Positions 1 to 64,000 of a DNA stretch of 64,000 nucleotides are shown in pieces. Each line of letters opens with the position of its first letter. Positions within the stretch are counted from its first letter, which is position 1. Source of the stretch: Rusavskia elegans (lineage: Eukaryota > Ascomycota > Lecanoromycetes > Teloschistales > Teloschistaceae); NCBI GenBank assembly GCA_011316305.1, contig SAUG01000164.1, positions 38,001 through 102,000 of the forward strand, given 5' to 3'. A program made the translations under genes and the position numbers. The notes beneath the pieces are model-generated. The model was given only the letters and a program-made list of their open reading frames with translations. It ran no database searches and had not been told where the DNA came from.

Positions 1-240
1 AAAACGGAGCAATTTCCTTGGCCTGTGATGCCAATTGGCTTGTTGTCGTACTTTGCGAACCCCCCATCGCTCCGAACCCCCTTGCGCTGCGCTGCAGTTG
101 CACTCGACATCCATCGTTACCTGTCCGGAAAATCAATTGAGTATACCAGGTGGAGTGAGGTCAAAGCTACTGCAGATGATGTCGTGAAAACAATCATGGA
201 AGTCAACAGTGGAAGCACTGTATCTAAGTGGGCCGCATGA
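1..240 (+). CDS. C-terminal end of a gene entering from the left (partial)
   Basis: The reading frame is open from base 1 to a TGA at 238-240 and translates to about 79 residues with normal amino-acid composition, ending in SKWAA. It includes an acidic/hydrophobic stretch around ATADDVVKTIMEV that looks like a closing alpha helix of an enzyme domain. I do not recognise the family from this short piece. The opposite strand also carries a reading frame here, so strand assignment rests only on the frame being open to the window edge and on composition. It could equally be untranslated sequence. Confidence 0.35.
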   Translation, partial: KTEQFPWPVMPIGLLSYFANPPSLRTPLRCAAVALDIHRYLSGKSIEYTRWSEVKATADDVVKTIMEVNSGSTVSKWAA

Positions 241-483
241 GCTCAAACCAGCTCTCATCACCATCACTGGTTCCACGTCACTCAAGCACCACTTTATTAT
301 GCTCACGACCACATCTTGACAGAGCAACTTCACCTCTCTGTACCGCCAACCATCATCTATCCCCTCGCTGCTCATGAAGAGAGAACAGGACGAACTGACC
401 ACCTTTACTGACCTGTCTGCCCTACGATAACAATCGACTTCCTACATTCTCATCCTAACACCTGATCCTTTGTACCCTCAATC

Positions 484-1863
484 ATGTCCTGGCTCTGGCG
501 GGGTACCCAATCGGCAATCTTCTTCTATCTCTCCTGCGTTCCATGCTCCGAATTTGCATATCGTCGACGCCGCCGAAAGAATGCCGCTCGCTCTAAGGCG
601 GAAAAGGAAACGAACCAAGATCCGTATCCGCATCCGGCGCCGTTCAGTACAAACGCCTACTGGCGAGAGGAAATCACAATGGGGCCGGGGCCGCCGCAGA
701 AGAATGGGAAGGTTCGTCGAGAACAGGAGCGGAAGCGTTGGGGAGGTCGGGGTACCAATGACAAAGAGAACCAGCGAGGCTTGACGACCGGAAACAGTGC
801 CGACACGGGAGCGAGCAGTGCAGATACCGTCGTCGCTCGGGATTCCTTGCAGGGCGTTGCCGAATTGGATCAGGAGCGAAGGAGCGGGGATAACTGGAAT
901 AGAAGGAGGTATCAACGAGAGGACGAAATACTCTGGGGGTTTGATGATGCGAGTGAAGATGGCGTAGGAGGTAGTAAAGACTACACTAACGTACGGAATC
1001 CATCAGTCAACGACCTGCATCCACCTGTAGTCAGTACAATCTCCACCAACCACAGCGAAACACGATGGATGCTGCAACCACCGCCCAGCGCGAAGATCAT
1101 GGAAGGCAAGGTGCAAGCGAGCCGGTCTCGAAGTACAAGCGGAGGTAGCAATGGGAGTATTAAAAGAGGAGGACCTGGCTTGGGCCGACAGCTGGGGGAA
1201 AGGACAATGGAGGAGAAGAGACGGAAAGGGCAAACATCGCAGACCGAAAGTCCTGCCATGAGCCGAGTCACAATGGAGGAAACGCCCATGTCCAATGCCA
1301 CGAAACGCGGTCAACGGCATGATAGAGATCCAGACCATGCTCGTCGGCCAAGGAAATCAACAGAATCCCAAAGCTCCAGCGGATCCAAGCAAAAAGCCGG
1401 AGCACCGTCCCCCAACATCACCCACGACGACTCGCAGACCTCCGACCGCTTGCCGCCTTCAACGTCCACGACGAAGCCTTCAGCAGGATATGTGTTTCCG
1501 GCACAACGCCCTCAACTGCAATCGATCATTTCTTCAACCGGCATTTCTCCCGTTCAATCATCTCCTAAATCCCCAACGAAACAATCTCTGCCCCTCCGCC
1601 CGCCTCTGCCCTTGAGCACACCAAGCACCTCGTCCCTCCGCGCGCTCCAAGAATTCTCGCCTCCATCGGCTGCGCTCAACAGTCAGCGCCCTGTCTCTAT
1701 GCCTCCCTCTTCAGCAACCAGGGTTGGCTTACCACCGCCAGACGCACAAGAAGACGAAGCGTTGGAGATACCCGAAGTGGAAACATTCTGGCCGAGCGAG
1801 TACAAATTCGGCGCGACCGAGGTCGAAGATAGGAGGCAGCAGAGATGGAGTATGGACATCTAA
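484..1863 (+). CDS. Conserved fungal protein with short hydrophobic N-terminus, 459 aa
   Basis: Single-exon gene of 459 codons. The N-terminus has MSWLWRGTQSAIFFYLSC followed by further Cys residues, an Arg-rich cluster (YRRRRRK) and then a YWREEI...GPGPP segment. I associate this arrangement with a conserved but uncharacterised Pezizomycotina protein; this is memory, not a search. The hydrophobic stretch with Cys next to a basic patch would fit membrane association, possibly by acylation (inference). Residues from about 90 to 420 are low complexity and rich in Ser, Pro, Arg and Gly, so probably disordered. The C-terminus ends with an acidic and aromatic segment (EVETFWPSEYKFGATEVEDRR) that looks conserved rather than random. 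The ATG at 484 is the first in frame, in the context atcATGtcc. Function unknown. Confidence 0.72.
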   Translation: MSWLWRGTQSAIFFYLSCVPCSEFAYRRRRRKNAARSKAEKETNQDPYPHPAPFSTNAYWREEITMGPGPPQKNGKVRREQERKRWGGRGTNDKENQRGLTTGNSADTGASSADTVVARDSLQGVAELDQERRSGDNWNRRRYQREDEILWGFDDASEDGVGGSKDYTNVRNPSVNDLHPPVVSTISTNHSETRWMLQPPPSAKIMEGKVQASRSRSTSGGSNGSIKRGGPGLGRQLGERTMEEKRRKGQTSQTESPAMSRVTMEETPMSNATKRGQRHDRDPDHARRPRKSTESQSSSGSKQKAGAPSPNITHDDSQTSDRLPPSTSTTKPSAGYVFPAQRPQLQSIISSTGISPVQSSPKSPTKQSLPLRPPLPLSTPSTSSLRALQEFSPPSAALNSQRPVSMPPSSATRVGLPPPDAQEDEALEIPEVETFWPSEYKFGATEVEDRRQQRWSMDI

Positions 1864-2835
1864 GTACACGCAGTGAGACACGAGCACCATTCAAATCTGA
1901 TATGGTCGAAAGCAAGGTGTCACGACGCATACGGCAAGCCTTTCACGATATGCACGATGGTTCGGAGCGTTGGCAGCGATGGCGTTGTACTGCTGGAATC
2001 ATGGTCTTTTTCGAATTATGGCGTTGACAGTGTACTCCTCAATGAGCGTTTGCTTCTTCTGCTTTTCACACATCCTCTTTTTCTAGCCGCATTAATTGTG
2101 GAGCAAGTGTAAGGTGTTTGCCCCAAGACCGAATGCAGGTGGACCCCCTGGAATGGGTCGGTCAGTCACGACATGGACATTCGATCGTTCCTTGCGCAAA
2201 AAGGTCAAGATCATCGAGTGAAGTCACCGTCGTCGCTCGAGATGGGCAAAGAGACTACTATCAAATACACCACACAAGGCCGATCTATGTATTCATAGCA
2301 CCATCCATTTACCAGCGCATACTCTAGGATCCACCTGTGGATGTGTCTAGCGTACGAGGTGACGGATCTTCTGGCCGGGTCCAACCGAGTTCAATGCATT
2401 ATCGACATCGATCTATAGATAGAAGAGGCTGAGGGGTGGGACACGTAAAACAGCAAAATTTGCCGTGGGGAAGCCAAGTGGGTCCGGAGCTACACTAAAA
2501 ACAGGTTAACGCCGGTCAGCCGAAGCAGGCTAACGGCTAGAAAGGCGGCACTGGCCCACTGGCAGGGATCTTAAGGGGCGAACTAGTGCGGTTTCATTTA
2601 TTAGCTCCGCCAGAATACACCTTAATAATAAACAGCTGGCCCCTTCGTCTGTTCATCCTTCATCTTACGCGTTCCCTCTTCAACCTTTTTTCTTTTCCTA
2701 CTCTACGACTCTCCTAGGCAACACTGCCATCACATTCGCTTGATCAATTGCGACAGCTTCATAATATCCCGCTTCTAATACTCTGGAGATTTCCGTCTCT
2801 CTGTCGACCATCCAAAAACCACCACAAACACCAAA
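1864..2835. other. Intergenic; promoter region of the GPI-protein gene
   Basis: No convincing gene. The last 200 bases carry an A/T-rich element (AATAATAAACAG near 2624) followed by a C/T-rich tract (2641-2720) running to the downstream start codon, a common layout of strong fungal core promoters. Nothing else was recognised. Confidence 0.5.
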
Positions 2836-3560
2836 ATGCGTTCCTCAGCTCTCCTCACCGTGCCTATGGCCGCCCTGGCATTCGCTCAATCATCCAGCGT
2901 TGACACCTCATATGTAAGCCTTCCATCCTCCTCATTACCAAACCAACTGCTCAATCACTATCGCCCTTTACCTCGATAATGTGAACAATCATACTAACCA
3001 CCTCCCTCTACCAGACCAATGGCTTTACATCCTACACCTCCCAACTCAACTCCCAGGGCGTCATCACCGGCATGCCCTCCGTCGTCACCTCCCAGCCCGT
3101 TCCCGTCACCACCCAACCAACCGTCGTCACCATCCAACCAGCCGTCGTAACGACCAACACCGCCGTCGCCGAGACCATCCCCGCCGGTCCTCAAGGCATC
3201 CCAGCCGAAGTCAACGGCACAACCCTCGTTTCCTCCGTCGTGGCTGGTAGCGCTGGCTCAGCTTCCCCCACCGGCGGCGCTATCGTTCCCGGCGGCAGCA
3301 GCAGCAGCAGCAGCGGAAACGGCACGAGTGGTGGGAATAGCACCGTCCCCGCCGGCACACGTACTGCCACATCTGGTGGATCAACTGCTACATCTGGCTC
3401 CGAAGAATCGACTCCTACTGGCGAAGACGGCGCACAGAGCACTTCTGCGTCGGGGGGTGCGGCCCCGACGGGTGGCGACTCTGGAAGCGGTGCTGCGGGT
3501 TTCTTGCAGCCTGTGCTTGGCTTGGGCATCGCGGGTGTGCTGTTTGCTGCTTTCTTGTAG
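2836..3560 (+). CDS. GPI-anchored Ser/Thr/Gly-rich cell-surface protein, 207 aa
   Basis: Two exons, 2836-2913 and 3015-3560, separated by a 101-nt intron (GTAAGC...CTACCAG) that keeps frame in phase 0. The product has a signal peptide (MRSSALLTVPMAALAFA), a short N-terminal part, a run of repeated Val/Thr/Pro units (for example VVTSQPVPVTTQPTVVTIQP), a Ser/Gly/Thr-rich stalk likely to be heavily O-glycosylated, and a small-residue site (SGSGAAG) before a hydrophobic tail ending LFAAFL, the classic GPI signal. It is therefore expected to be attached to the plasma membrane or cross-linked into the cell wall. The first exon is only 26 codons and would be missed without splicing. No enzymatic domain is visible; the exact biological role is unknown. 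Confidence 0.82.
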
Positions 3561-4267
3561 ACACTATACCCCTGTCCGATGGAAATTTCCTGGTGGGTGC
3601 AATGAGTTTCTGGAGAGAGGTCGCGGTCAATGTGTTTCGATCTTTCCGAGGGTGTTAGCTGCCTTCAAGGCGTGGCGTATCTACTGTCCTAATCTGGCAT
3701 GGTTTGCTTTTTAAAAGTACTCGGCTTGTCCTGGCAGCCTAATCTTCGTGGCATTTCTGCGGGCTCAAAGTAAGGGGACGGGACGCATGAGGTGCCTTTT
3801 ATCGATCTGGTGGGATGTTGTAGGTAGATCACTGAAAAATGGTAATAGGTGTAGACATCTTCATCCCCTTCGCTGTTCTCTTTGCACCATATGCAAAACT
3901 CTGCGATGGTTCTCGTCCTGGTTCTCTTTTTTTTTTTTTGGCAATAATTTTTCCCCTCCGATATCGTTTCCAATACCTACCTACCTACACCATAACAAAA
4001 ATCAACTCCCATCAGATTCCCATGTCTCATCACCTGTGTCCCATAAAACGCTTCGGTCCCCAACCTACCCTAACCATGTACCACTGCTCTAAAATCAACG
4101 TCGTCTCCTATTTCACTATCGCATCTCACGAATTTCCTTGTGTCTGTCTGTCCAGTATTGCGAGCCCTACCCGAAGGTAAAGTAGCATTGATTTGTCGCC
4201 GTACTCAAGTTCGCCGAGTATCTCTATTCTAAGTTTCTCTCTCCTCTTACCGTTCGCTCCACGCCTT

Positions 4268-4733
4268 CTCTCCTCTCCTCTCCTCTCCTCTCCTCTCCTC
4301 TCCTCTCCTCTCCTCTCCTCTCCTCTCCTCTCCTCTCCTCTCCTCTCCTCTCCTCTCCTCTCCTCTCCTCTCCTCTCCTCTCCTCTCCTCTCCTCTCCTC
4401 TCCTCTCCTCTCCTCTCCTCTCCTCTCCTCTCCTCTCCTCTCCTCTCCTCTCCTCTCCTCTCCTCTCCTCTCCTCTCCTCTCCTCTCCTCTCCTCTCCTC
4501 TCCTCTCCTCTCCTCTCCTCTCCTCTCCTCTCCTCTCCTCTCCTCTCCTCTCCTCTCCTCTCCTCTCCTCTCCTCTCCTCTCCTCTCCTCTCCTCTCCTC
4601 TCCTCTCCTCTCCTCTCCTCTCCTCTCCTCTCCTCTCCTCTCCTCTCCTCTCCTCTCCTCTCCTCTCCTCTCCTCTCCTCTCCTCTCCTCTCCTCTCCTC
4701 TCCTCTCCTCTCCTCTCCTCTCCTCTCCTCTCC
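4268..4733. repeat. Uninterrupted (CTCCT)n pentanucleotide microsatellite, 466 bp
   Basis: Perfect period-5 repeat of TCCTC on the plus strand (GAGGA on the minus strand), about 93 copies with no interruption that I can see. The first mismatch to period 5 is at 4267 and the first on the right is at 4734. Because 5 is not a multiple of 3, all three frames on each strand stay open, so the apparent proteins (poly LLSSP, poly RRGEE) are artefacts. The strand is homopurine/homopyrimidine and could adopt triplex structure. Confidence 0.97.
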
Positions 4734-5960
4734 CCTCCTTCCCGATACTCCCGCTTCCATTCCATTCCATTCTTTCCAATCATACAACACATCATCTCGT
4801 ATAAATCGGTACAATCTTTCTCTTCCGTCAACTCTACTACACTCCCAGCTGCTGTCAGAATCCAAAGCTTGATTGTACTTATATCTAACTTCGCCCGCGT
4901 GCATGACTGGATGACTAGATCCCTTGCCCCCTTCTTTCTTTTGTTTGGTGGATGATAATGGAGACCCGGGTGTGAAGATGGGAAGAGCGAAGAGGGGGTT
5001 GTGGGTTGTGGGTTTCATCTCCTCCATATAAATCTTATACGCTGCCATCAATCACCACTACACGACAACCGCACGAACTAATCCCACGCGGCCATTATTC
5101 AACCGTTTTTCTCCTCACAACCCAAAACACCGATACATCCACCTCAAACTAGAGAAATCCAAGTAGCACAGCATATCCTTCCCACAAAACCAAAACCAAC
5201 GCTCCCTTCTCTGGTAGCTCACACAAGCGCACAGACAAGGAAACAGGAGAACAAGAAAAATGTCAAATTAAACCCGCAGCCAACACTTTAAATACCATAT
5301 CCAACCCACTAAGATGATTTCCATACCATAAAAGCCCCCGCCCGGTGTTTAGATATTGATTTGCGGCTGGTTTATATATATTGCACTTGTTCTTTTTTTT
5401 CTTTTTTTTCTTTTTTTCTTTCTTTTTATCGATTCTTGTATCTTGATCTATAACCCACTTTCTACCTTAAACTATAGCCACTTTCCATCCCAAGCTATAA
5501 CCACTTTTTATCTCACCTCAACTTATATACAATCCCTTCAACTCCACTTCTTTATATCCTTACTATATCTATCTTTACCTATTATCTTTACCTCTTTCTA
5601 TCCTATCCTATCCTACGAACTCTATCCTCCGATCTTTTAAATCCCTTTTTATCCTCTAACCTCTATTTACAATTCTATCTTAACACTATTTATTTCCTAC
5701 CCCCTTTTATTCTATATATTATACCACTATCCTCCTTTTATCACCACTACTCCACAACCACTACCCCACTCCTCTATTTCCCCTTTAAAAACCCCTGCAC
5801 CTCTATTTTCCAAGAATACTCTATTATCTTATGCAATCACAATATAATATAATCATAACACAACCGCATACAGAGACGGATTCAAGAGGCACTTTGTAGT
5901 AAATCCGAGAAAAGGCTACAGGATAGGGGGAGATGGTAGATATAGATATCAGATAAGTAG

Positions 5961-6040
5961 GTAGGTTAGAGGGTGGGTCAGTAGGTTGAAGGGTGGGCAA
6001 GTAAGTTAGAGGGTAGATAAATAGGTTGGAGGATGGGTAA
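5961..6040. repeat. Four degenerate 20-bp tandem units
   Basis: Units begin at 5961, 5981, 6001 and 6021 and follow the pattern GTAGGTTAGAGGGTGGGTCA with 3 to 6 changes each. They sit in an A/G/T-rich strand-asymmetric block next to the pyrimidine-rich block at 5385-5860. No function is apparent. Confidence 0.7.
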
Positions 6041-6644
6041 AGTGCGAAGGGAAGTAGGTAAAGTACGGAGAGAGATAGTAGGTTAAGATTTATAGTACAG
6101 GTAATAAATTTGTTATATAATTTGCAGTATTGGATTAAATAGAATAGAATAGTGATATGATTAATTTAATAAGGGTAGGATAACAGAGGCGAAGACACTT
6201 TTGGCGTTTCCCCTGCCAGAGGTAGGTATATTGTCTCTGCTTTGATGAAAACCCAGAGTTCGGTTCAGTATTAATGACTTCACGGGGATTCAGCGGTCTA
6301 ATTCATTTATCTAGACGAAGCCATGAAATGATAATTGAGAATGGATGTGGCTTCAGTTTTGAATATAGGATGATATGGTGGTGATGATGATGATGCTCAT
6401 GTTGCTGCTACTTACTTTTGCCCCTGCTGGACCCAAGAAACAATCAAGCCAGTCTGTAGCTGCTATCGGGGCTCTCGTGGTCCCGCTTTCTAGTTCTACG
6501 ATTCCTTTCACATCATCTCTGCTTCCAGTCTTCCGTCCAAGATGCCATCCTCACGCCCCCACCGATGAAAGTTCGGCATATCATGCGATCCTGTTGATTA
6601 GGTCGGACCGTGGTAAGACCCCAAACTACTCTGTAACATTTCGT

Positions 6645-9600
6645 TCACAGTGCAAAAGGGTTCATGGAACGAACGGTGAGACACCTGAACAATGCATCAG
6701 TAATATACTTGTGGGATAAAGGTGTGAGAACTTACGGAGGGCTCTTAGTGAGGTCCGTCTTCAGTATGACAGGCACCCTAGTCATCTCAGTCACATCCTG
6801 GATGTACTCGCCTCCTTCTTCGCGAAGCTTGAAGAATTCCAAATATTTTTCCTTATTGGTGAGCTTCTCCTCTGGCAATTCCTTAGCACTCGATGTGAGC
6901 TTGGGATCCGACTGTGTACGATGAGGTGGTTGATCTGAAGCCGGCCCGCCTGATGGAGACCCAGGCATGCTCTGTGTGGGGCGCTCGGAAAGTGACACCC
7001 CGGCTGTGGCTTCGGTAATTTCAGACATCGAGTCCTCATCGTCGAACAGGTTATCCACATCATCGGTAGACATGGTACTAGACTCGGTTTGCCGGCTCTC
7101 CACCTTGGCCAGTGGCTTTTCTGGCTGATTGGGAGCATTTTCCTTCTGCCGGCCCGACCCAACGCGTGTCTGCGGCCGCTCATCTTCTGGAATATATGCT
7201 GAAGACGGTACACCCTTCTCCCAGTAGAGCTCAAGTACACGTTCGTTCTTGCGAAACTCCGCTTTTTTCAGGGGCAGCTGATCGCAATGGACGCGCTTCT
7301 CAAACCCATATTCAGGGATAAGGACGTCGAATGCCGACTCGTACACGCAGATGACGATCCCCTCGCTAATGAAGTCACCGCCTTGCTCCGTTCGTTTCTT
7401 GTCCATGATTCGGCATGACTCAATGTGTACGCTCTGCTCCTGGGCACTCTGTGCAGAGTCTTTCTTAGTGTTGCAGGCTTCCGCCGTCTTCTGCAACGCT
7501 TCGATATCCTCGTTGAATTCCAGGGAGCCATTAGATAATGCCACCTCAAGCTGGCGATGCACAACGATGTCGGCGTAGCGGCGCGAAGGGTTGGTGAAAT
7601 GCGTGTAAAGGGGAAGGTTCAGAGCGAAGTGCTGGTATTGCTCTGGTCTGGCTTTGCTGGCAACGAAGTACTTGGCTCGTTGCATTGCCTTGACCATCAA
7701 GGTCTCCATACCCTATTGATCGTTAGCACTATTGAGGGCAAGTAGAGAGAATAGCGGACCTTGCGGATCGCGGCATCCTTGACGTTGAATAAGCTATTTT
7801 GCAGAGCGCCGCTGCTCGAAGTATCAATTTCATATCCAATTCGGGTCATCCTCTCAGCAAAGGTCTGCAACCGCCTAGGATTAGGCGAAGCATGCCTACG
7901 TAGGAATGCTTTCTCGGGCAAGGCTGCCGCAATCTTCTGCGCAACGTAGGAATTGGCTTTGTGACCTAGTTCTTCTATGATCTCGTGTGCGGGTGTTGAG
8001 TCAAATATGTTGTGTTCGACAGGAACGTTCTCGTCGTCAAGTTGGTGCAGCAGCCGAAGCGGAGGAACCTCCTCCGATCGCGAGCCGTATCGAGTCTCCC
8101 GGAATTTTTGGGCAATTTTCTACAGAGTATCAGCTTTTGCTAATTTCAGAAACAGCGATAGACTTGATTTACCTTGAGAGTCTGAATGTCGTTCCTGGTG
8201 GCACCCTGAAGTTCAACGTCTCCTTCGCCATGGATGACCGCATCAACTTGGTCGTAAGTTACCTTTCCCACGCTCTTGATGATTGCCTTGCCAATCCATG
8301 GCTCTTCGTCAACAACGCGGCCGGTGGCGAGATCAATGTTCATAACAACACTGACGGTGAAACGCTCTTCTCCCGGGCTGAGGGAGCATATCTCGGAGGA
8401 AAGCTTGGGTGGGAGCATATTGACAGCTCTGTTCATGAGATAAACTCCAGTGCCTCGTTTCTTGGCTTCACGGTCGACTAGGGAATTGGCCTTGATGAAA
8501 TGTGCTGCGTCTGCAACATGGATGCCAATCTCAACCTTTGCGTCACCAATCTCCTTAACATGGATCGCGTCATCCAGCTCCTCGGTGCCGTTAGGGTCGA
8601 TGGTGAAGGTTGTCTCGCCGCGGAAATCCCGTCGAGATGCTATAGCCTCTTCGCTTTCGGTGCTGACAGACCACTCATCGAAGCCAATGTTCTTCAGTAC
8701 GGCTTCTGAAAAGTCATCCGGGCCGAAATTGTTATCTCTGAGCAGGGCGTCCGTCTCCACTTTGAGATCGCCCATCTCACCCAGTAGCTCAACGAGGGTT
8801 CCAAATGGATGAAGAGATGTGATGGGCCACCTCTTGATGCAGGCGACGAAGATCCGATTGGCATAATTCTGATGGTTCTCGACAAAGTCTCGCGGTGCTT
8901 GCTCGGTGGGTATCGCAATTAGAGGCACGCGCTTGTCAGTTGGCTTGAACCATACGATCTTGGGTTTCTCTGGTTGACGCTCTTGATAATGACGGCCGGA
9001 ATTACCGTCTCTTTGTTGCCGTTCCGCTTCTTGCTTCTCCTTGGTTGCTTGGCTACTGGGTCGTAGAAGACCCAATGTACTAAGAGGCTGTTAGCGTGTG
9101 CCGGTGTTGAGCAGCTTGACAATCTTACCCAGAGAACATCTGGCCAGCAACTCTTTCGATGACGGCGACTACGTGACCTGCATAAAGTGGCTTCTGTTCG
9201 TCGTTGACTTCTTCTTCTTCCATCAATAGCAGGGTTTGGCCCTCCACTTCGACATCATCATTCTTCTTCTGTGTGGGCCGCTGTCTCAAGCTGCCCCTTC
9301 TTCTGAGGCCCCCCTCATTCGTTCCAGTTTGCCCACTATCACCGTTGGCAGCTGAATCGCTTCGGGAAGGCTTCTCATTAGTAGTGCTGCTACCACCGGT
9401 TCGAGTGTCTGTAATATCTTTGCGTTTCTTCTTCTCCTCCTTTTCACGTTTCTGGCCCCAAACTTCATCTACGTCGAGTAGCTCAATGGCGACATAGTCT
9501 CCCTCAAGAGCCCGATTGCGATCTTTGCTGCCGCAGATAAAGATATCCGCGTCGAGGTCGGTCGATGTCACATATGCATCGCTTCGATTCTTTTTGTTGA

Positions 9601-11104
9601 CCCGAAGGATGCCTGAGACGAGCTGTCCGTCAGAGAGGAGGGCTGGCAAGCTTGCTTGAGGTAAATATGGTGTGAACAGCGTCTTTCGTTGTTGCTGGTT
9701 GTTTGCGGCCTGGGATTGCCCTTGCTGATTGGCGTTCAAATTGAACTGTTGGCCATTTAGTTGCGCCGCTTGAAGGGCCTGCAATTGATTTAGCTGCAGT
9801 GGATTGAGCTGCTGGCCAGGGAACATTTGAGGCTGCTGAATCATGACTTGGCCCTGGGGCAGCTGCACAAGCTGCGGCTGATTTGGAAACTGGAACCCTC
9901 CTATCGAGCCAATCGACTGGTTCATTGATCCTCGGACCCTATGACCAGGCTGAAATACGTTGGCATTGGGGTTCTGGGGCGCCGAGAAATTGCCCATGCT
10001 CGGTTGCTGATGCTCTTGCGCCTGCTGTTGGCTATTGTTTTGCTGTCTCCAGTTTGAGTCAAAATTGCGCGAAGAGGTTCGGCCATGACCCTGGCTACCT
10101 CGGCGCTGGAAGTCCGACTGGTGGCCTAGATTTGCGCCGGCATCGTTGGTCGCCATAGGTGGCGGGAATTGGAAGCCACCGGCACCGCGTCCTTGAGGTC
10201 CAAGACCACGTCCACCTCCCACTGCCATACTCTGGCTTCTACCATGGCCAGGAACGACTCGATTGCCTGCATTACCTGCACGGCTGCTTAGACCAGCACC
10301 AGAAGTTGGTGCCTGAGGCTGTTGATTCTCCGTACCTTTATCATCAGATCCGGCTGGGCTGTCTGAGCGAGTGGTAGCGCTGGTTGGAGAGGCACCAGAG
10401 GCACCTGGAATGGGAAATTGGAAACCTGAGGTTGTCCGCTTTTGCTGGGCAAGCTCGGCGGCCTTCTTCGCCTCTGGCAGAGCGAGGGAATGGCGGCGTT
10501 GGTGCCCACCGCCTGCAGCTCCTCCAGCACGTCCGCCTCTTTGAGAGCCGTTTTCGCGATTCTGATTACCCGTGTTCTGCTGGGAATATTCGCTAAAGGC
10601 TGAACCAGAAGCGCCAGCGGAAGGGGCTGGAGGGGGGCCCATGCCCATGTTAGGGAGTGCCGACTGATTACGGCGATGTGATGAGGGCTGGGAAGGGGCA
10701 TTCATAGGAACGGCTAGTTGCTGCTGCTGTTGTAGCTGCTGCTGTGGAAATTGAAAAGCATTTGCATGCGGGGCCATGCCAGCCATGCTGACTTGGGCTT
10801 GTGGTCCCTGTTGGGTAGGGAAGTTGACGGCGGGAAGTTGATTCTGCTGCGGAATCATGCCCATTTGGACATACTGTTGGTGTTGGGCAGCGATGTGCTG
10901 TTGCTGCTGCTGTAGAAGTTCGATTTGTTGCTGCAAAGCAAGTTGTTCCACTGGTCATGTCAGTGAACATGTCTTGCCCGCATTAAGCGGTCCGAGAAGC
11001 TACTTACTGATCATGGGGGTCATCTCGGATGGGCTGCGCCTGTGGGCAATGTGCAGTCTTCGGCCAGCAGGTCCAGAGACTCCATTGTGACCTTGTTGAT
11101 CCAT
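6645..11104 (-). CDS. SSD1: Ssd1-family RNA-binding cell-wall regulator (RNase II-like pseudonuclease), 1400 aa
   Basis: Six exons on the minus strand: 11008-11104, 9129-10950, 8173-9079, 7760-8119, 6736-7712 and 6645-6684. All five introns are short and keep frame. The last exon adds only 12 complete codons (CLTVRSMNPFAL), the usual end of fungal Ssd1. The order is a Gln-rich disordered N-terminus (MDQQGHNG..., LQQQQQ runs), cold-shock-type RNA-binding segments near residues 560-720, and a large RNB domain. The RNB acidic signature, near residue 801, reads DPNGTEELDD; active RNase II enzymes have Asp at the position that is Glu here, in line with the known loss of nuclease activity in Ssd1. 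In yeast the protein binds cell-wall mRNAs and is regulated by the kinase Cbk1. It is divergent from GLE1. One donor (intron 7713-7759, GTCCGC) is non-consensus. Confidence 0.93.
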
Positions 11105-12380
11105 GATTGTGGTCGCCGGGTTGCGTGGAAGAATGGCTGATAAGTATCCAGGAGAAAGCGGCTGGGAACGACGGGTTCGGCGATGGACGAAGTGGCCCTT
11201 GGAGTTTGGCTACAAGGTTTGGAGCTTGTCAGGCTTTGGGGAAAGAATGCCGATGACGTAGGACTGAGGTGGTCCAAAGCCCAGCAAGGAGAGAAGACGA
11301 AGTATAACCAAGGATGTATTTATGTTGACGTTGGGAACAGCACGCCGTTGAGGTCAGATTTTTCCCCGCAAAAAGGACAGCGTTTTTATCGATTGGACGG
11401 TGAGACACTTGCGATAAGTGCGACGGCGGACAGTAAAAGGTGCTGGGTCTAGATTGAGGAAGGAGAGATGGAGAAGGCAGAGAATGACGTTGGGGGAAGG
11501 AGTGATGGTGAGAGACGAAGGAGTGCCGTTGGAGATGATAGAGACTAGCAAATGCTCCTGAATTTCAGTGTCCGAGGCTTGCTTTTTTGCCGCAGACTTT
11601 GGCGGGCGTGTAATTGTTCGGAGTGGGCGGGATGATGTAGTAGGCGCTCACTCCTCTCGAATTCGCTATTGTTGCTGATATGCCTCACGCAATGGTCCAA
11701 ATGGATGACGGCTATCACGCATTAGATCTCTATCATGTGTCTCTCGGCATGTGCCAGCAGAGTTGTCATTAGACCTTCACCATTGACCTCCATCACTACT
11801 TCATTGTATGAACGAATACTGAATACCACATTGTGAAGCTCCGAATTAGCATCTACATATTGAGACCCCCGAGTCAATATCATCGTGACGGATAACGGTC
11901 AGCGGCTCCCCGCAAATCTTCTCCATCAAATGCAGAGTCACATCATGTCAACCAGCACTGCGTTTAATTCCCAATCCTGCTCGAATCCTCACATGTCTTG
12001 GCAACCCCCGCGGAGTTAATTTCTCCGATCCGCTCCCAGAACGGCCTAGCGCGAGCTGATTTATCATCGACAGACTCACGTTACCTCAAATGACCCAACA
12101 ATAAGGTAGCACTGTACCCAGCTCTTACGCTCAACAGTTGCTACAATATGTATCGAGGCTAGAAGACTGTCCTTTTTCCAGACCTGGTACTCGCTGCTGT
12201 TGCCAAAGTCCTCTTTGCCTCATCATGATATGCGTGACCCGCGTTGCAGCGCGTCCAATCCGTTTTCACATACCTCGAACCCTAGCAGACCCACCCCAAA
12301 CAACCTCGATCGTCATAGCCTAAATCTATTAGGACCGTCGCTGCCCTTGAACATCTCCGTAATCTCCAAAATCGCTCGCA
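11105..12380. promoter_or_regulatory. Divergent promoter region between SSD1 and GLE1
   Basis: About 1.3 kb separating the two divergent start codons. No coding signal stands out. It must hold the 5' UTRs and promoters of both genes. I found no diagnostic motif to report. Confidence 0.5.
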
Positions 12381-13988
12381 ATGGCTGTGGCAGATGTCAG
12401 TCCATGGAAAGCTGCCAAGGATAGCCCCTCCCGGCAGCTGCTTTGGGAGCTGAGTCGGCTCGCTCTCGCCGAACAAGAAGAGTCGTTGGAGAGACTTGAT
12501 CAAGCATGCCGTGAACGAGGCGCGGTCCTTAAGAGTGCTCTGGATGAAGCTGCTTCCCGACATGACAAGGTCCGCAAAGACGCCGAAGCAGAGGGAGCTC
12601 GAATCGAACAGGAACGTCAGCAAGCCAAAGCACGGAGGGAGGCCGAGCACAGACAACAAGAAGAGCGTGAAAGGCAGGCCGAGGCAGAGCGTGAGAGGGT
12701 TGCGAGGCAACGTGCCGCCACCGAAAGAGCCGAGAGAGCTGCAACCCTAGAACGCGAAGCGGAACAAGCTCGTGTAAAGGCCGAGAAGGATCGTCAAGAT
12801 GCTCGGAAAGCCAAAGCGAAACAGGAAGAAGAGGAAGCGGCAGGCCGGAGGAAGGCGGAGGAGGAACGAAAAGCCAAGGAAGCGGCCGTTGCTGCTGCTG
12901 CCGCTCAACGCTCGATCCCTAGAACGCAGCCTGCCATGTCTACGACGGGGCAGCCCGTTGCAAATACCTCCCAGCGGACTCGTCTGGATCCTGAGCGGGA
13001 AAAGGAGCACCAGCGATATCTCGAGATCCACAAGACACTGAAGGAGTTACGCCATTTCATGGACCAGCAATCCAAACAAAACCCTACACTCAAAGCGAAA
13101 ATGGGAGACATGAGACGAGGACTTAGGAAGTCTGTTGGACAGTTGAGGGAAGGTCGAGGAGCGAACATCAAGCAAGTAGGTGCACCCTTAGCCAAGGTAT
13201 CTGATACGACAGCGATCCTGATATGTGAATAGAATAAGGCGATCTGGGACACTCTTGGGGAAGCGCTCACGTCGTTCCCCGAGCCGAAGATCAGCCTTGC
13301 GACCCTGATTGCTCGGCCGATACAGGACGTGCAAGCACCGGCACTCTTCGTCTATCTTCTTAACCATTTCGCCAAAGCAGTCATCGCCCAGTTTATCAAA
13401 GAAGCAGCCGTGTCACCGACCATCGCCGATCCCATAGGCACCGCGACCGTCAATGTCTTCGCCAAAGACGAACACCTAGTCAACGGAATTTCCCTCATCG
13501 ACATTCTCATAGCGAAGTTTCACAGGGTCTGCCCACCTCTTTTCGGTATGTACGGCTCCGAGAGCACCGACCAAGGACGAGAGCGCCTCGGGTGGTGGCG
13601 CGAGCAATCAGGTGGGCCCTGGGTTGGGACTCAAATGCATCAAGACCGGATGACCGGACTCGGGGCGGGCTACGCAGCGATCAGTTTGCGGAATTTCGAA
13701 AACAGCAGGATGACGAATCCATACCCCCCTTACCACTACTGGCGGACTTTGACAGGGGTACTGAATGTTCCGGGTGGGCAAGTTACGGACACGCATTTGG
13801 TTCTGCTCCGGGCGCTGCTCGCAAACAGCGAATCGAGATTCTTGATGGCTTATGGAGAGTCAGCAAAGCAACTCATGCGATTTGCAGTCAACGAGTATCC
13901 GAAGCGGGCACCGAAGGGTTCAGTCGCAGCGACGCTTTTGTCAAACCTTGGCAATACGTGGAAGAAGGACAAGAAGCTTTATTTATGA
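12381..13988 (+). CDS. GLE1: Gle1-like nucleoporin / mRNA export factor, 516 aa
   Basis: Two exons, 12381-13175 and 13233-13988, with a 57-nt phase-0 intron. Residues about 60-180 form a long charged coiled coil (repeated ERQQAKARREAEHRQQEER-like heptads) ending in an Ala run. The C-terminal half, from about residue 210, matches the Gle1 fold: HKTLKELRHFM, PKISLATLIARP, ALFVYLLNHFAKAVIAQF, HRVCPPLFG and YHYWRTLTGVL are recognisable family segments. In yeast, Gle1 sits at the cytoplasmic face of the nuclear pore and, with inositol hexakisphosphate, activates the DEAD-box ATPase Dbp5 to remodel exported mRNPs. The length is close to the fungal norm. The start lies in the context gcaATGgct. Confidence 0.92.
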
Positions 13989-14357
13989 ATGATGGTTTCT
14001 TTGTCGATTGTGATGTATGGGAGTGTTCTTGGGTAGTCATGCCCTTCATAGCGAGGCGTCTAGAGCGCAGGAATCGTGCACCATCGTCATGAATCATGTC
14101 GGAACCAATAGATAGGACATTCGACATGAAATAATTCAACGTTCAAACCTTACCTCTAGTCAGTAGAGTTGCCACTCGACACCTCGATTGATACCCAGAC
14201 ACCCCCCTTAGTAACTGTTCATGGATTTCCCCACCAGATTTGAGATCTTCTGCTGTACTCTGTAGATCTCTTGACAAAACGCTTTCCATCCTTACAAATT
14301 CTTTGTGTCTTTGACTTGTTCTCGGCTTGTTGCCTCGTTTGCTGTAGAGACTCAGAG
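13989..14357. other. Intergenic, nothing recognised
   Basis: 369 bases between GLE1 and the nucleoside hydrolase gene on the same strand. They must include the GLE1 terminator and the next promoter. No motif was identified. Confidence 0.4.
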
Positions 14358-15903
14358 ATGGCCCCAAAAGCAAGAGTGATCATAGACACGGACCCAGTAT
14401 GCTCGTTCCATCTCCCTTGCCTTCAAAACGTCAACTGATAGTCGGAAAGGGTAACGACGACGTCCTCGCGCTGCTATATGCTTTTGCATCAAGCCCCGAA
14501 GAAATAGAAGTCCTATTAGTCTCGATAGCATTCGGGAATGTCAGCGTCCAGAGGTTCGTTGCTCTGGATCCGTGATAGTCCGATTACGTCGTATTTACTG
14601 TTCCTTCAGTTGTCTTCGCAATGCTGTTTCCATGTTTCATGTCATCGAGAAGGAGATGCGCTGGCGGAAAGAGCTTGGCCGACCGGAAGGATTTGAAGCT
14701 CTGAAGAAATCCAAACCCGTCATCGCCGTTGGTGCGGACGAGCCGTTGGGTGGCGAACGCATGCAGGCTGCTTATTATCGTACGTCTGCTTAACCGTTCT
14801 GGATCTACCTGATCAGTGAGCACTGATGTTCCTTCTATAGATGGAGCTGATGGCCTCGGTGACGTTCACACCAGCGTAATCTCTCCCTCCCAATCTGCAC
14901 CCCCCATCCCACAACTAACCACTTCCCCAAGCATCCCCATCATTCCAGCCCCTCCGAAACATGGCAACACCTCTTCGACCGCCCTCCCCCCGACACAGTC
15001 CTCTCTTCCACCTCCGCCACCAAAACCAACTCCACCTCCCCCACCTCCCCCCTCTTCACTCCCTCCTCCTCCCCCTCCCACCTCGAAATCCTCAACATCC
15101 TCGACCGCGAACCACCTAACACAATCACCCTCATCGCCATCGGCCCCCTCACCACCTTCGCCACCGCAGCCGCCCACTCCCCCACCACCTTCCTAAAAGC
15201 GAAATCCCTCCTCGTCATGGCCGGCGCTATCTCCGTCCCCGGAAACATGACTCCCGTCGCCGAATTCAACACCATTGCCGACGCCATCGCCGCAGCAAGA
15301 ATCTACGCCCTCACGTCCCCGGACCCGGAAAGCACCATGCCGCCTTTCGGCTCGGCGACGTCATTGAAAGATTATCCGCCCAAAGAAGAACTCGGCGAGC
15401 GGAGATTACGCATCGTGAAATTCCCATTGGATATCACGACGGGGCATTCGTTGCGGAGAGATGAGGTTGAAGCGAAGGTGAATCCGTTACGGGAAATGGG
15501 ATCGCCGTTGGCGGAATGGGTGATGGCGTTTACGGAGCATAGTTTGCAAACGACGGAGTCGCTGAATACGGGCCATGAGGTTGGTGGGGGCAGTACGTGG
15601 ATTAGTCTTCATGATCCCGTTGTGCTTTGGTATGCGATTGCTACGGGGGGAGAGGAGAAGGAAGGGTGGGAGGTTGTGAGGGGGGAGGATGTTAGGGTTG
15701 AGACGGTGGGGCAGTGGACTAGGGGGATGTGTGTTGTTGATCGGCGGGATCGGATCAAAGGGGTAGAGGGGGAGGGGGAGGTGCAGGGGGATATGGGGGA
15801 TTGGTTGAGTTGGAGGAAGGGGAATAGAGTTGATAGGTGTGTGGGGACGCCGGGGGAGAGGGTGTTGGCGGGGGTATTGTTGGGGACGGTGTTTGGGGAG
15901 TAG
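14358..15903 (+). CDS. Inosine/uridine-preferring nucleoside hydrolase family protein, 439 aa
   Basis: Five exons: 14358-14396, 14450-14553, 14610-14779, 14841-14875 and 14932-15903. Joined, they give the Ca-binding motif of the family, VIIDTDPGNDDVLALLYAF, at residues about 7-25, split by the first intron right after DP. Next come FGNV, HGADGLG, a HTSHP segment restored by the fourth intron, TITLIAIGPLTTFA and the C-terminal SLHDPVVLWYAIA with the His-Asp pair typical of the active site. The enzyme class cleaves the N-glycosidic bond of ribonucleosides for purine/pyrimidine salvage; substrate preference cannot be read from sequence. Without the 56-nt intron 14876-14931 the frame runs into an artefactual Pro-rich tail, so automatic models may be wrong here. 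The coding strand is C-rich until about 15400 and then sharply G-rich. Confidence 0.88.
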
Positions 15904-16257
15904 AGGTTTGAAATAGGAGGAGATTCGAGATGCGATATGATGGAGACGAGTAAATGAGTACTTGTGTTAGACGGACCATGATGATATTCAGGTAAGATTG
16001 TGGTCGTTCAGTCGTATTTTGTGAATGTAGATGTGTGTCTCGTTTCTTAGCTATCTATTGATTTGGAAAGCTTTCGGCTTCGGCGTCGGGTAAGCTCTGG
16101 AAAGGGGTATCTTGTCGAGCAATAGCATAACCATGGTCGCGAAGAGGATGTAAGAAACTTTGTGAACTAATCAGCACAGACGTATTGCCGCTATTGAGCT
16201 TCTAGTGGTGTCTGCATATGTCACATTGCCTCAACGAAAGAACCATCATCATCACAA
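15904..16257. other. Convergent intergenic region, nothing recognised
   Basis: 354 bases between two genes whose 3' ends face each other. Presumably 3' UTRs and terminators; no motif beyond A/T-rich patches. Confidence 0.4.
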
Positions 16258-17250
16258 CTAAATACTCACAACCCCCCCTCTAACCCTCACCTCCCCAACC
16301 CACATCTCCCTCACCCCCACATCCCCCACCTCCTTATTCGCATGAAACACAATCCTCTCCGCATCCGGACTCACCTCCGCCCCACCGGGACTCTTCAACC
16401 GTCCCCCAAACCCCCCACTCACCAACAACGGCCTCTTCGCCTTGACATACGGCCCCAAAATATCCCTCGCCGTCGCATAGCTCGTATCATAGAGTTCCGT
16501 ATTATAGCAATTACTGCTGAAAAACAATATATACAGTTTTTCGCGGGCGGAGTAGGCGAGACTGGGCGCTTCGACCAACGGGCCATCGTATTCGCTTCGG
16601 TCTAAGATCGTGGTCGCGGGGCCTAGGAATGAGGTTCCGGTTCGAGGGTTCAGAGGGGCGATTTGGAGCGGGGTGGGTTGTGAGGAGTCGGCGTTTCCGC
16701 ACGGGCCGCCGCCGCCGAGGGAGTTGCTGTCGATTTTCCAGGTGAGGTAGAGGGTGCCGGATATGGGGTCGAGGAAAGGGGAGGCGTCGATTGCGCCGCC
16801 GGCTTTGAGGTCGCAGATTAGAGGGGTGGGGAGTGGGGAGTAGGGGCCTGTTATTGTGCGGGAGGTGGCGGCGCCGACGCAGTGTTTTGATTCGGAGGCG
16901 CGGGAGGTGCCGGAGAAGTAGAGGATGAAGAGGCCGTTGGTGGGGAGGCGGGTTATGGAGGGGGCCCAGATGTTGCCGGTTGTCCAGCTGGGGAGGTTTG
17001 GGAGGGCGTCGTGGTTTTGGAGGATGGTCCAGTTGGTGGTGAAAGAAGGGGAGGTGGCGATGGGGATGTTGTGCTTGCCGTTGGTTGTGGAGAAGGCGTA
17101 GAAGGTTTTGTCGACTTCGAGGAAGGATGGGTCCGGGAAGTTGGAAGCGATGGCTGGACGGGTGGAGATGGTGCGTTTGGAAAAGGGGAAGGAAAAGGAG
17201 GGTAGAGAAAGGTAGAAGAAGAGGACTAAAAGAATGTGTGGGAAATACAT
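16258..17250 (-). CDS. Secreted glycoside hydrolase family 43-type protein, 330 aa
   Basis: Single-exon minus-strand gene. The ATG at 17250 is preferred over an in-frame one at 17319 because it begins a clean signal peptide (MYFPHILLVLFFYLSLPSFS) followed by a KR site. Five-bladed beta-propeller GH43 features are visible: FPDPS near residue 40 (catalytic base Asp), GNIWAPS, GAIDASPF with the middle acidic residue, and VEAPSL with the candidate catalytic Glu. The family acts on arabinan, xylan side chains or galactan outside the cell; the substrate cannot be told. The length fits a one-domain enzyme. Its coding strand, like the neighbouring hydrolase, is C-rich at the 5' part and very G-rich at the 3' end. 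Confidence 0.85.
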   Translation of the reverse strand: MYFPHILLVLFFYLSLPSFSFPFSKRTISTRPAIASNFPDPSFLEVDKTFYAFSTTNGKHNIPIATSPSFTTNWTILQNHDALPNLPSWTTGNIWAPSITRLPTNGLFILYFSGTSRASESKHCVGAATSRTITGPYSPLPTPLICDLKAGGAIDASPFLDPISGTLYLTWKIDSNSLGGGGPCGNADSSQPTPLQIAPLNPRTGTSFLGPATTILDRSEYDGPLVEAPSLAYSAREKLYILFFSSNCYNTELYDTSYATARDILGPYVKAKRPLLVSGGFGGRLKSPGGAEVSPDAERIVFHANKEVGDVGVREMWVGEVRVRGGVVSI

Positions 17251-18614
17251 TTCTTGAAGAGGGGGTGAAATATCTTCAAAAGGAGCGACGCCAAAGAAAC
17301 GCTTACTTTCTTGTTCCAAAAGATGGTACTATAATGTGGCTTTATATACAGCAGTACATGATACGAAAGAAGGATCTAATACACTGCGTGCCGTGATTGC
17401 AGGATGAGGGAGGCAGAAGCCGAGTTCCTCCCTGCATAGAAGCAGATCCGTGTGGGGCACATTACCCAGTATCCACTGCACAGTCCTTGAAAATAGGATC
17501 AAATCAAGCATTGCCTACATGATCAGCGGGTGGAAGAGGCTGCGGTATTTTGAGCTGATGTCGACACTGTGCTGCTAACTGCTGAAAGAAGGAAGAATGC
17601 TAGGCCAAGTTACTCAGCAGTGACTGCCAAAGAATGACAGGCATCGGTCAGACTGCCCAGCAGCGAAAGCGCCGTGAATTTACATCTGCAAGACGGCATT
17701 GCAACGGGTCGCAAAGAAGCTGAGACATTCAGTAGCCTTGGCAGCCGGGAACAAGAGTTTGGTGTTTCGTGGCGGGCCGGGGATGCTGTGCAATGAGAAA
17801 GGCATGAAGAGCAGCATCTTCAATGAGGCTAGCCATTGCAAAGCAGCTGCTCTGATGAATGTTTCGATTATATCGAAAAAGTGAAACTAGCCTTACATTG
17901 AGGCGTTGTCACACAAAACTTAGCGAGGAACAGCAGCTTTATGGTCGAGGCTGGATAAGAACCTCAGCCACGCAAGCTCATCGTCACTGTAACGAGCCCA
18001 CAATCTCCTGAGCAAAATTGGGGCTCATCTCGTTTTGCCTATTTGCCTTGCTGACTGAAAGTCGCAGTACTCCAGCTTGGAAATTGAATGAGAGATTCTG
18101 CAGATACCATGTACAGCAAAGCGCATAACTCGGTAGCGATTCAAGGGAAACGACAACAGCTATGGGCTGGATGAAGTGCCCGAGGGCATCCAATGTCATG
18201 ACTGCATATGACGCCTGACGGATTGAGTAGAAGATGGGAGCTTTCTCGCTTGAAGGTGATGGAAAAAGCATCGAGATGTAGGTATGTGACACGGAAGGCA
18301 GCGAGCTGAAAACAAAGGGTCGCACAGCCATACGTTTCCTCCCAATGCATGCGGCGCATTCTCATGCTTGTGTGAATACATCCCTTCTTGGAAAGGGAGA
18401 AACCAGATGAGGCTTATCTTTTCCCCATTGAATGAGTGAATTGAACCTTATTCGGATCCCTGCTGTCGGCAGAGCAAAAGATGACCAGTGACATCATAAG
18501 GGGTTCGACGCTACGTTTTGATTCGCTAAAGGCGTCAAATCCTTCGTACTGCCGCTATGGAATTGTATTCGAGGCCCTTGAACCCCGCAGAGATGGACTC
18601 TTTCATCCAATACT
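17251..18614. other. Gene-poor stretch, no supported gene
   Basis: About 1.36 kb. Short frames occur on both strands but none has a family signature, a good start or splice support. It marks the left edge of the decayed region. Confidence 0.45.
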
Positions 18615-19373
18615 ATGATCCATGTTTCCGTTTATCGTTCATACAAAAAGTTCCCGCGCCAGTTGCGATGTGTTCGACACAGTACCACCTGTAGATACCA
18701 GTCCTCGGCATCAAATTGGCCCACTATCATCGACATTCTCAAGCCGAATGTCGTAGAAGATGACGATGCCCTGCCTGACGGCGATGGGAGTGATGCCTAT
18801 CAGAACAAAGAGGAGACAAGAGAGCGGTGGGAAGTACCGCGTGTCCCACTAATGGATATCTCTGTTAACGGTACGTCTTCATGGAGAGTCTTTCTAGTGA
18901 TGATAAGCCCCCATCAGGTTGTCTGCATCTTAGATCTTTGGCTCTACGTTATAAGCTTTTCATGTTTTTGCAAGATAGTAGGCATGATTCTTTCACGGCT
19001 TCATTCCCAAGCTTGCCCACATCTACTAACCCCTTCACCGTCCGTTACAGGACTCACTCCATCTCAAATCTATGCCGACTGGGTCTCTCCTCTCTCTTAC
19101 TACATACGTATGGACAAAGACCCTAAAGCCAACCGGAACCTCGCCTGTTTCCTCCGCCACCGTGGCCCTCCAATCTTGCCATTCAGCGAAGTCGTTTACG
19201 TGGTGCATCCATACCTGACGACTCGTATCTTTAGCAAGGATACTGCTCCCGAAGACCTGAGTCAAAGAAGTTTCGACCGTATTTCTAGAGCTTTCAGTGG
19301 GGAAGACGTGAGCACATTCTTAGAATTCAAGACTCCGTCTATTGCTGATGTTTCACGTGTGGGATTAGATTGA
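18615..19373 (+). CDS. Unknown protein, tandem family copy 1 (best preserved), about 192 aa
   Basis: Model: exons 18615-18870 and 19051-19373, intron 180 nt (GTACGT...GTTACAG, phase 1). Recognisable blocks shared with the two downstream copies are VEDDDALPDGDGSDAY, a ...SPLSYYIRM block, LACFLRHRGPPILPFSEVV, YVVHPYL and SFDRISRAFSGEDV. I do not recognise the family. No signal peptide or membrane segment is visible. Downstream, from about 19470, further family-like fragments (RAVPSNVAALGTIF) appear with stops between them, so even this copy may have lost its original C-terminus. The start codon is uncertain; another ATG in a different frame lies at about 18592. Whether it is expressed cannot be judged. 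Confidence 0.45.
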   Translation: MIHVSVYRSYKKFPRQLRCVRHSTTCRYQSSASNWPTIIDILKPNVVEDDDALPDGDGSDAYQNKEETRERWEVPRVPLMDISVNGTSSWRVFLVMISPHQVVCILDLWLYVISFSCFCKIVGMILSRLHSQACPHLLTPSPSVTGLTPSQIYADWVSPLSYYIRMDKDPKANRNLACFLRHRGPPILPFSEVVYVVHPYLTTRIFSKDTAPEDLSQRSFDRISRAFSGEDVSTFLEFKTPSIADVSRVGLD

Positions 19374-20279
19374 AGGAGCAAGGATCCTAACTTCTATCTT
19401 CCGTCCGTCGCCCCAACCCTTCGCCTAAGGGCTTCAAAATCTGATGTGGGTCTAGATAGCCCTGCCAATCTACGCGCGGTACCAAGCAATGTGGCTGCCC
19501 TCGGGACGATATTTATAAGGTCTCAGGTTACGGTATGTTCATTGCTTCCTCTAAAACGCGTGATGTCCATGGTCGGCTGAGGTTGGCACCTCTAAGGGGG
19601 AAGGACCCGACTACAAGAATTGCTGGGCTCGCAGCACCGCCTGGGCACACGCAAAATATCTTAAGATGATCGAGAAGCAGTATGATGCCGTTTCGGAAAG
19701 TATTGGCAATGCAGTAAGCCTTATCGGTGCCGACAAGCACAGGAATGGGGAGTTTGAGGAGCGATTTAGGGAAGAATTTGAGGAGCGCTTGATTAATGAG
19801 TCCTTGGACGAAATCTATGGCGATGAGACAAAGGGACAGAAGGATCAACCCTAAGGTCATTCGCGCTATGCACATATCAAGTATGAACGAGAGCACAGCG
19901 TGCGGCCAGCCAAGCTTGAAGTCTGGAGTTCGTTGACTTACATGATATACTGCACTTCTTGGTATTGGTTCTGCTGCAATGACAAAATGCATTTCGTGAA
20001 ATATCAAGACGGAATACTAAAAGCAATGGAGTCTCTGGCTGGTGGTCTTCCCGGTCAGGTACGTAACTTTCCGGCCGGATCTAAATCCTTTAGATACGAA
20101 TGAATGCCATTGACGAACCCGTCCAGAAACAGTATAGTAATCTATCCAGCGAGACTTCTTCAACTGTGAGGTAGCATGGAACATGCGCGCAAAAATCCCG
20201 GTTCGACGATATCTTCGACTTTCCGTTGGCAGTTTACCAACCCATACTCCAAAATGGCGATCCACATCCACAGCAGTAG
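19374..20279. other. Decayed spacer between family copies 1 and 2
   Basis: Contains fragments in broken frames that resemble the C-terminal part of the tandem family (VAALGTIF near 19490 and a ..RIAGLAAPPGHT segment near 19620), interrupted by stops. No intact gene. A 62-codon open stretch at 19666-19854 is acidic and without known relatives. Confidence 0.4.
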
Positions 20280-21400
20280 AAAAACGTCTACCAGAAGAAG
20301 AAATATGAACCCTTGATACCCGACCTCGTCGAAGATGATCCCTCTATCATCGAAGGTGACGGAAGCGACGGATATCTCCCCAAAGATGAGATCGGAGAAC
20401 AATGGGGCGTACCCGCAGCTACGCCGCTATTAAATGTCAATATCCCTGGAACGGCACATATGTCCATCTATTTTCCTGTAATATACAGACCTTTTTCGCA
20501 GGAAATGCAGTAATCCATCGTAGTGAATCACACTTTCTCTCGATAGAAATCTCAATACTCCCTTGGATTCGAATGCTTGGTCTTGAATTCCACATACTCA
20601 TATCCCTATGATGCAGCCGTTCCTCTTCTCAGAACAATTCAACATCGACGATGAAATCCCTGTTTCCTACTACCTCCGCATAACCTCCGCATCCGACGGC
20701 AGTAAACCCACTGCCCGCCTGCTACGCCACCGAGCCACTTCTATCCTCTCCTTCTGCCAAATCGTCCTCGTTCTGTATCCCTGTGGATATACGATTTCCA
20801 CGCCAGCCGGGAAAAACCTCCCGATATCTTGCAGAAAGGCTGGGACCGCGTTCTAAGAGCTGTACAGGGCGTCGATGTACGTGTACACCTTTCAACTCCC
20901 GAGGGTCAATTTCGCGGGTACTTAGTTAGTGGTGCGCTGTCTGTAGCTTCAAGGGGCACAGATATTGGGCGCTACTTTGTGGGATTGCATTTGCATGAAT
21001 ACGGGGGTATTTGTTTTGTGATAGATAGAATAGACTGATATTGGTGGGATGAAGATACTCTGGAAAATCTGCGTGATATACCGTATAATATGGCTGCCTT
21101 CGGCGCGTTGGCTAGGAGATATGTCTTTGAAAGTTTCAAAGAGAAAGGCAGAGGTTACGAGACTTACTTACCGACTTGAATGCAAAGGACCACGGGCCTA
21201 GATATAAGGAGTGCTGGGATCGCAGTACCGTTTGGGCATACGATCGCGATCAACAAGCAGTTCAACCGCAGGTATAACTGTTATGGAAAGCGTGGCGATG
21301 GCGCTGGAGTATTTTAGTCACAGATGACGCGGTCTTGGAGGATATCCGGGGAGTTAAAAAGGTTGACGATACAGATGTCGATGATTAATGATAGCCGCCA
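20280..21400 (+). pseudogene. Tandem family copy 2, degraded
   Basis: Homology to copy 1 is clear by eye in order: LVEDDPSIIEGDGSDGY (20313 on), a VSYYLRI block, LLRHRATSILSFCQIVLVL, and then, in another frame, GWDRVLRAVQGVDV (about 20835). Further fragments (NMAAFGALARRYVFE near 21090, RSAGIAVPFGHTI near 21205) extend to about 21300. The position where copy 1 has its splice donor (GGTACGT) reads GGAACGG here. A one-base-type frame change near 20818 separates the last two blocks, and several stops follow. I call it a pseudogene; a resequencing error could explain the frame change alone but not the lost donor and stops together. Confidence 0.55.
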
Positions 21401-21538
21401 TGGTGTCTCAGGACGAAGCGGGTGCTGGGGATTGGGGGAATTGGATAGTCGTGAGAGATGATGGGAAGGTATGCCGGGTAGCTTGTGAAGTTGCCTCTTT
21501 TATCTTTTACCTACTCTGATCACCCATTCCCCAATTGA

Positions 21539-22058
21539 CTACGGTCGTCCTCCAACAACACCATCCACAACCTCCTCAGCATCTTCGTCCTCACCCATCC
21601 CCACGGCACCTTTCTCTTGATCACTCCCCTTCTGTCGAACATGCTTATCGTACCTTGCATGCCCTTTGCTCAGATCCGCATTACCGAGCTCATGCAGACG
21701 TTTGGATGAAGCTTCGTCAGGTATGGCGTCGCCGGTGCCGGAAATTATGGAAGAGGTGGGGGCTTGGTCCCGGACGGACTAGGTATGTATCATCATCAGC
21801 AATTCATTTAGTTCGGATGAGGTGATTGGAACGAATGTATGAACGCACCTTGGGCATGTCATTGGTGTTGTCAGCCACACCTGCTAAATCTGTGCTTCCT
21901 AGATCGGTGGGATCGTCGGATGAAGTGGTTTGTTGGTCTGGTCGTGGTTTGGAGGGGATGGTACGTTGTGTTGCGGAGTCGGAGGGGACGGTGGTGCCCG
22001 AGACGGCCATGTCGCTGAGGGAACCGCCTTGGGGGTTGGGGTCTGAGGGTGGAGACAT
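21539..22058 (-). CDS. Small conserved-looking hydrophilic protein, 149 aa
   Basis: Two exons on the minus strand, 21849-22058 and 21539-21778, with a 70-nt phase-0 intron (GTGCGT...ACCTAG). The protein begins MSPPSDPNPQGGSLSDM, is Ser/Thr/Pro/Asp-rich and disordered in its first half, and ends with a charged segment containing ELGNADLSKGHARYDKHVRQ and GMGEDEDAEEVVDG. No signal peptide, membrane segment or Cys is present. I do not recognise a named family; the even charge pattern and splice structure suggest a real gene. It lies, apparently intact, on the opposite strand between the second and third decayed copies of the tandem family. Confidence 0.6.
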
Positions 22059-22232
22059 CTTCTGTATGCGAGTATTTGGAAGTTGAATGGGTGGATTGAG
22101 ATGGTGGATTTGTTGTGAGACTTGTGGAGTCAACCTCTACGTCATTTCTGATTAATTGATAAGTCGACACATTCCAGTTCGTAGAGTACTCCTTAAAGTA
22201 CGGCATGTCAACGTTATATTCGTAAGAGACAA

Positions 22233-22556
22233 TTGACCTGCCCTCCTCCAGCCGAACTTCTTCCCTCCGAACGCTACCAGATCGCCGTCGCTCACTATAC
22301 TATATACTCTTTTACGACTGCTTTAAAATTGATAGTTCTGGTATCGTTCGAAAGCTCTCATTCTGTTCTCTCGACAGTATTAAGTTATTGCCGCGTTCTC
22401 CCTAATCTTAAACCTGCTCATGTTGTCCACCCTTACCTCGCCGCCCACCGTATCGCGACGATAGATCTCCCATCGTTCTTTACCGAAGAAGGCTGGAAGA
22501 GAATACAGGGAGCTCTCGATGGAACTTTCGTGAGTGCCAGCAGTCTAGATTGGTAG
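22233..22556 (+). pseudogene. Tandem family copy 3, remnant of the second exon
   Basis: The open stretch carries AHVVHPYLAAHRIATIDLP and then FTEEGWKRIQGALDGTFVSA, matching YVVHPYL and SFDRISRAFSGEDV of copy 1 in the same order and spacing. A weaker match (LLPSERYQ...AHYTIY against LTPSQIY...LSYYIR) precedes it. The acidic first-exon block is missing and the central LRHR block is unrecognisable. Best read as a gene relic on the same strand as copies 1 and 2. Confidence 0.5.
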
Positions 22557-25340
22557 GCGATGGACTACTTCCAGCGGATGAACTGATCCTTGGTCATGAC
22601 AGCTTCCCGGAACTGCTTTGCTCGCAAGCATATACCGATCGTCTACTACGTTCTAATATCCTGTCCACATTCTGGTTATTAGTTGGTTTCGTGCAGATTC
22701 TCACGCCAGTATCCGGCTTCTACCTTTCAACATGGCTGCTTCGAGTACCATAGCATTACGATATGAAACGAATGTGTGTGACGTACTGGTCTCATTGGGG
22801 ACGACAATGGCCATATTTACCGTCTTTTCTATAAGGTGGCAGCCGATATTTAATCCCCTCCAGCCTACCTTTATTACTTAGTTCCAGCAGTGTTCGGTAT
22901 CGAGACTGATCACGGAAATAGGACGAGGCTCCTGATCCTAGAGCTTGGCACCCAAGCACAATCTCCTGCTATACCAAATGTAGGGAAGCCGTCGGTGAAC
23001 AACATGAAGTTGTGCAAAGAAGTTTGCTAGAAGCAACCCTGCATGTTGCGGGTTGTTTCAAGAGCTATCAGCTGTTGAGGAACTTAGCTATGGAAGCAAA
23101 GAAACCTTGATTGTCGTCCTCAACAAGATCAAGGGATTCATTGCAGAACAGGGAAGTAATCCGGAAACCAACCCTCTAGGCTTCGTTCCTGCTGTGGGAT
23201 CCGACCGGCAAAGAGGTGCTGGCCGCATAGGTGTCTATCTGCCAAATATCGCGGCTCTTGATCCATCTGGGCAGAGGGCGCAAGATCAGTAGTAGAGTGG
23301 GGTCAAATTATAGAAACTTCCTTCGCTGGACGACTCTTGGGAGTGGCGACAAATGTCTTGGCAGGGAGGTACAAGTCCGCCCTTTCCTAGCATTGAATGC
23401 CAACTCGGATGGAAGCTGGCTTCCTTTGCGGCCCGTGTACCTTCAGGAGGCCCAACAGTGCTTAGGACTGCTTAATGTTGATTAAGCATCGTCTTACACA
23501 GGTGTGGCTTTCGCTAAGGTGAACGAACCAGGGCTACGAAAGGTGTGCACGTATAACCGGCCAGAGGCTAGTGCTACGATGTCAATCGGGTACGAATATG
23601 TGAGACCTCCCTGGTTTGTATCTTGAAACAAGGCCAGTCGTTGGACACCGTAGACCGTCGTCGACACATACTTCAAAAATGTCCTCCGCCCTCATGTTCA
23701 TGACTCAAGGTATTTGCAAGCTATTTGCATCGAGGAAAAGCTTCGTCAAGGCAATGGTCTCATTCACTGTTCGAACACCCCAGTGCGCTTCGTCGATTTT
23801 ATTGCATTTCCTTTGGCCCGGCAATACAGTCAAGAGAGGTCTCATGAGGCTCTCTCGATGAGCCTCGGGTCTTGCATAATCTTTAGCTTCCAGTAAGACT
23901 TTGAAAGGTTCTGTTCGTCTATTTTCACGTCATTGAATCTGTATATACCTCGTTTGCCGCCGATTCCTTCCTTTGGGGAATTGTCTGAGACCGGTACCCT
24001 ATTCTTTGACTTATGGTGCATTAGCCCAGCGAGTCCAGGTCGCAACTTGTTACTCTTCAACATATTATGTAGGATGTTGGGTTCTGTTGGTAGGCCCTTT
24101 GTCTCTATGGCCCTCGGTGTTGAAATTTACAAGTCATGCCAAGCCCACCGCGTCTCCTAGTTCTTACGTTCAAAGCCAATCTCTCCTTCCTTTGTTGATC
24201 TCTAGCGGTCATCCCCAGGCGGCCAGACTTGTCACGTAAGATTCCTGACCCGATGTCGTAAATCCTGCTTTGGCCATCCTGGGGTGCTTAAAGCACATCT
24301 TCCTCGTGCTATGCATATTTATTTACCTTCCTTGATCGTAGCTGATTCCTTCGAAGCAAAATTTAGTCGTCTCTTTTCACTTTATGCTTGTTGGTCGTGT
24401 GTAGCAATAAAAACTTCGCTGTTGACGGAGATAGTCTTCAGGTTGACCATGGCACCAACACGGTTCTCGCACCACGACATTGGTAGAGCTCGTTTCACTA
24501 GAAACGCACTTGGATGGGGTCCACTTTGGGAGCCACGGGTCCTTCAGAGCAAGATGGAACACCCTCACTTTGTCTGTATTATGACCAATAGCTTGATGTT
24601 GTACTGGGGCGGAGCTTCAAGCGTCTTTCCGGCTAAAAACATGGTCCGGCTTTAGCTCGCCCCATCGACGATCGGGGGTTCGATGTTCAACTCGAAGTAA
24701 TCGACAAGATTCGACGCTTCCAGCTTCATCAACGTCATCGAGCATAAGACGCAAAGCGAGTCAACGCCGTCGTCTAAATTATGTCAACCACTACCTCGAC
24801 CCCAAGGGTTATTGCGGGTTAGCGACATCGTTGTCAACCTGAACGTCATCCGTATCCAAGAAATGAGGATCAGGTGCAATCGAGTGGGAGTCTCAGACAA
24901 ATTCGTCGCCTATTCGATGTCAATCATGACATCCATCGCCCACCGCAACAACAGGAAAAAGTCGATCGTCGTCAACCTCACCTCGCTTCCTGACCTATAC
25001 ACGCTCCACCATAACATCAATCAGTGCTGAGGACCGTGCGATGAAGTCGATCACTTCCATCTCATTTTTCACATCGTCACATTCATGACATCGACCTCGC
25101 CAGATAGTGTTCGAGAAACCGAGGATCAACGATATACATTCCTGGACTGGAATGGAGGCTTGAAAGCCATCGACGATGGATCGGGGACTCCAGGAAGCCC
25201 AAATTTCTATAAAAAAAAGCCCATGATTTCCTTCCTTCTCCATCATCATTAGCATCCACAACATCTTCACAAAAATCACTTCAAATAACCAAATTTCCAA
25301 ACTTGTAGACTCCAGTCATACAAACACCACTCAAAACAAA
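22557..25340. other. Gene-poor, probably decayed DNA and defensin-like gene promoter
   Basis: About 2.8 kb in which I could not assemble any gene. Open stretches of 60-120 codons occur on both strands but have no family signature. One at 23053-23292 has a reasonably protein-like composition (KETLIVVLNKIKGFIAEQG) but no recognisable start or partner exon. The last 200 bases are A/T- and C-rich and serve as promoter/5' UTR for the gene at 25341, whose start has a good context (acaaaATGc). Confidence 0.4.
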
Positions 25341-25755
25341 ATGCATTTCTCCACCATCTCCGCCGCTGCTGTCGCCGCCTTGGCATTCATCGCTACCCCC
25401 GCCGTCGGTGCAGCCATGCCAGCTGCCGACCTCGCTGCCCGCTCCGCTGAGCTCGACGCTCGTGCCGAGCAACTCGAAGCCCGTGCCGCTCTCCTTGTCT
25501 GCCAGCTCGGCGGCGTCAAGGCATGCACTGCTGAGGTAAGGGCCTTTCGTCCGCACCACTTCAAAGATATGACAACTTTCTGATCATGATTTCAACAGTG
25601 CATTGTCAAAGGCCACCTCCACGGCGGCTACTGCAGCTCCACCCAGTGAGTTCCAGCATCTAGCCACTGTGCCTATATATTTCGCAATACACCTACACAG
25701 TTTGATTTTCTAATACTTCCCTCCTAGGACCTGCGTCTGCAACCACAACGACTAG
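25341..25755 (+). CDS. Secreted defensin-like (cysteine-stabilised alpha-beta) peptide precursor, 89 aa
   Basis: Three exons, 25341-25535, 25599-25645 and 25728-25755; both introns have clean GT-AG ends and frames join exactly. The precursor has a signal peptide of about 24 residues (MHFSTISAAAVAALAFIATP), a Glu/Ala/Arg-rich propeptide of about 29 residues with heptad-like repeats (LDARAEQLEARAALL), and a C-terminal domain of about 36 residues with exactly six Cys. Their spacing is C-x7-C-x3-C-x10-C-x5-C-x-C, with GGYC before the fourth Cys and CVC at the end, the CxxxC...GGYC...CxC signature of fungal and invertebrate CS-alpha-beta defensins. No dibasic Kex2 site precedes the domain, so processing is unclear. 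Alternatives are a small effector or an inhibitor with the same fold. Activity is inference. Confidence 0.75.
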
Positions 25756-26835
25756 ATATCTCCATCAACACCACCAAGACAAGCATGACGTTCTTTGTCC
25801 AGCGATGGAGGCTAAGTTGCTTACTTGCATCAGCGAGTCTTACATCAACATGGGGATTGGGACCTGGATGGCTGGAAGGTTGCCAGACCGTTCGAAAGTG
25901 CCTATATGGGGCTGGAGACGGAACATTTTCGCTGCGTTTCTTTAATTTCTGTAGCTAAAGCTGAATATGACACTCGTTCAACACTTTGCACGTTGTTCTA
26001 CCTTACAATTTCTTTTGTGGGGGTCGCTGTTGCGGAGTGTTTGACTTTTGGCTCGTTTTGACTCCCTCAGGGACTGTACGTGGAGAGGAGACTGGGGATC
26101 GAAGAGAAGTAGGATTGAAATTTTCATGTTTTGCGTTTGCCTTCACCCTTATATTGTCCTTCAGACTGATACCCGTCAGGAGTGAAATAGGGGAGAGCAC
26201 GGGCGCTAGCTAGGATTTTCAGGATATATAATTAACGGTGGGATGTATAGGTAAATGAAAACCGTAATCTCACCATCAGTGGTCACTGGGTCGATGCGGT
26301 CTCGCGCTATAATATCGCGCCCCTATGTCAAGGCGAAGAATCTGTACCTCCGCCACAGGACTTCACACATACACATCAACCGTGTCAAAACTGCTGTGGT
26401 AATACATGGATTTGCACGCTTTCCCTCTAGCATTGACGAGTATTCTAAGCGGCGTCCTTTGTCGTACAGGACCAGTTGCGGTGACGGTGTACTCAGCGCG
26501 TAGTAGCCACAAGCCAGGAGCAGGGACATTCACTTGGCATGAAGCAGGAGAGCGTGGGTGGCGACTTCAAGAAAATGCATCAGGGGTTAGGGTCGCGTTG
26601 GACTCAGCATCGCGACTTGGTGGCGCAGAATGCTACTGCTGTCAACCTGTTTGATGAGCCCTTGTAGGCAAACATCAGGTCACCAGCACTGCAGAAGTAG
26701 GATCTTGCTAAGACGGTCCGCATACGCATCCAGCTATTGACAAGGACATAGAGGAGGCAGATACATCTCATTGGGAGTCTCTACGGATGTTCACGGATCT
26801 AGGCACGTCAGACGAACGTCACCACGGCTTAATTC
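25756..26835. other. Intergenic, nothing recognised
   Basis: About 1.1 kb with scattered short frames on both strands, none with a family signature. The first part must include the 3' UTR of the defensin-like gene. Confidence 0.4.
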
Positions 26836-27565
26836 TCAACCTCCCTCCATACAGAGCCCAAATCTATTCTCCCCTTCCGGATAAATCCAATCTCTATCGG
26901 CTTGTCCCCTGCCCTCATTTCCATATGCATCCTCATGCTCCCCATCAAACCACTCATCGTTCCTAAATTCTTTGTCTTTCAAATTCCCCTCCAACTCCCT
27001 CCATGCCCACTAGAACGTTCCCAGTTCACCCTCAGTCGGTTCGATATTCCATACTTCCCCTTTCTCCGGCTTCACATTGTCCAGATACCCATCAGATCTT
27101 TTCTCCCAAAACTGCAATTCTGGGATCGGCAATCTATACCCTACCACCACTTGTCCGCCGCTTTCTAGGGAGGGTATGCTGATGAAATCCCAATCTTCAC
27201 GCAGATTGCGAGCCAACCCCCCCCCCCCCCCCCCCCGGGTGGGCGGACGATGGACCTTATAGCCCAATACTGGTGGTCCGCTGTACCGATATTCGTCACG
27301 AGAACTACGGAGGTAGGTGAGCACCGAGTCGAGCCAGACAGGTGAAGAGGAGTCTTCAGGAGAAAGAGAACGCTCCAAAGGTGTGCGCCATGTTGAGAGA
27401 GCAACGCGCAGGGAGGGCCGAGTGCTACAATTTATTGAGGCATGAATTTGAATGAAGGCATCTGTTGAAGCCAAAGCATCTGGACTCGACTGTGGTAGAC
27501 AGATGGTAGAAGATGAGACAGTAGTGCGGAGGTTCAGAGTGACTTGGATATCTTCGGGCTTGTGG
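26836..27565 (-). pseudogene. Uncharacterised protein gene with in-frame stop and poly-G tract
   Basis: On the minus strand, a protein-like frame runs from a splice acceptor near 27565 (CATTTAG before HKPEDIQVTLNLRTTV) to a TGA at 26836-26838. It is interrupted by one TAG at 27010-27012. After the stop the frame stays clearly protein-like (WAWRELEGNLKDKEFRND), so the stop looks like a point mutation. The frame also crosses 20 consecutive C (plus strand), giving a Gly run. Parts such as EDIQVTLNLRTTV and SPVWLDSVLTYL resemble a type of uncharacterised fungal protein. The upstream exon(s) could not be found with confidence. Confidence 0.5.
27217..27236. repeat. C20 homopolymer inside a broken gene
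   Basis: Twenty consecutive C on the plus strand. It encodes Gly codons of the minus-strand pseudogene. Such runs are prone to slippage and to sequencing miscounts. Confidence 0.95.
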
Positions 27566-27712
27566 CTAAATGCAAGATGTCAGCGTCACTTGGGGATCCC
27601 TTGAAGATTGCCATCCTTTCCTTCGATACGGCATTCCGATAAAGGGAGAAAAGTCACACCAACAAGATGAATGCAAGCGGTCGCAAGGGAACAGTATCAT
27701 AGTGGGATTTGA

Positions 27713-28264
27713 CTAAGGGAAGGAGAGTCTGAGTGTCTAACAAGTCCTCCGTATCGTAAGCCTCGGCCTGACATTCTGGTAAACATCACCCAACAGCTTT
27801 CCGGCCTCCGTATCGGTAGTCCAGCACCAGCTTACACCAACGTCGATAACCCAGACGATTGGTTTGTCCAATTTATGCAGCAAACCAAAGCCAACGGCGC
27901 CAAGGTCGATTTCGTTTGCCTGCACCACTACGCCAAGGAAAACGACGTCGCCTCTGCGGTCGAAAACTTCAAGAAGTATCTTGATGGTGTGTATGCCAAG
28001 TACAACCTCCCCGTTTGGGTTACCGAGTATGCGATGGTCGATTACTACGACCTTGATGTCACCAAATACAGAGTGCCAGATGCAGCGATCCAAGAGCGTT
28101 ATGTTACTGAAAGCGCGGCGATGTTGAAATCGTTGAGTTATGTGGAACGGTTTGCGTGGTTCGCGATACCGCAGAATGATGCTCAGCCGCCGACCAATCT
28201 GTACACGCAAGATCAAAATGGATGGCAGAGAACGCGGTTCGGCGAGGCTTATAGAGCTGTTTGA
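27713..28264 (+). pseudogene. 5'-truncated GH128 (Asl1-like) glycosyl hydrolase fragment
   Basis: The frame is open from 27713 to a TGA at 28262-28264. It matches the second half of the Asl1-like glycosyl hydrolase core: LSGLRIGSPAPA, AKVDFVCLHHYA, LPVWVTEYAMVDY with the likely catalytic nucleophile Glu, and a closing FAWFAIP segment and LYTQDQNGWQRTRFGEAY. The first half, which should hold the GFNEP motif with the acid/base Glu and the signal peptide, is absent; sequence before about 27755 does not resemble the family and belongs to the head-to-head broken neighbour. The fragment has no plausible start. Members of this family cleave beta-1,3-glucan; this copy cannot be active as it stands. 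Confidence 0.65.
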
Positions 28265-29557
28265 AGCCTCGTTAGGAGGTGGTGAGCTGCTGATTATGCC
28301 ACGAATCCGAGGGTTCCGGATAGAGAGGATTCGAGATCTACGTGTTGGTAGAAGGGGAGCGCGGTAGAAGAGGTACCGGCTCAGATCGTATAGGTCTCTA
28401 CCAATCTTGAACATGCTTTCTGTATGGCTGCGATCATCTGGGATAGGGTTGGAAAAAGACAAGGGTCACTTTACTCTTGTTGGTGGAACACTAACCGAAT
28501 CCTGGGTTGTCCGGTTCTCAGCTGTCGATGAGAATATCTTGACCTTCATGGTAAATTTCCAGAGCATGACAGATTTTGGATAGGCTCGTGTTTAGTAACT
28601 GCATGATTATTTCTGGGCAAACCCTGCGGGGACACCCCCCCGTGTGCCCCCAAGGGTCAGGGGTCGCACACGAGCGCGTCGCGAACATCTCTACCCCTCA
28701 ACGCGCCCACTGGACTTTTAATATAAGGCCTCCACCTAATTTTCCCACATCAAACGCTCTTCCTCGAGAATATCCGGAGACATTATAATCTCTGGACCCC
28801 TTCCTTTTCCTTTAATATCGTTTTCCCTTGGTCTATTGCTATACTACCAATTAGAAGGCAGATAAATAAAGTAAACAGGCAGATATTAGGGGGGGGGGTT
28901 ATATATTACGGAGTTAAATACGGAGTTCGTATAGGGCTTACCCTATCCGAAGGCTATCCCTAGCGACTTTTAGTAGTAAGAACGTTCTCCAGGATCGAGG
29001 TAAACGAGATTGAAAAGGTACTATATACCTAATTCTTATCGCGCGTACTAGATATTTTTATGCATTACAGTATAGTATATAGCTAAACTACTTAAGAGTT
29101 TCAGCTTCAAAGATTGCAGATGTGGTGTGTGGTACAAGGTCGCAGGAGGTGGTTGAAGAAAAGGAGTTCTCGATGTACTTACAGGAAGTGGGGTTGCGCA
29201 GTAGGGCTAGCCCTACCCCTATCCTTGGGGGCCCAGCTATGTGTACTCTTGCGATCCTTGGGTCTCCGCTCTGGTTCTGGGCCTCGAGGCGAGCTAAGGC
29301 AAAGGTGAGCATGCAAATACTGTGGCGTGAGCTGGTTATACGGTAAACGTTTGTTCTGGACTTTTTCTCCAGAGGATTGTGAGTTTTGTGTGTCGAGGCA
29401 GCCGTTTTACCTCGTCGCCAATCGGCAATATTCTATTTTCGTTGCCGTGACATTGAGTGATGCGATCTACAACAGTTACGCTTCCAATGGCTCAAGCCAT
29501 ATTCTTCTTCCTCTTCAAAGGCTTTCTGCACGCTTTTCGCAACCAGTGATTCTGATC
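28265..29557. other. Intergenic with A/T-rich, repeat-like island
   Basis: No gene found. From about 28800 to 29100 the DNA is TA-rich (many TATA/TAG/TAT words, a G10 run near 28889), unlike the flanks. At about 28640-28670 a GTGTGC...GCACAC pair flanks a C/G-rich loop. This looks like a mutated mobile-element remnant, possibly touched by repeat-induced point mutation, but no transposase frame or terminal repeats could be defined. Confidence 0.35.
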
Positions 29558-30643
29558 ATGCACGTTAGTGTCTTGGGATCCGTGGTGGCTCTCGTTAGCC
29601 TTTGCTCTGCTAGGCCGGCTCAGAATGACATCTTGGACTCTACTGGTCGTACGCAGGGCTTCCCAGCTGAATACCTACCATCGCCGCTGAGAAATGCGTA
29701 AGTTATGTCTGATCGGATTGACACCTATCGGGGGTGATTACCTCCCGTGCCACGGCTGACCTAACTTTCAAGCACTGATACCAACTCAATGGGTCTCACT
29801 TTACCCATTAACCCTCAAGGATATCCCGGTTTTCAGCCAGTGATCACTCACGACTATAGGGATCCACCAGCCAGAGGTCTTGAGATGGCTCAAAGTATCT
29901 TATCGACCATTTACTATACTTGGATGGATATGGCCAACACTCCATTGACAAGATCAGTACCTGTACGCCAGCCACCATTTATCCAATTCAGTTACCGCTT
30001 TCGGCCATCCTTGGGCCAAGGGACTGCGCTAACGCCAACGAAGATTGGGTTGACATCTTGCTGGATCTTAAATAATTTACTCGAGTTGGAACGTTGGCCA
30101 GGACACCTGCTGGCGATTATCCATGAAACTGATCACCGGCAGAGACGAGTAGTTGGATCTGTCCAAATCGATAACGCTCCACGAGTCGAGGAACCGGTTT
30201 TCCCTGCTGGTGGCGACAACAACAGGACCGGCGGACTGTCCGACGTACCAATCAGTATAGTGCAGCGGTGGTTGAGATGCTTCCAAGGGGCTGTGCACCA
30301 TTCCATAGTGCACTGGCCATCGTACCCCGTGACGGATGATCCTCAATTTTCTCCTCAGCCGGAGGTCGCAAGGTATATTTGGCCGTGCTATAGTCCGCTT
30401 GTGAGAGATCACTTCGAACTCTTCATCTACCCTGATGCCAATGCAGGACAACCACATCAGCTGACGTGGGACAAGTTGATGAGATTCCTGCTAACGTGGA
30501 GTATCGGTGTTGCTAAAGGGTCTGACGGCGGACATTCGACGAGGTTAGTCGAGGATGGCAGACCGATTGTTGAGGCTTCGATTTTCCTCCAAGGGGTTAG
30601 GGGAGGTAGTGATCAGCTGGATCTTACTATCGCAACAGCTTGA
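29558..30643 (+). CDS. Secreted protein of unknown function, 336 aa
   Basis: Two exons, 29558-29697 and 29773-30643, intron 75 nt (GTAAGT...TTTCAAG, phase 2). The N-terminus MHVSVLGSVVALVSLCSARP is a signal peptide. The mature part is hydrophilic with a few hydrophobic strands, contains about four Cys, and ends with a segment around QLTWDKLMRFLLTWSIGVAK followed by a strand ending VEASIFLQGV. A similar motif appears earlier (LTSCWILNNLLEL...VVGSVQI), suggesting an internal duplication. No enzyme signature is seen. The gene at 48981 has the same architecture (signal exon of about 40 codons, one intron, then a long exon) and a loosely similar C-terminal motif, so they may be distant paralogues. 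Confidence 0.7.
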
Positions 30644-31262
30644 GCAGTTCAGGGGTAGTGAGCACACTCATACAATGTTTGAGCTGGGGCAAAAAGGGTA
30701 CCGTTGAGATTAACAACTTTTGCATCGAATTCCCGATTGACTGATCTATGTCTAATCATCGAAGCAGGTAATTTTGTTGTGCTCCTTGGCGATAAGCACG
30801 ACCCTACACAATCTTGTATCTATTCACTTCCTCTCCCAGGCATTGTTTGATTGTCCGCTGGGACGTTGATGATGTTCTAATGCTCTTTGATCACCCCATC
30901 GCCATCCGTCTGTTCATGCATCAAGACAGATCGAATGGGTCTCAGCACTGCAAAGATTGGTACAATGGATCAACCATCCGCCAATCGTTGAACATGCTTC
31001 GGTCAGAACAAAGGGGGGTTTTTTTTTGGCCACATACGCATAGTTTTGGGCACAAAGAAATTCTACCGGCTTTGTGCAGTCAATGTCATTGTTTTATCTC
31101 ATTGATCATATGTACATCTCACTGCAGCACTCCCTTTTTGGATTTGTGTGCCTTCCTCAATCTGGACTGTCAGATACTGTGTCGAGTCTACAGAAACACA
31201 TCATCCATCTTTCCATTGCGAGCTCACACTTTGCCCAATACACCGTCTCTTCTTCATACAAG
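30644..31262. other. Intergenic; upstream region of the kinase gene
   Basis: No separate gene. A frame continuous with the kinase starts at 31074 but the sequence before 31263 lacks protein-like character. A T10 run lies near 31020. Confidence 0.4.
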
Positions 31263-32882
31263 ATGGGAGGCTTTCTTGCACCAGATCCTATAAATGGGTT
31301 TGCTAACTGCATGCATGCGTTCGCATTCATCAGACCATCGCGGAAAGAGACCGAACGACCCCGGAAGTCGAAGCTCAGGTTCCGACGCCAAAATCCTACT
31401 TCGAAACCTCCAGATGTAGCACCTTCTCGGCCATTGTTACCTGCCACAGACTTGGGACGGGCCGGTACTCCCCCTGTTCAGATACATCCTTCTCGCCATA
31501 CGAGTCCACTGACTCGACAATCTAGGGAAAGAAGGAAATTGTGCAAGGAGCGTGCCAACAAGAAAACACCTAAGAGTACTCCACTCCCGATAAGTTTTCG
31601 AAAGAATAGCGCACCTCTGAACGATCTCCTCACACCGCCTCCTCTTTCCCCTCGTCCTACGCTCAATATTGACCCGGAGCAACACATTGTGCTTGACAAT
31701 ACAAACACCGTTACAGCATCACCAGTAGTTGCAGTATCACCGGTAATTGAGCTCGACGTCAACCCATTCAATGACCAACATAGTATAGGAGGCGATGCGA
31801 ACCATAACGACGCCGAGCTACTCTATGTTCTTTCAGCTTTACGCCCACGCCTACCCCATCAGCGAATGCACTATCTCCGTCGCCTCGGCGATGGCGGCGA
31901 AGGCCACATCGACCTTTTCCGACTTCATTGCCCTCCTCAGACCCTCCTGGCAATCAAGACACTGAAACGCACCCCCGATCTCATCTGCCATAAGAACAAC
32001 AAGCGTAAGCCACTGGAGGCCCATATCCTACAAGACCTCTTACCTACGCCCCATCCCTACATTGTCCAAATGTTCGGTTACACGTGCACTCCGCGAAAGA
32101 CCATATTGATTTACGAATACTGCAGTCTCGGCGACCTTCAAGGCCTGCTGGAAAACTACTTCGCCCGCTCCGTCAATATCCCCGAGGGTTTCATCTGGCA
32201 CGTTTACCTCGCTATCGCCAAGGCACTGGCTTACCTGCATAAGGGGTACATCGCCCAGTCTTCTCCCCCCAGTTCCAGCGTCCAAGACACTGATGAATGG
32301 ACCCTACAGATGTACAATAAACCTTGGACACCCATCCTCCACCGCGACATCAAACCCGAAAATATCTTCTTCCGCCCCTCCGCCTCATCACCCTATCCCA
32401 CGCCCCTCCTCGCCGACTTCGGCCTTGCAACCGCCCAGACTCCCAATCCCTACGAATGCTCCGGCACGTTCACCTATCAAGGTCCCGAAATCCCAACACA
32501 AACCGCTGCTTCGGATTTGTGGTCGCTGGGTGCGACAATCCATGCGCTGGTGCATGGACGCCCGCCTATGATCCGCAAGCCGAAAGGAAGGAGCACTGAG
32601 AGTTGGGAGTTTGATCCGAGGAGTAGACGGATTAAGGAGGTGGGGGACAGAGGGTATAGTCTACAGCTGGGGATAGTAATGAGAGGGGTTTTAAGGTGGA
32701 GGATGGAGGAACGGGTTGGGGGAAAGAGGTTGGTGCAATTGGTGGACCTGGGGAGGAAGGAGTGGGGTGGGGTGGAGGAGGTGATGGGGGAGTGGGCTTT
32801 TGCGAAGGTGGGGGAGGGGAAGGAGGAGGAAGGGGAGTTTAAAATTAGGGGGTGTGCGGAGAAGCCGTGGAAAAAGGGGTAA
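31263..32882 (+). CDS. Ser/Thr protein kinase, NEK-like fungal expansion, 539 aa
   Basis: Single exon. ATG 31263 is chosen because translation from it (MGGFLAPDPINGF) mirrors the start MGFVNLFAGI of the related kinase at 44953. Residues 20-190 are basic, Pro/Thr-rich and probably disordered. The kinase domain follows: glycine loop LGDGGEGHI (non-standard, Glu replacing an aromatic), AIKTLKR with the catalytic Lys, the catalytic loop HRDIKPEN, DFGLA, GTFTYQGPE in place of the usual APE region, and DLWSLGATIH. All catalytic residues are present, so activity is likely. The C-terminal 80 codons are extremely G-rich on the coding strand. Substrates are unknown. The PEGFIWHVYLAIAKALAYLH helix closely resembles that of the second kinase. 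Confidence 0.83.
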   Translation: MGGFLAPDPINGFANCMHAFAFIRPSRKETERPRKSKLRFRRQNPTSKPPDVAPSRPLLPATDLGRAGTPPVQIHPSRHTSPLTRQSRERRKLCKERANKKTPKSTPLPISFRKNSAPLNDLLTPPPLSPRPTLNIDPEQHIVLDNTNTVTASPVVAVSPVIELDVNPFNDQHSIGGDANHNDAELLYVLSALRPRLPHQRMHYLRRLGDGGEGHIDLFRLHCPPQTLLAIKTLKRTPDLICHKNNKRKPLEAHILQDLLPTPHPYIVQMFGYTCTPRKTILIYEYCSLGDLQGLLENYFARSVNIPEGFIWHVYLAIAKALAYLHKGYIAQSSPPSSSVQDTDEWTLQMYNKPWTPILHRDIKPENIFFRPSASSPYPTPLLADFGLATAQTPNPYECSGTFTYQGPEIPTQTAASDLWSLGATIHALVHGRPPMIRKPKGRSTESWEFDPRSRRIKEVGDRGYSLQLGIVMRGVLRWRMEERVGGKRLVQLVDLGRKEWGGVEEVMGEWAFAKVGEGKEEEGEFKIRGCAEKPWKKG

Positions 32883-34237
32883 GGGTGTGTAATTCATAGC
32901 CGCCAGTATATGCACATAAAGCTTGGGAGGAGTATAGATAGCTCTTAATAATAATGCATTGTGCCGTTATCGAACACTCAAATACAGAATCTCACAAACT
33001 TAGGATGATAAAAGGATGACAAAGGGGCCCAGAGAAAATGATCGCCCAGCCGCTTATTGCGCTAGCGCGCGCCCCAAGCTTGGCGGCTGTTGGAGGCGTT
33101 TGAGATCCACCTCCCATATGATAAAGTGCGTTACCCATCCATCCCTCCAGCATCGACCGTGTTGAAGGGATGGCCACCAAATCTTGTCCACGTTATCATG
33201 ATAGGTCCGGTGTGTCTCTCTAAATTAGAGTATGCCCTAAACGTTTGTCTTTGGATCTGATTAACTTGACACTTAATTACCACGTGCTCATCTACTAGAC
33301 TTGGCTACTTGCACTAGCTATCACTCGCATTCCATTGCTTGCTCCGCGAATATTGGCTAGACTTTCCCCACGTTTCAGGAGCAGCTGGTCTATGATAACA
33401 TCTGTCACAGGCGCACCTGTCAGGTACTTCTCGACTAGGTCTTTCTGACCCTTGTGAGCTTCCAGCACCCGTCTGGTCGCGTCTGTTCGGCGAGAACCGA
33501 ATGTGAAGGTAAGACTTTAAGAATACTACTGTGCTTTACGGACATGGAATTGGCCCTGTCATCTGAAATCTAGACATCAATTATGTACCATCAGCTACGA
33601 ACATCAGTACCGGAAGTACTCACGAGCCATACGATAGCATTGCAATGTCTTTCAACCGATGAAATCGAGACGGCACATAAAATGACCCGCTTCACGCCTG
33701 TAAGTGCTAGCAGCTTGGCAGAGCGCTGTGATCGAAGCCTTTCCTTTTAGAATTTTCAATTGAGTTTTCATAAGGTCATACCGCGGAAAAATTGGTCCGT
33801 GTCCAGGACAGCTTGACCTGTAATTGGGTCAACAACCACATTTATTTCTATGGTAGGAGATCAAACACAAGCGATTTCAAGCCTCCCAAGACGTGATCAA
33901 CGGAAAGGTTGTAAACTCCCGCCAATCAGATGCGAGGCGCAATGGCGACAATGTATAGAAATCCGGAATAGAAGCCTTGGCATATGGTAGATCAGGTATG
34001 GGCTAGAATCACTTCCCGTTTCAGGTTGAATTCTTTTGCGTGTAGAGCCTTTTTCGATCGGGTCTCTCGAGCATGTCATTCAGCGAGCACTCACCCTAAT
34101 GAGTACTTTTTCTCTTTCATCAGCAAATATTGCAAAAATTCTCTTGGAATTGACAGCTGGAACTTTGAACCCTGTATCGCAGCCTCTATCGCGAGAGCTC
34201 CAATATCCAGATCATACGTATATCAATTGGCTTGAGT
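32883..34237. other. Intergenic, nothing recognised
   Basis: About 1.35 kb with only short, unsupported frames. It ends in the promoter of the receptor-like gene. Confidence 0.4.
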
Positions 34238-35510
34238 ATGGCGGCCAAAACACCGGCATCTGCTCCCGGGCCTCCTGCTCCTTCAGGACCGCCTCCACCG
34301 GGTGGAGATCAAAACCGAGGCGAAGACATCATCATCACTCAATTCGTCCTAATCAGCATTGCGACTATCCTCGTCGGTCTCAGAATCTGGGTACGGTCAA
34401 AAATGACACGGAAGATAGGATGGGACGACATACTAATCACAATGGCGCTGGTGAGTGGGCCGTTACTGAATGGTCGACCTTGCTTCTACCTCCTACCGGC
34501 TTTTGTCGGATTTCTAATGCACACAATAGATCGTCACAATTATCGGGTCCGCATTCAATTGCATGATGGTCCGTGAAGGCTTCGGTCGACATCTGTACTA
34601 TCTCAAGCGGACTCCAAAACAGATCCCCCGAGCTACGTTTTGGCACATTATATGGCAACCGACATTCTTCCTCTCGGTCACACTAACCCGAATATCCATC
34701 TGCTTCCTCTTACTACGGATCTTCGGTGTCAATCGCACTTGGCGCTGGTGTCTTTGGGGCGTTGGGACATTGATCCTCGCCATCAGCATACCCTCGTTCA
34801 TTATGGTCTTCACTCAATGCAGGCCATATGCTAAGTCTTGGGATCCAATTGGAGTCCCCGGGTACTGCTGGCCAGCAGACAACAACGTCAAAGTCGCATT
34901 GTATAGCGGCATTATGGCTGTCATTATGGACTGGCTTCTCGCTACAATACCGATCGCCATGTTATGGAACATGCAAATTTCGAAGGAGAGAAAATTCGGA
35001 ATCTGTGCTTTGATGGGGCTGGGCTACTTCAGCGGTGTTTGCGCCATAGTACGTACCGTCATATCGATGAAGGTCTTCAAAGCAGGCGGGCTGGCCGATT
35101 TCAGCTGGGTGATCATCGATCTTCGAATCTGGGGGACGGTGGAAAATCTGGCTGGAATTATCGCCGCGTCCATCCCGACTCTCAAGCCTCTCTACGTCAA
35201 GCAATTAGGGTCTCACTACTTCCCGTGGAGCAAAGGAGGGAGCAGCAAACAGGGGTATGTGGCCCATAGCGGAGAGACGCCAAACCAGCGGCAGCATCTT
35301 CGTCCACCAAAGGATCCGTATGCGACTACCCTCACGACCGTGGCTGGATCTACCGAAACGGCGCAATCGTACCCTCACGCCCAGAGCTATGGCCATCACG
35401 ACGATAAGCTGGCAGATCATATCAATGTCCGGACTGACATTGAACTGGACGACTATCATGATCAGAGGCCCATGGTAAGGAAGGCAGATCCTGGATACCA
35501 TGTTGTTTGA
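34238..35510 (+). CDS. Pth11/rhodopsin-type seven-helix membrane protein, 397 aa
   Basis: Two exons, 34238-34450 and 34530-35510, intron 79 nt in phase 0. A Pro-rich N-terminus is followed by seven hydrophobic segments: IIITQFVLISIATILVGLRI, LITMALIVTIIGSAFNCM, IIWQPTFFLSVTLTRISICF, LWGVGTLILAISIPSFIMVF, LYSGIMAVIMDWLLATIPIA, LMGLGYFSGVCAIVRTVIS and one around IWGTVENLAGIIAASIPTL. Typical family words are KIGWDD after helix 1, FTQCRP, PADNN, DWLLATIP and the final ENLAGIIAASIPTLKPL. The cytosolic tail is hydrophilic. The family is large in filamentous ascomycetes; Pth11 itself takes part in surface sensing, but most members, which lack a CFEM domain as here, have no known ligand. The gene lies between the kinase and the chitinase-protease gene. 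Confidence 0.86.
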
Positions 35511-37252
35511 TGTCTGGTGGGTCAAATGCCATTTGGAAGCCCAAGAAACCGGGGTAATTTAGCAAATGAAGGAAAGGGGATGGTCTTTGCCTTGTTTGAT
35601 ACCGGGAGGCTTCCAAGTCAATCAATTTGAAGGATCGAAAGCAGCGTTCAACAACTTGGTCTTGTAGACCAACTATTTGCCCTCGCGCTTCCCCCACCAT
35701 TGTCAGATGAGACTTCGGGGGAGATGGTTACGAAGATAGGTGTTGAGACTGTGGAGATTGAACCATAAAGATGACGTAGTCGTTGTACAGCATGCGTTTG
35801 ACATGGGATAATCTCAGGGATCCTTGCCCTGGCCAGGATTGTAGACACCTTGAGTTCGCCGGATATATCAGACATATGCGACAGCACCATGTGGCCAATA
35901 GATAAGCGGGTAAATATCTTAGCGTACAACGACTGCATAATGCATGAATTGCACAATTTGCACCGGGCACTACTTAGGTAGCTAGTCCAATGAGGTTAGC
36001 TCGCTAGGGCTTAGCATGGCAACAATTTTAGAACGAACCTCGATCCTATAATTGTGCAAGCTTGAAGTCTCTGTTCTAAAGTGTTGCAGGTCTCTTGCCG
36101 TGTGAGCTGCTTGTGACAAATGCGTGAACATGCATATCAAATCTCTGGTCCAATAGTCGAAATCATCAGGCCATTTCGCTTCGCCCTCATCACCATATCG
36201 GAGAGTGGCAATCGACCAAAGTACTCATGCTATGTTGTCCTGGATTGGTCTTCAGCTGCATCGCAGCTGTTCAAATCCAGTATGCCAAAGGCCACGTGGG
36301 TTGAGGTAGGCATTACATGGAGATGAGGGAGTCGTTATCAAGATTGACGGCGTGCAATCGATGGCCCTCGTGTGTTTGGCTCATAGGATACTAAAGATTA
36401 TAGAAATATGATGGCTAGCTGTTGAGCTCCATGGTTGAGTGGGCTTGAACGACTTATAGGTTGTCGATTGTTACATCTCCTACTACTCGAATCACATTGG
36501 GATGGCCATCAAGAATCTAGAGCTTGCCTACAATACCGACTATCGACTGGCCTACGGCTTGGGTCTATGTCCTCGAGGTATCTGTACCCTTCCCTCTACG
36601 ATGTCGGTAAAAATGCTGGCTGTGAAATGTGCAGAATAAGCCATCAATGCATATCAAACCGGCAATCTCGATTGGGAGACAGAAAATTCGACAAGTATCT
36701 CGCACCCGAGCAGTATAATTTTCGAGACTTGCTATTTGCTTGCATCGGATGATGGACGACATCAGGCGTGTTCTCAGGTTCAAAAGAAGAGCTCACATGA
36801 TGGACACTGCCAGTACTTTCAGATCTTGTCCAGGTGAATCGTTTTCTCGACAACCTCTGCATCACGGGAAAGATATCCATTAGTCTTTACGGTTTGGTTC
36901 GTTCAGTTTTCCACTTCCCATATGGTATATTCACCGGTAAATATCGATTCCAGTCAATCAAGTTTTCATCGTATATTGTAGCATTCCTACCACCTTCACT
37001 CGTTCAAGAAGTTCCTTTGATCCCATAGCATAGCCCACTTCCATTGAAGTAGCAGGGACTTCTTGTTCAGTTGAATGTCGTCCTTTAGCATACCATCCTA
37101 TCAATCCAAACCACTCTCTATCCCTTAGAACTTGTGCCTGTCCCAACGAAAATCTTATCATACTTCCAGTCCTCTTCTTTTACAGGTCTTAGACCAGTCT
37201 ACCACAACATATCTTTTTCTCCGAGGATGAACCACTGATAACACCGTTCGCT
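35511..37252. other. Intergenic, nothing recognised
   Basis: About 1.7 kb. Frames of 60-105 codons occur on both strands but overlap one another and show no family signature. The right end includes the promoter of the chitinase-subtilisin gene, whose ATG lies at 37253. Confidence 0.4.
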
Positions 37253-40200
37253 ATGCATCTCTTCTCCGTAATAGTTGGGCTAGCGGCACCTGCCGTGGTG
37301 GCCGCTTCAAGCACATCTACTGTCACACACGATAGCACCAGCATCGAGGTGTACCAAAATGCATCTTCTATAATGGTCAACCCTACTCTTACTTCCCTCC
37401 AGTCATTGTTTCCGACGGCTACCAATGTGGCATCTCCTCCCCATCCTGAAACCCTTTATGCAACAACCCCTTCCAGTCTCTTCAATGAATATCCTGAACT
37501 CTTGAGTACTCCTAATGAAGACACGGCGACTCGCTTTGGCAACCCTATGCATGACACAATTGATGCCTTTCCCCCTAGTAACGGTCACCTGTTCCATAAT
37601 TCACCTCGTGCCAATCCTGTCCCAGCAGCGCCCAAGTGTGCCAAAACCCCGTTGACAAGGAAGATAGGTTACTACCAAGTGTAAGCCTACTTGTTCCAGA
37701 TCCTGTGACAATAGGAACGAGGCTGACAGCCAAATGTACACAGGACGAACGTCCGAAAGCGTCGATGCCATCGCATTACGCCCGCCGAGATTGACATCAA
37801 TGGACTAACCCATCTTAATGTGGCCTATGCCGCCATCGATCAGACCACCTACAAGATTGCCGCATCCCATCCGGATGACATTGGGCTGTACAAAGAACTG
37901 AATGCACGAAAAACTCCATCGATGCAGATCTGGATTGCTATCGGAGGATACGATTTCAATGATGCCAGCAGTCCGACCCATCGGACCTGGAGCCTGATGA
38001 CCTCGACGGTCGACCGGCGGACAACATTTATCCAGTCTCTCCGTGAATTCATGGATACTCATGGCTTCCAAGGTGTTGATCTGGACTGGGAGTATCCTTC
38101 GGCGAAAACCCTTGGGGGCTCTACTGGGGATGCGGCCAACTTTCTTGCCCTTGTCCGAGAAATGCGGGTTGCATGGGGCAAGAAGTATGGCATTAGTGCC
38201 ACACTTCCATCGGACGCCCCATATCTTGATGGCTACGATGCCAAAGGTATGGAACCACACGTGGACTTTTTCGGATACCTATCCTATGATTTGCATCCGG
38301 CATCGGATACAGAATTTGTCGTACGCTCTCACACAGATATTGGGCAGATCGAGAAGGCGACAGTGGCTTTGTGGTCGAAACATCTCGACCCAAAGAAAAT
38401 CAATCTTGGGCTATCGATGTATGGTCGAGGCTTTACTTTAGCCAACCGTGCCTGCGCTAGACCGGGATGCAAGGCCTTAGGTCCAAGCAGACCGGGTCTT
38501 TGTACTAATACCGCTGGCTCTCTATTCAACATCGAGATCAAGGATTTAGTCCAACAGAGGGGTCTTAAGGCCGAGATGGTATCAGATACGATGTCAAAGC
38601 AAGTATCTTGGGATGACCAGTGGGTTGGATTTGACGATAGTGAGACTCTGGCTGAGAAGACGAATTGGGCTGCAGAAAGTTGTTTTGGAGGGACTATGAT
38701 CTGGAGCCTTGACATGGACTCTGGGCAGAGCAGGTAAGGCCAATTATTCCCAGTCAGGGAATAATTTGTGATTGACAACGTCACAGGGGCAACGTACCCA
38801 GTCCCATCTCACCCGTCCCAGCCGCGCCCGGCAAATCAACGGCGGACAGTAGCACGGCCACCCCAGGAAAATCTCCAGATCGTCCGAGCACCTCAGGCCT
38901 AACATCCACTCAATCCGGCAGCAACATCGCCCCTATCATACCCCCTCCTATCGTGCCAGGTAAATCCTCACTCGATAAAAGCACGTCAAGTCGCTCGAAT
39001 GCAGTCACACCGTCCACTCGCTCTGGTCAACCAACCTCGGCTACTAGTCCTGCCCCGTCTACCTCAGCTCCAACCAAATCCCCGGGAAGTACATCTAAAC
39101 CTCCAAACGCGGCTACATCGTCTACTCAGTCCGGACAGACAGTCATACCGGTGGTACCTCCTCCTGTCGTGCCGGGCCGATCTTCATCACGTTCAAACAC
39201 ACTCGATCGGTCTAGTATTGTTACGTCTTCAAGTCAATCTGGACGGCAGACTACGGCTACTGTACCTGCTGCAAGCAAGTCGACAAGGTCTTCCTCTGGG
39301 GTTCGAGGCCAGACTGTGCCGGTTTTGCCCGTCCCTGTTGCTCCGGGTAAGTCTACGAATACTGTCAGCGCTGTTAATTCGTTGAGTAGATCCGCCCTGT
39401 CATTGCAGACTGGGTCGACGACATCTGGATCCTCGAAGACATCTAGGTCGTCGACAATATCTAGTCCTACCAGCGCTCGTTCTCAGGGAACCGGATCCCT
39501 TGCTTCTAGCCAATTAAATAGCGCAACTTCACAAGGCCAGGCGTCTGCAGCTGCCCTGATAATCCCAGGGATTGCTACGATACCAAGCCCCACCCTTGCA
39601 CCGGACTCAATAATCACCAAAGGCACAGGTGCTATCCTAGGCCTGATTCCGCTTGCAGTCGCGTTCCAACGGGAGCTTGCAGAAACCGAGCAGGATCTCG
39701 CTAAATACGGTGGTTCGGGTTCTACCAAGTGGGATGCCGTGCAGCGAAGACAGGCTACTTTACCGAAGCCTGACGACGTCAATAAGACACTAGAGAAGCT
39801 GGCTTCGGCATACGCTCTGCTGGGACTACTCGAAAAGGAAGTGGGATTGATCGAAATCAACTCCCTCGCAGCGGACGTGCAGAAAATCTTCGACGGCATC
39901 AAGAAAGCGTTGCCTGGCATTGACAGTGGTATCAAGGCTGGGATCACCAGTCTTACGAATTCAATTAAGAATCCCGGAAAAGTGAATGGACAGGACATCG
40001 GCAAGGCCAATTCACTGCTTGGTGAAAAGGGAAGCGTGACCCAACAAGTCGCCGCAACCTTCAAGCAGTTAACCGGCTGGAAAGCACCGATCGGGAGCAA
40101 TGACCTCATATTGCCTGGTCTGCTGACCCTGCCGAGTCCGTCACTCGATGATAGTTGGAAAGGTACAGTCATCCCTGGTGTCCTCACCATCCCTAGTCCT

Positions 40201-43200
40201 ACACTGCATTGGAGCAAAGCACTGATGTCTGGATCTAACCCTGGAGGAGCTGCTGGGGCTGCTCCTGGAGGAGCCTCTGGAGGAGCCTCTGGAGGAGCCT
40301 CTGGAGGTGCCGCTGGTGGTGCCGCTGGTGGAGCCGCTGGTGGAGCAGGTGGTGGTATCTTGTCCGGTCTTCTTGGTCTTGCCAAACAAGCCGAAGGCGC
40401 CGTGAGCAACGCAGGGAAAGAGCTCACTCGTTTGAGCGGGCTTGCTAACATAGGTGCCAACGAACTCTCCAATGCCGTCAGCCTCGTCACCTCAGCTACC
40501 GAAGGTCAGTGTATCCCCCCATCAAGCAGTCTCTTGTGCTAACAAGGTGTAGACGTGGGCGGTCTAGGTGCAGCTCTCGACTCATCTCTCAGCGATGCAT
40601 ACGAGTTGAACGAGAGATTCCCGCCCCAGGATGTGAGCAAAGTCGTCCAAGCGCAGACTGCGAACAAGGCTCTTTCCGCGGATCTCAAAACCGTTCTGAA
40701 TGATCTCGCTCAATTCATTACCAAGCCAGCTCAGTCACTCCAGACCATAAAACGACATGCGCCAAAGTTTGTGATCGGCGGCACCATTTTGGCGTTGCTT
40801 GCCAAATCCGATTCAGCTGTGATAGTCGATTTTCCGAAGCCGGTACCCATCATAGTAGGACCATCTAATTCAACGACAAAGAAACCTGTGGAAGAGTTTT
40901 TCATGGTGACTGTGGAAAATACGACCGTGGAAGCTTTCCAGAAGTTCATCGTGACCCTGCCGGATCGCGGCGCTGGACGTCAGCAACACTATGACTGGCC
41001 AAGAAGATATCAGACTTACGTTGGCAACATGACGCTGGAAGAAGCCTTAGCTGTGAACGAAAATTCAGTCCTGAATGGTAAGCGTATCATTGATATGATT
41101 GGCCCAAACGAGATCATAGGGGAACCAGCCTTCTTCATGCCCGACAAAAGATCGAACCAAACAACATTGCATCCCCGAGTCAACCCTACTTGGGAAGTAC
41201 AAAGGAGAATTGAATCGAGACTCCACCTGCGCATGCTGTCGTACGATCCCCAGACAAGATTGGATCTCCTTCATAATCAACCCGTGACCGGTATTGGGGC
41301 CCAATACGACTATCGGCATGAGGTGAGTTCTGGTAAGGGTGCAGCTATCTATGTTCTTGATGAAGGCTTTGACTTTCAGCATGAGGTCAGTCTCCATGTT
41401 ATACTCCTGTGCGTGCTGCAAACTTTGCCTTGTGGTCTCACTCACATCACAGCAATTCGATCGAGGGGTCGATTTGAGACCAGAGACCTTTGTGCCACCG
41501 TTTTATGGCAATATGCCCATAACGTCGCAACATGGTCATGGCGAAATATGCGCTGCTATGGCTGTTGGTAGTCAGCTAGGGGTTGCAAATCAAGCAACTC
41601 TAGTCGCAGTCAAGCTGAGAGGTGGTACAGGCTCATCTAGAGTCGAAGCGCTCTACGAGGCCTTCAGGTTTGTAGTACAGGATGTGCGGTCCAAGTCCCG
41701 TGAAGGAAAAGCAGTCATGAGCTGTAGTATTTGTGAGAATTTCTCTCATCTAACTTTGTTTGGCTGACGCTAAACTGTTGTAGCATGGCGGTATCCTATT
41801 GCTATTGCTGCTTTCCCTTACCACAAATTACCTACGGATTATCAGCGTTGGGGTCTGGTGGAACCAGAACATCCAGACTTTTTCCTCCCGCTGGTGGCAG
41901 ATATGTGGGCCGCAGACATCGTGACAATCTTCTCAGGCGGCAACAAACGAGAAGGTGCTGATAACAACATTATGGGTAGTAATTCTCCCCAGCGCTTCGC
42001 AAATCCGAACAATGAGTTGATCATCGCTGGATCGGTCGACAAATACGGGCTGCCAAGTAGGTTCGATAAGGAAGTTGGACCTGCGCCAGGCGCAATCGGA
42101 CGCGATCTCCAGCTAACTGGAGAGTATACCGTCTACGCAATGGGGGAGGACGTCGATGTAATCATAGCTGGATCGCAAAATGGCTATGGAAAAGGAACCG
42201 GCAATTCTGCTTCGGCTCCTCAAATTGCCGGGCTTGCGGCTTATCTCTTGAGACTGCCTGGCATACTCTGGCCGCCGGGCCAAGTGCCAAAGGTCATGAA
42301 AGATTATATTGTTGCTAAGAAACGAACGGGTCCGAGATCTCCTGATGGCTTTGGTATAGGTTACAACGTTATCGAGGAGATCCTTGCGTGGTGCCAGCGT
42401 CCACCTCCAGGATTTGGAAAGTCACGAAGATGGTATGTTGAATACACAGCGTTATCAGACTACCTTGGAAGAGTCTTCAGGCGCCAGCAGAACGGCAAGA
42501 GTAGAGAGATCACTATCTTCAAAGATGGACATCTCACTGATTCGAAGTATTCCAACGAGGTTAGTTGACCCTTTTTGTTCTCCTTAGAAAGTCCATTTAT
42601 GGGCTTGGAGTATGGCGACCCAGCTGCTGATGGTCCATCTCACAAATCCAGTTCCGTTGTAAGCTACCAGGTGGCTTCGAGCCAAAACCGACATGGTCAA
42701 CCAAGACGTCATCCCCATCGACCACAACATCGAGCAAGCCAAAACCAACAAGCTCATACAAACCCATGACAACACTCGCAAAAACCAACCAAACATGCTA
42801 CTCGGATCCGAAACTGAAAAGCAAAGGCTCAAGCTTTCATGAGGAAGATATGGCGGCGTTCATCAACATTACATGTTCAGCATCCAAAGGGTTCGACATC
42901 TACCAATACGTGGCTGCTAGAAACGACAAAGACGTCAATCTCTATCTAACAGCGACTAAAGCCAAGGCCACTGTTACCTTCAAAGAAAAGGACTGCCTCG
43001 ATGGCTTCTACCTTGCTGTCCAGAACTGTACGTATACCTACACTTATCCGACCACATTACAGCCTAGGCTTGAAAAGAAGTTGTATTGACATTCCTCCCC
43101 CCAGGTGACAAGAACACAGACAAGAAACAAGGCGGCAGTATTCAGCTTGGAGACGTCCACTATTATGCCAATGCCGCAAAGCTCGTGCCGTCACCTACCC

Positions 43201-44222
43201 CCTCACCCAAACCTCCGCCCGCACCGGCACCAGCACCTGCACCGAAGCCAACACTCACACCTATTCCCCCGCCGGCGCCACCCAAAACACCAAATTTACC
43301 TCCTCCCGCCAAGGACTCGGACTGTTACTCGAAGGACAAACAACAAACCAGGGCCCAAGACTTTAACGTCCAAGACATGTACAGAGCCATCAAAGATGCA
43401 TGCACCACAACGGAGAAATACCCATTTGAAGTCCTCGCCATCGCCGATAATGGCCAGAAGGCACTAAGGCTCAAAGCGGGAAATATAAAAGCTCCAAAGC
43501 AAAAGTCACCTTTCCCAAAGGATGAATGTATATCCGCTCTGACGAGGGCTGTCGATCAATGTAAGTTTGCCAACAAGTTCCTTCCCCTATCCCCTCCCGC
43601 CTTCTTTCCAGCCACGATCGGAAAACTCACTTACTCACTTTCCTTCAATCAGGCGAAAGAGAAGGCGATCGTAGCTACGGTGGCCATGTCGACACTGGCA
43701 AACTAGACTATGACGCCTCGGCCAGCAAAATCGACCAGGATGAGAAGGACATCAACTGTTATACCAAAAAGGAGAATATCGAGATTCTTCGTTCCCCCTT
43801 CTTCGACCAACCTGGTGCCCTCGCTGCTATCCAGAAAGCGTGCTCGGGTCCCGATCGTTGGCAGTTCGAACACGTGGATTACAACCCTAATGATAAGGAT
43901 AAGCCGTTGTATACATTCACGGTGGATGTGAAGAAAAGGGAAGTGTGGGTTGGATTTGATAAGGGGCTCTGCGTCAAGGCGTTTGAAAGTATTGTGAAGA
44001 AATGTGAGTTTCGCGTTCTCGATTTCTTGATGCTTTTATTTTGTGCGGTTTCTTTGTTGGAGAGCAGAGGAGGATGCAATGAAGTGTGTTTGTGGAAGAT
44101 GAGTGCTGATGATTAGTATAGGCAAAGATCAGAGGAAAGGTAAGCTTTGGGGCGGAAGTTGGAACATTGAGGATATCAAGTTCGATTTCTTTGTTGGTAA
44201 GGGTGGTGAAGATGGACAATAG
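37253..44222 (+). CDS. Secreted GH18 chitinase - subtilisin (S8) chimera with Cys-rich C-terminal modules, about 2,102 aa
   Basis: Ten exons: 37253-37680, 37744-38733, 38787-40504, 40553-41385, 41453-41732, 41784-42559, 42652-43027, 43105-43560, 43653-44003 and 44122-44222; all nine introns are GT-AG and every phase fits, total 6,309 nt. Order: signal peptide (MHLFSVIVGLAAPAVVA); about 120 residues without known domain; GH18 domain from KIGYYQV (about residue 138) to MIWSLDMD (about 467), with catalytic GVDLDWEYP; a Ser/Thr/Pro linker with repeated VPPPxVPG words; helical region; Gly/Ala repeat (about 960-1000); a possible inhibitor-like prodomain; subtilisin domain with Asp in VLDEGFD, His in QHGHGEICA, Asn in FSGGNK and Ser in GNSASAPQIAGLAA; then three Cys modules. 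It probably cleaves chitin and peptides outside the cell. Alternative: two genes; unspliced, the chitinase would stop at 38737, just after the GH18 domain. Confidence 0.75.
40242..40350 (+). repeat. In-frame 12-bp coding repeat (Gly-Gly-Ala-Ser/Ala)
   Basis: Tandem copies of GGAGGAGCCTCT and variants, giving GGAS and GGAA units in the linker of the chimera. The length (a multiple of 3) keeps frame; it probably forms a flexible spacer between the chitinase half and the protease half. Confidence 0.85.
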
Positions 44223-44952
44223 GTATGTCATCTCTGCAGATAAAAGTTGAGAGACGGGGCATGCAGTGGTCGATTTGGTCAGTGAAATTCAAGGGTCGGA
44301 CTCAAGAGATATTTTTTCTATGGGGGAGATAATAGTTCTTGTACGATAGAGATACTCACAGATCAGGAGGTGCTCTTTCAGAGATGGGAAGATTGGCCCA
44401 TAAACATATCTGTAGGATAGGAACAGAAAGATGCTCCCTTGGTGCGATGCATTCAGGGGTTCAGTTGATACGGGGACGTCAAAGTGTTCTAATAGTAACA
44501 TTTGTAGGGCACAAGCCCTTGTAGTTGCTGTCCCGAAATTCGCGTCGAATTATATCTTGCGACTTAGCATACTTAGCATCAAGTAACGCACTTTTGATCT
44601 CTACAACCTTCTGATATTGCGGTCTCATACGTGAGAGAACACCCAACCACTGGTCTTCCCATATGGAATTTCCCTTTGACTGCGTACGATTTCAAGATTG
44701 AATGATAGCCATTGTGACTTTCTTACGGATATCAATTTCTTTGTCTTCTACCGCACTTCCAGTCTTTGTTCTTTCTTATTCGTCCTGATAATGGTCATTG
44801 TATTGGGATTCTCATTACTACAATAGTCATGGGTGATCATTTGCTTGTGTCGTCAAACGTTCGGAGTCGCTACGTGCATCGTCTTGGTTGTGACTTGTCG
44901 CATCCGTCGACTGATCACCATCTCGTTGGCTACACATAAACTACAGTACAGT
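44223..44952. other. Intergenic, nothing recognised
   Basis: 730 bases between the chimera and the second kinase, both on the plus strand; terminator and promoter must lie here. A frame continuous with the kinase starts at 44833 but is not protein-like before 44953. Confidence 0.4.
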
Positions 44953-46653
44953 ATGGGTTTCGTCAACTTGTTCGCCGGTATCCGAAAGAACAAGGCTAAC
45001 ACGATGAAGCAGAGTCCAACCGTGAGGGACCTAGGGATTTCATCCCCACTGCCCCAGGAAGTATCTCAGTATGATACCTATCCAGGCATTGATCTTCTCA
45101 GGCAAGGCGGAGTTAAACGAGCACCCCATGTACGACGACCTAATGAGCCTCTCCAAGAAGCTCATATTGTGCAGAGACGCCGCCGGATAGGCTATGCCGA
45201 TCTGGACTACGACAGCGACCTAGGTCTGCAAGGTGGCGCACATCGGATCGGAGAATTGTACCCAGAACACGAAGTTCGTCAAGCTGATTCGGGGTATGGC
45301 ACTGACAAGCATTTAGGCCCTGGGGATGTCTCCTTGGGTGGTAAAGTGCAAAACATCGAGACTAGTTCAATCGGCCAGACTCCTGCCTCAAAAAAGCCGA
45401 AGGAAGAACCCTTCGAAGGACGTATTGAGCTCTCCGAAATCTGTCAAGATGGCAACGAATATCAGGTGTCCGGCATCTTCGGCTCTGTAACTCGAAGACC
45501 AAGTATCCCTCAGCGCAACCCACTGCGAAAAGCGAGTCTCATCCCCAGTGACATCTCATTGCAATCGTTCACTCAAAACTCCCAAGCAACCCTCTGCGGC
45601 AGCATCAAATCCAACGGTAAGTACGAGATCGAAGAATCCAGCTTCAAGAAAGATTTCTGGTGGGTCAGAGACGTCGGCGAAGGCGGTTTCGGCAAAGTCG
45701 AACTCCGCAAACACAAAACCACCGCTCAACTCCTCGTCCTCAAAACCACCCGCACCGTCGTCGACTACATCGACAACATCCCCGCAGAAGTCTATATAAT
45801 CCGCGATATCCTCGGCAACGTACACGCCAACCTCCCCAAACTCTACCACTTCAACCACTCCCTCGCGCAGCTCGAATACTGGATGGAATACTGCGACGGC
45901 AACGATCTCGTCACCTTCGAAGAATACCACCTCCTCACAAAAACCCTAGTCCCCGAAGGCTTCCTCTGGCACACTCTAATCTCGCTCTCCTCCGCCCTCG
46001 CCTTCCTACACACCGGCGTCGACCGCGCCAACCCCGACCGTCCCCCACCACAAAACTGGCGCCCCATCATCCACCGAGATATAAAACCCGACAACGTCTT
46101 CCTCAAACTCCCCTCCCGTTCCGCCACCAGCAATAAAACCCCAAAATACCCAACCCTCGTCCTCGGCGACTTCGGCCTCGCAACCCCTTACCTCTCCAGC
46201 CAATCCACAAACTACTACATCGGCACCCCCGCCTACCAACCCCCACAACTCCCCCTCCACACCACCCACTCCGATATCTGGGCCGCAGGCGCCATCGTAC
46301 ATTACCTCGCCGTCGGCTCCGCGCCCATCGCCCCACAACCCTACTACGATTCCCGCTCGTTGGGCGAATTCGAATGCGATCCTTCGGTCCGCGAAGTCCA
46401 GGATGTGACGTGTTTGAAGGGTGGGAAGGAGGGGTATAGTGCTGTGCTGAAAGAGTATTTGGGCATGTGGTTGTGTTGGGAGGAGGAGAGGCGGCCGAGG
46501 GGGTTGCGGGGGGTGTTGAGGGCGGAGGCGGGGAGGTTGATGTTTTTGGCGGATGGGGGGGTGGAGGACGATGTGGAGATGTGGGAGGGGTGGATTAGGA
46601 GGGGGGATGTGGGTGTTGCGGTGAGGACGGAGAATGGGGCGAAGGGGTTTTAA
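44953..46653 (+). CDS. Ser/Thr protein kinase related to the one at 31263, 566 aa
   Basis: Single exon; ATG 44953 starts MGFVNLFAGIRKNKAN, comparable with the start of the first kinase. Residues 1-230 are charged and probably disordered. Kinase features: DVGEGGFGKVEL (complete glycine loop), LVLKTTR with the catalytic Lys, PEGFLWHTLISLSSALAFLH, HRDIKPDNVFL, LGDFGLATP, GTPAYQPPQ where most kinases have APE, and SDIWAAGAIVHYLAVG. Catalytic residues are complete. The final 80 codons are strongly G-rich on the coding strand. Together with the first kinase it brackets the receptor-like gene and the chitinase-subtilisin gene. Function unknown. Confidence 0.85.
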   Translation: MGFVNLFAGIRKNKANTMKQSPTVRDLGISSPLPQEVSQYDTYPGIDLLRQGGVKRAPHVRRPNEPLQEAHIVQRRRRIGYADLDYDSDLGLQGGAHRIGELYPEHEVRQADSGYGTDKHLGPGDVSLGGKVQNIETSSIGQTPASKKPKEEPFEGRIELSEICQDGNEYQVSGIFGSVTRRPSIPQRNPLRKASLIPSDISLQSFTQNSQATLCGSIKSNGKYEIEESSFKKDFWWVRDVGEGGFGKVELRKHKTTAQLLVLKTTRTVVDYIDNIPAEVYIIRDILGNVHANLPKLYHFNHSLAQLEYWMEYCDGNDLVTFEEYHLLTKTLVPEGFLWHTLISLSSALAFLHTGVDRANPDRPPPQNWRPIIHRDIKPDNVFLKLPSRSATSNKTPKYPTLVLGDFGLATPYLSSQSTNYYIGTPAYQPPQLPLHTTHSDIWAAGAIVHYLAVGSAPIAPQPYYDSRSLGEFECDPSVREVQDVTCLKGGKEGYSAVLKEYLGMWLCWEEERRPRGLRGVLRAEAGRLMFLADGGVEDDVEMWEGWIRRGDVGVAVRTENGAKGF

Positions 46654-47468
46654 AGTTGGTGCATTGAGAGTTTTGGAATAGATTTGTTTAGGTAAAGTGG
46701 ATGTGAGGCTTCGTTTTTTTTTTTTTTTTTTTCAATGGTGTCTAGTTTAAATAAGCTGTACATTCGCGTTTGGATTCTTTGATTATATTCGATTTCCAAT
46801 GACATTGGGCATGTTTTCCGTACCATTTCATTATTTTATGCCTTGTTTCGTCATGATCTCGAGGGACTGAAGTTGGATGTTGGCTATCCACGGTACCACG
46901 GACAAACTTCAAAACTCAATACAGGCTTTATTTTCCAGCTGCTCTATATCATTCTCCTGCGGAATGGCACTTCGTACATGTCCATGGTATTCGAAGTCAC
47001 ACTTCCTCTAGCAGTACAAACGACCCCGTGATTATTGGGCGCTCAGAAGAGTCAAGCAAGACGTTCTTAATTTACCATTAGATAACATAACTGTGTTGCG
47101 GGAAAAAGAGCAGAGAGAGGTCTGTCAACAACGTATCCCAGTGTGTCTACCAGAAATACGTGCTGAAGGGAGAGAGATGGTTGATTACAGACAAATACTG
47201 TGTGTATGTAATTTCAAAGCTGCCTTCATTATTGTCATTCTTTTGCCTGTGAGGGGAATTTGTTGACAGAATACATGTAAGAAATGTATTTAATCTCGCA
47301 TTATGCTCCAGTGCAGATGCAATTGCTTGATATGCTGCAGAGAATCTGAATTCACAATGGAAAACATATGGTTTGGCTTTACGAATCGATGGGGCTTGCC
47401 ACTGTGACGTCCTCGAGGAGTCAACGTCTGAGCTAGCGCCTGGGCGAGACAACAGGAGACATGATAGC
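46654..47468. other. Intergenic with a T19 run at 46714-46732
   Basis: No gene recognised. The homopolymer lies about 60 bases after the kinase stop codon, probably within or just past its 3' UTR. The remainder shows only short unsupported frames. Confidence 0.5.
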
Positions 47469-48185
47469 TTAGACTTCTGAGCGACACGGGTAGGATGCCG
47501 TCGATATTTGTCCTTCGTTGGCGCTTAACGGGCGCATTGGTAGTGCCTTTGACACGGAAGCAGCAATCTGCACTCTTCTTGAGGATCGTGATAGCGGATG
47601 AGTCCTGGTATTCTTTGTTGTTCCTTCGTTCGCCGAACTAGCCGCCACGGGCCTTTTTCCACCGAAGTTCTCTAGACTCGCCCCCGACAAGAATGCCCTG
47701 CAGAATGCTGAGATGGAAGTCGAAGATCCCGGTTCGCTGTAATAATCACCCTCGGTACCGAGGTTCTGCCCAGACTGTCTCCAGTCGCCATGGGCGGTTC
47801 GTTCCAGAGCCACTTCTGTGCGTTTCGCTCTACGTTGCATTCGCTTTGTCGAGTTAATACTGGGTAACATCTCAGGAGCGTGGGACCATAGGCCTCGGAG
47901 CATGAGTGCTACTGTGGATGAGCCCCCCGCTGGTATGTGTTGTCTTGAGCTCCTGAACCTTGTCGCGACGGTCAACAGACCAGTCACAGCGACAAGGCCG
48001 ACTGGAAAAGCAAGCCATCCCCATCGAACGCGGACGATGGTGCGGTCCTCGAAGGTCGTACCTATTGCGTGGAACTTGCCTTTCCCGGAGTAGACGACAG
48101 GCGGGTTTTGTTGATTATGACGGATGTATTGTGTAAGAGCATACGCAACATCTGAGAAAATTTTGTAGACCGCAACGATTTCGTA
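47469..48185 (-). pseudogene. 5'-truncated DUF3176-like membrane protein gene
   Basis: The minus-strand frame is open from 48185 to a stop at 47469 (238 codons). It contains the segment FEDRTIVRVRWGWLAFPV followed by a single hydrophobic stretch (GLVAVTGLLTVATRF), a VALMLRGLWSH segment and a Ser/Arg-rich cytosolic tail: the arrangement at the C-terminus of DUF3176 fungal membrane proteins. The N-terminal part, normally several hundred residues with more membrane segments, could not be found; an in-frame TGA sits at 48186-48188 and the DNA beyond carries an inverted repeat. A splice acceptor within the fragment (TTTTCTCAG near 48138) leaves open a more distant first exon, so truncation is likely but not certain. 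Confidence 0.5.
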
Positions 48186-48483
48186 TCACCGTGACTGGAA
48201 ACTATCAATGACGTCGTTGTCCAAATTCGGGGACAGAGCCCAGTACGACGACACCATGATGCTCGAGAAGCCGCAGATGCGTTGCGACATATCGAGGTGA
48301 GATTTGATGATGCATCTCACACGCGCTGGAAAGTTGTCGCTTTAGGCACATCCCGGGATTTTTAGTAGAGATCGAGGGATGTTGGGGACAACACATCACC
48401 GCTCCTTATCAAAGACCTTATCCAGGAGATGTAAACCCGACAGATGTTCAAGCGACCCAGCGTGTACCTTGCGGAAGCGCGTC

Positions 48484-48783
48484 GAGAGCACTTGGGTCCA
48501 CTTTGACCCGCTCGTCAGAACAAGAATAGATTGCAATGTGGGCACAGCAACCCACGCATCTGGCGCTCATGATGTAGATCCAAGTCACTACAAGTCTACT
48601 GTACTATTGAATGTGACGTTACGGGTCAAAAGAGCAGCTGTACGGCAACATCTGTGCAATCGTTAGGACGATATTGTGCAATCGTTAGGACGATATCCCT
48701 TATCGAGGTACCGGCTGTTATAACCCCTCATTGCAATCTATTCTTGTTCTGACGAGACCCGGTCACTCCCACGCGCTCTCTAG
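48484..48783. repeat. Inverted repeat: 28-nt perfect core, arms about 55 nt
   Basis: The left core 48511-48538 (starting CTCGTCAGAACAAG) and the right core 48729-48756 are exact reverse complements over 28 nt. Outward from the core the match continues imperfectly: GAGAGCACTTGGG on the left pairs with GAGAGCGCGTGGG (reverse complement of the right side), giving arms of roughly 55 nt about 190 nt apart. This resembles a small non-autonomous element or a foldback, but no target-site duplication was identified. Confidence 0.8.
48653..48696. repeat. Perfect tandem duplication of a 22-bp unit
   Basis: The unit TGTGCAATCGTTAGGACGAT plus AT is present twice without change at 48653-48674 and 48675-48696, inside the loop of the inverted repeat. 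Confidence 0.92.
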
Positions 48784-48980
48784 CCGCAGAGAACTCAAAA
48801 TAGATAAATTTCCTCAGGAATTGTGCTCCCTCGAAAACGTGCTTCCGAAAAGTGGCTGCTGGTGTATGTACTCTTCGTGACTGATGCGAGCGAAAAGTAT
48901 GAAGAAGCCTTAACGATAGGTGGCATTGACTTCACTTGTCTCCGGCGTGTCCCTTACCTGCTAGATTCTGAAAACCGACA

Positions 48981-50086
48981 ATGAGATCCTGTGATGGTTC
49001 GAGGTTGGCATTATGGCGCTGGGTATTCTTTCTGGCTTGCTTGCTGCGCAATGACTCCTTTGTTCATGGGCTTCCTGCTTCAACGGGTGTGGAGAGCACA
49101 AGTATAGGAAGTGGAAGGGACACACCGAAGTGGGTGAACATTCTACCGCAGTACTCCCAGTTTTGACATGGAAATGCAGCCCGATTGGAGCACTCGTCGA
49201 GCCACCGGAAGGATTCTCCATGAGCATCAGTCGAGCGGGAAACGGGAAGCTCCTATTCTCCAGAGACCTTTACTCTGCGACTCTACATGCCCTTCTCCAT
49301 TTCAGTCTCCTGTCATATGAGACAAGGGCGGAGACATACAGCACTCGAGGATCCGAGCCACCAGGGGCAGTAGTTGCTAGTGTTCTCCCCTTCGCAACAG
49401 CTCCCCTTTATACGGCCCTCAATTGTCACGTGGCCTGGGGTCTATACTGGAGTGTTATTGCGTTTAATAATCCAGAGAACAATAAAGAGTCCGCGGCAGC
49501 CATCTTCATTGGAGGAAAGCGTACAGCTGTCATCAGATACCTGCAAGACTTTCAAGCACCGGTATCTGTCAAACATGGACTCGGGAACGCCACGGCCAGC
49601 CTCTCACACGGCTCGGCTTTGCAAATGCTTCGAGCCAAAGACAATGGGGTGATGCGATCAGCGACCTTAATGCCGGACGCTCTCGGATATCGATTGAAAT
49701 GGGTACTTGCACCAGGAGGTAAGGCACTTCGACGCGAGACCGCGTATGATACAGTAGCTTATGCCATCCTGTGGACGGCCCAATACAATGAGGATATGAG
49801 ATTCACCGGATTCCGTTCAATCTCCGTACCCGGCGGGAGAGTGTATGTCCGGCTCGAATCGTACCAAGTCGGACGTTGGGATCCGATGACTTACGGATTC
49901 GCTGCGACGGTTCTCAAGACCCTACCAACTTTCCTCGAAGCTCATGCAAAGTTTGAGGAAGCTTTCTTCCAGGTCCTGACTCCCGACAACAGTGTTTGTG
50001 GGTCTATTGGAATCTTCATTAAAGGCAATGTGGATGATCTGGAGACTATTGACGTACCGGATTCTGGTGGATTGCAGACTACCTGA
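48981..50086 (+). CDS. Secreted protein of unknown function, 351 aa
   Basis: Two exons, 48981-49101 and 49152-50086, intron 50 nt (GTATAG...CCGCAG, phase 1). The first exon encodes MRSCDGSRLALWRWVFFLAC, a signal peptide or anchor, followed by HGLPA. The second begins ILPVLTWKCSP and is rich in beta-strand-like segments with frequent Ala, Arg and Tyr. Recognisable only by comparison is a closing segment (WDPMTYGFAATVLKTLPTF...CGSIGIFIKG) that loosely resembles the end of the secreted protein at 29558 in length, position and hydrophobic pattern. No enzyme motif is seen. The frame would break without the intron, whose size is at the lower limit for fungi. Confidence 0.65.
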
Positions 50087-50195
50087 AACCATTGCAGCTT
50101 CATAAGAGGCAGTCTTGAAGCCGTCATGTGAGGACTGTTGTCTTTAATCTCAAGGGCTGCACGTGGGATTTTAGATGTCCGTAGCAAAGATTCAA

Positions 50196-52174
50196 TCATT
50201 CATCCATGGCAAATCCAAATTGATCGTGCAACTCGTCTTCATCCTTTGTGCCCACATAAGCCCGATTGACGAAAGTGAACCACGTCTTGTTGATCCTCTT
50301 GTGCTTCTTGTGCTTCTTGTGCTTCTTATTCTTTTTATTCTTCTTGTGCTTCCATTTCTTTGTAGCGGAGATGTCATCTTCGATATCGTTCGTTGTGGTA
50401 GACCACAGATCATCCTTCTTTGGCCTGTAGTCGCCGATACGTGCAGCCAAATCAACATAACTCCTCACTGTCAGATCTTCTAGACCAAAGACAGTGTCGT
50501 TTTTCGTGTCGTGTTCCACCTCATAGGTAAATTTGGCATTCTTCGACTTCCGTCGCGAACCAAACTCGGCGTTGATCCTGGTCAAATTTGCAAAATACTG
50601 AGTGTAGCCAGCCCAAGAGAAAGTCTGCGGAGAGTACGCGGGACCTGGAGGTTGCGACTTAGACGGCGGATGCGGTTTGACGAATCTATGTTTTTTGGAG
50701 CTCTCAGATATCTCCCCCCTTTTCAACTCAGCCAGCTGAGCATCCGCTACTTCTTCAAACTGGTCTAGCATGTTGTTGAGAGGCTCCTGGGCTCCTGTGA
50801 TGTTGTACTCAAAGACCCGCATAGTTGGAAAGTAATTTGGCACCACACTGGCCCCGACAAGCGTAGCGCTGTACCTCTCCGCCCACGGACCACCAATCTT
50901 GTCCAGGAACTTGTCGTACTTCGACTTTCGCCCTTTCTTCTTTTTGTTTTTTCTTTCCTTCATGCTGGCCCCAATATCCTTCGCTTCGACACTGTCCGGC
51001 AAATTCGACCAGCCATATCGAAGTTCGGTCAAGTAGGCGGCAGATGACTGGATGGAGAAATCGTTCGACTTCGGTGGCTTCTTCTCCGGCTCGATCTTAC
51101 CCGCGACCAGCTGTATGTCGATGTCGTCGTTGTCTTGAATCATGAAGTGGTCGATATTCATGTGGCCGTAGAGTCCTCCAACCACAACATCGCGGTATTG
51201 CTGTAGCCAGAGGGTATATTTCTGCCAGCAGGTCTCGTCCCAGCTCTGCTTACTTGGGGTCCTGGCGGGCGGCACATGACCCATCAAGATGGCCTTCATG
51301 CCACGCTGCCGGAAGAACTGCAGCTGTATCCTCAACCATTCGAAGTGCTCGTACCCGGGCTCGGACTTGGATGCGCAACCGTCGACGGCATTGTTGTTAC
51401 TGAAGAAGTAGAGGGTATTGAGGCTGAGCACGGCAAGCTTGTTTGGGATAACCTCGACGAAGAACCATCCCCCTCTTTCAAACCCATGGCGTTGCTCCTC
51501 GGGGATGAATTGCCGCCAGACTTGAGAAAATTCCTTGGTCCACCTGTTGGGACCTTGGGTAAAGATGTTGTGTGGGAGAATGTCGTTGTTGCCGAAGTTA
51601 GGCACGATGGGTATGGTGAAATCGTTGGTAGGATCGGTGTCGTTGATGTTGTCGGGTTTGCCAAAGACCTCGACGAATTTGTGGACGAGCATCTCATTCA
51701 GCTCGATGACCTGCTTTTCTGTGCGCGGAATGAGCTCGTCGTTGTCGTGGCGAGCGGAATCGCCAGTCCAGACGACAAAGTCGATGGTATCTTTGAGGTT
51801 GTCGTTGATCCATTGGAAAGTAGCGTTGACCAAGGTGATTGGAGAATCACAGTCGGTCTTTTCGGCGCCGAATATACCAGCGTCGCCCTCGCCCCAATGG
51901 CAAGCATCATCGTGGTCGGTGGAGGAGAATTGACTGTAGAATCTGTCTGGATGGAAATCTGTAAAAGATTAGCGAGGACAGCTCCGATGGCGTGGAATAC
52001 GCCGTTCGATGTACCAGTGATGTGCAGAAATCTGCCATGTAGCTTCCTTTCGTCGACGTTCGAAGAGACAACAGCAGGCTGGAGAGGCTTCTGTTGGGTC
52101 GGCTGAGGCACGCAATGACAGGCTGCTGCTGCCCATGAGAGTAAGACAAGCGACCGGAGGATCATGATGGCCAT
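50196..52174 (-). CDS. PPN1: Endopolyphosphatase (Ppn1-like metallophosphatase), 640 aa
   Basis: Two exons on the minus strand, 52015-52174 and 50196-51958, intron 56 nt (phase 1), which restores the first metal motif. The sequence shows a signal peptide (MAIMILRSLVLLSWAAAACHC) and the full metallophosphatase set: TDFHPDRFY, WTGDSARHD, FGNNDI, GHVPPAR and GHMNIDHF. The order and words match yeast Ppn1, which cuts long-chain inorganic polyphosphate in the vacuole. Two Lys-rich stretches occur: KERKNKKKKGRKSK mid-protein and a KK/HKK repeat near the C-terminus (about 50285-50355), encoded by a CTTCTTGTG-type repeat; poly-Lys could bind polyphosphate or be its lysine-polyphosphorylation target (inference). 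Length is near the family norm. Confidence 0.92.
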
Positions 52175-52861
52175 GTGCAGCAGCTGCTTCGAGCGCTGAG
52201 AGCGGTGTCGGGCTCAGCTCCGAGCTGTGGGCCTTTGATCTAGAATAATAATGCCACCGTAGGATTGCTTCTAGGATGCCCCAGGGACGGTGCTCGCTTA
52301 GAGCGGGTGCCTCGGGCGGGTGCGGCTAGGTGGGTTGGAGCCTGCACCAGTGCACTTGCAGATTGGAGTTGATTATTGAGATGGAAAGCAGGCAAGGGAA
52401 GTTGGAGTCAAGTCAGAATAAAGTATGAAGCTATCATGACCGGCGTTCTGCATCACATGCACGACATCAGTCACAACGACCCTCTCACCCCTCTCATCCT
52501 CTCACTACTACTGCAGCTGACAGCCCAGGCTGCATTCAACATTCTCGACCAATCAGATCAACCCAATCCACACGTGTGTCATTTAGCAGGTCATCCTGCT
52601 CCCCGAACCACCAGCATTTCTGTATTACGCCCTCGAGATGGGCAAAGTGCCACCATTGACGGATGCGGGGAGAGACATGTGGGTAAGGATGAGGGGGATG
52701 AGAGATAGCAGAGTCGGAATGAGCAGATATATAGAGTAGAGCAAGAAACATAAAAATAATATTAATTTTCCTTCCGAACCCAACCATTTGGAGCAGACCA
52801 CATCCTCCCCTTTCCAACCATACCTACACCTACCACCTCTATCTCGGGGCTGATCGGAACA
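52175..52861. other. Divergent intergenic region
   Basis: Between the endopolyphosphatase gene (minus) and a possible small gene (plus). Pyrimidine-rich just before 52861 (CCTCCCCTTTCC and similar), consistent with a 5' UTR. Nothing else recognised. Confidence 0.4.
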
Positions 52862-53035
52862 ATGGAAGCACTCTTCAATGCGTCCTACTGCATTGCGGTG
52901 AACACCCCCAACAGTCCGCCGTACCTGGTGACGCTGCTCCTGCCCTACACCTGTCTCATCTGGTTCTTCTATGACGCGCTCGTCATCCTTGTCTTTCTGG
53001 CAATGTACTTCTTGTTCGCCTTTACGGGCGACTGA
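52862..53035 (+). CDS. Possible small integral membrane protein, 57 aa
   Basis: An intact frame of 57 codons with an excellent start context (aacaATGG). It reads MEALFNASYCIAVN, a Pro-containing turn (TPNSPP), and then an almost continuous hydrophobic stretch (YLVTLLLPYTCLIWFFYDAL and VILVFLAMYFLFAF) interrupted by one Asp, enough for one long or two short membrane helices. The preceding C/T-rich leader fits a fungal 5' UTR. I recognise no family. Hydrophobic short frames can arise by chance, so this is tentative. Confidence 0.42.
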   Translation: MEALFNASYCIAVNTPNSPPYLVTLLLPYTCLIWFFYDALVILVFLAMYFLFAFTGD

Positions 53036-54705
53036 ACTGCCTCGAAGAAGCTCACTCCTTCCGCATCCGGAACCTTCCCTTCACTCGACGACAGACCTAC
53101 ATCTCCGATCGGGCCCCCGTGCAGCACCGGAGCGCACAGGGTGTGACTGGTCCGATCCTGGTGCAATGCTGAGTCATCTGACAAAGGGATGCCAAGACTC
53201 CCACGGCCGAGGTCTCGGTAACGTCGGGGAAGGTACCCGTACCTTATCGAGCTTATGTACCCCAATGCGGCCGGGCGGCGATCGGTCGGCAGTCTCCGAG
53301 CTGCACAGGGTTATTGTTAGTCCCTCAAGATTCAAGAACGGGAAAATGCAATTGTCCTTCGGGGAGAGGTACAATACATTGGCATCCGTCTGCGGGTTCT
53401 CGTCGGGGACTTTTCCAGAAAGGATCATCCCGTCTGCCGGTCGACGACATGCACATGTCAATGAGGAGAAAAGTGGAAATTGCGAGACAATAGAGTTGCA
53501 CCAGTCCATTGGATTTATCGACGAAAAACCATCTGAGCCTGTCCAATTTTGCCCCGCCACAACCTGTCCGAAAAGGTGTGAAGAGGAAACACTCAGACGT
53601 TCGGATACGAGTGTTCGGCGTTCTATCGACTGGATGGTCTTGAACGCTGTTGATCCTCCTGGGTCGATGCTTGATCCTGGGGAAAGCATTGGGAGCGGAA
53701 CCCGACAGGCGAAATCGAGATGATACTGCAAGACGGAAATTTGGTGAGTCTGGAACGCCTGGGCGTGGGCATAGGTGCATCGGAGGTGGAGGGCGATCTT
53801 CCCCATCTGCAACATCCCCTGCAGCAACGGCTCATGCAACGGTCCCAATCGATGTCCTCGATCGTGGGGCCGCACGCCGAATTGGGGTAGCTCCAACTAC
53901 GAGCTTCCTCATGTGGACGAGCTAGGCTCTAGCCCCCATTGATTATATAGTTATCCGAGGCCGCTTGAGCTCGACGCATCGACGAAATCCTTGATCCCAA
54001 TCGTCCAGATACTCTAGCTTTCCTCCACATGGCGTCCGCCAACGAGCTGAGAATCTGGATCACCAGAATTCATTTCCATCACCGTGCTTCACTGCTTTGA
54101 GCCTTGATGGTTTAAGTGAAATGTGCCACGCCGAGGCTCCAAAGCTGTGTGCGAAGAAGGTTTGCCAGCTCGCTGCCTAACTTTCAGTCAATGCTAAGAT
54201 CTCAGCCGTAACATGAAGCACCTCCTATTATTCCTTCTTTCCCTCTCTCGCCTATTACCCGTCTTGGCCACCGTCTGCGTTTTCTCGCTAGCTGATCGAC
54301 CAGTAGTGTCTTCTCTATGACTGGGACTTAGCCGGATGAGGCTGGCCCCTTAAAGACCATCACCAACATGGCTTGCAAGCCTTGTGTTCCCTCCCCGTGG
54401 CGCTGGTAGCTGCTCTTTTCGGGGTTTCGCCAGGTGGATCTATTCCCCTATGAGGATAACCTTATTTGGTCCCCTGAGCTATGATTTCCGAATCCGTCTT
54501 CATGTATAACCTTCTGTCTTTTAGGCAATGCTCGCACGATCACCTTGAAATACCTCCCTTCCCTTCAATCTGCGTTCCTTTCGTTCCGTCACTCATTCTT
54601 TGTGCTTTGCACCTGTCATTCATTGAGTAGCTTGGCGCTCTCGAAGCCATTTGGTTTTTGTTGAACCGTACACATTATAATCCATAACACTTCACCTTAA
54701 CCGAT
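53036..54705. other. Intergenic, overlapping antisense frames only
   Basis: About 1.7 kb. Two long frames overlap almost completely on opposite strands between 52971 and 53896 (about 240 codons each); neither has a domain, signal or splice logic, so neither is called. The last 300 bases are C/T-rich and form the upstream region of the large WSC protein gene. Confidence 0.45.
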
Positions 54706-57700
54706 ATGTCGAAAGTAATTTACACCGCGTTAACCGTCCTGCTATGGGCAATCCATCATGTGGCCGCAGGGAGACTGTCTCCCACCGATACAATTACCTG
54801 GGGCGAAGATAACAGCCGATCAGGGTATTCCTCGTGAGTCGCTTCCCTGAGCAGCCTCCGGCCACCGCTCGACATCACGCATGAAAGCTGATGTGATCAT
54901 GCAGAACTCACAACATGGACCCATCCGTCGTCGGAAGTGCACAATTTGGTGAACTCTGGCAAGCCAAGCTTCCTGGTAACTACCAGAACGCTCAAGAGCA
55001 GATTTACTCCCAGCCGCTCGTTTACACGCTTGATGATGGCATTCAATACGTCTTCATTGCTACAACACAAAATAATGTCTACAAAATTAATGCGAAGACT
55101 GGCAACATCGTTGCCTCGAGAAACCTACACATTCCCTTCCTAACTTCTGAGGTTCTTCCCTGTACAGACATCAACCCGCTGATTGGCGTGACCGTGAGTC
55201 TCTGCGATCTGTCTTGGAATCACTCGCAGCTGACAATACCTAGGGTACTGGTGTCATCGACCCAACCACTGACACCTGGTATATCACCGCCAAAACGTAC
55301 GACGACCAGTCCGATAAGGTCAAGGGTCTCGCGAACGGTCGATACTTCTTCCATGCCATTGACGTCAACACCCTTGCCGAGAAAGGCGGCTTTCCAAAAC
55401 CTTTGGATGGCACGCTTGCTCGAAATAACCCGAATCGAATGTTTCAAGGTGGCATCCACCTTCAACGCCCAGCACTCCTTCTTACCGGCTCGTATGTGTA
55501 CGCTGGTTTTGCATCTCACTGTGTCCAATACAACTTCACCGGGTGGATCATGGGATGGGACAAAACAAGCGGTGAGATTGTCGAACGCTTCACGACCGAA
55601 GGTGGACCAGAACCAAACAAGACCCCTGGTGGTGGTGTCTGGATGTCCGGCGGAGGTCTTGCGACTGATAACAAAGGGAGCATGTACTTTTCGACCGGCA
55701 ACGGCTACGCTTCTCAGCTCCATGGTGTTCCAGTCCCTGGCCGCCAACCTCCGTCTGCACTCGAACAAGCTGTTGTGAACATGAAAATCAATGATGACGG
55801 AAGTCTGACCGTTGCCGATTTCTTCATGCCATGGGAGAAAGAGCAACTGGATGGCGCTGACAAAGATCTTGGAACAACGCCCTTCGAGCTACTTCCGCCA
55901 AGTACCTTCAACTGCCCGAATGCCAAACGAATGGGTGTTGTCACTGGTAAAACCGGCAAGACGTACATTCTGAACCTGGACAATCTGGGGGGATACCAGA
56001 TGGGTGCCAACAAGTTGGACGCTATCCCTCTAGCCCCGATCCAGAACGAGAACTCCGTATACGCCGGGGCCGGAGTCTATCCTTTGGAAGGAGGGTACAT
56101 CTACATCGTGAGTCAAAAGTCCGGTGATTCTACTATGCACAGCGCTAATGTACCCCAGAATGTCATCCAGTATCCGACTCATGTGTTCAAATTCAGCTGC
56201 GATGCCAGTGGCAATCCTGCTTTCACTAAAATAGCCGACTCGGCTGAGAAGGCAGCCTACGTCCTCGGTGTAGGTCACGGGACCACCACTTCGTTCAATG
56301 GCCAAGCTGGAACCGGGTTGTACTGGATGACTGATGTTGACGGTTACAACCTCAGAATCTACAATGCCGTCCCAAAGAATGGCGCACTCGAACTCATCAA
56401 GTCTGCCAACATTCCCGGTATCGGCAAGTTTGCCAAACCAGTATTCGGAGACGGTAAAGCGTATGTTGCCAGCAACCGAGGCATACTCTATGCTTTCGGA
56501 TCCCCCGTCAACCTCCCACTTACCTGCACAACCCCCAACGATTTTGGAAAGACTAGCATCAATGCTACTTCTGCAGTCAAAACGATCCAATGCCAAGCCA
56601 ATGTTTACACCCAGATCAAGAACATCACGCTGAAGACTCCCACGAATTTCCAAATTTCGGGCTTTCCCTCCTTGCCAATCGACGTTGAAGAGGGCAAGAA
56701 CATCAGCTTCCAAGCTGTCTTTAAGCCAGTCGCCCCAGGTCCCCTGTCAACTGATGTGTCTATCGCTACCAGCCAAGGCGACATTAAATTCGCTCGCAAT
56801 ACACCGGTCTCGTTGAAAGGTATCGGTACATCTGCCAACCCTCTGCTCGCCGTCAATCCCAACGTTGTCACTTTTAACGGCGTTATCGTTGATCAAAATG
56901 ATGCTGGAGCTACAGAGTCTGTGATTTTTTCGAATGTTGGAGACGGTGTCCTCACTGTGCAGGGCTTGGATTACAGTATCATCTCGGAAAAGGGAGCCTA
57001 CGTGACGCCCAATCGGACTGCCGGCGGCGTGCAGGTTGGCCCGTTCACATTCTCCAATATCCCGACTACCATCGCAGGGAATGCCGAATCGATTGTCAAT
57101 ATCAATTTTAACCCGGTCAAGACTGGTAACTTTGCCGTCTACGTCCATGTTCGTACTGATGGCGGCACCAAGATCTTTGACGTGTTTGGTACAGCATCAA
57201 GCCAACCAAGTGCGCTGCTGGAGTTCGAGGCAGCAGACGGTTCGGGCAAATGGATTCCCTACACCTTCAACAATCCACCATTCACCTTTGGCAATGTCGT
57301 TGAGCAGAAGACGAGGACTTTGAAAATGCGTCTGACAAACAACGGCTCTAGCTCTGCCGGTGCGCTGTCTGTCACCGTCTCCAAGCCTCCTTTCGGCGTA
57401 ACAGGCATCGTTGGAGCCCAGAATGGTGCGGACCTGGGTGAAGGGACGAATCTTGCTGCAGGTGAATCAGCCACAGCAGCCTTGTACTGCTCGGTGCCCA
57501 AGTCCCAGGTCAATGTTGATAGCTACAATGGTACTGCGGCGTGGGTCATGAACACTGGGGATCCCAACTTTGGCAAGCAAGCAATCCAATTCCTGTGCAA
57601 TGCCGTCTCGGAACAGGTTGGCCCTCTGGCCGCCAATGGGTCTGCGATCTACCGGTACAACGGCTGCTACAAAGAGAACAATCCTGGCCGCCAACTTAAG

Positions 57701-60700
57701 ATTCAGCTCTACGGCACTGACCCTAATATGAGTAACGAAAAGTGCATCGCCGGTTGTGCTGCCAGGGGTTATTCCGCTGCTGCCACCGAGTACACCAATG
57801 AATGCTGGTGCGGTAATCGCTTCCCAAGTGAACTCGCAGATGAGATCGACTGCAACTACGTTTGTACCGGCAATGAAACCCAGATTTGCGGAGGAAACGG
57901 ATACTTCCATGATCACTCACACATGAGCTTGTTCACGAACGGGAAAGCAGGCGCTGCATTACCAAATATACCCCCTTCGATTCTCCCGTCAATTGGTGCC
58001 TACAAGTATGCTGGTTGCTATACTGAAGGCGTCAGTGGAAGAGCACTCAGTGGTGCTCAGACAGCTTACGACGACATGACAGTGGCTTACTGTGCAAACT
58101 TCTGCTCCAAGTATCAGTACTTTGGTATCGAGTACTCAAGCGAATGTTTCTGCGCCGACACCATCGGCAACGATGCGAAGCTAGTTGCTGACAGCGATTG
58201 CAAGAACACCTGCAGTGGAAACTCTACTCAGTACTGCGGAGGGGCCTATCGTTTGACCGTCTACGGTCTTAATGGTACCACACCTTTGCCATCAGGAAGC
58301 TCCTCGACCACGGGAACCGCCACAAGCTCCACTGTCACCAGCTCCACGGGAACGTCAGCGGCTTCCAATGCTACCACCACGCCTGGAGCACCTGTTGCCG
58401 TACAGACTGCTTCTCCGTTCGTTTACCAAGGCTGCGTCACAGAAGCTACTAGCGGCCGTGCTCTCGGCGATCTGTCCACAGCCTACGATGGAATGACCAT
58501 TGAGAAGTGTGCCGCATTCTGCTCTGCATACACCTACATGGCTGTTGAGTATATGTCGGAATGCTACTGTGGTAACACCATTGGCACGGGATCCGTCAAT
58601 GCTACAGATAATGGTTGCACAATGGCTTGCAGTGGCAACGCTGGTCAACTCTGCGGAGGGCCAAACAGGCTGAACTTCTACAAGAAGGGCCAGTCTGCGA
58701 CAACTTCGTCGACTGTGACATCAACTACATCAGGAGCATCTCAAACCGGTATCAGCACATCAACATCAGCTTCCTCGACTGCTACAGGCCCATCTGCGGT
58801 TCAGACAGCTGGCTCCTTTGCTTACCAGGGTTGCTATTCTGAAGGGACCAATGGAAGAGCTCTTTCAGGTACCTTGACGGCCTCTGATACAATGACCGTC
58901 CAAAAGTGCGCTGCATTCTGCCAAGGCTATGCCTACATGGGTGTCGAATACACCAGCGAGTGCTACTGTGGCAACACCATCGGCGCAGGTGCAGTGGCAG
59001 TCACCGATGGCGGATGCTCCATGACTTGCGGTGGCGATAAGTCACAGCTGTGCGGTGGACCCAACCGATTGAACTTCTACAAGAGCTTTCCCTCGGCGTC
59101 TGGATCATCTTCGACAACTAGAACATCCACTGGCACCACTTCTGGATCGTCGTCAACCAGGTCCGGTTCCTCATCAACCACCTCGACCTCTTCGTCTGCT
59201 TCTGCTTCCGCGACAGGCCCTATCACGGTGCAGAGCGTCCCAGGCTATGGCTATCTTGGATGTTACAGTGAAGGCACAGGCGGTCGTGCATTGACCGGCC
59301 TTGCGAATCCCATCGATGCAAGCAAGGTCTCAGTCGAAGCTTGCGGGATTGCTTGCTCTCAATTTACCTACTTTGGTGTTGAATACTCTGGTGAGTGCTA
59401 CTGCGGCAATACTATCAATGCAGGGTCCGCTATGATAGCTGGAACCACTCCTGCTCAAACACAGTGCAACATGATCTGCAACGCAGACAACAATGAGTAT
59501 TGCGGTGGGCCGAACCGTCTCAATATGTACCAGAAGGGCATTGCGACCACCTCGTCTTCTGCGCAGCCATCAACGACATCGACTTCCTCAAGGAGCTCCA
59601 GCGCGGCAGCCACGACTTCGAAGACCTCGACCACTTCTTCGTCTTCTTCGATCAGTTCTTCAAGCTCGTCGACTCGCACCAGCACTACGAGTTCGACATC
59701 GTCTCCAGCTTCGTCATCAAGCTCGTCGACCCGCACCAGCACTGCGAGCCCGACATCGTCTTCAATTTCATCATCAAGCTCGTCGACTCGCACCAGCACT
59801 ACAAGTCCAACATCAACTTTGACTTCATCAACTGGCTCGACATCCACGACCAGGACAAGCACCTCTACAACCTCCACGTCAAGCTCGACAAGCGGCCCAA
59901 CCATTCTGCCTGGCAACGCCAACTTTACGTACGAAGGCTGCTACACAGAAGCAACGACAGGCAGAGCCTTGTCGAAGCTGGTCAAGGCAGACGATAAGAT
60001 GACCGCTGACATGTGTCTTGGGCTTTGCTACCAATATCAGTATGCTGGCATCGAGTACGGTAGGGAATGTTGGTGTGGCGACACACTTGCTTCGACTTCC
60101 ACCAAGGTAGTAGACACCCAGTGCAGCAAAGTATGCCCCGGCAACACATCACAACTCTGCGGAGCCGGCAATCGCTTGACGCTGTACACTCACAAGCCGG
60201 AAGCCCAAGCTAACCTCAGAGTCGCGAACGTTGAGGCTGGCACGACTTCGTCGTCTTCCACATCTTCATCGACCAGCTCACAATCTTCTCCAAGCTCAAC
60301 ATCCTCATCAAGCGCCGCCACAACCTCCTCCTCACCATCAAGCAGCGCATCACGCACCTCCACCTCCACCTCCAGATCCAGCACAAGCACCACCTCCACA
60401 TCATCAACCCTCTACCCCACCCCCTCCCAAACAATCTCCAACTACATCTACTCTGGCTGCGCCAACGCAACCAACCCCCTCGCCCTAAACGCCCTCTCCA
60501 AAACCTCCACCTCCATGGACCTCAGCACCTGCCAATCCTACTGTACCCAAAACAACTACGGCCTCTCCGGCCTCCAAAACGGCGACACCTGCTTCTGCGG
60601 CAACGGCCTGCAATCCTTCTCCGCCCTCCAAAGGGAACTCGCCGCCGCAAAAGACAGCAAATGCAACGTGCCCTGTTCAGGCAACTCCACGGAAATCTGC

Positions 60701-61162
60701 GGCGCGCAGTCGTATCTGAGTGTTTGGAACGCGACTGAGGCGGTTAAGATCCCCGCTACTATGGTCAAGCAGGTCGGGTTCTATCCGCTTAAGGGTTGCT
60801 ATAATTCTACGGTTTCGGGCACCAAGACTTCGCCTCTCTTGGCCGCGACGGCCACGAGTTTGCCGTCTTCGCTGTCGGCGGAGTCGTGTGTGGGATTCTG
60901 CGCTACGAGGGGGTATGCGGTTGCGGGCATGGAAGATGGGAAGACGTGTAGCTGCGAGGATAGGTTGTCCCTGGTGGCCGAAGAGCTGGATCTTGCCGAG
61001 TGCAATGTCGTGTGCCCTGGCAACAAGAGGGAATTCTGTGGCGCGTATGCGAAGACGTTGGTTTATGTGATGGATTCCGCCAGTGTGGATCAGGATGGGA
61101 AGCCCAAAAGTTTTGGACAGATGAATGAGGCGAGTGTGAAGGCTAATTCGACGGTTTATTGA
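54706..61162 (+). CDS. Secreted beta-propeller protein with eight WSC domains, 2,111 aa
   Basis: Three exons, 54706-54833, 54905-55193 and 55244-61162. A signal peptide (MSKVIYTALTVLLWAIHHVAAG) leads to a quinoprotein/PQQ-like beta-propeller (residues about 50-560; for example QPLVYTLDDGIQYVFIATT, GGLATDNKGSMYFSTGNGY), then two or three Ig-like segments of the ASPM/Hydin or choice-of-anchor-D type (about 560-940). Eight WSC domains follow, starting near residues 942, 1057, 1199, 1330, 1472, 1700, 1872 and 1985; repeated hallmarks are GCYxE, RAL, CAxFC, YxGxEYxxECYCG and CxGNxxQxCGG. Ser/Thr-rich linkers separate most. WSC domains bind wall glucans or chitin. The tail has no GPI or membrane segment. 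The two last WSC copies are the most divergent. Confidence 0.88.
59645..59815 (+). repeat. 57-bp coding minisatellite, three units
   Basis: Units at 59645-59701, 59702-59758 and 59759-59815 share the core CTCGTCGACTCGCACCAGCA with few changes, encoding SSSSSTRTST-type Ser/Thr linker between WSC domains 5 and 6. A multiple of 3, it can change copy number without loss of frame. Confidence 0.9.
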
Positions 61163-62229
61163 GAGAGGGGGATGTGATGAATGCATTGCGATGGAGAATT
61201 TTTGTGGGGGGATAATTTGTGTTCTTATTGATGCTTGGATGCATGGGATTTGGATGGATATTACTGTCGTTATGGGATTTGTTTTCTTGTATTTAGATGT
61301 TGTGTGTAGTATTTTATTGTCTTCTTCTTGACCCTCACCTCTTCCTTTGTGATGTGACACCCCTCGCAGATTCGTACTTGGACCCATCTCAATATGTCGG
61401 CTTCCCAACGCGGGAGTTTTTCGCGTAGCCGTTTGACGGTCTCGACCCTCTTATCGGATACATCTAGCAGAATATTGTTTTTGTCATTTCAACCAAGATG
61501 TTTAGGGCTAAATTGTCAAGATGAGTACGTTGTAGCACGTGCAACTATGTCAAAATCCTTGAAGCCAGCGCCTTCTGGAGTCGAACCCAGAGTCGTGCCA
61601 GTCTACCCGATATCTGTTTTGGTCGGTCGAGGTTCTTTATCGGCGTCTGTTTTGTTGGAGGAATTCGCAGCTTCGGCTGGGTCCGAGGGATCGTTATAGA
61701 CGGGCGGTCTACTCAACCATTCGAATCTACGCTTGACACTGATTTCTCGAGGAGTCCCCACCTTGTTCTGAGGTTTGTGGACTCGTTCGTGTGAATACAA
61801 GATCCTGTTTCTTGTAGTCCGCGACTGGAAAGAAGCTCTTTGTAGTAGCCTGGAACAGCAACCTTATCAGCGGTTTTTCTATAACGTCAGCAGAAATCCT
61901 TTTGGGTGGTTCAGACGGCTGTCTAACACAGTATCTGCCATCGATTCCGTTATGTCGTGGTATCGAAATCATGCTATGGGTTTCAAGGTTTCCAGATTGC
62001 GATAAATCCATACCGAGACCTCGATGGAACGATATGTTGAACAAGAATTAGCGAATGTTACAAAACGATGTGACAAGTTTCGAGGTATCGATATAGTTGT
62101 GGGGGAAGGTACTACCTTTCGTTCGACGATCAACTTCAACATGCTAGCTCGTCACCAACAACAGCCTTATCGCTACCAGCTCATCATTAACAAAATCATC
62201 ATCGCTACCTCATCACCAACAGAACCATC
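61163..62229. other. Intergenic, no supported gene
   Basis: About 1.1 kb. Only short frames. A tRNA-like T-arm sequence near 61572-61595 (minus strand) was considered and rejected. The final 100 bases contain CA/AT-rich leader sequence (repeated CATCA) before the next start codon. Confidence 0.4.
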
Positions 62230-63723
62230 ATGACTATCGAAACATCACATATTGACGACGCTTGGCCGGCTCTACATCAAGCTTCCTGGTATGGCGACTA
62301 CACGGAAGTACAACGTCTACTGCAAGATAGCGCGAGTGTGCGAGAAGTGGACGATGAGGGGGAGACTGCACTTCATCAAGCTGCCTGGCAAGGTCATACC
62401 GATATCACCATTTCATTATTAGACGCAGCTGCAGACCCTAATTCAAAAGATGGGAGTGGACAAACGCCATTACATCAAGCAGCGACCAATGGGTTTAAAG
62501 AAATAGTGTGCTTGTTGTTGGCTGGAGGAGCTGATCCAAGCGTCAAAGATATTCATGGCCGCAAGCCTCATTCGCTGGCGGAGAGAAAATTTCATCATTC
62601 CACGGCTGATATTTTACGTCAGAGGGAAATACATTTCGATGGCCAGGAAGTTGTTTCCAATACTGACAAGATCCCCTCAGAGATTCTACCGGCTTTGAGC
62701 TTGGATCCCAGTGTCATCCCTTACTTGCCTCTCCATCAGTGTTTATCAATGTCAAATGAGCCGTATGGCAAAGCAAGCTTTTCCACAACTTCTAAAGTGA
62801 AGGTCCACCTCCACAGGGGTGAAACCAAATTATACTTCATGAAAACAGGATTGGATGGCCGTGCATTCACAGACGAATTCGAATCGTTATCAGCAATCCA
62901 TAAAGCCGTACCTTCGCTCTGCCCACGGCCATTAGCCCATGCGAAGCTCACGAAGTCAGAAGGATACTGTCTGCTCACCGAGTTCATTGATACGACGGCT
63001 ATAGATCACCTTCAGTCTAGCGGCATTTCCCTCGCTCAGAAGCTGGCGCAACTACACAGCACTCCGGTGCCAACTTCAACAAGAAAATTCCCAAACCCAG
63101 TCTATGGATTCCACGTCCCAACCTACGTAGGTAACACCCTGCGTTTGAATACCCGGACCCCCTCCTGGGCCAGATTCTGCACGGAGTGTCGTCTTCGCCC
63201 CGCCTGGAGAACCATGAAAAGGATTCATGGTGCAGACACAGAACTACAATATTTATTCGGCCGCGTGATCCAGGAAGTGGTGCCTCGCTTACTGCGTCAC
63301 GGCCATCTCGGCGGCAAACAAGGTATCAGGCCAGCACTTGTGCACGGAGAACTCTGGTGTGGAAACAAGACACGTGGAAGCGTAGGGGGAAAAGGCGGCG
63401 TCGAAGCTGTAGTCTTCGATCCGGCCAGCTTTTACGCACATTCGGAATATGAGCTGGGGATTGTGAGGATGTTTGGAGGCTTCTCGTCGGGGTTCTTTAA
63501 GAAATATCATCGTTTGATACCGAAGACGGAGCCGAGAGAGGAATACAGAGGGAGGTTGGAGTTGTATCAACTGTGAGTTACGCTGGAGAGTGGGAAGCTG
63601 AGATGCTTACGCTCAGACAGGTATCAGCAGCTGAATCACTTGGCGCTTTATGGTCTCGATTATCGCGAAAATACGAGAGTGTGCATGGAGAAGCTTGTGA
63701 AGGAGTACGGCACAAAGGAGTAA
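62230..63723 (+). CDS. Ankyrin-repeat / fructosamine (ketosamine)-3-kinase fusion, 481 aa
   Basis: Two exons, 62230-63572 and 63621-63723, intron 48 nt in phase 2; the second exon supplies the last 33 residues. Residues about 10-115 form three ankyrin repeats (PALHQASWYGDYTEVQRLL, TALHQAAWQGHTDITISLL, TPLHQAATNGFKEIVCLLL). From about residue 160 the protein is a fructosamine-kinase fold: KASFSTTSKVKV, a FMKTG...FTDEFESL segment with Lys and Glu, LCPRPLA, YCLLTEFID, HGELWCGN as the catalytic loop (most members have HGDLWxGN), and VFDPASFYAHSEYELG for the metal-binding/regulatory stretch. Such kinases phosphorylate ketosamines on glycated proteins so that the sugar falls off. The Glu for Asp exchange in the catalytic loop is notable. 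Confidence 0.87.
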
Positions 63724-64000
63724 GGGGGTCAATTCGAAAAGTTTTCCTTACAGCCTCTACTTTGCACGTACTCTTATGTCTATGACTTACATATCCTACA
63801 GCGGTCTTGACGACAAGCAAGCATGTTATTCAACCCTTCGAAGGACACCTTCACATTATCGACTTTAAAAAAAGCCGGTATCTCTACAGACTTCAAGCCC
63901 AACGACTCTAATGACTTCATTGACCACCATGATCGCAGCCGCAATGACCCCAACATCAACCCTGCACCTGATCCCTTCATCACATGCTATCGCCCTGAGA
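63724..64000. other. Window edge; possible start of another gene
   Basis: A frame begins at an ATG at 63823 and stays open for 59 codons to the last base (MLFNPSKDTFTLSTLKKAG, then Asp/Asn-rich). It could be the first exon of a plus-strand gene, but the opposite strand is open too and no family is recognised, so it is not called as a gene. Confidence 0.3.

Follow-up and report, generated by a model that had tools for sequence, protein, structure and literature searches.

A predicted secreted protein joining a GH18 chitinase to an S8 protease with a hypervariable cassette in Rusavskia elegans and other Teloschistaceae

The stretch of DNA analysed here, referred to below as the window, comprises 64,000 nucleotides of the Rusavskia elegans genome (C72:38001-102000, in an assembly of 44.16 Mb and 217 contigs) and carries on its forward strand a gene whose predicted product runs from a signal peptide through a GH18 domain, Ser/Thr/Pro and helical linkers, a propeptide and a proteinase-K-like S8 domain to a series of cysteine modules. 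The features of this gene are as follows, residue numbers being those of the predicted protein:

37253..44222, + strand: whole gene, 10 exons, predicted 2102-residue protein
37253-37680, 37744-38733, 38787-40504, 40553-41385, 41453-41732, + strand: exons 1-5
41784-42559, 42652-43027, 43105-43560, 43653-44003, 44122-44222, + strand: exons 6-10
38734-38786, + strand: intron 2, splitting the GH18 exon from the linker exon; phase the same in the C20 paralogue
37253..37306, + strand: putative signal peptide, residues 1-18, identified by eye (hydrophobic, A-x-A end)
37664..38719, + strand: GH18 domain, residues 138-468, from Pfam, motif GFQGVDLDWEYP at 250; spans intron 1
38791..40851, + strand: linker, residues 475-1145, successively Ser/Thr/Pro-rich, helical, Gly/Ala-rich and helical; spans intron 3 (40505-40552)
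40864..41202, + strand: propeptide-like domain, residues 1150-1262, from the predicted fold in relative P0019
40903..42514, + strand: hypervariable cassette, residues ~1163-1660 (propeptide, protease and next segment), from P0002-P0003 sliding identity
41203..41208, + strand: dibasic pair Arg1263-Arg1264 preceding the mature protease, present in 10 of 14 covered relatives
41209..42370, + strand: S8 protease, residues 1265-1612, with Asp1315, His1352, Asn1470 and Ser1558; spans introns 4 and 5
42425..42484, + strand: short segment enclosed by the dibasic pairs at 1631-1632 and 1649-1650 (SRRW...FRRQ)
42784..44219, + strand: Cys-rich tail, modules at ~1720-1830, 1870-1975 and 1985-2085; spans introns 7-9

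When joined, the exons give 2102 codons with a single, terminal stop, which bears out the unbroken ten-exon frame of the preliminary description, and the coordinates first claimed for introns 2 and 3 proved to be exact. All nine introns are of the GT-AG type, with lengths of 48-118 nt; for intron 1 a donor at 37679 was rejected because it breaks the frame, the working donor being 37681. Exon 3, which alone accounts for about 573 codons, has no stops in its own frame, whereas the two alternative frames contain 25 and 18; base shuffling, repeated 2000 times, never left the exon's own frame open. The gene is flanked upstream by a frame matching Fung_rhodopsin (PF20684; 34530-35510, E 5e-41) and downstream by a protein kinase frame of 608 codons (44827-46653, E 7e-24).

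Residues 3-18 have a mean hydropathy of 2.37, near the top for the whole chain, which backs the putative signal peptide. The GH18 domain matches Pfam Glyco_hydro_18 with an E-value of 4.2e-54 (184.8 bits, cut-off 29.6), and within this match the DxxDxDxE-type motif GFQGVDLDWEYP is found as well as IAIGG (SxGG-like) and YLSYD, in agreement with the intact catalytic motif initially noted. Peptidase_S8 was not listed in the whole-chain Pfam scan at E up to 0.1; scanned by itself, the S8 segment matches the full profile at 1e-16 (61.5 bits, cut-off 21.8), genome frames also exceed this cut-off, and phmmer searches with the S8 part returned 5z6o (4e-15) and proteinase K (4e-9). The four catalytic residues pair up with the corresponding S8 residues when relatives are aligned and are thus retained, as had been claimed, although in off-consensus motifs (D-E-G, H-G-E and G-N-S). 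The propeptide-like domain found no Pfam match when scanned alone; in the AlphaFold model of P0019 it forms a compact alpha-beta fold, with blocks at pLDDT 92-95. From the end of GH18 (468) to the propeptide (~1150) the separation is about 680 residues rather than the roughly 580 first given.

The last part of the chain, residues 1613-2102, contains 14 cysteines and is weakly similar to alpha-galactosyl-binding lectins (PF18647/PF21691). For PF18647 the whole chain scores 27.3 bits against a cut-off of 26.5, no single stretch being significant; when the modules are scanned singly, two give 17.3 and 15.1 bits, under the lectin cut-off, and the middle module gives no match, so the lectin likeness, as judged from profile scores, is marginal. 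In the genome frame search Fungal_lectin_2 (PF18647) passes at one place only, C14:27673-27864.

A paralogue of 2055 residues and 10 exons lies on contig C20 of the same genome, with an identical order of GH18, linker, S8 and tail and with 9 of 9 intron phases matching those of the window gene, the two proteins sharing 62% identity in GH18 and 40% in the S8 domain. Its linker contains a long Gly-rich run (L034, about 5761-5940). Elsewhere, at C71:121500-129500 (L039), broken-looking GH18 pieces with stops, 62-70% like the window GH18 and listed out of order among the matches, perhaps belong to a decayed copy.

Three protein-collection searches, the first covering proteins of 0.55-1.75 times the 2102-residue length and the second and third scoring about 7990 candidates each, returned 38 proteins, of which 27 were assigned to the S8 lineage by alignment and tail motif (P0001-P0012, P0017-P0020, P0022-P0029, P0032-P0034), the other 11 being GDSL/FG-GAP-type or more distant S8 proteins. 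GH18 and S8 occur in one predicted protein in 13 of these 27, from nine genera (Rusavskia, Flavoplaca, Seirophora, Gallowayella, Gyalolechia, Blastenia, Variospora, Polycauliona and Xanthomendoza), all nine belonging to the Teloschistaceae and representing both Xanthorioideae and Caloplacoideae. The closest relative is P0001, also from R. elegans, with 89.8% identity over the gene; its model has an earlier start, probably because another frame has been merged into it. The remaining 14 proteins have no GH18 in their predictions and are mostly short and fragment-like: P0026-P0029 resemble exon 4 frames continuing into intron 4, and P0023 (Xanthoria calcicola) is a 645-residue model starting inside the protease. 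One of them, P0004 (1275 residues, on a 131-kb contig, starting inside the linker), may truly lack GH18.

These predictions also bear on whether two adjacent genes, a chitinase and a subtilisin, have been misjoined by the exon model. Such a reading could draw on the TAA inside intron 2 that closes the GH18 frame when this intron is left unspliced, yielding a chitinase alone, and on the relatives predicted without GH18, but the first in-frame Met past the GH18 exon is residue 953 (40225), leaving the downstream frame with no earlier start and no signal peptide of its own, and the linker is conserved at the protein level (its helical parts are 64-79% identical to those of two Flavoplaca proteins). 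Since the paralogue uses the same exons and 13 of the 27 relatives are single fused proteins, the fusion is no accident of gene modelling, and we reject the misjoining of two genes as highly improbable. The preliminary description of one predicted secreted polypeptide with both motifs is supported, its further suggestion of a weapon or nutrient enzyme being conjectural, and the Glyco_18 plus Peptidase_S8 architecture having been sought and found among relatives that are not always encoded as two genes. On sequence grounds the GH18-S8 fusion is real and old. That it has no established name also agrees with the literature searched, in which no report of a GH18-S8 fusion was found among the matches listed.

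Compared with known systems, the window protein resembles subgroup C (killer-toxin-like) chitinases in being a long, predicted secreted GH18 protein with extra modules. Subgroup C chitinases are described, in the text consulted from PMC3218866, as carrying CBM18 and CBM50; the window protein differs in having an S8 zymogen and a Cys-rich tail, neither CBM18 nor LysM being among the three Pfam families listed for it at E up to 0.1. Among the unfused GH18 sequences of the genome, the nearest is on C180, 48-53% identical in two exons, ahead of a Chitin_bind_1 frame. With proteinase-K-like S8 subtilases the window protein shares the Asp/His/Asn/Ser order, and its relative P0019 a matching predicted fold, but it departs from them in its off-consensus motifs, in a propeptide without a Pfam match and in a position some 1150 residues into a chitinase.

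An S8 domain of the kind found in the window protein follows an unrelated N-terminal module in P0013-P0015 and P0035, proteins of lichen fungi in which the partner is GDSL esterase-like and/or FG-GAP (not both in all four) instead of GH18, and of which P0013-P0015 also lack the long Cys tail of the window protein; P0013 contains GDSL, FG-GAP and S8 in one protein. S8 relatives are present at three more loci of the genome (C31, C51 and C61), with FG-GAP repeats upstream at C51 and C61 and no family found in the scan of the C31 frame. Distant non-lichen S8 proteins were returned as well, e.g., P0038 from Collariella with WSC, GDSL and S8. Judged from these architectures, the S8 part acts as a carrier whose partners change, and because such partners also occur outside lichens the layout of a hydrolase plus S8 may predate its GH18 version.

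The most variable portion of the protein was delimited by comparing two Flavoplaca sequences, P0002 and P0003, which are 91% identical in GH18, 92-95% in the linkers and 91% in the last two Cys modules, compared with 63% in the propeptide, 53% in S8 and 43% directly behind S8. The borders of this cassette are sharp, near residues 1163 and 1660, and since the first of them falls inside exon 4 it is not an exon border. The pair P0005 and P0011 shows the same kind of divergence (80-87% against 45-47%), whereas window-P0001 (95% in the protease, 94% in the flanks) and P0007-P0008 (94% and 91%) show no cassette excess.

Trees of nine sequences were compared between the linker (1050-1148) and the propeptide (1158-1232, about 75 residues). 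In these nine sequences the linker follows genus background, a grouping by type being rejected with a difference of 64 log units, while the 75 propeptide columns reject grouping by genus (difference 36.7, p-AU 2e-4) and fall into a type V (window, P0001, P0003, P0017 and P0026) and a type M (P0029, P0002, P0027 and P0028). Identity across genera is 85-89% within one type and 66-75% between types, and since the former is close to that of the linker (81-87%) old types are favoured over recent exchange. Nine of ten type-diagnostic sites lie at 1165-1204, a patch of about 40 residues, with just one beyond 1233, where the protease shows a mosaic pattern and the types are no longer clean. On these nine sequences only, the conflict between type and genus resembles ancient shared polymorphism.

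The two types could instead represent old paralogues at two loci, with gene-converted flanks or swapped cassettes, rather than alleles, an explanation that we hold to be possible without favouring it. The family does duplicate, as the window gene and C20 illustrate, the name Flavoplaca navasiana is borne by three kinds of protein (P0002, P0007 and P0018), the shared-type signal is confined to a short patch, and a second type within one genome could go unseen because the database is clustered at 90%. Against this, one such locus is found here, an M-type query of the genome giving the window gene as its best match (80%), followed by C20 (48%), with no second, M-type copy found; moreover, R. elegans, F. 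citrina, F. austrocitrina and F. navasiana each returned a single type.

Catalytic residues are another source of variation within the family. Among 15 sequences with a GH18 part (window, C20 and 13 relatives), the catalytic Glu is kept in 10, is unreadable in P0008, whose model lacks this stretch, and is replaced in four proteins from four different genera, by Asn in P0005 and by Gln in P0009, P0010 and P0034, so that chitin cleavage is not always needed. Of 23 sequences of the S8 lineage, 13 keep Asp, His and Ser, three are too short (P0017, P0020 and P0022) and seven lack His and/or Ser (C20, P0012, P0018, P0023, P0033, P0011 and P0034), five of these forming a protease-dead clade with support of 1.000 (C20, Polycauliona P0012 and P0033, Flavoplaca P0018 and Xanthoria P0023).

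Taking both enzymes together, six of the 15 are intact (window, P0001, P0002, P0003, P0006 and P0007, with the S8 Asn missing in P0006 and Glu in place of one Asp of the GH18 motif in P0007), three have lost the chitinase, four the protease and one both, and one is unreadable. A rule of at least one active enzyme per protein was rejected: it holds for 13 of 14 readable proteins, but Xanthomendoza P0034, with neither the chitinase Glu nor the protease His, breaks it. As far as residues allow one to judge, either enzyme can die, independently, while the fused frame stays open. Evidence against the proposed maturation of the chain by the protease, taken as a general rule, comes from five members, C20 included, in which the readable protease residues are lost and the fusion persists with no active protease.

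The AlphaFold model of the protease-dead P0018 compares with proteinase K at TMt 0.75 (mean pLDDT 67), and that of the triad-keeping P0019 with A. fumigatus alkaline protease at 0.80 and proteinase K at 0.76-0.79 (mean pLDDT 70.9). Between the window gene and C20, synonymous sites are saturated in six of nine segments, so dN/dS was dropped and only pN and pS were used; on these near-saturated synonymous sites, pN stays under pS throughout the nine segments, including the dead protease (0.41 vs 0.71).

An ordinary nutritional or wall-remodelling hydrolase with no special target, whose protease is merely drifting, would account for the repeated losses of the S8 His or Ser and the GH18 Glu, but not for a protease 53% identical beside parts at 91% in P0002-P0003 when window-P0001 and P0007-P0008 are even throughout, nor, by drift alone, for two opposed trees; pN below pS even in the dead protease also speaks against it, and we consider it unlikely. 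The fast-changing protease part hints that it meets something variable, and a wall-acting protein with a diversifying protease, serving defence or recognition, would fit these sequence patterns best.

Possible processing sites were sought in the form of dibasic pairs. Besides the pair preceding the mature protease, pairs are found behind it near 1631-1633 in 15 of 20 sequences and near 1650-1653 in 18 of 20, the latter followed by a conserved stretch; the segment of about 16-18 residues that they enclose could be a released peptide or merely a basic-flanked helix. Pairs inside folded domains are equally conserved (near 148-150 in GH18, 9 of 9; near 1597 in S8, 17 of 20), and dibasic sites were for this reason rejected as proof of processing and taken as a hint only, which leaves processing of the precursor into two chains plausible but weak.

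Bringing these observations together, we lean slightly towards a Teloschistaceae family of secreted precursors in which a GH18 chitinase is followed by a long linker, a propeptide-bearing S8 zymogen and a Cys-rich, possibly sugar-binding tail. Such a precursor would go to the wall space, where GH18, and perhaps also the tail, would place it in, or open a way through, the chitin-containing wall; the propeptide would hold the protease until Kex2-like or self-cleavage at dibasic sites frees it, and its variable target would most likely be proteins of other fungi or of microbes in the thallus, or else those of kin that are not identical.

A bolder version, which we regard as quite unlikely at present, makes the gene a secreted recognition or conflict locus, in which the chitinase would bring a polymorphic propeptide-protease cassette to the zone where two walls meet, tuned to self and cutting proteins of kin that are not identical or of intruding fungi, with types older than the split between Rusavskia-like and Flavoplaca lineages and dead paralogues acting as binders or decoys. 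PCSK9 is a subtilisin that acts by binding. Known recognition genes include, in the excerpts consulted from PMC12881547, PMC7159315 and PMC10197012, Podospora HET-Q2, a subtilisin-like protease, and Neurospora CWR-1, a wall-active polysaccharide monooxygenase, trans-species polymorphism being described there for Neurospora checkpoints. HET-Q2 and CWR-1 are separate genes, and the likeness is one of description; from this parallel a recognition role is thinkable, no more.

A lichen fungus has to live with its alga, to merge with other thalli or reject them and to withstand the fungi that dwell in lichens, and the molecules known to serve these tasks are few. The joining of a wall enzyme to a rapidly changing protease across the family offers a concrete candidate for a molecule of this kind, and two enzymes in one chain, either of them able to lose catalysis, constitute a natural experiment on the purpose of the fusion. 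If the cassette types prove to be alleles, the gene would amount to a secreted recognition locus open to testing in lichens.
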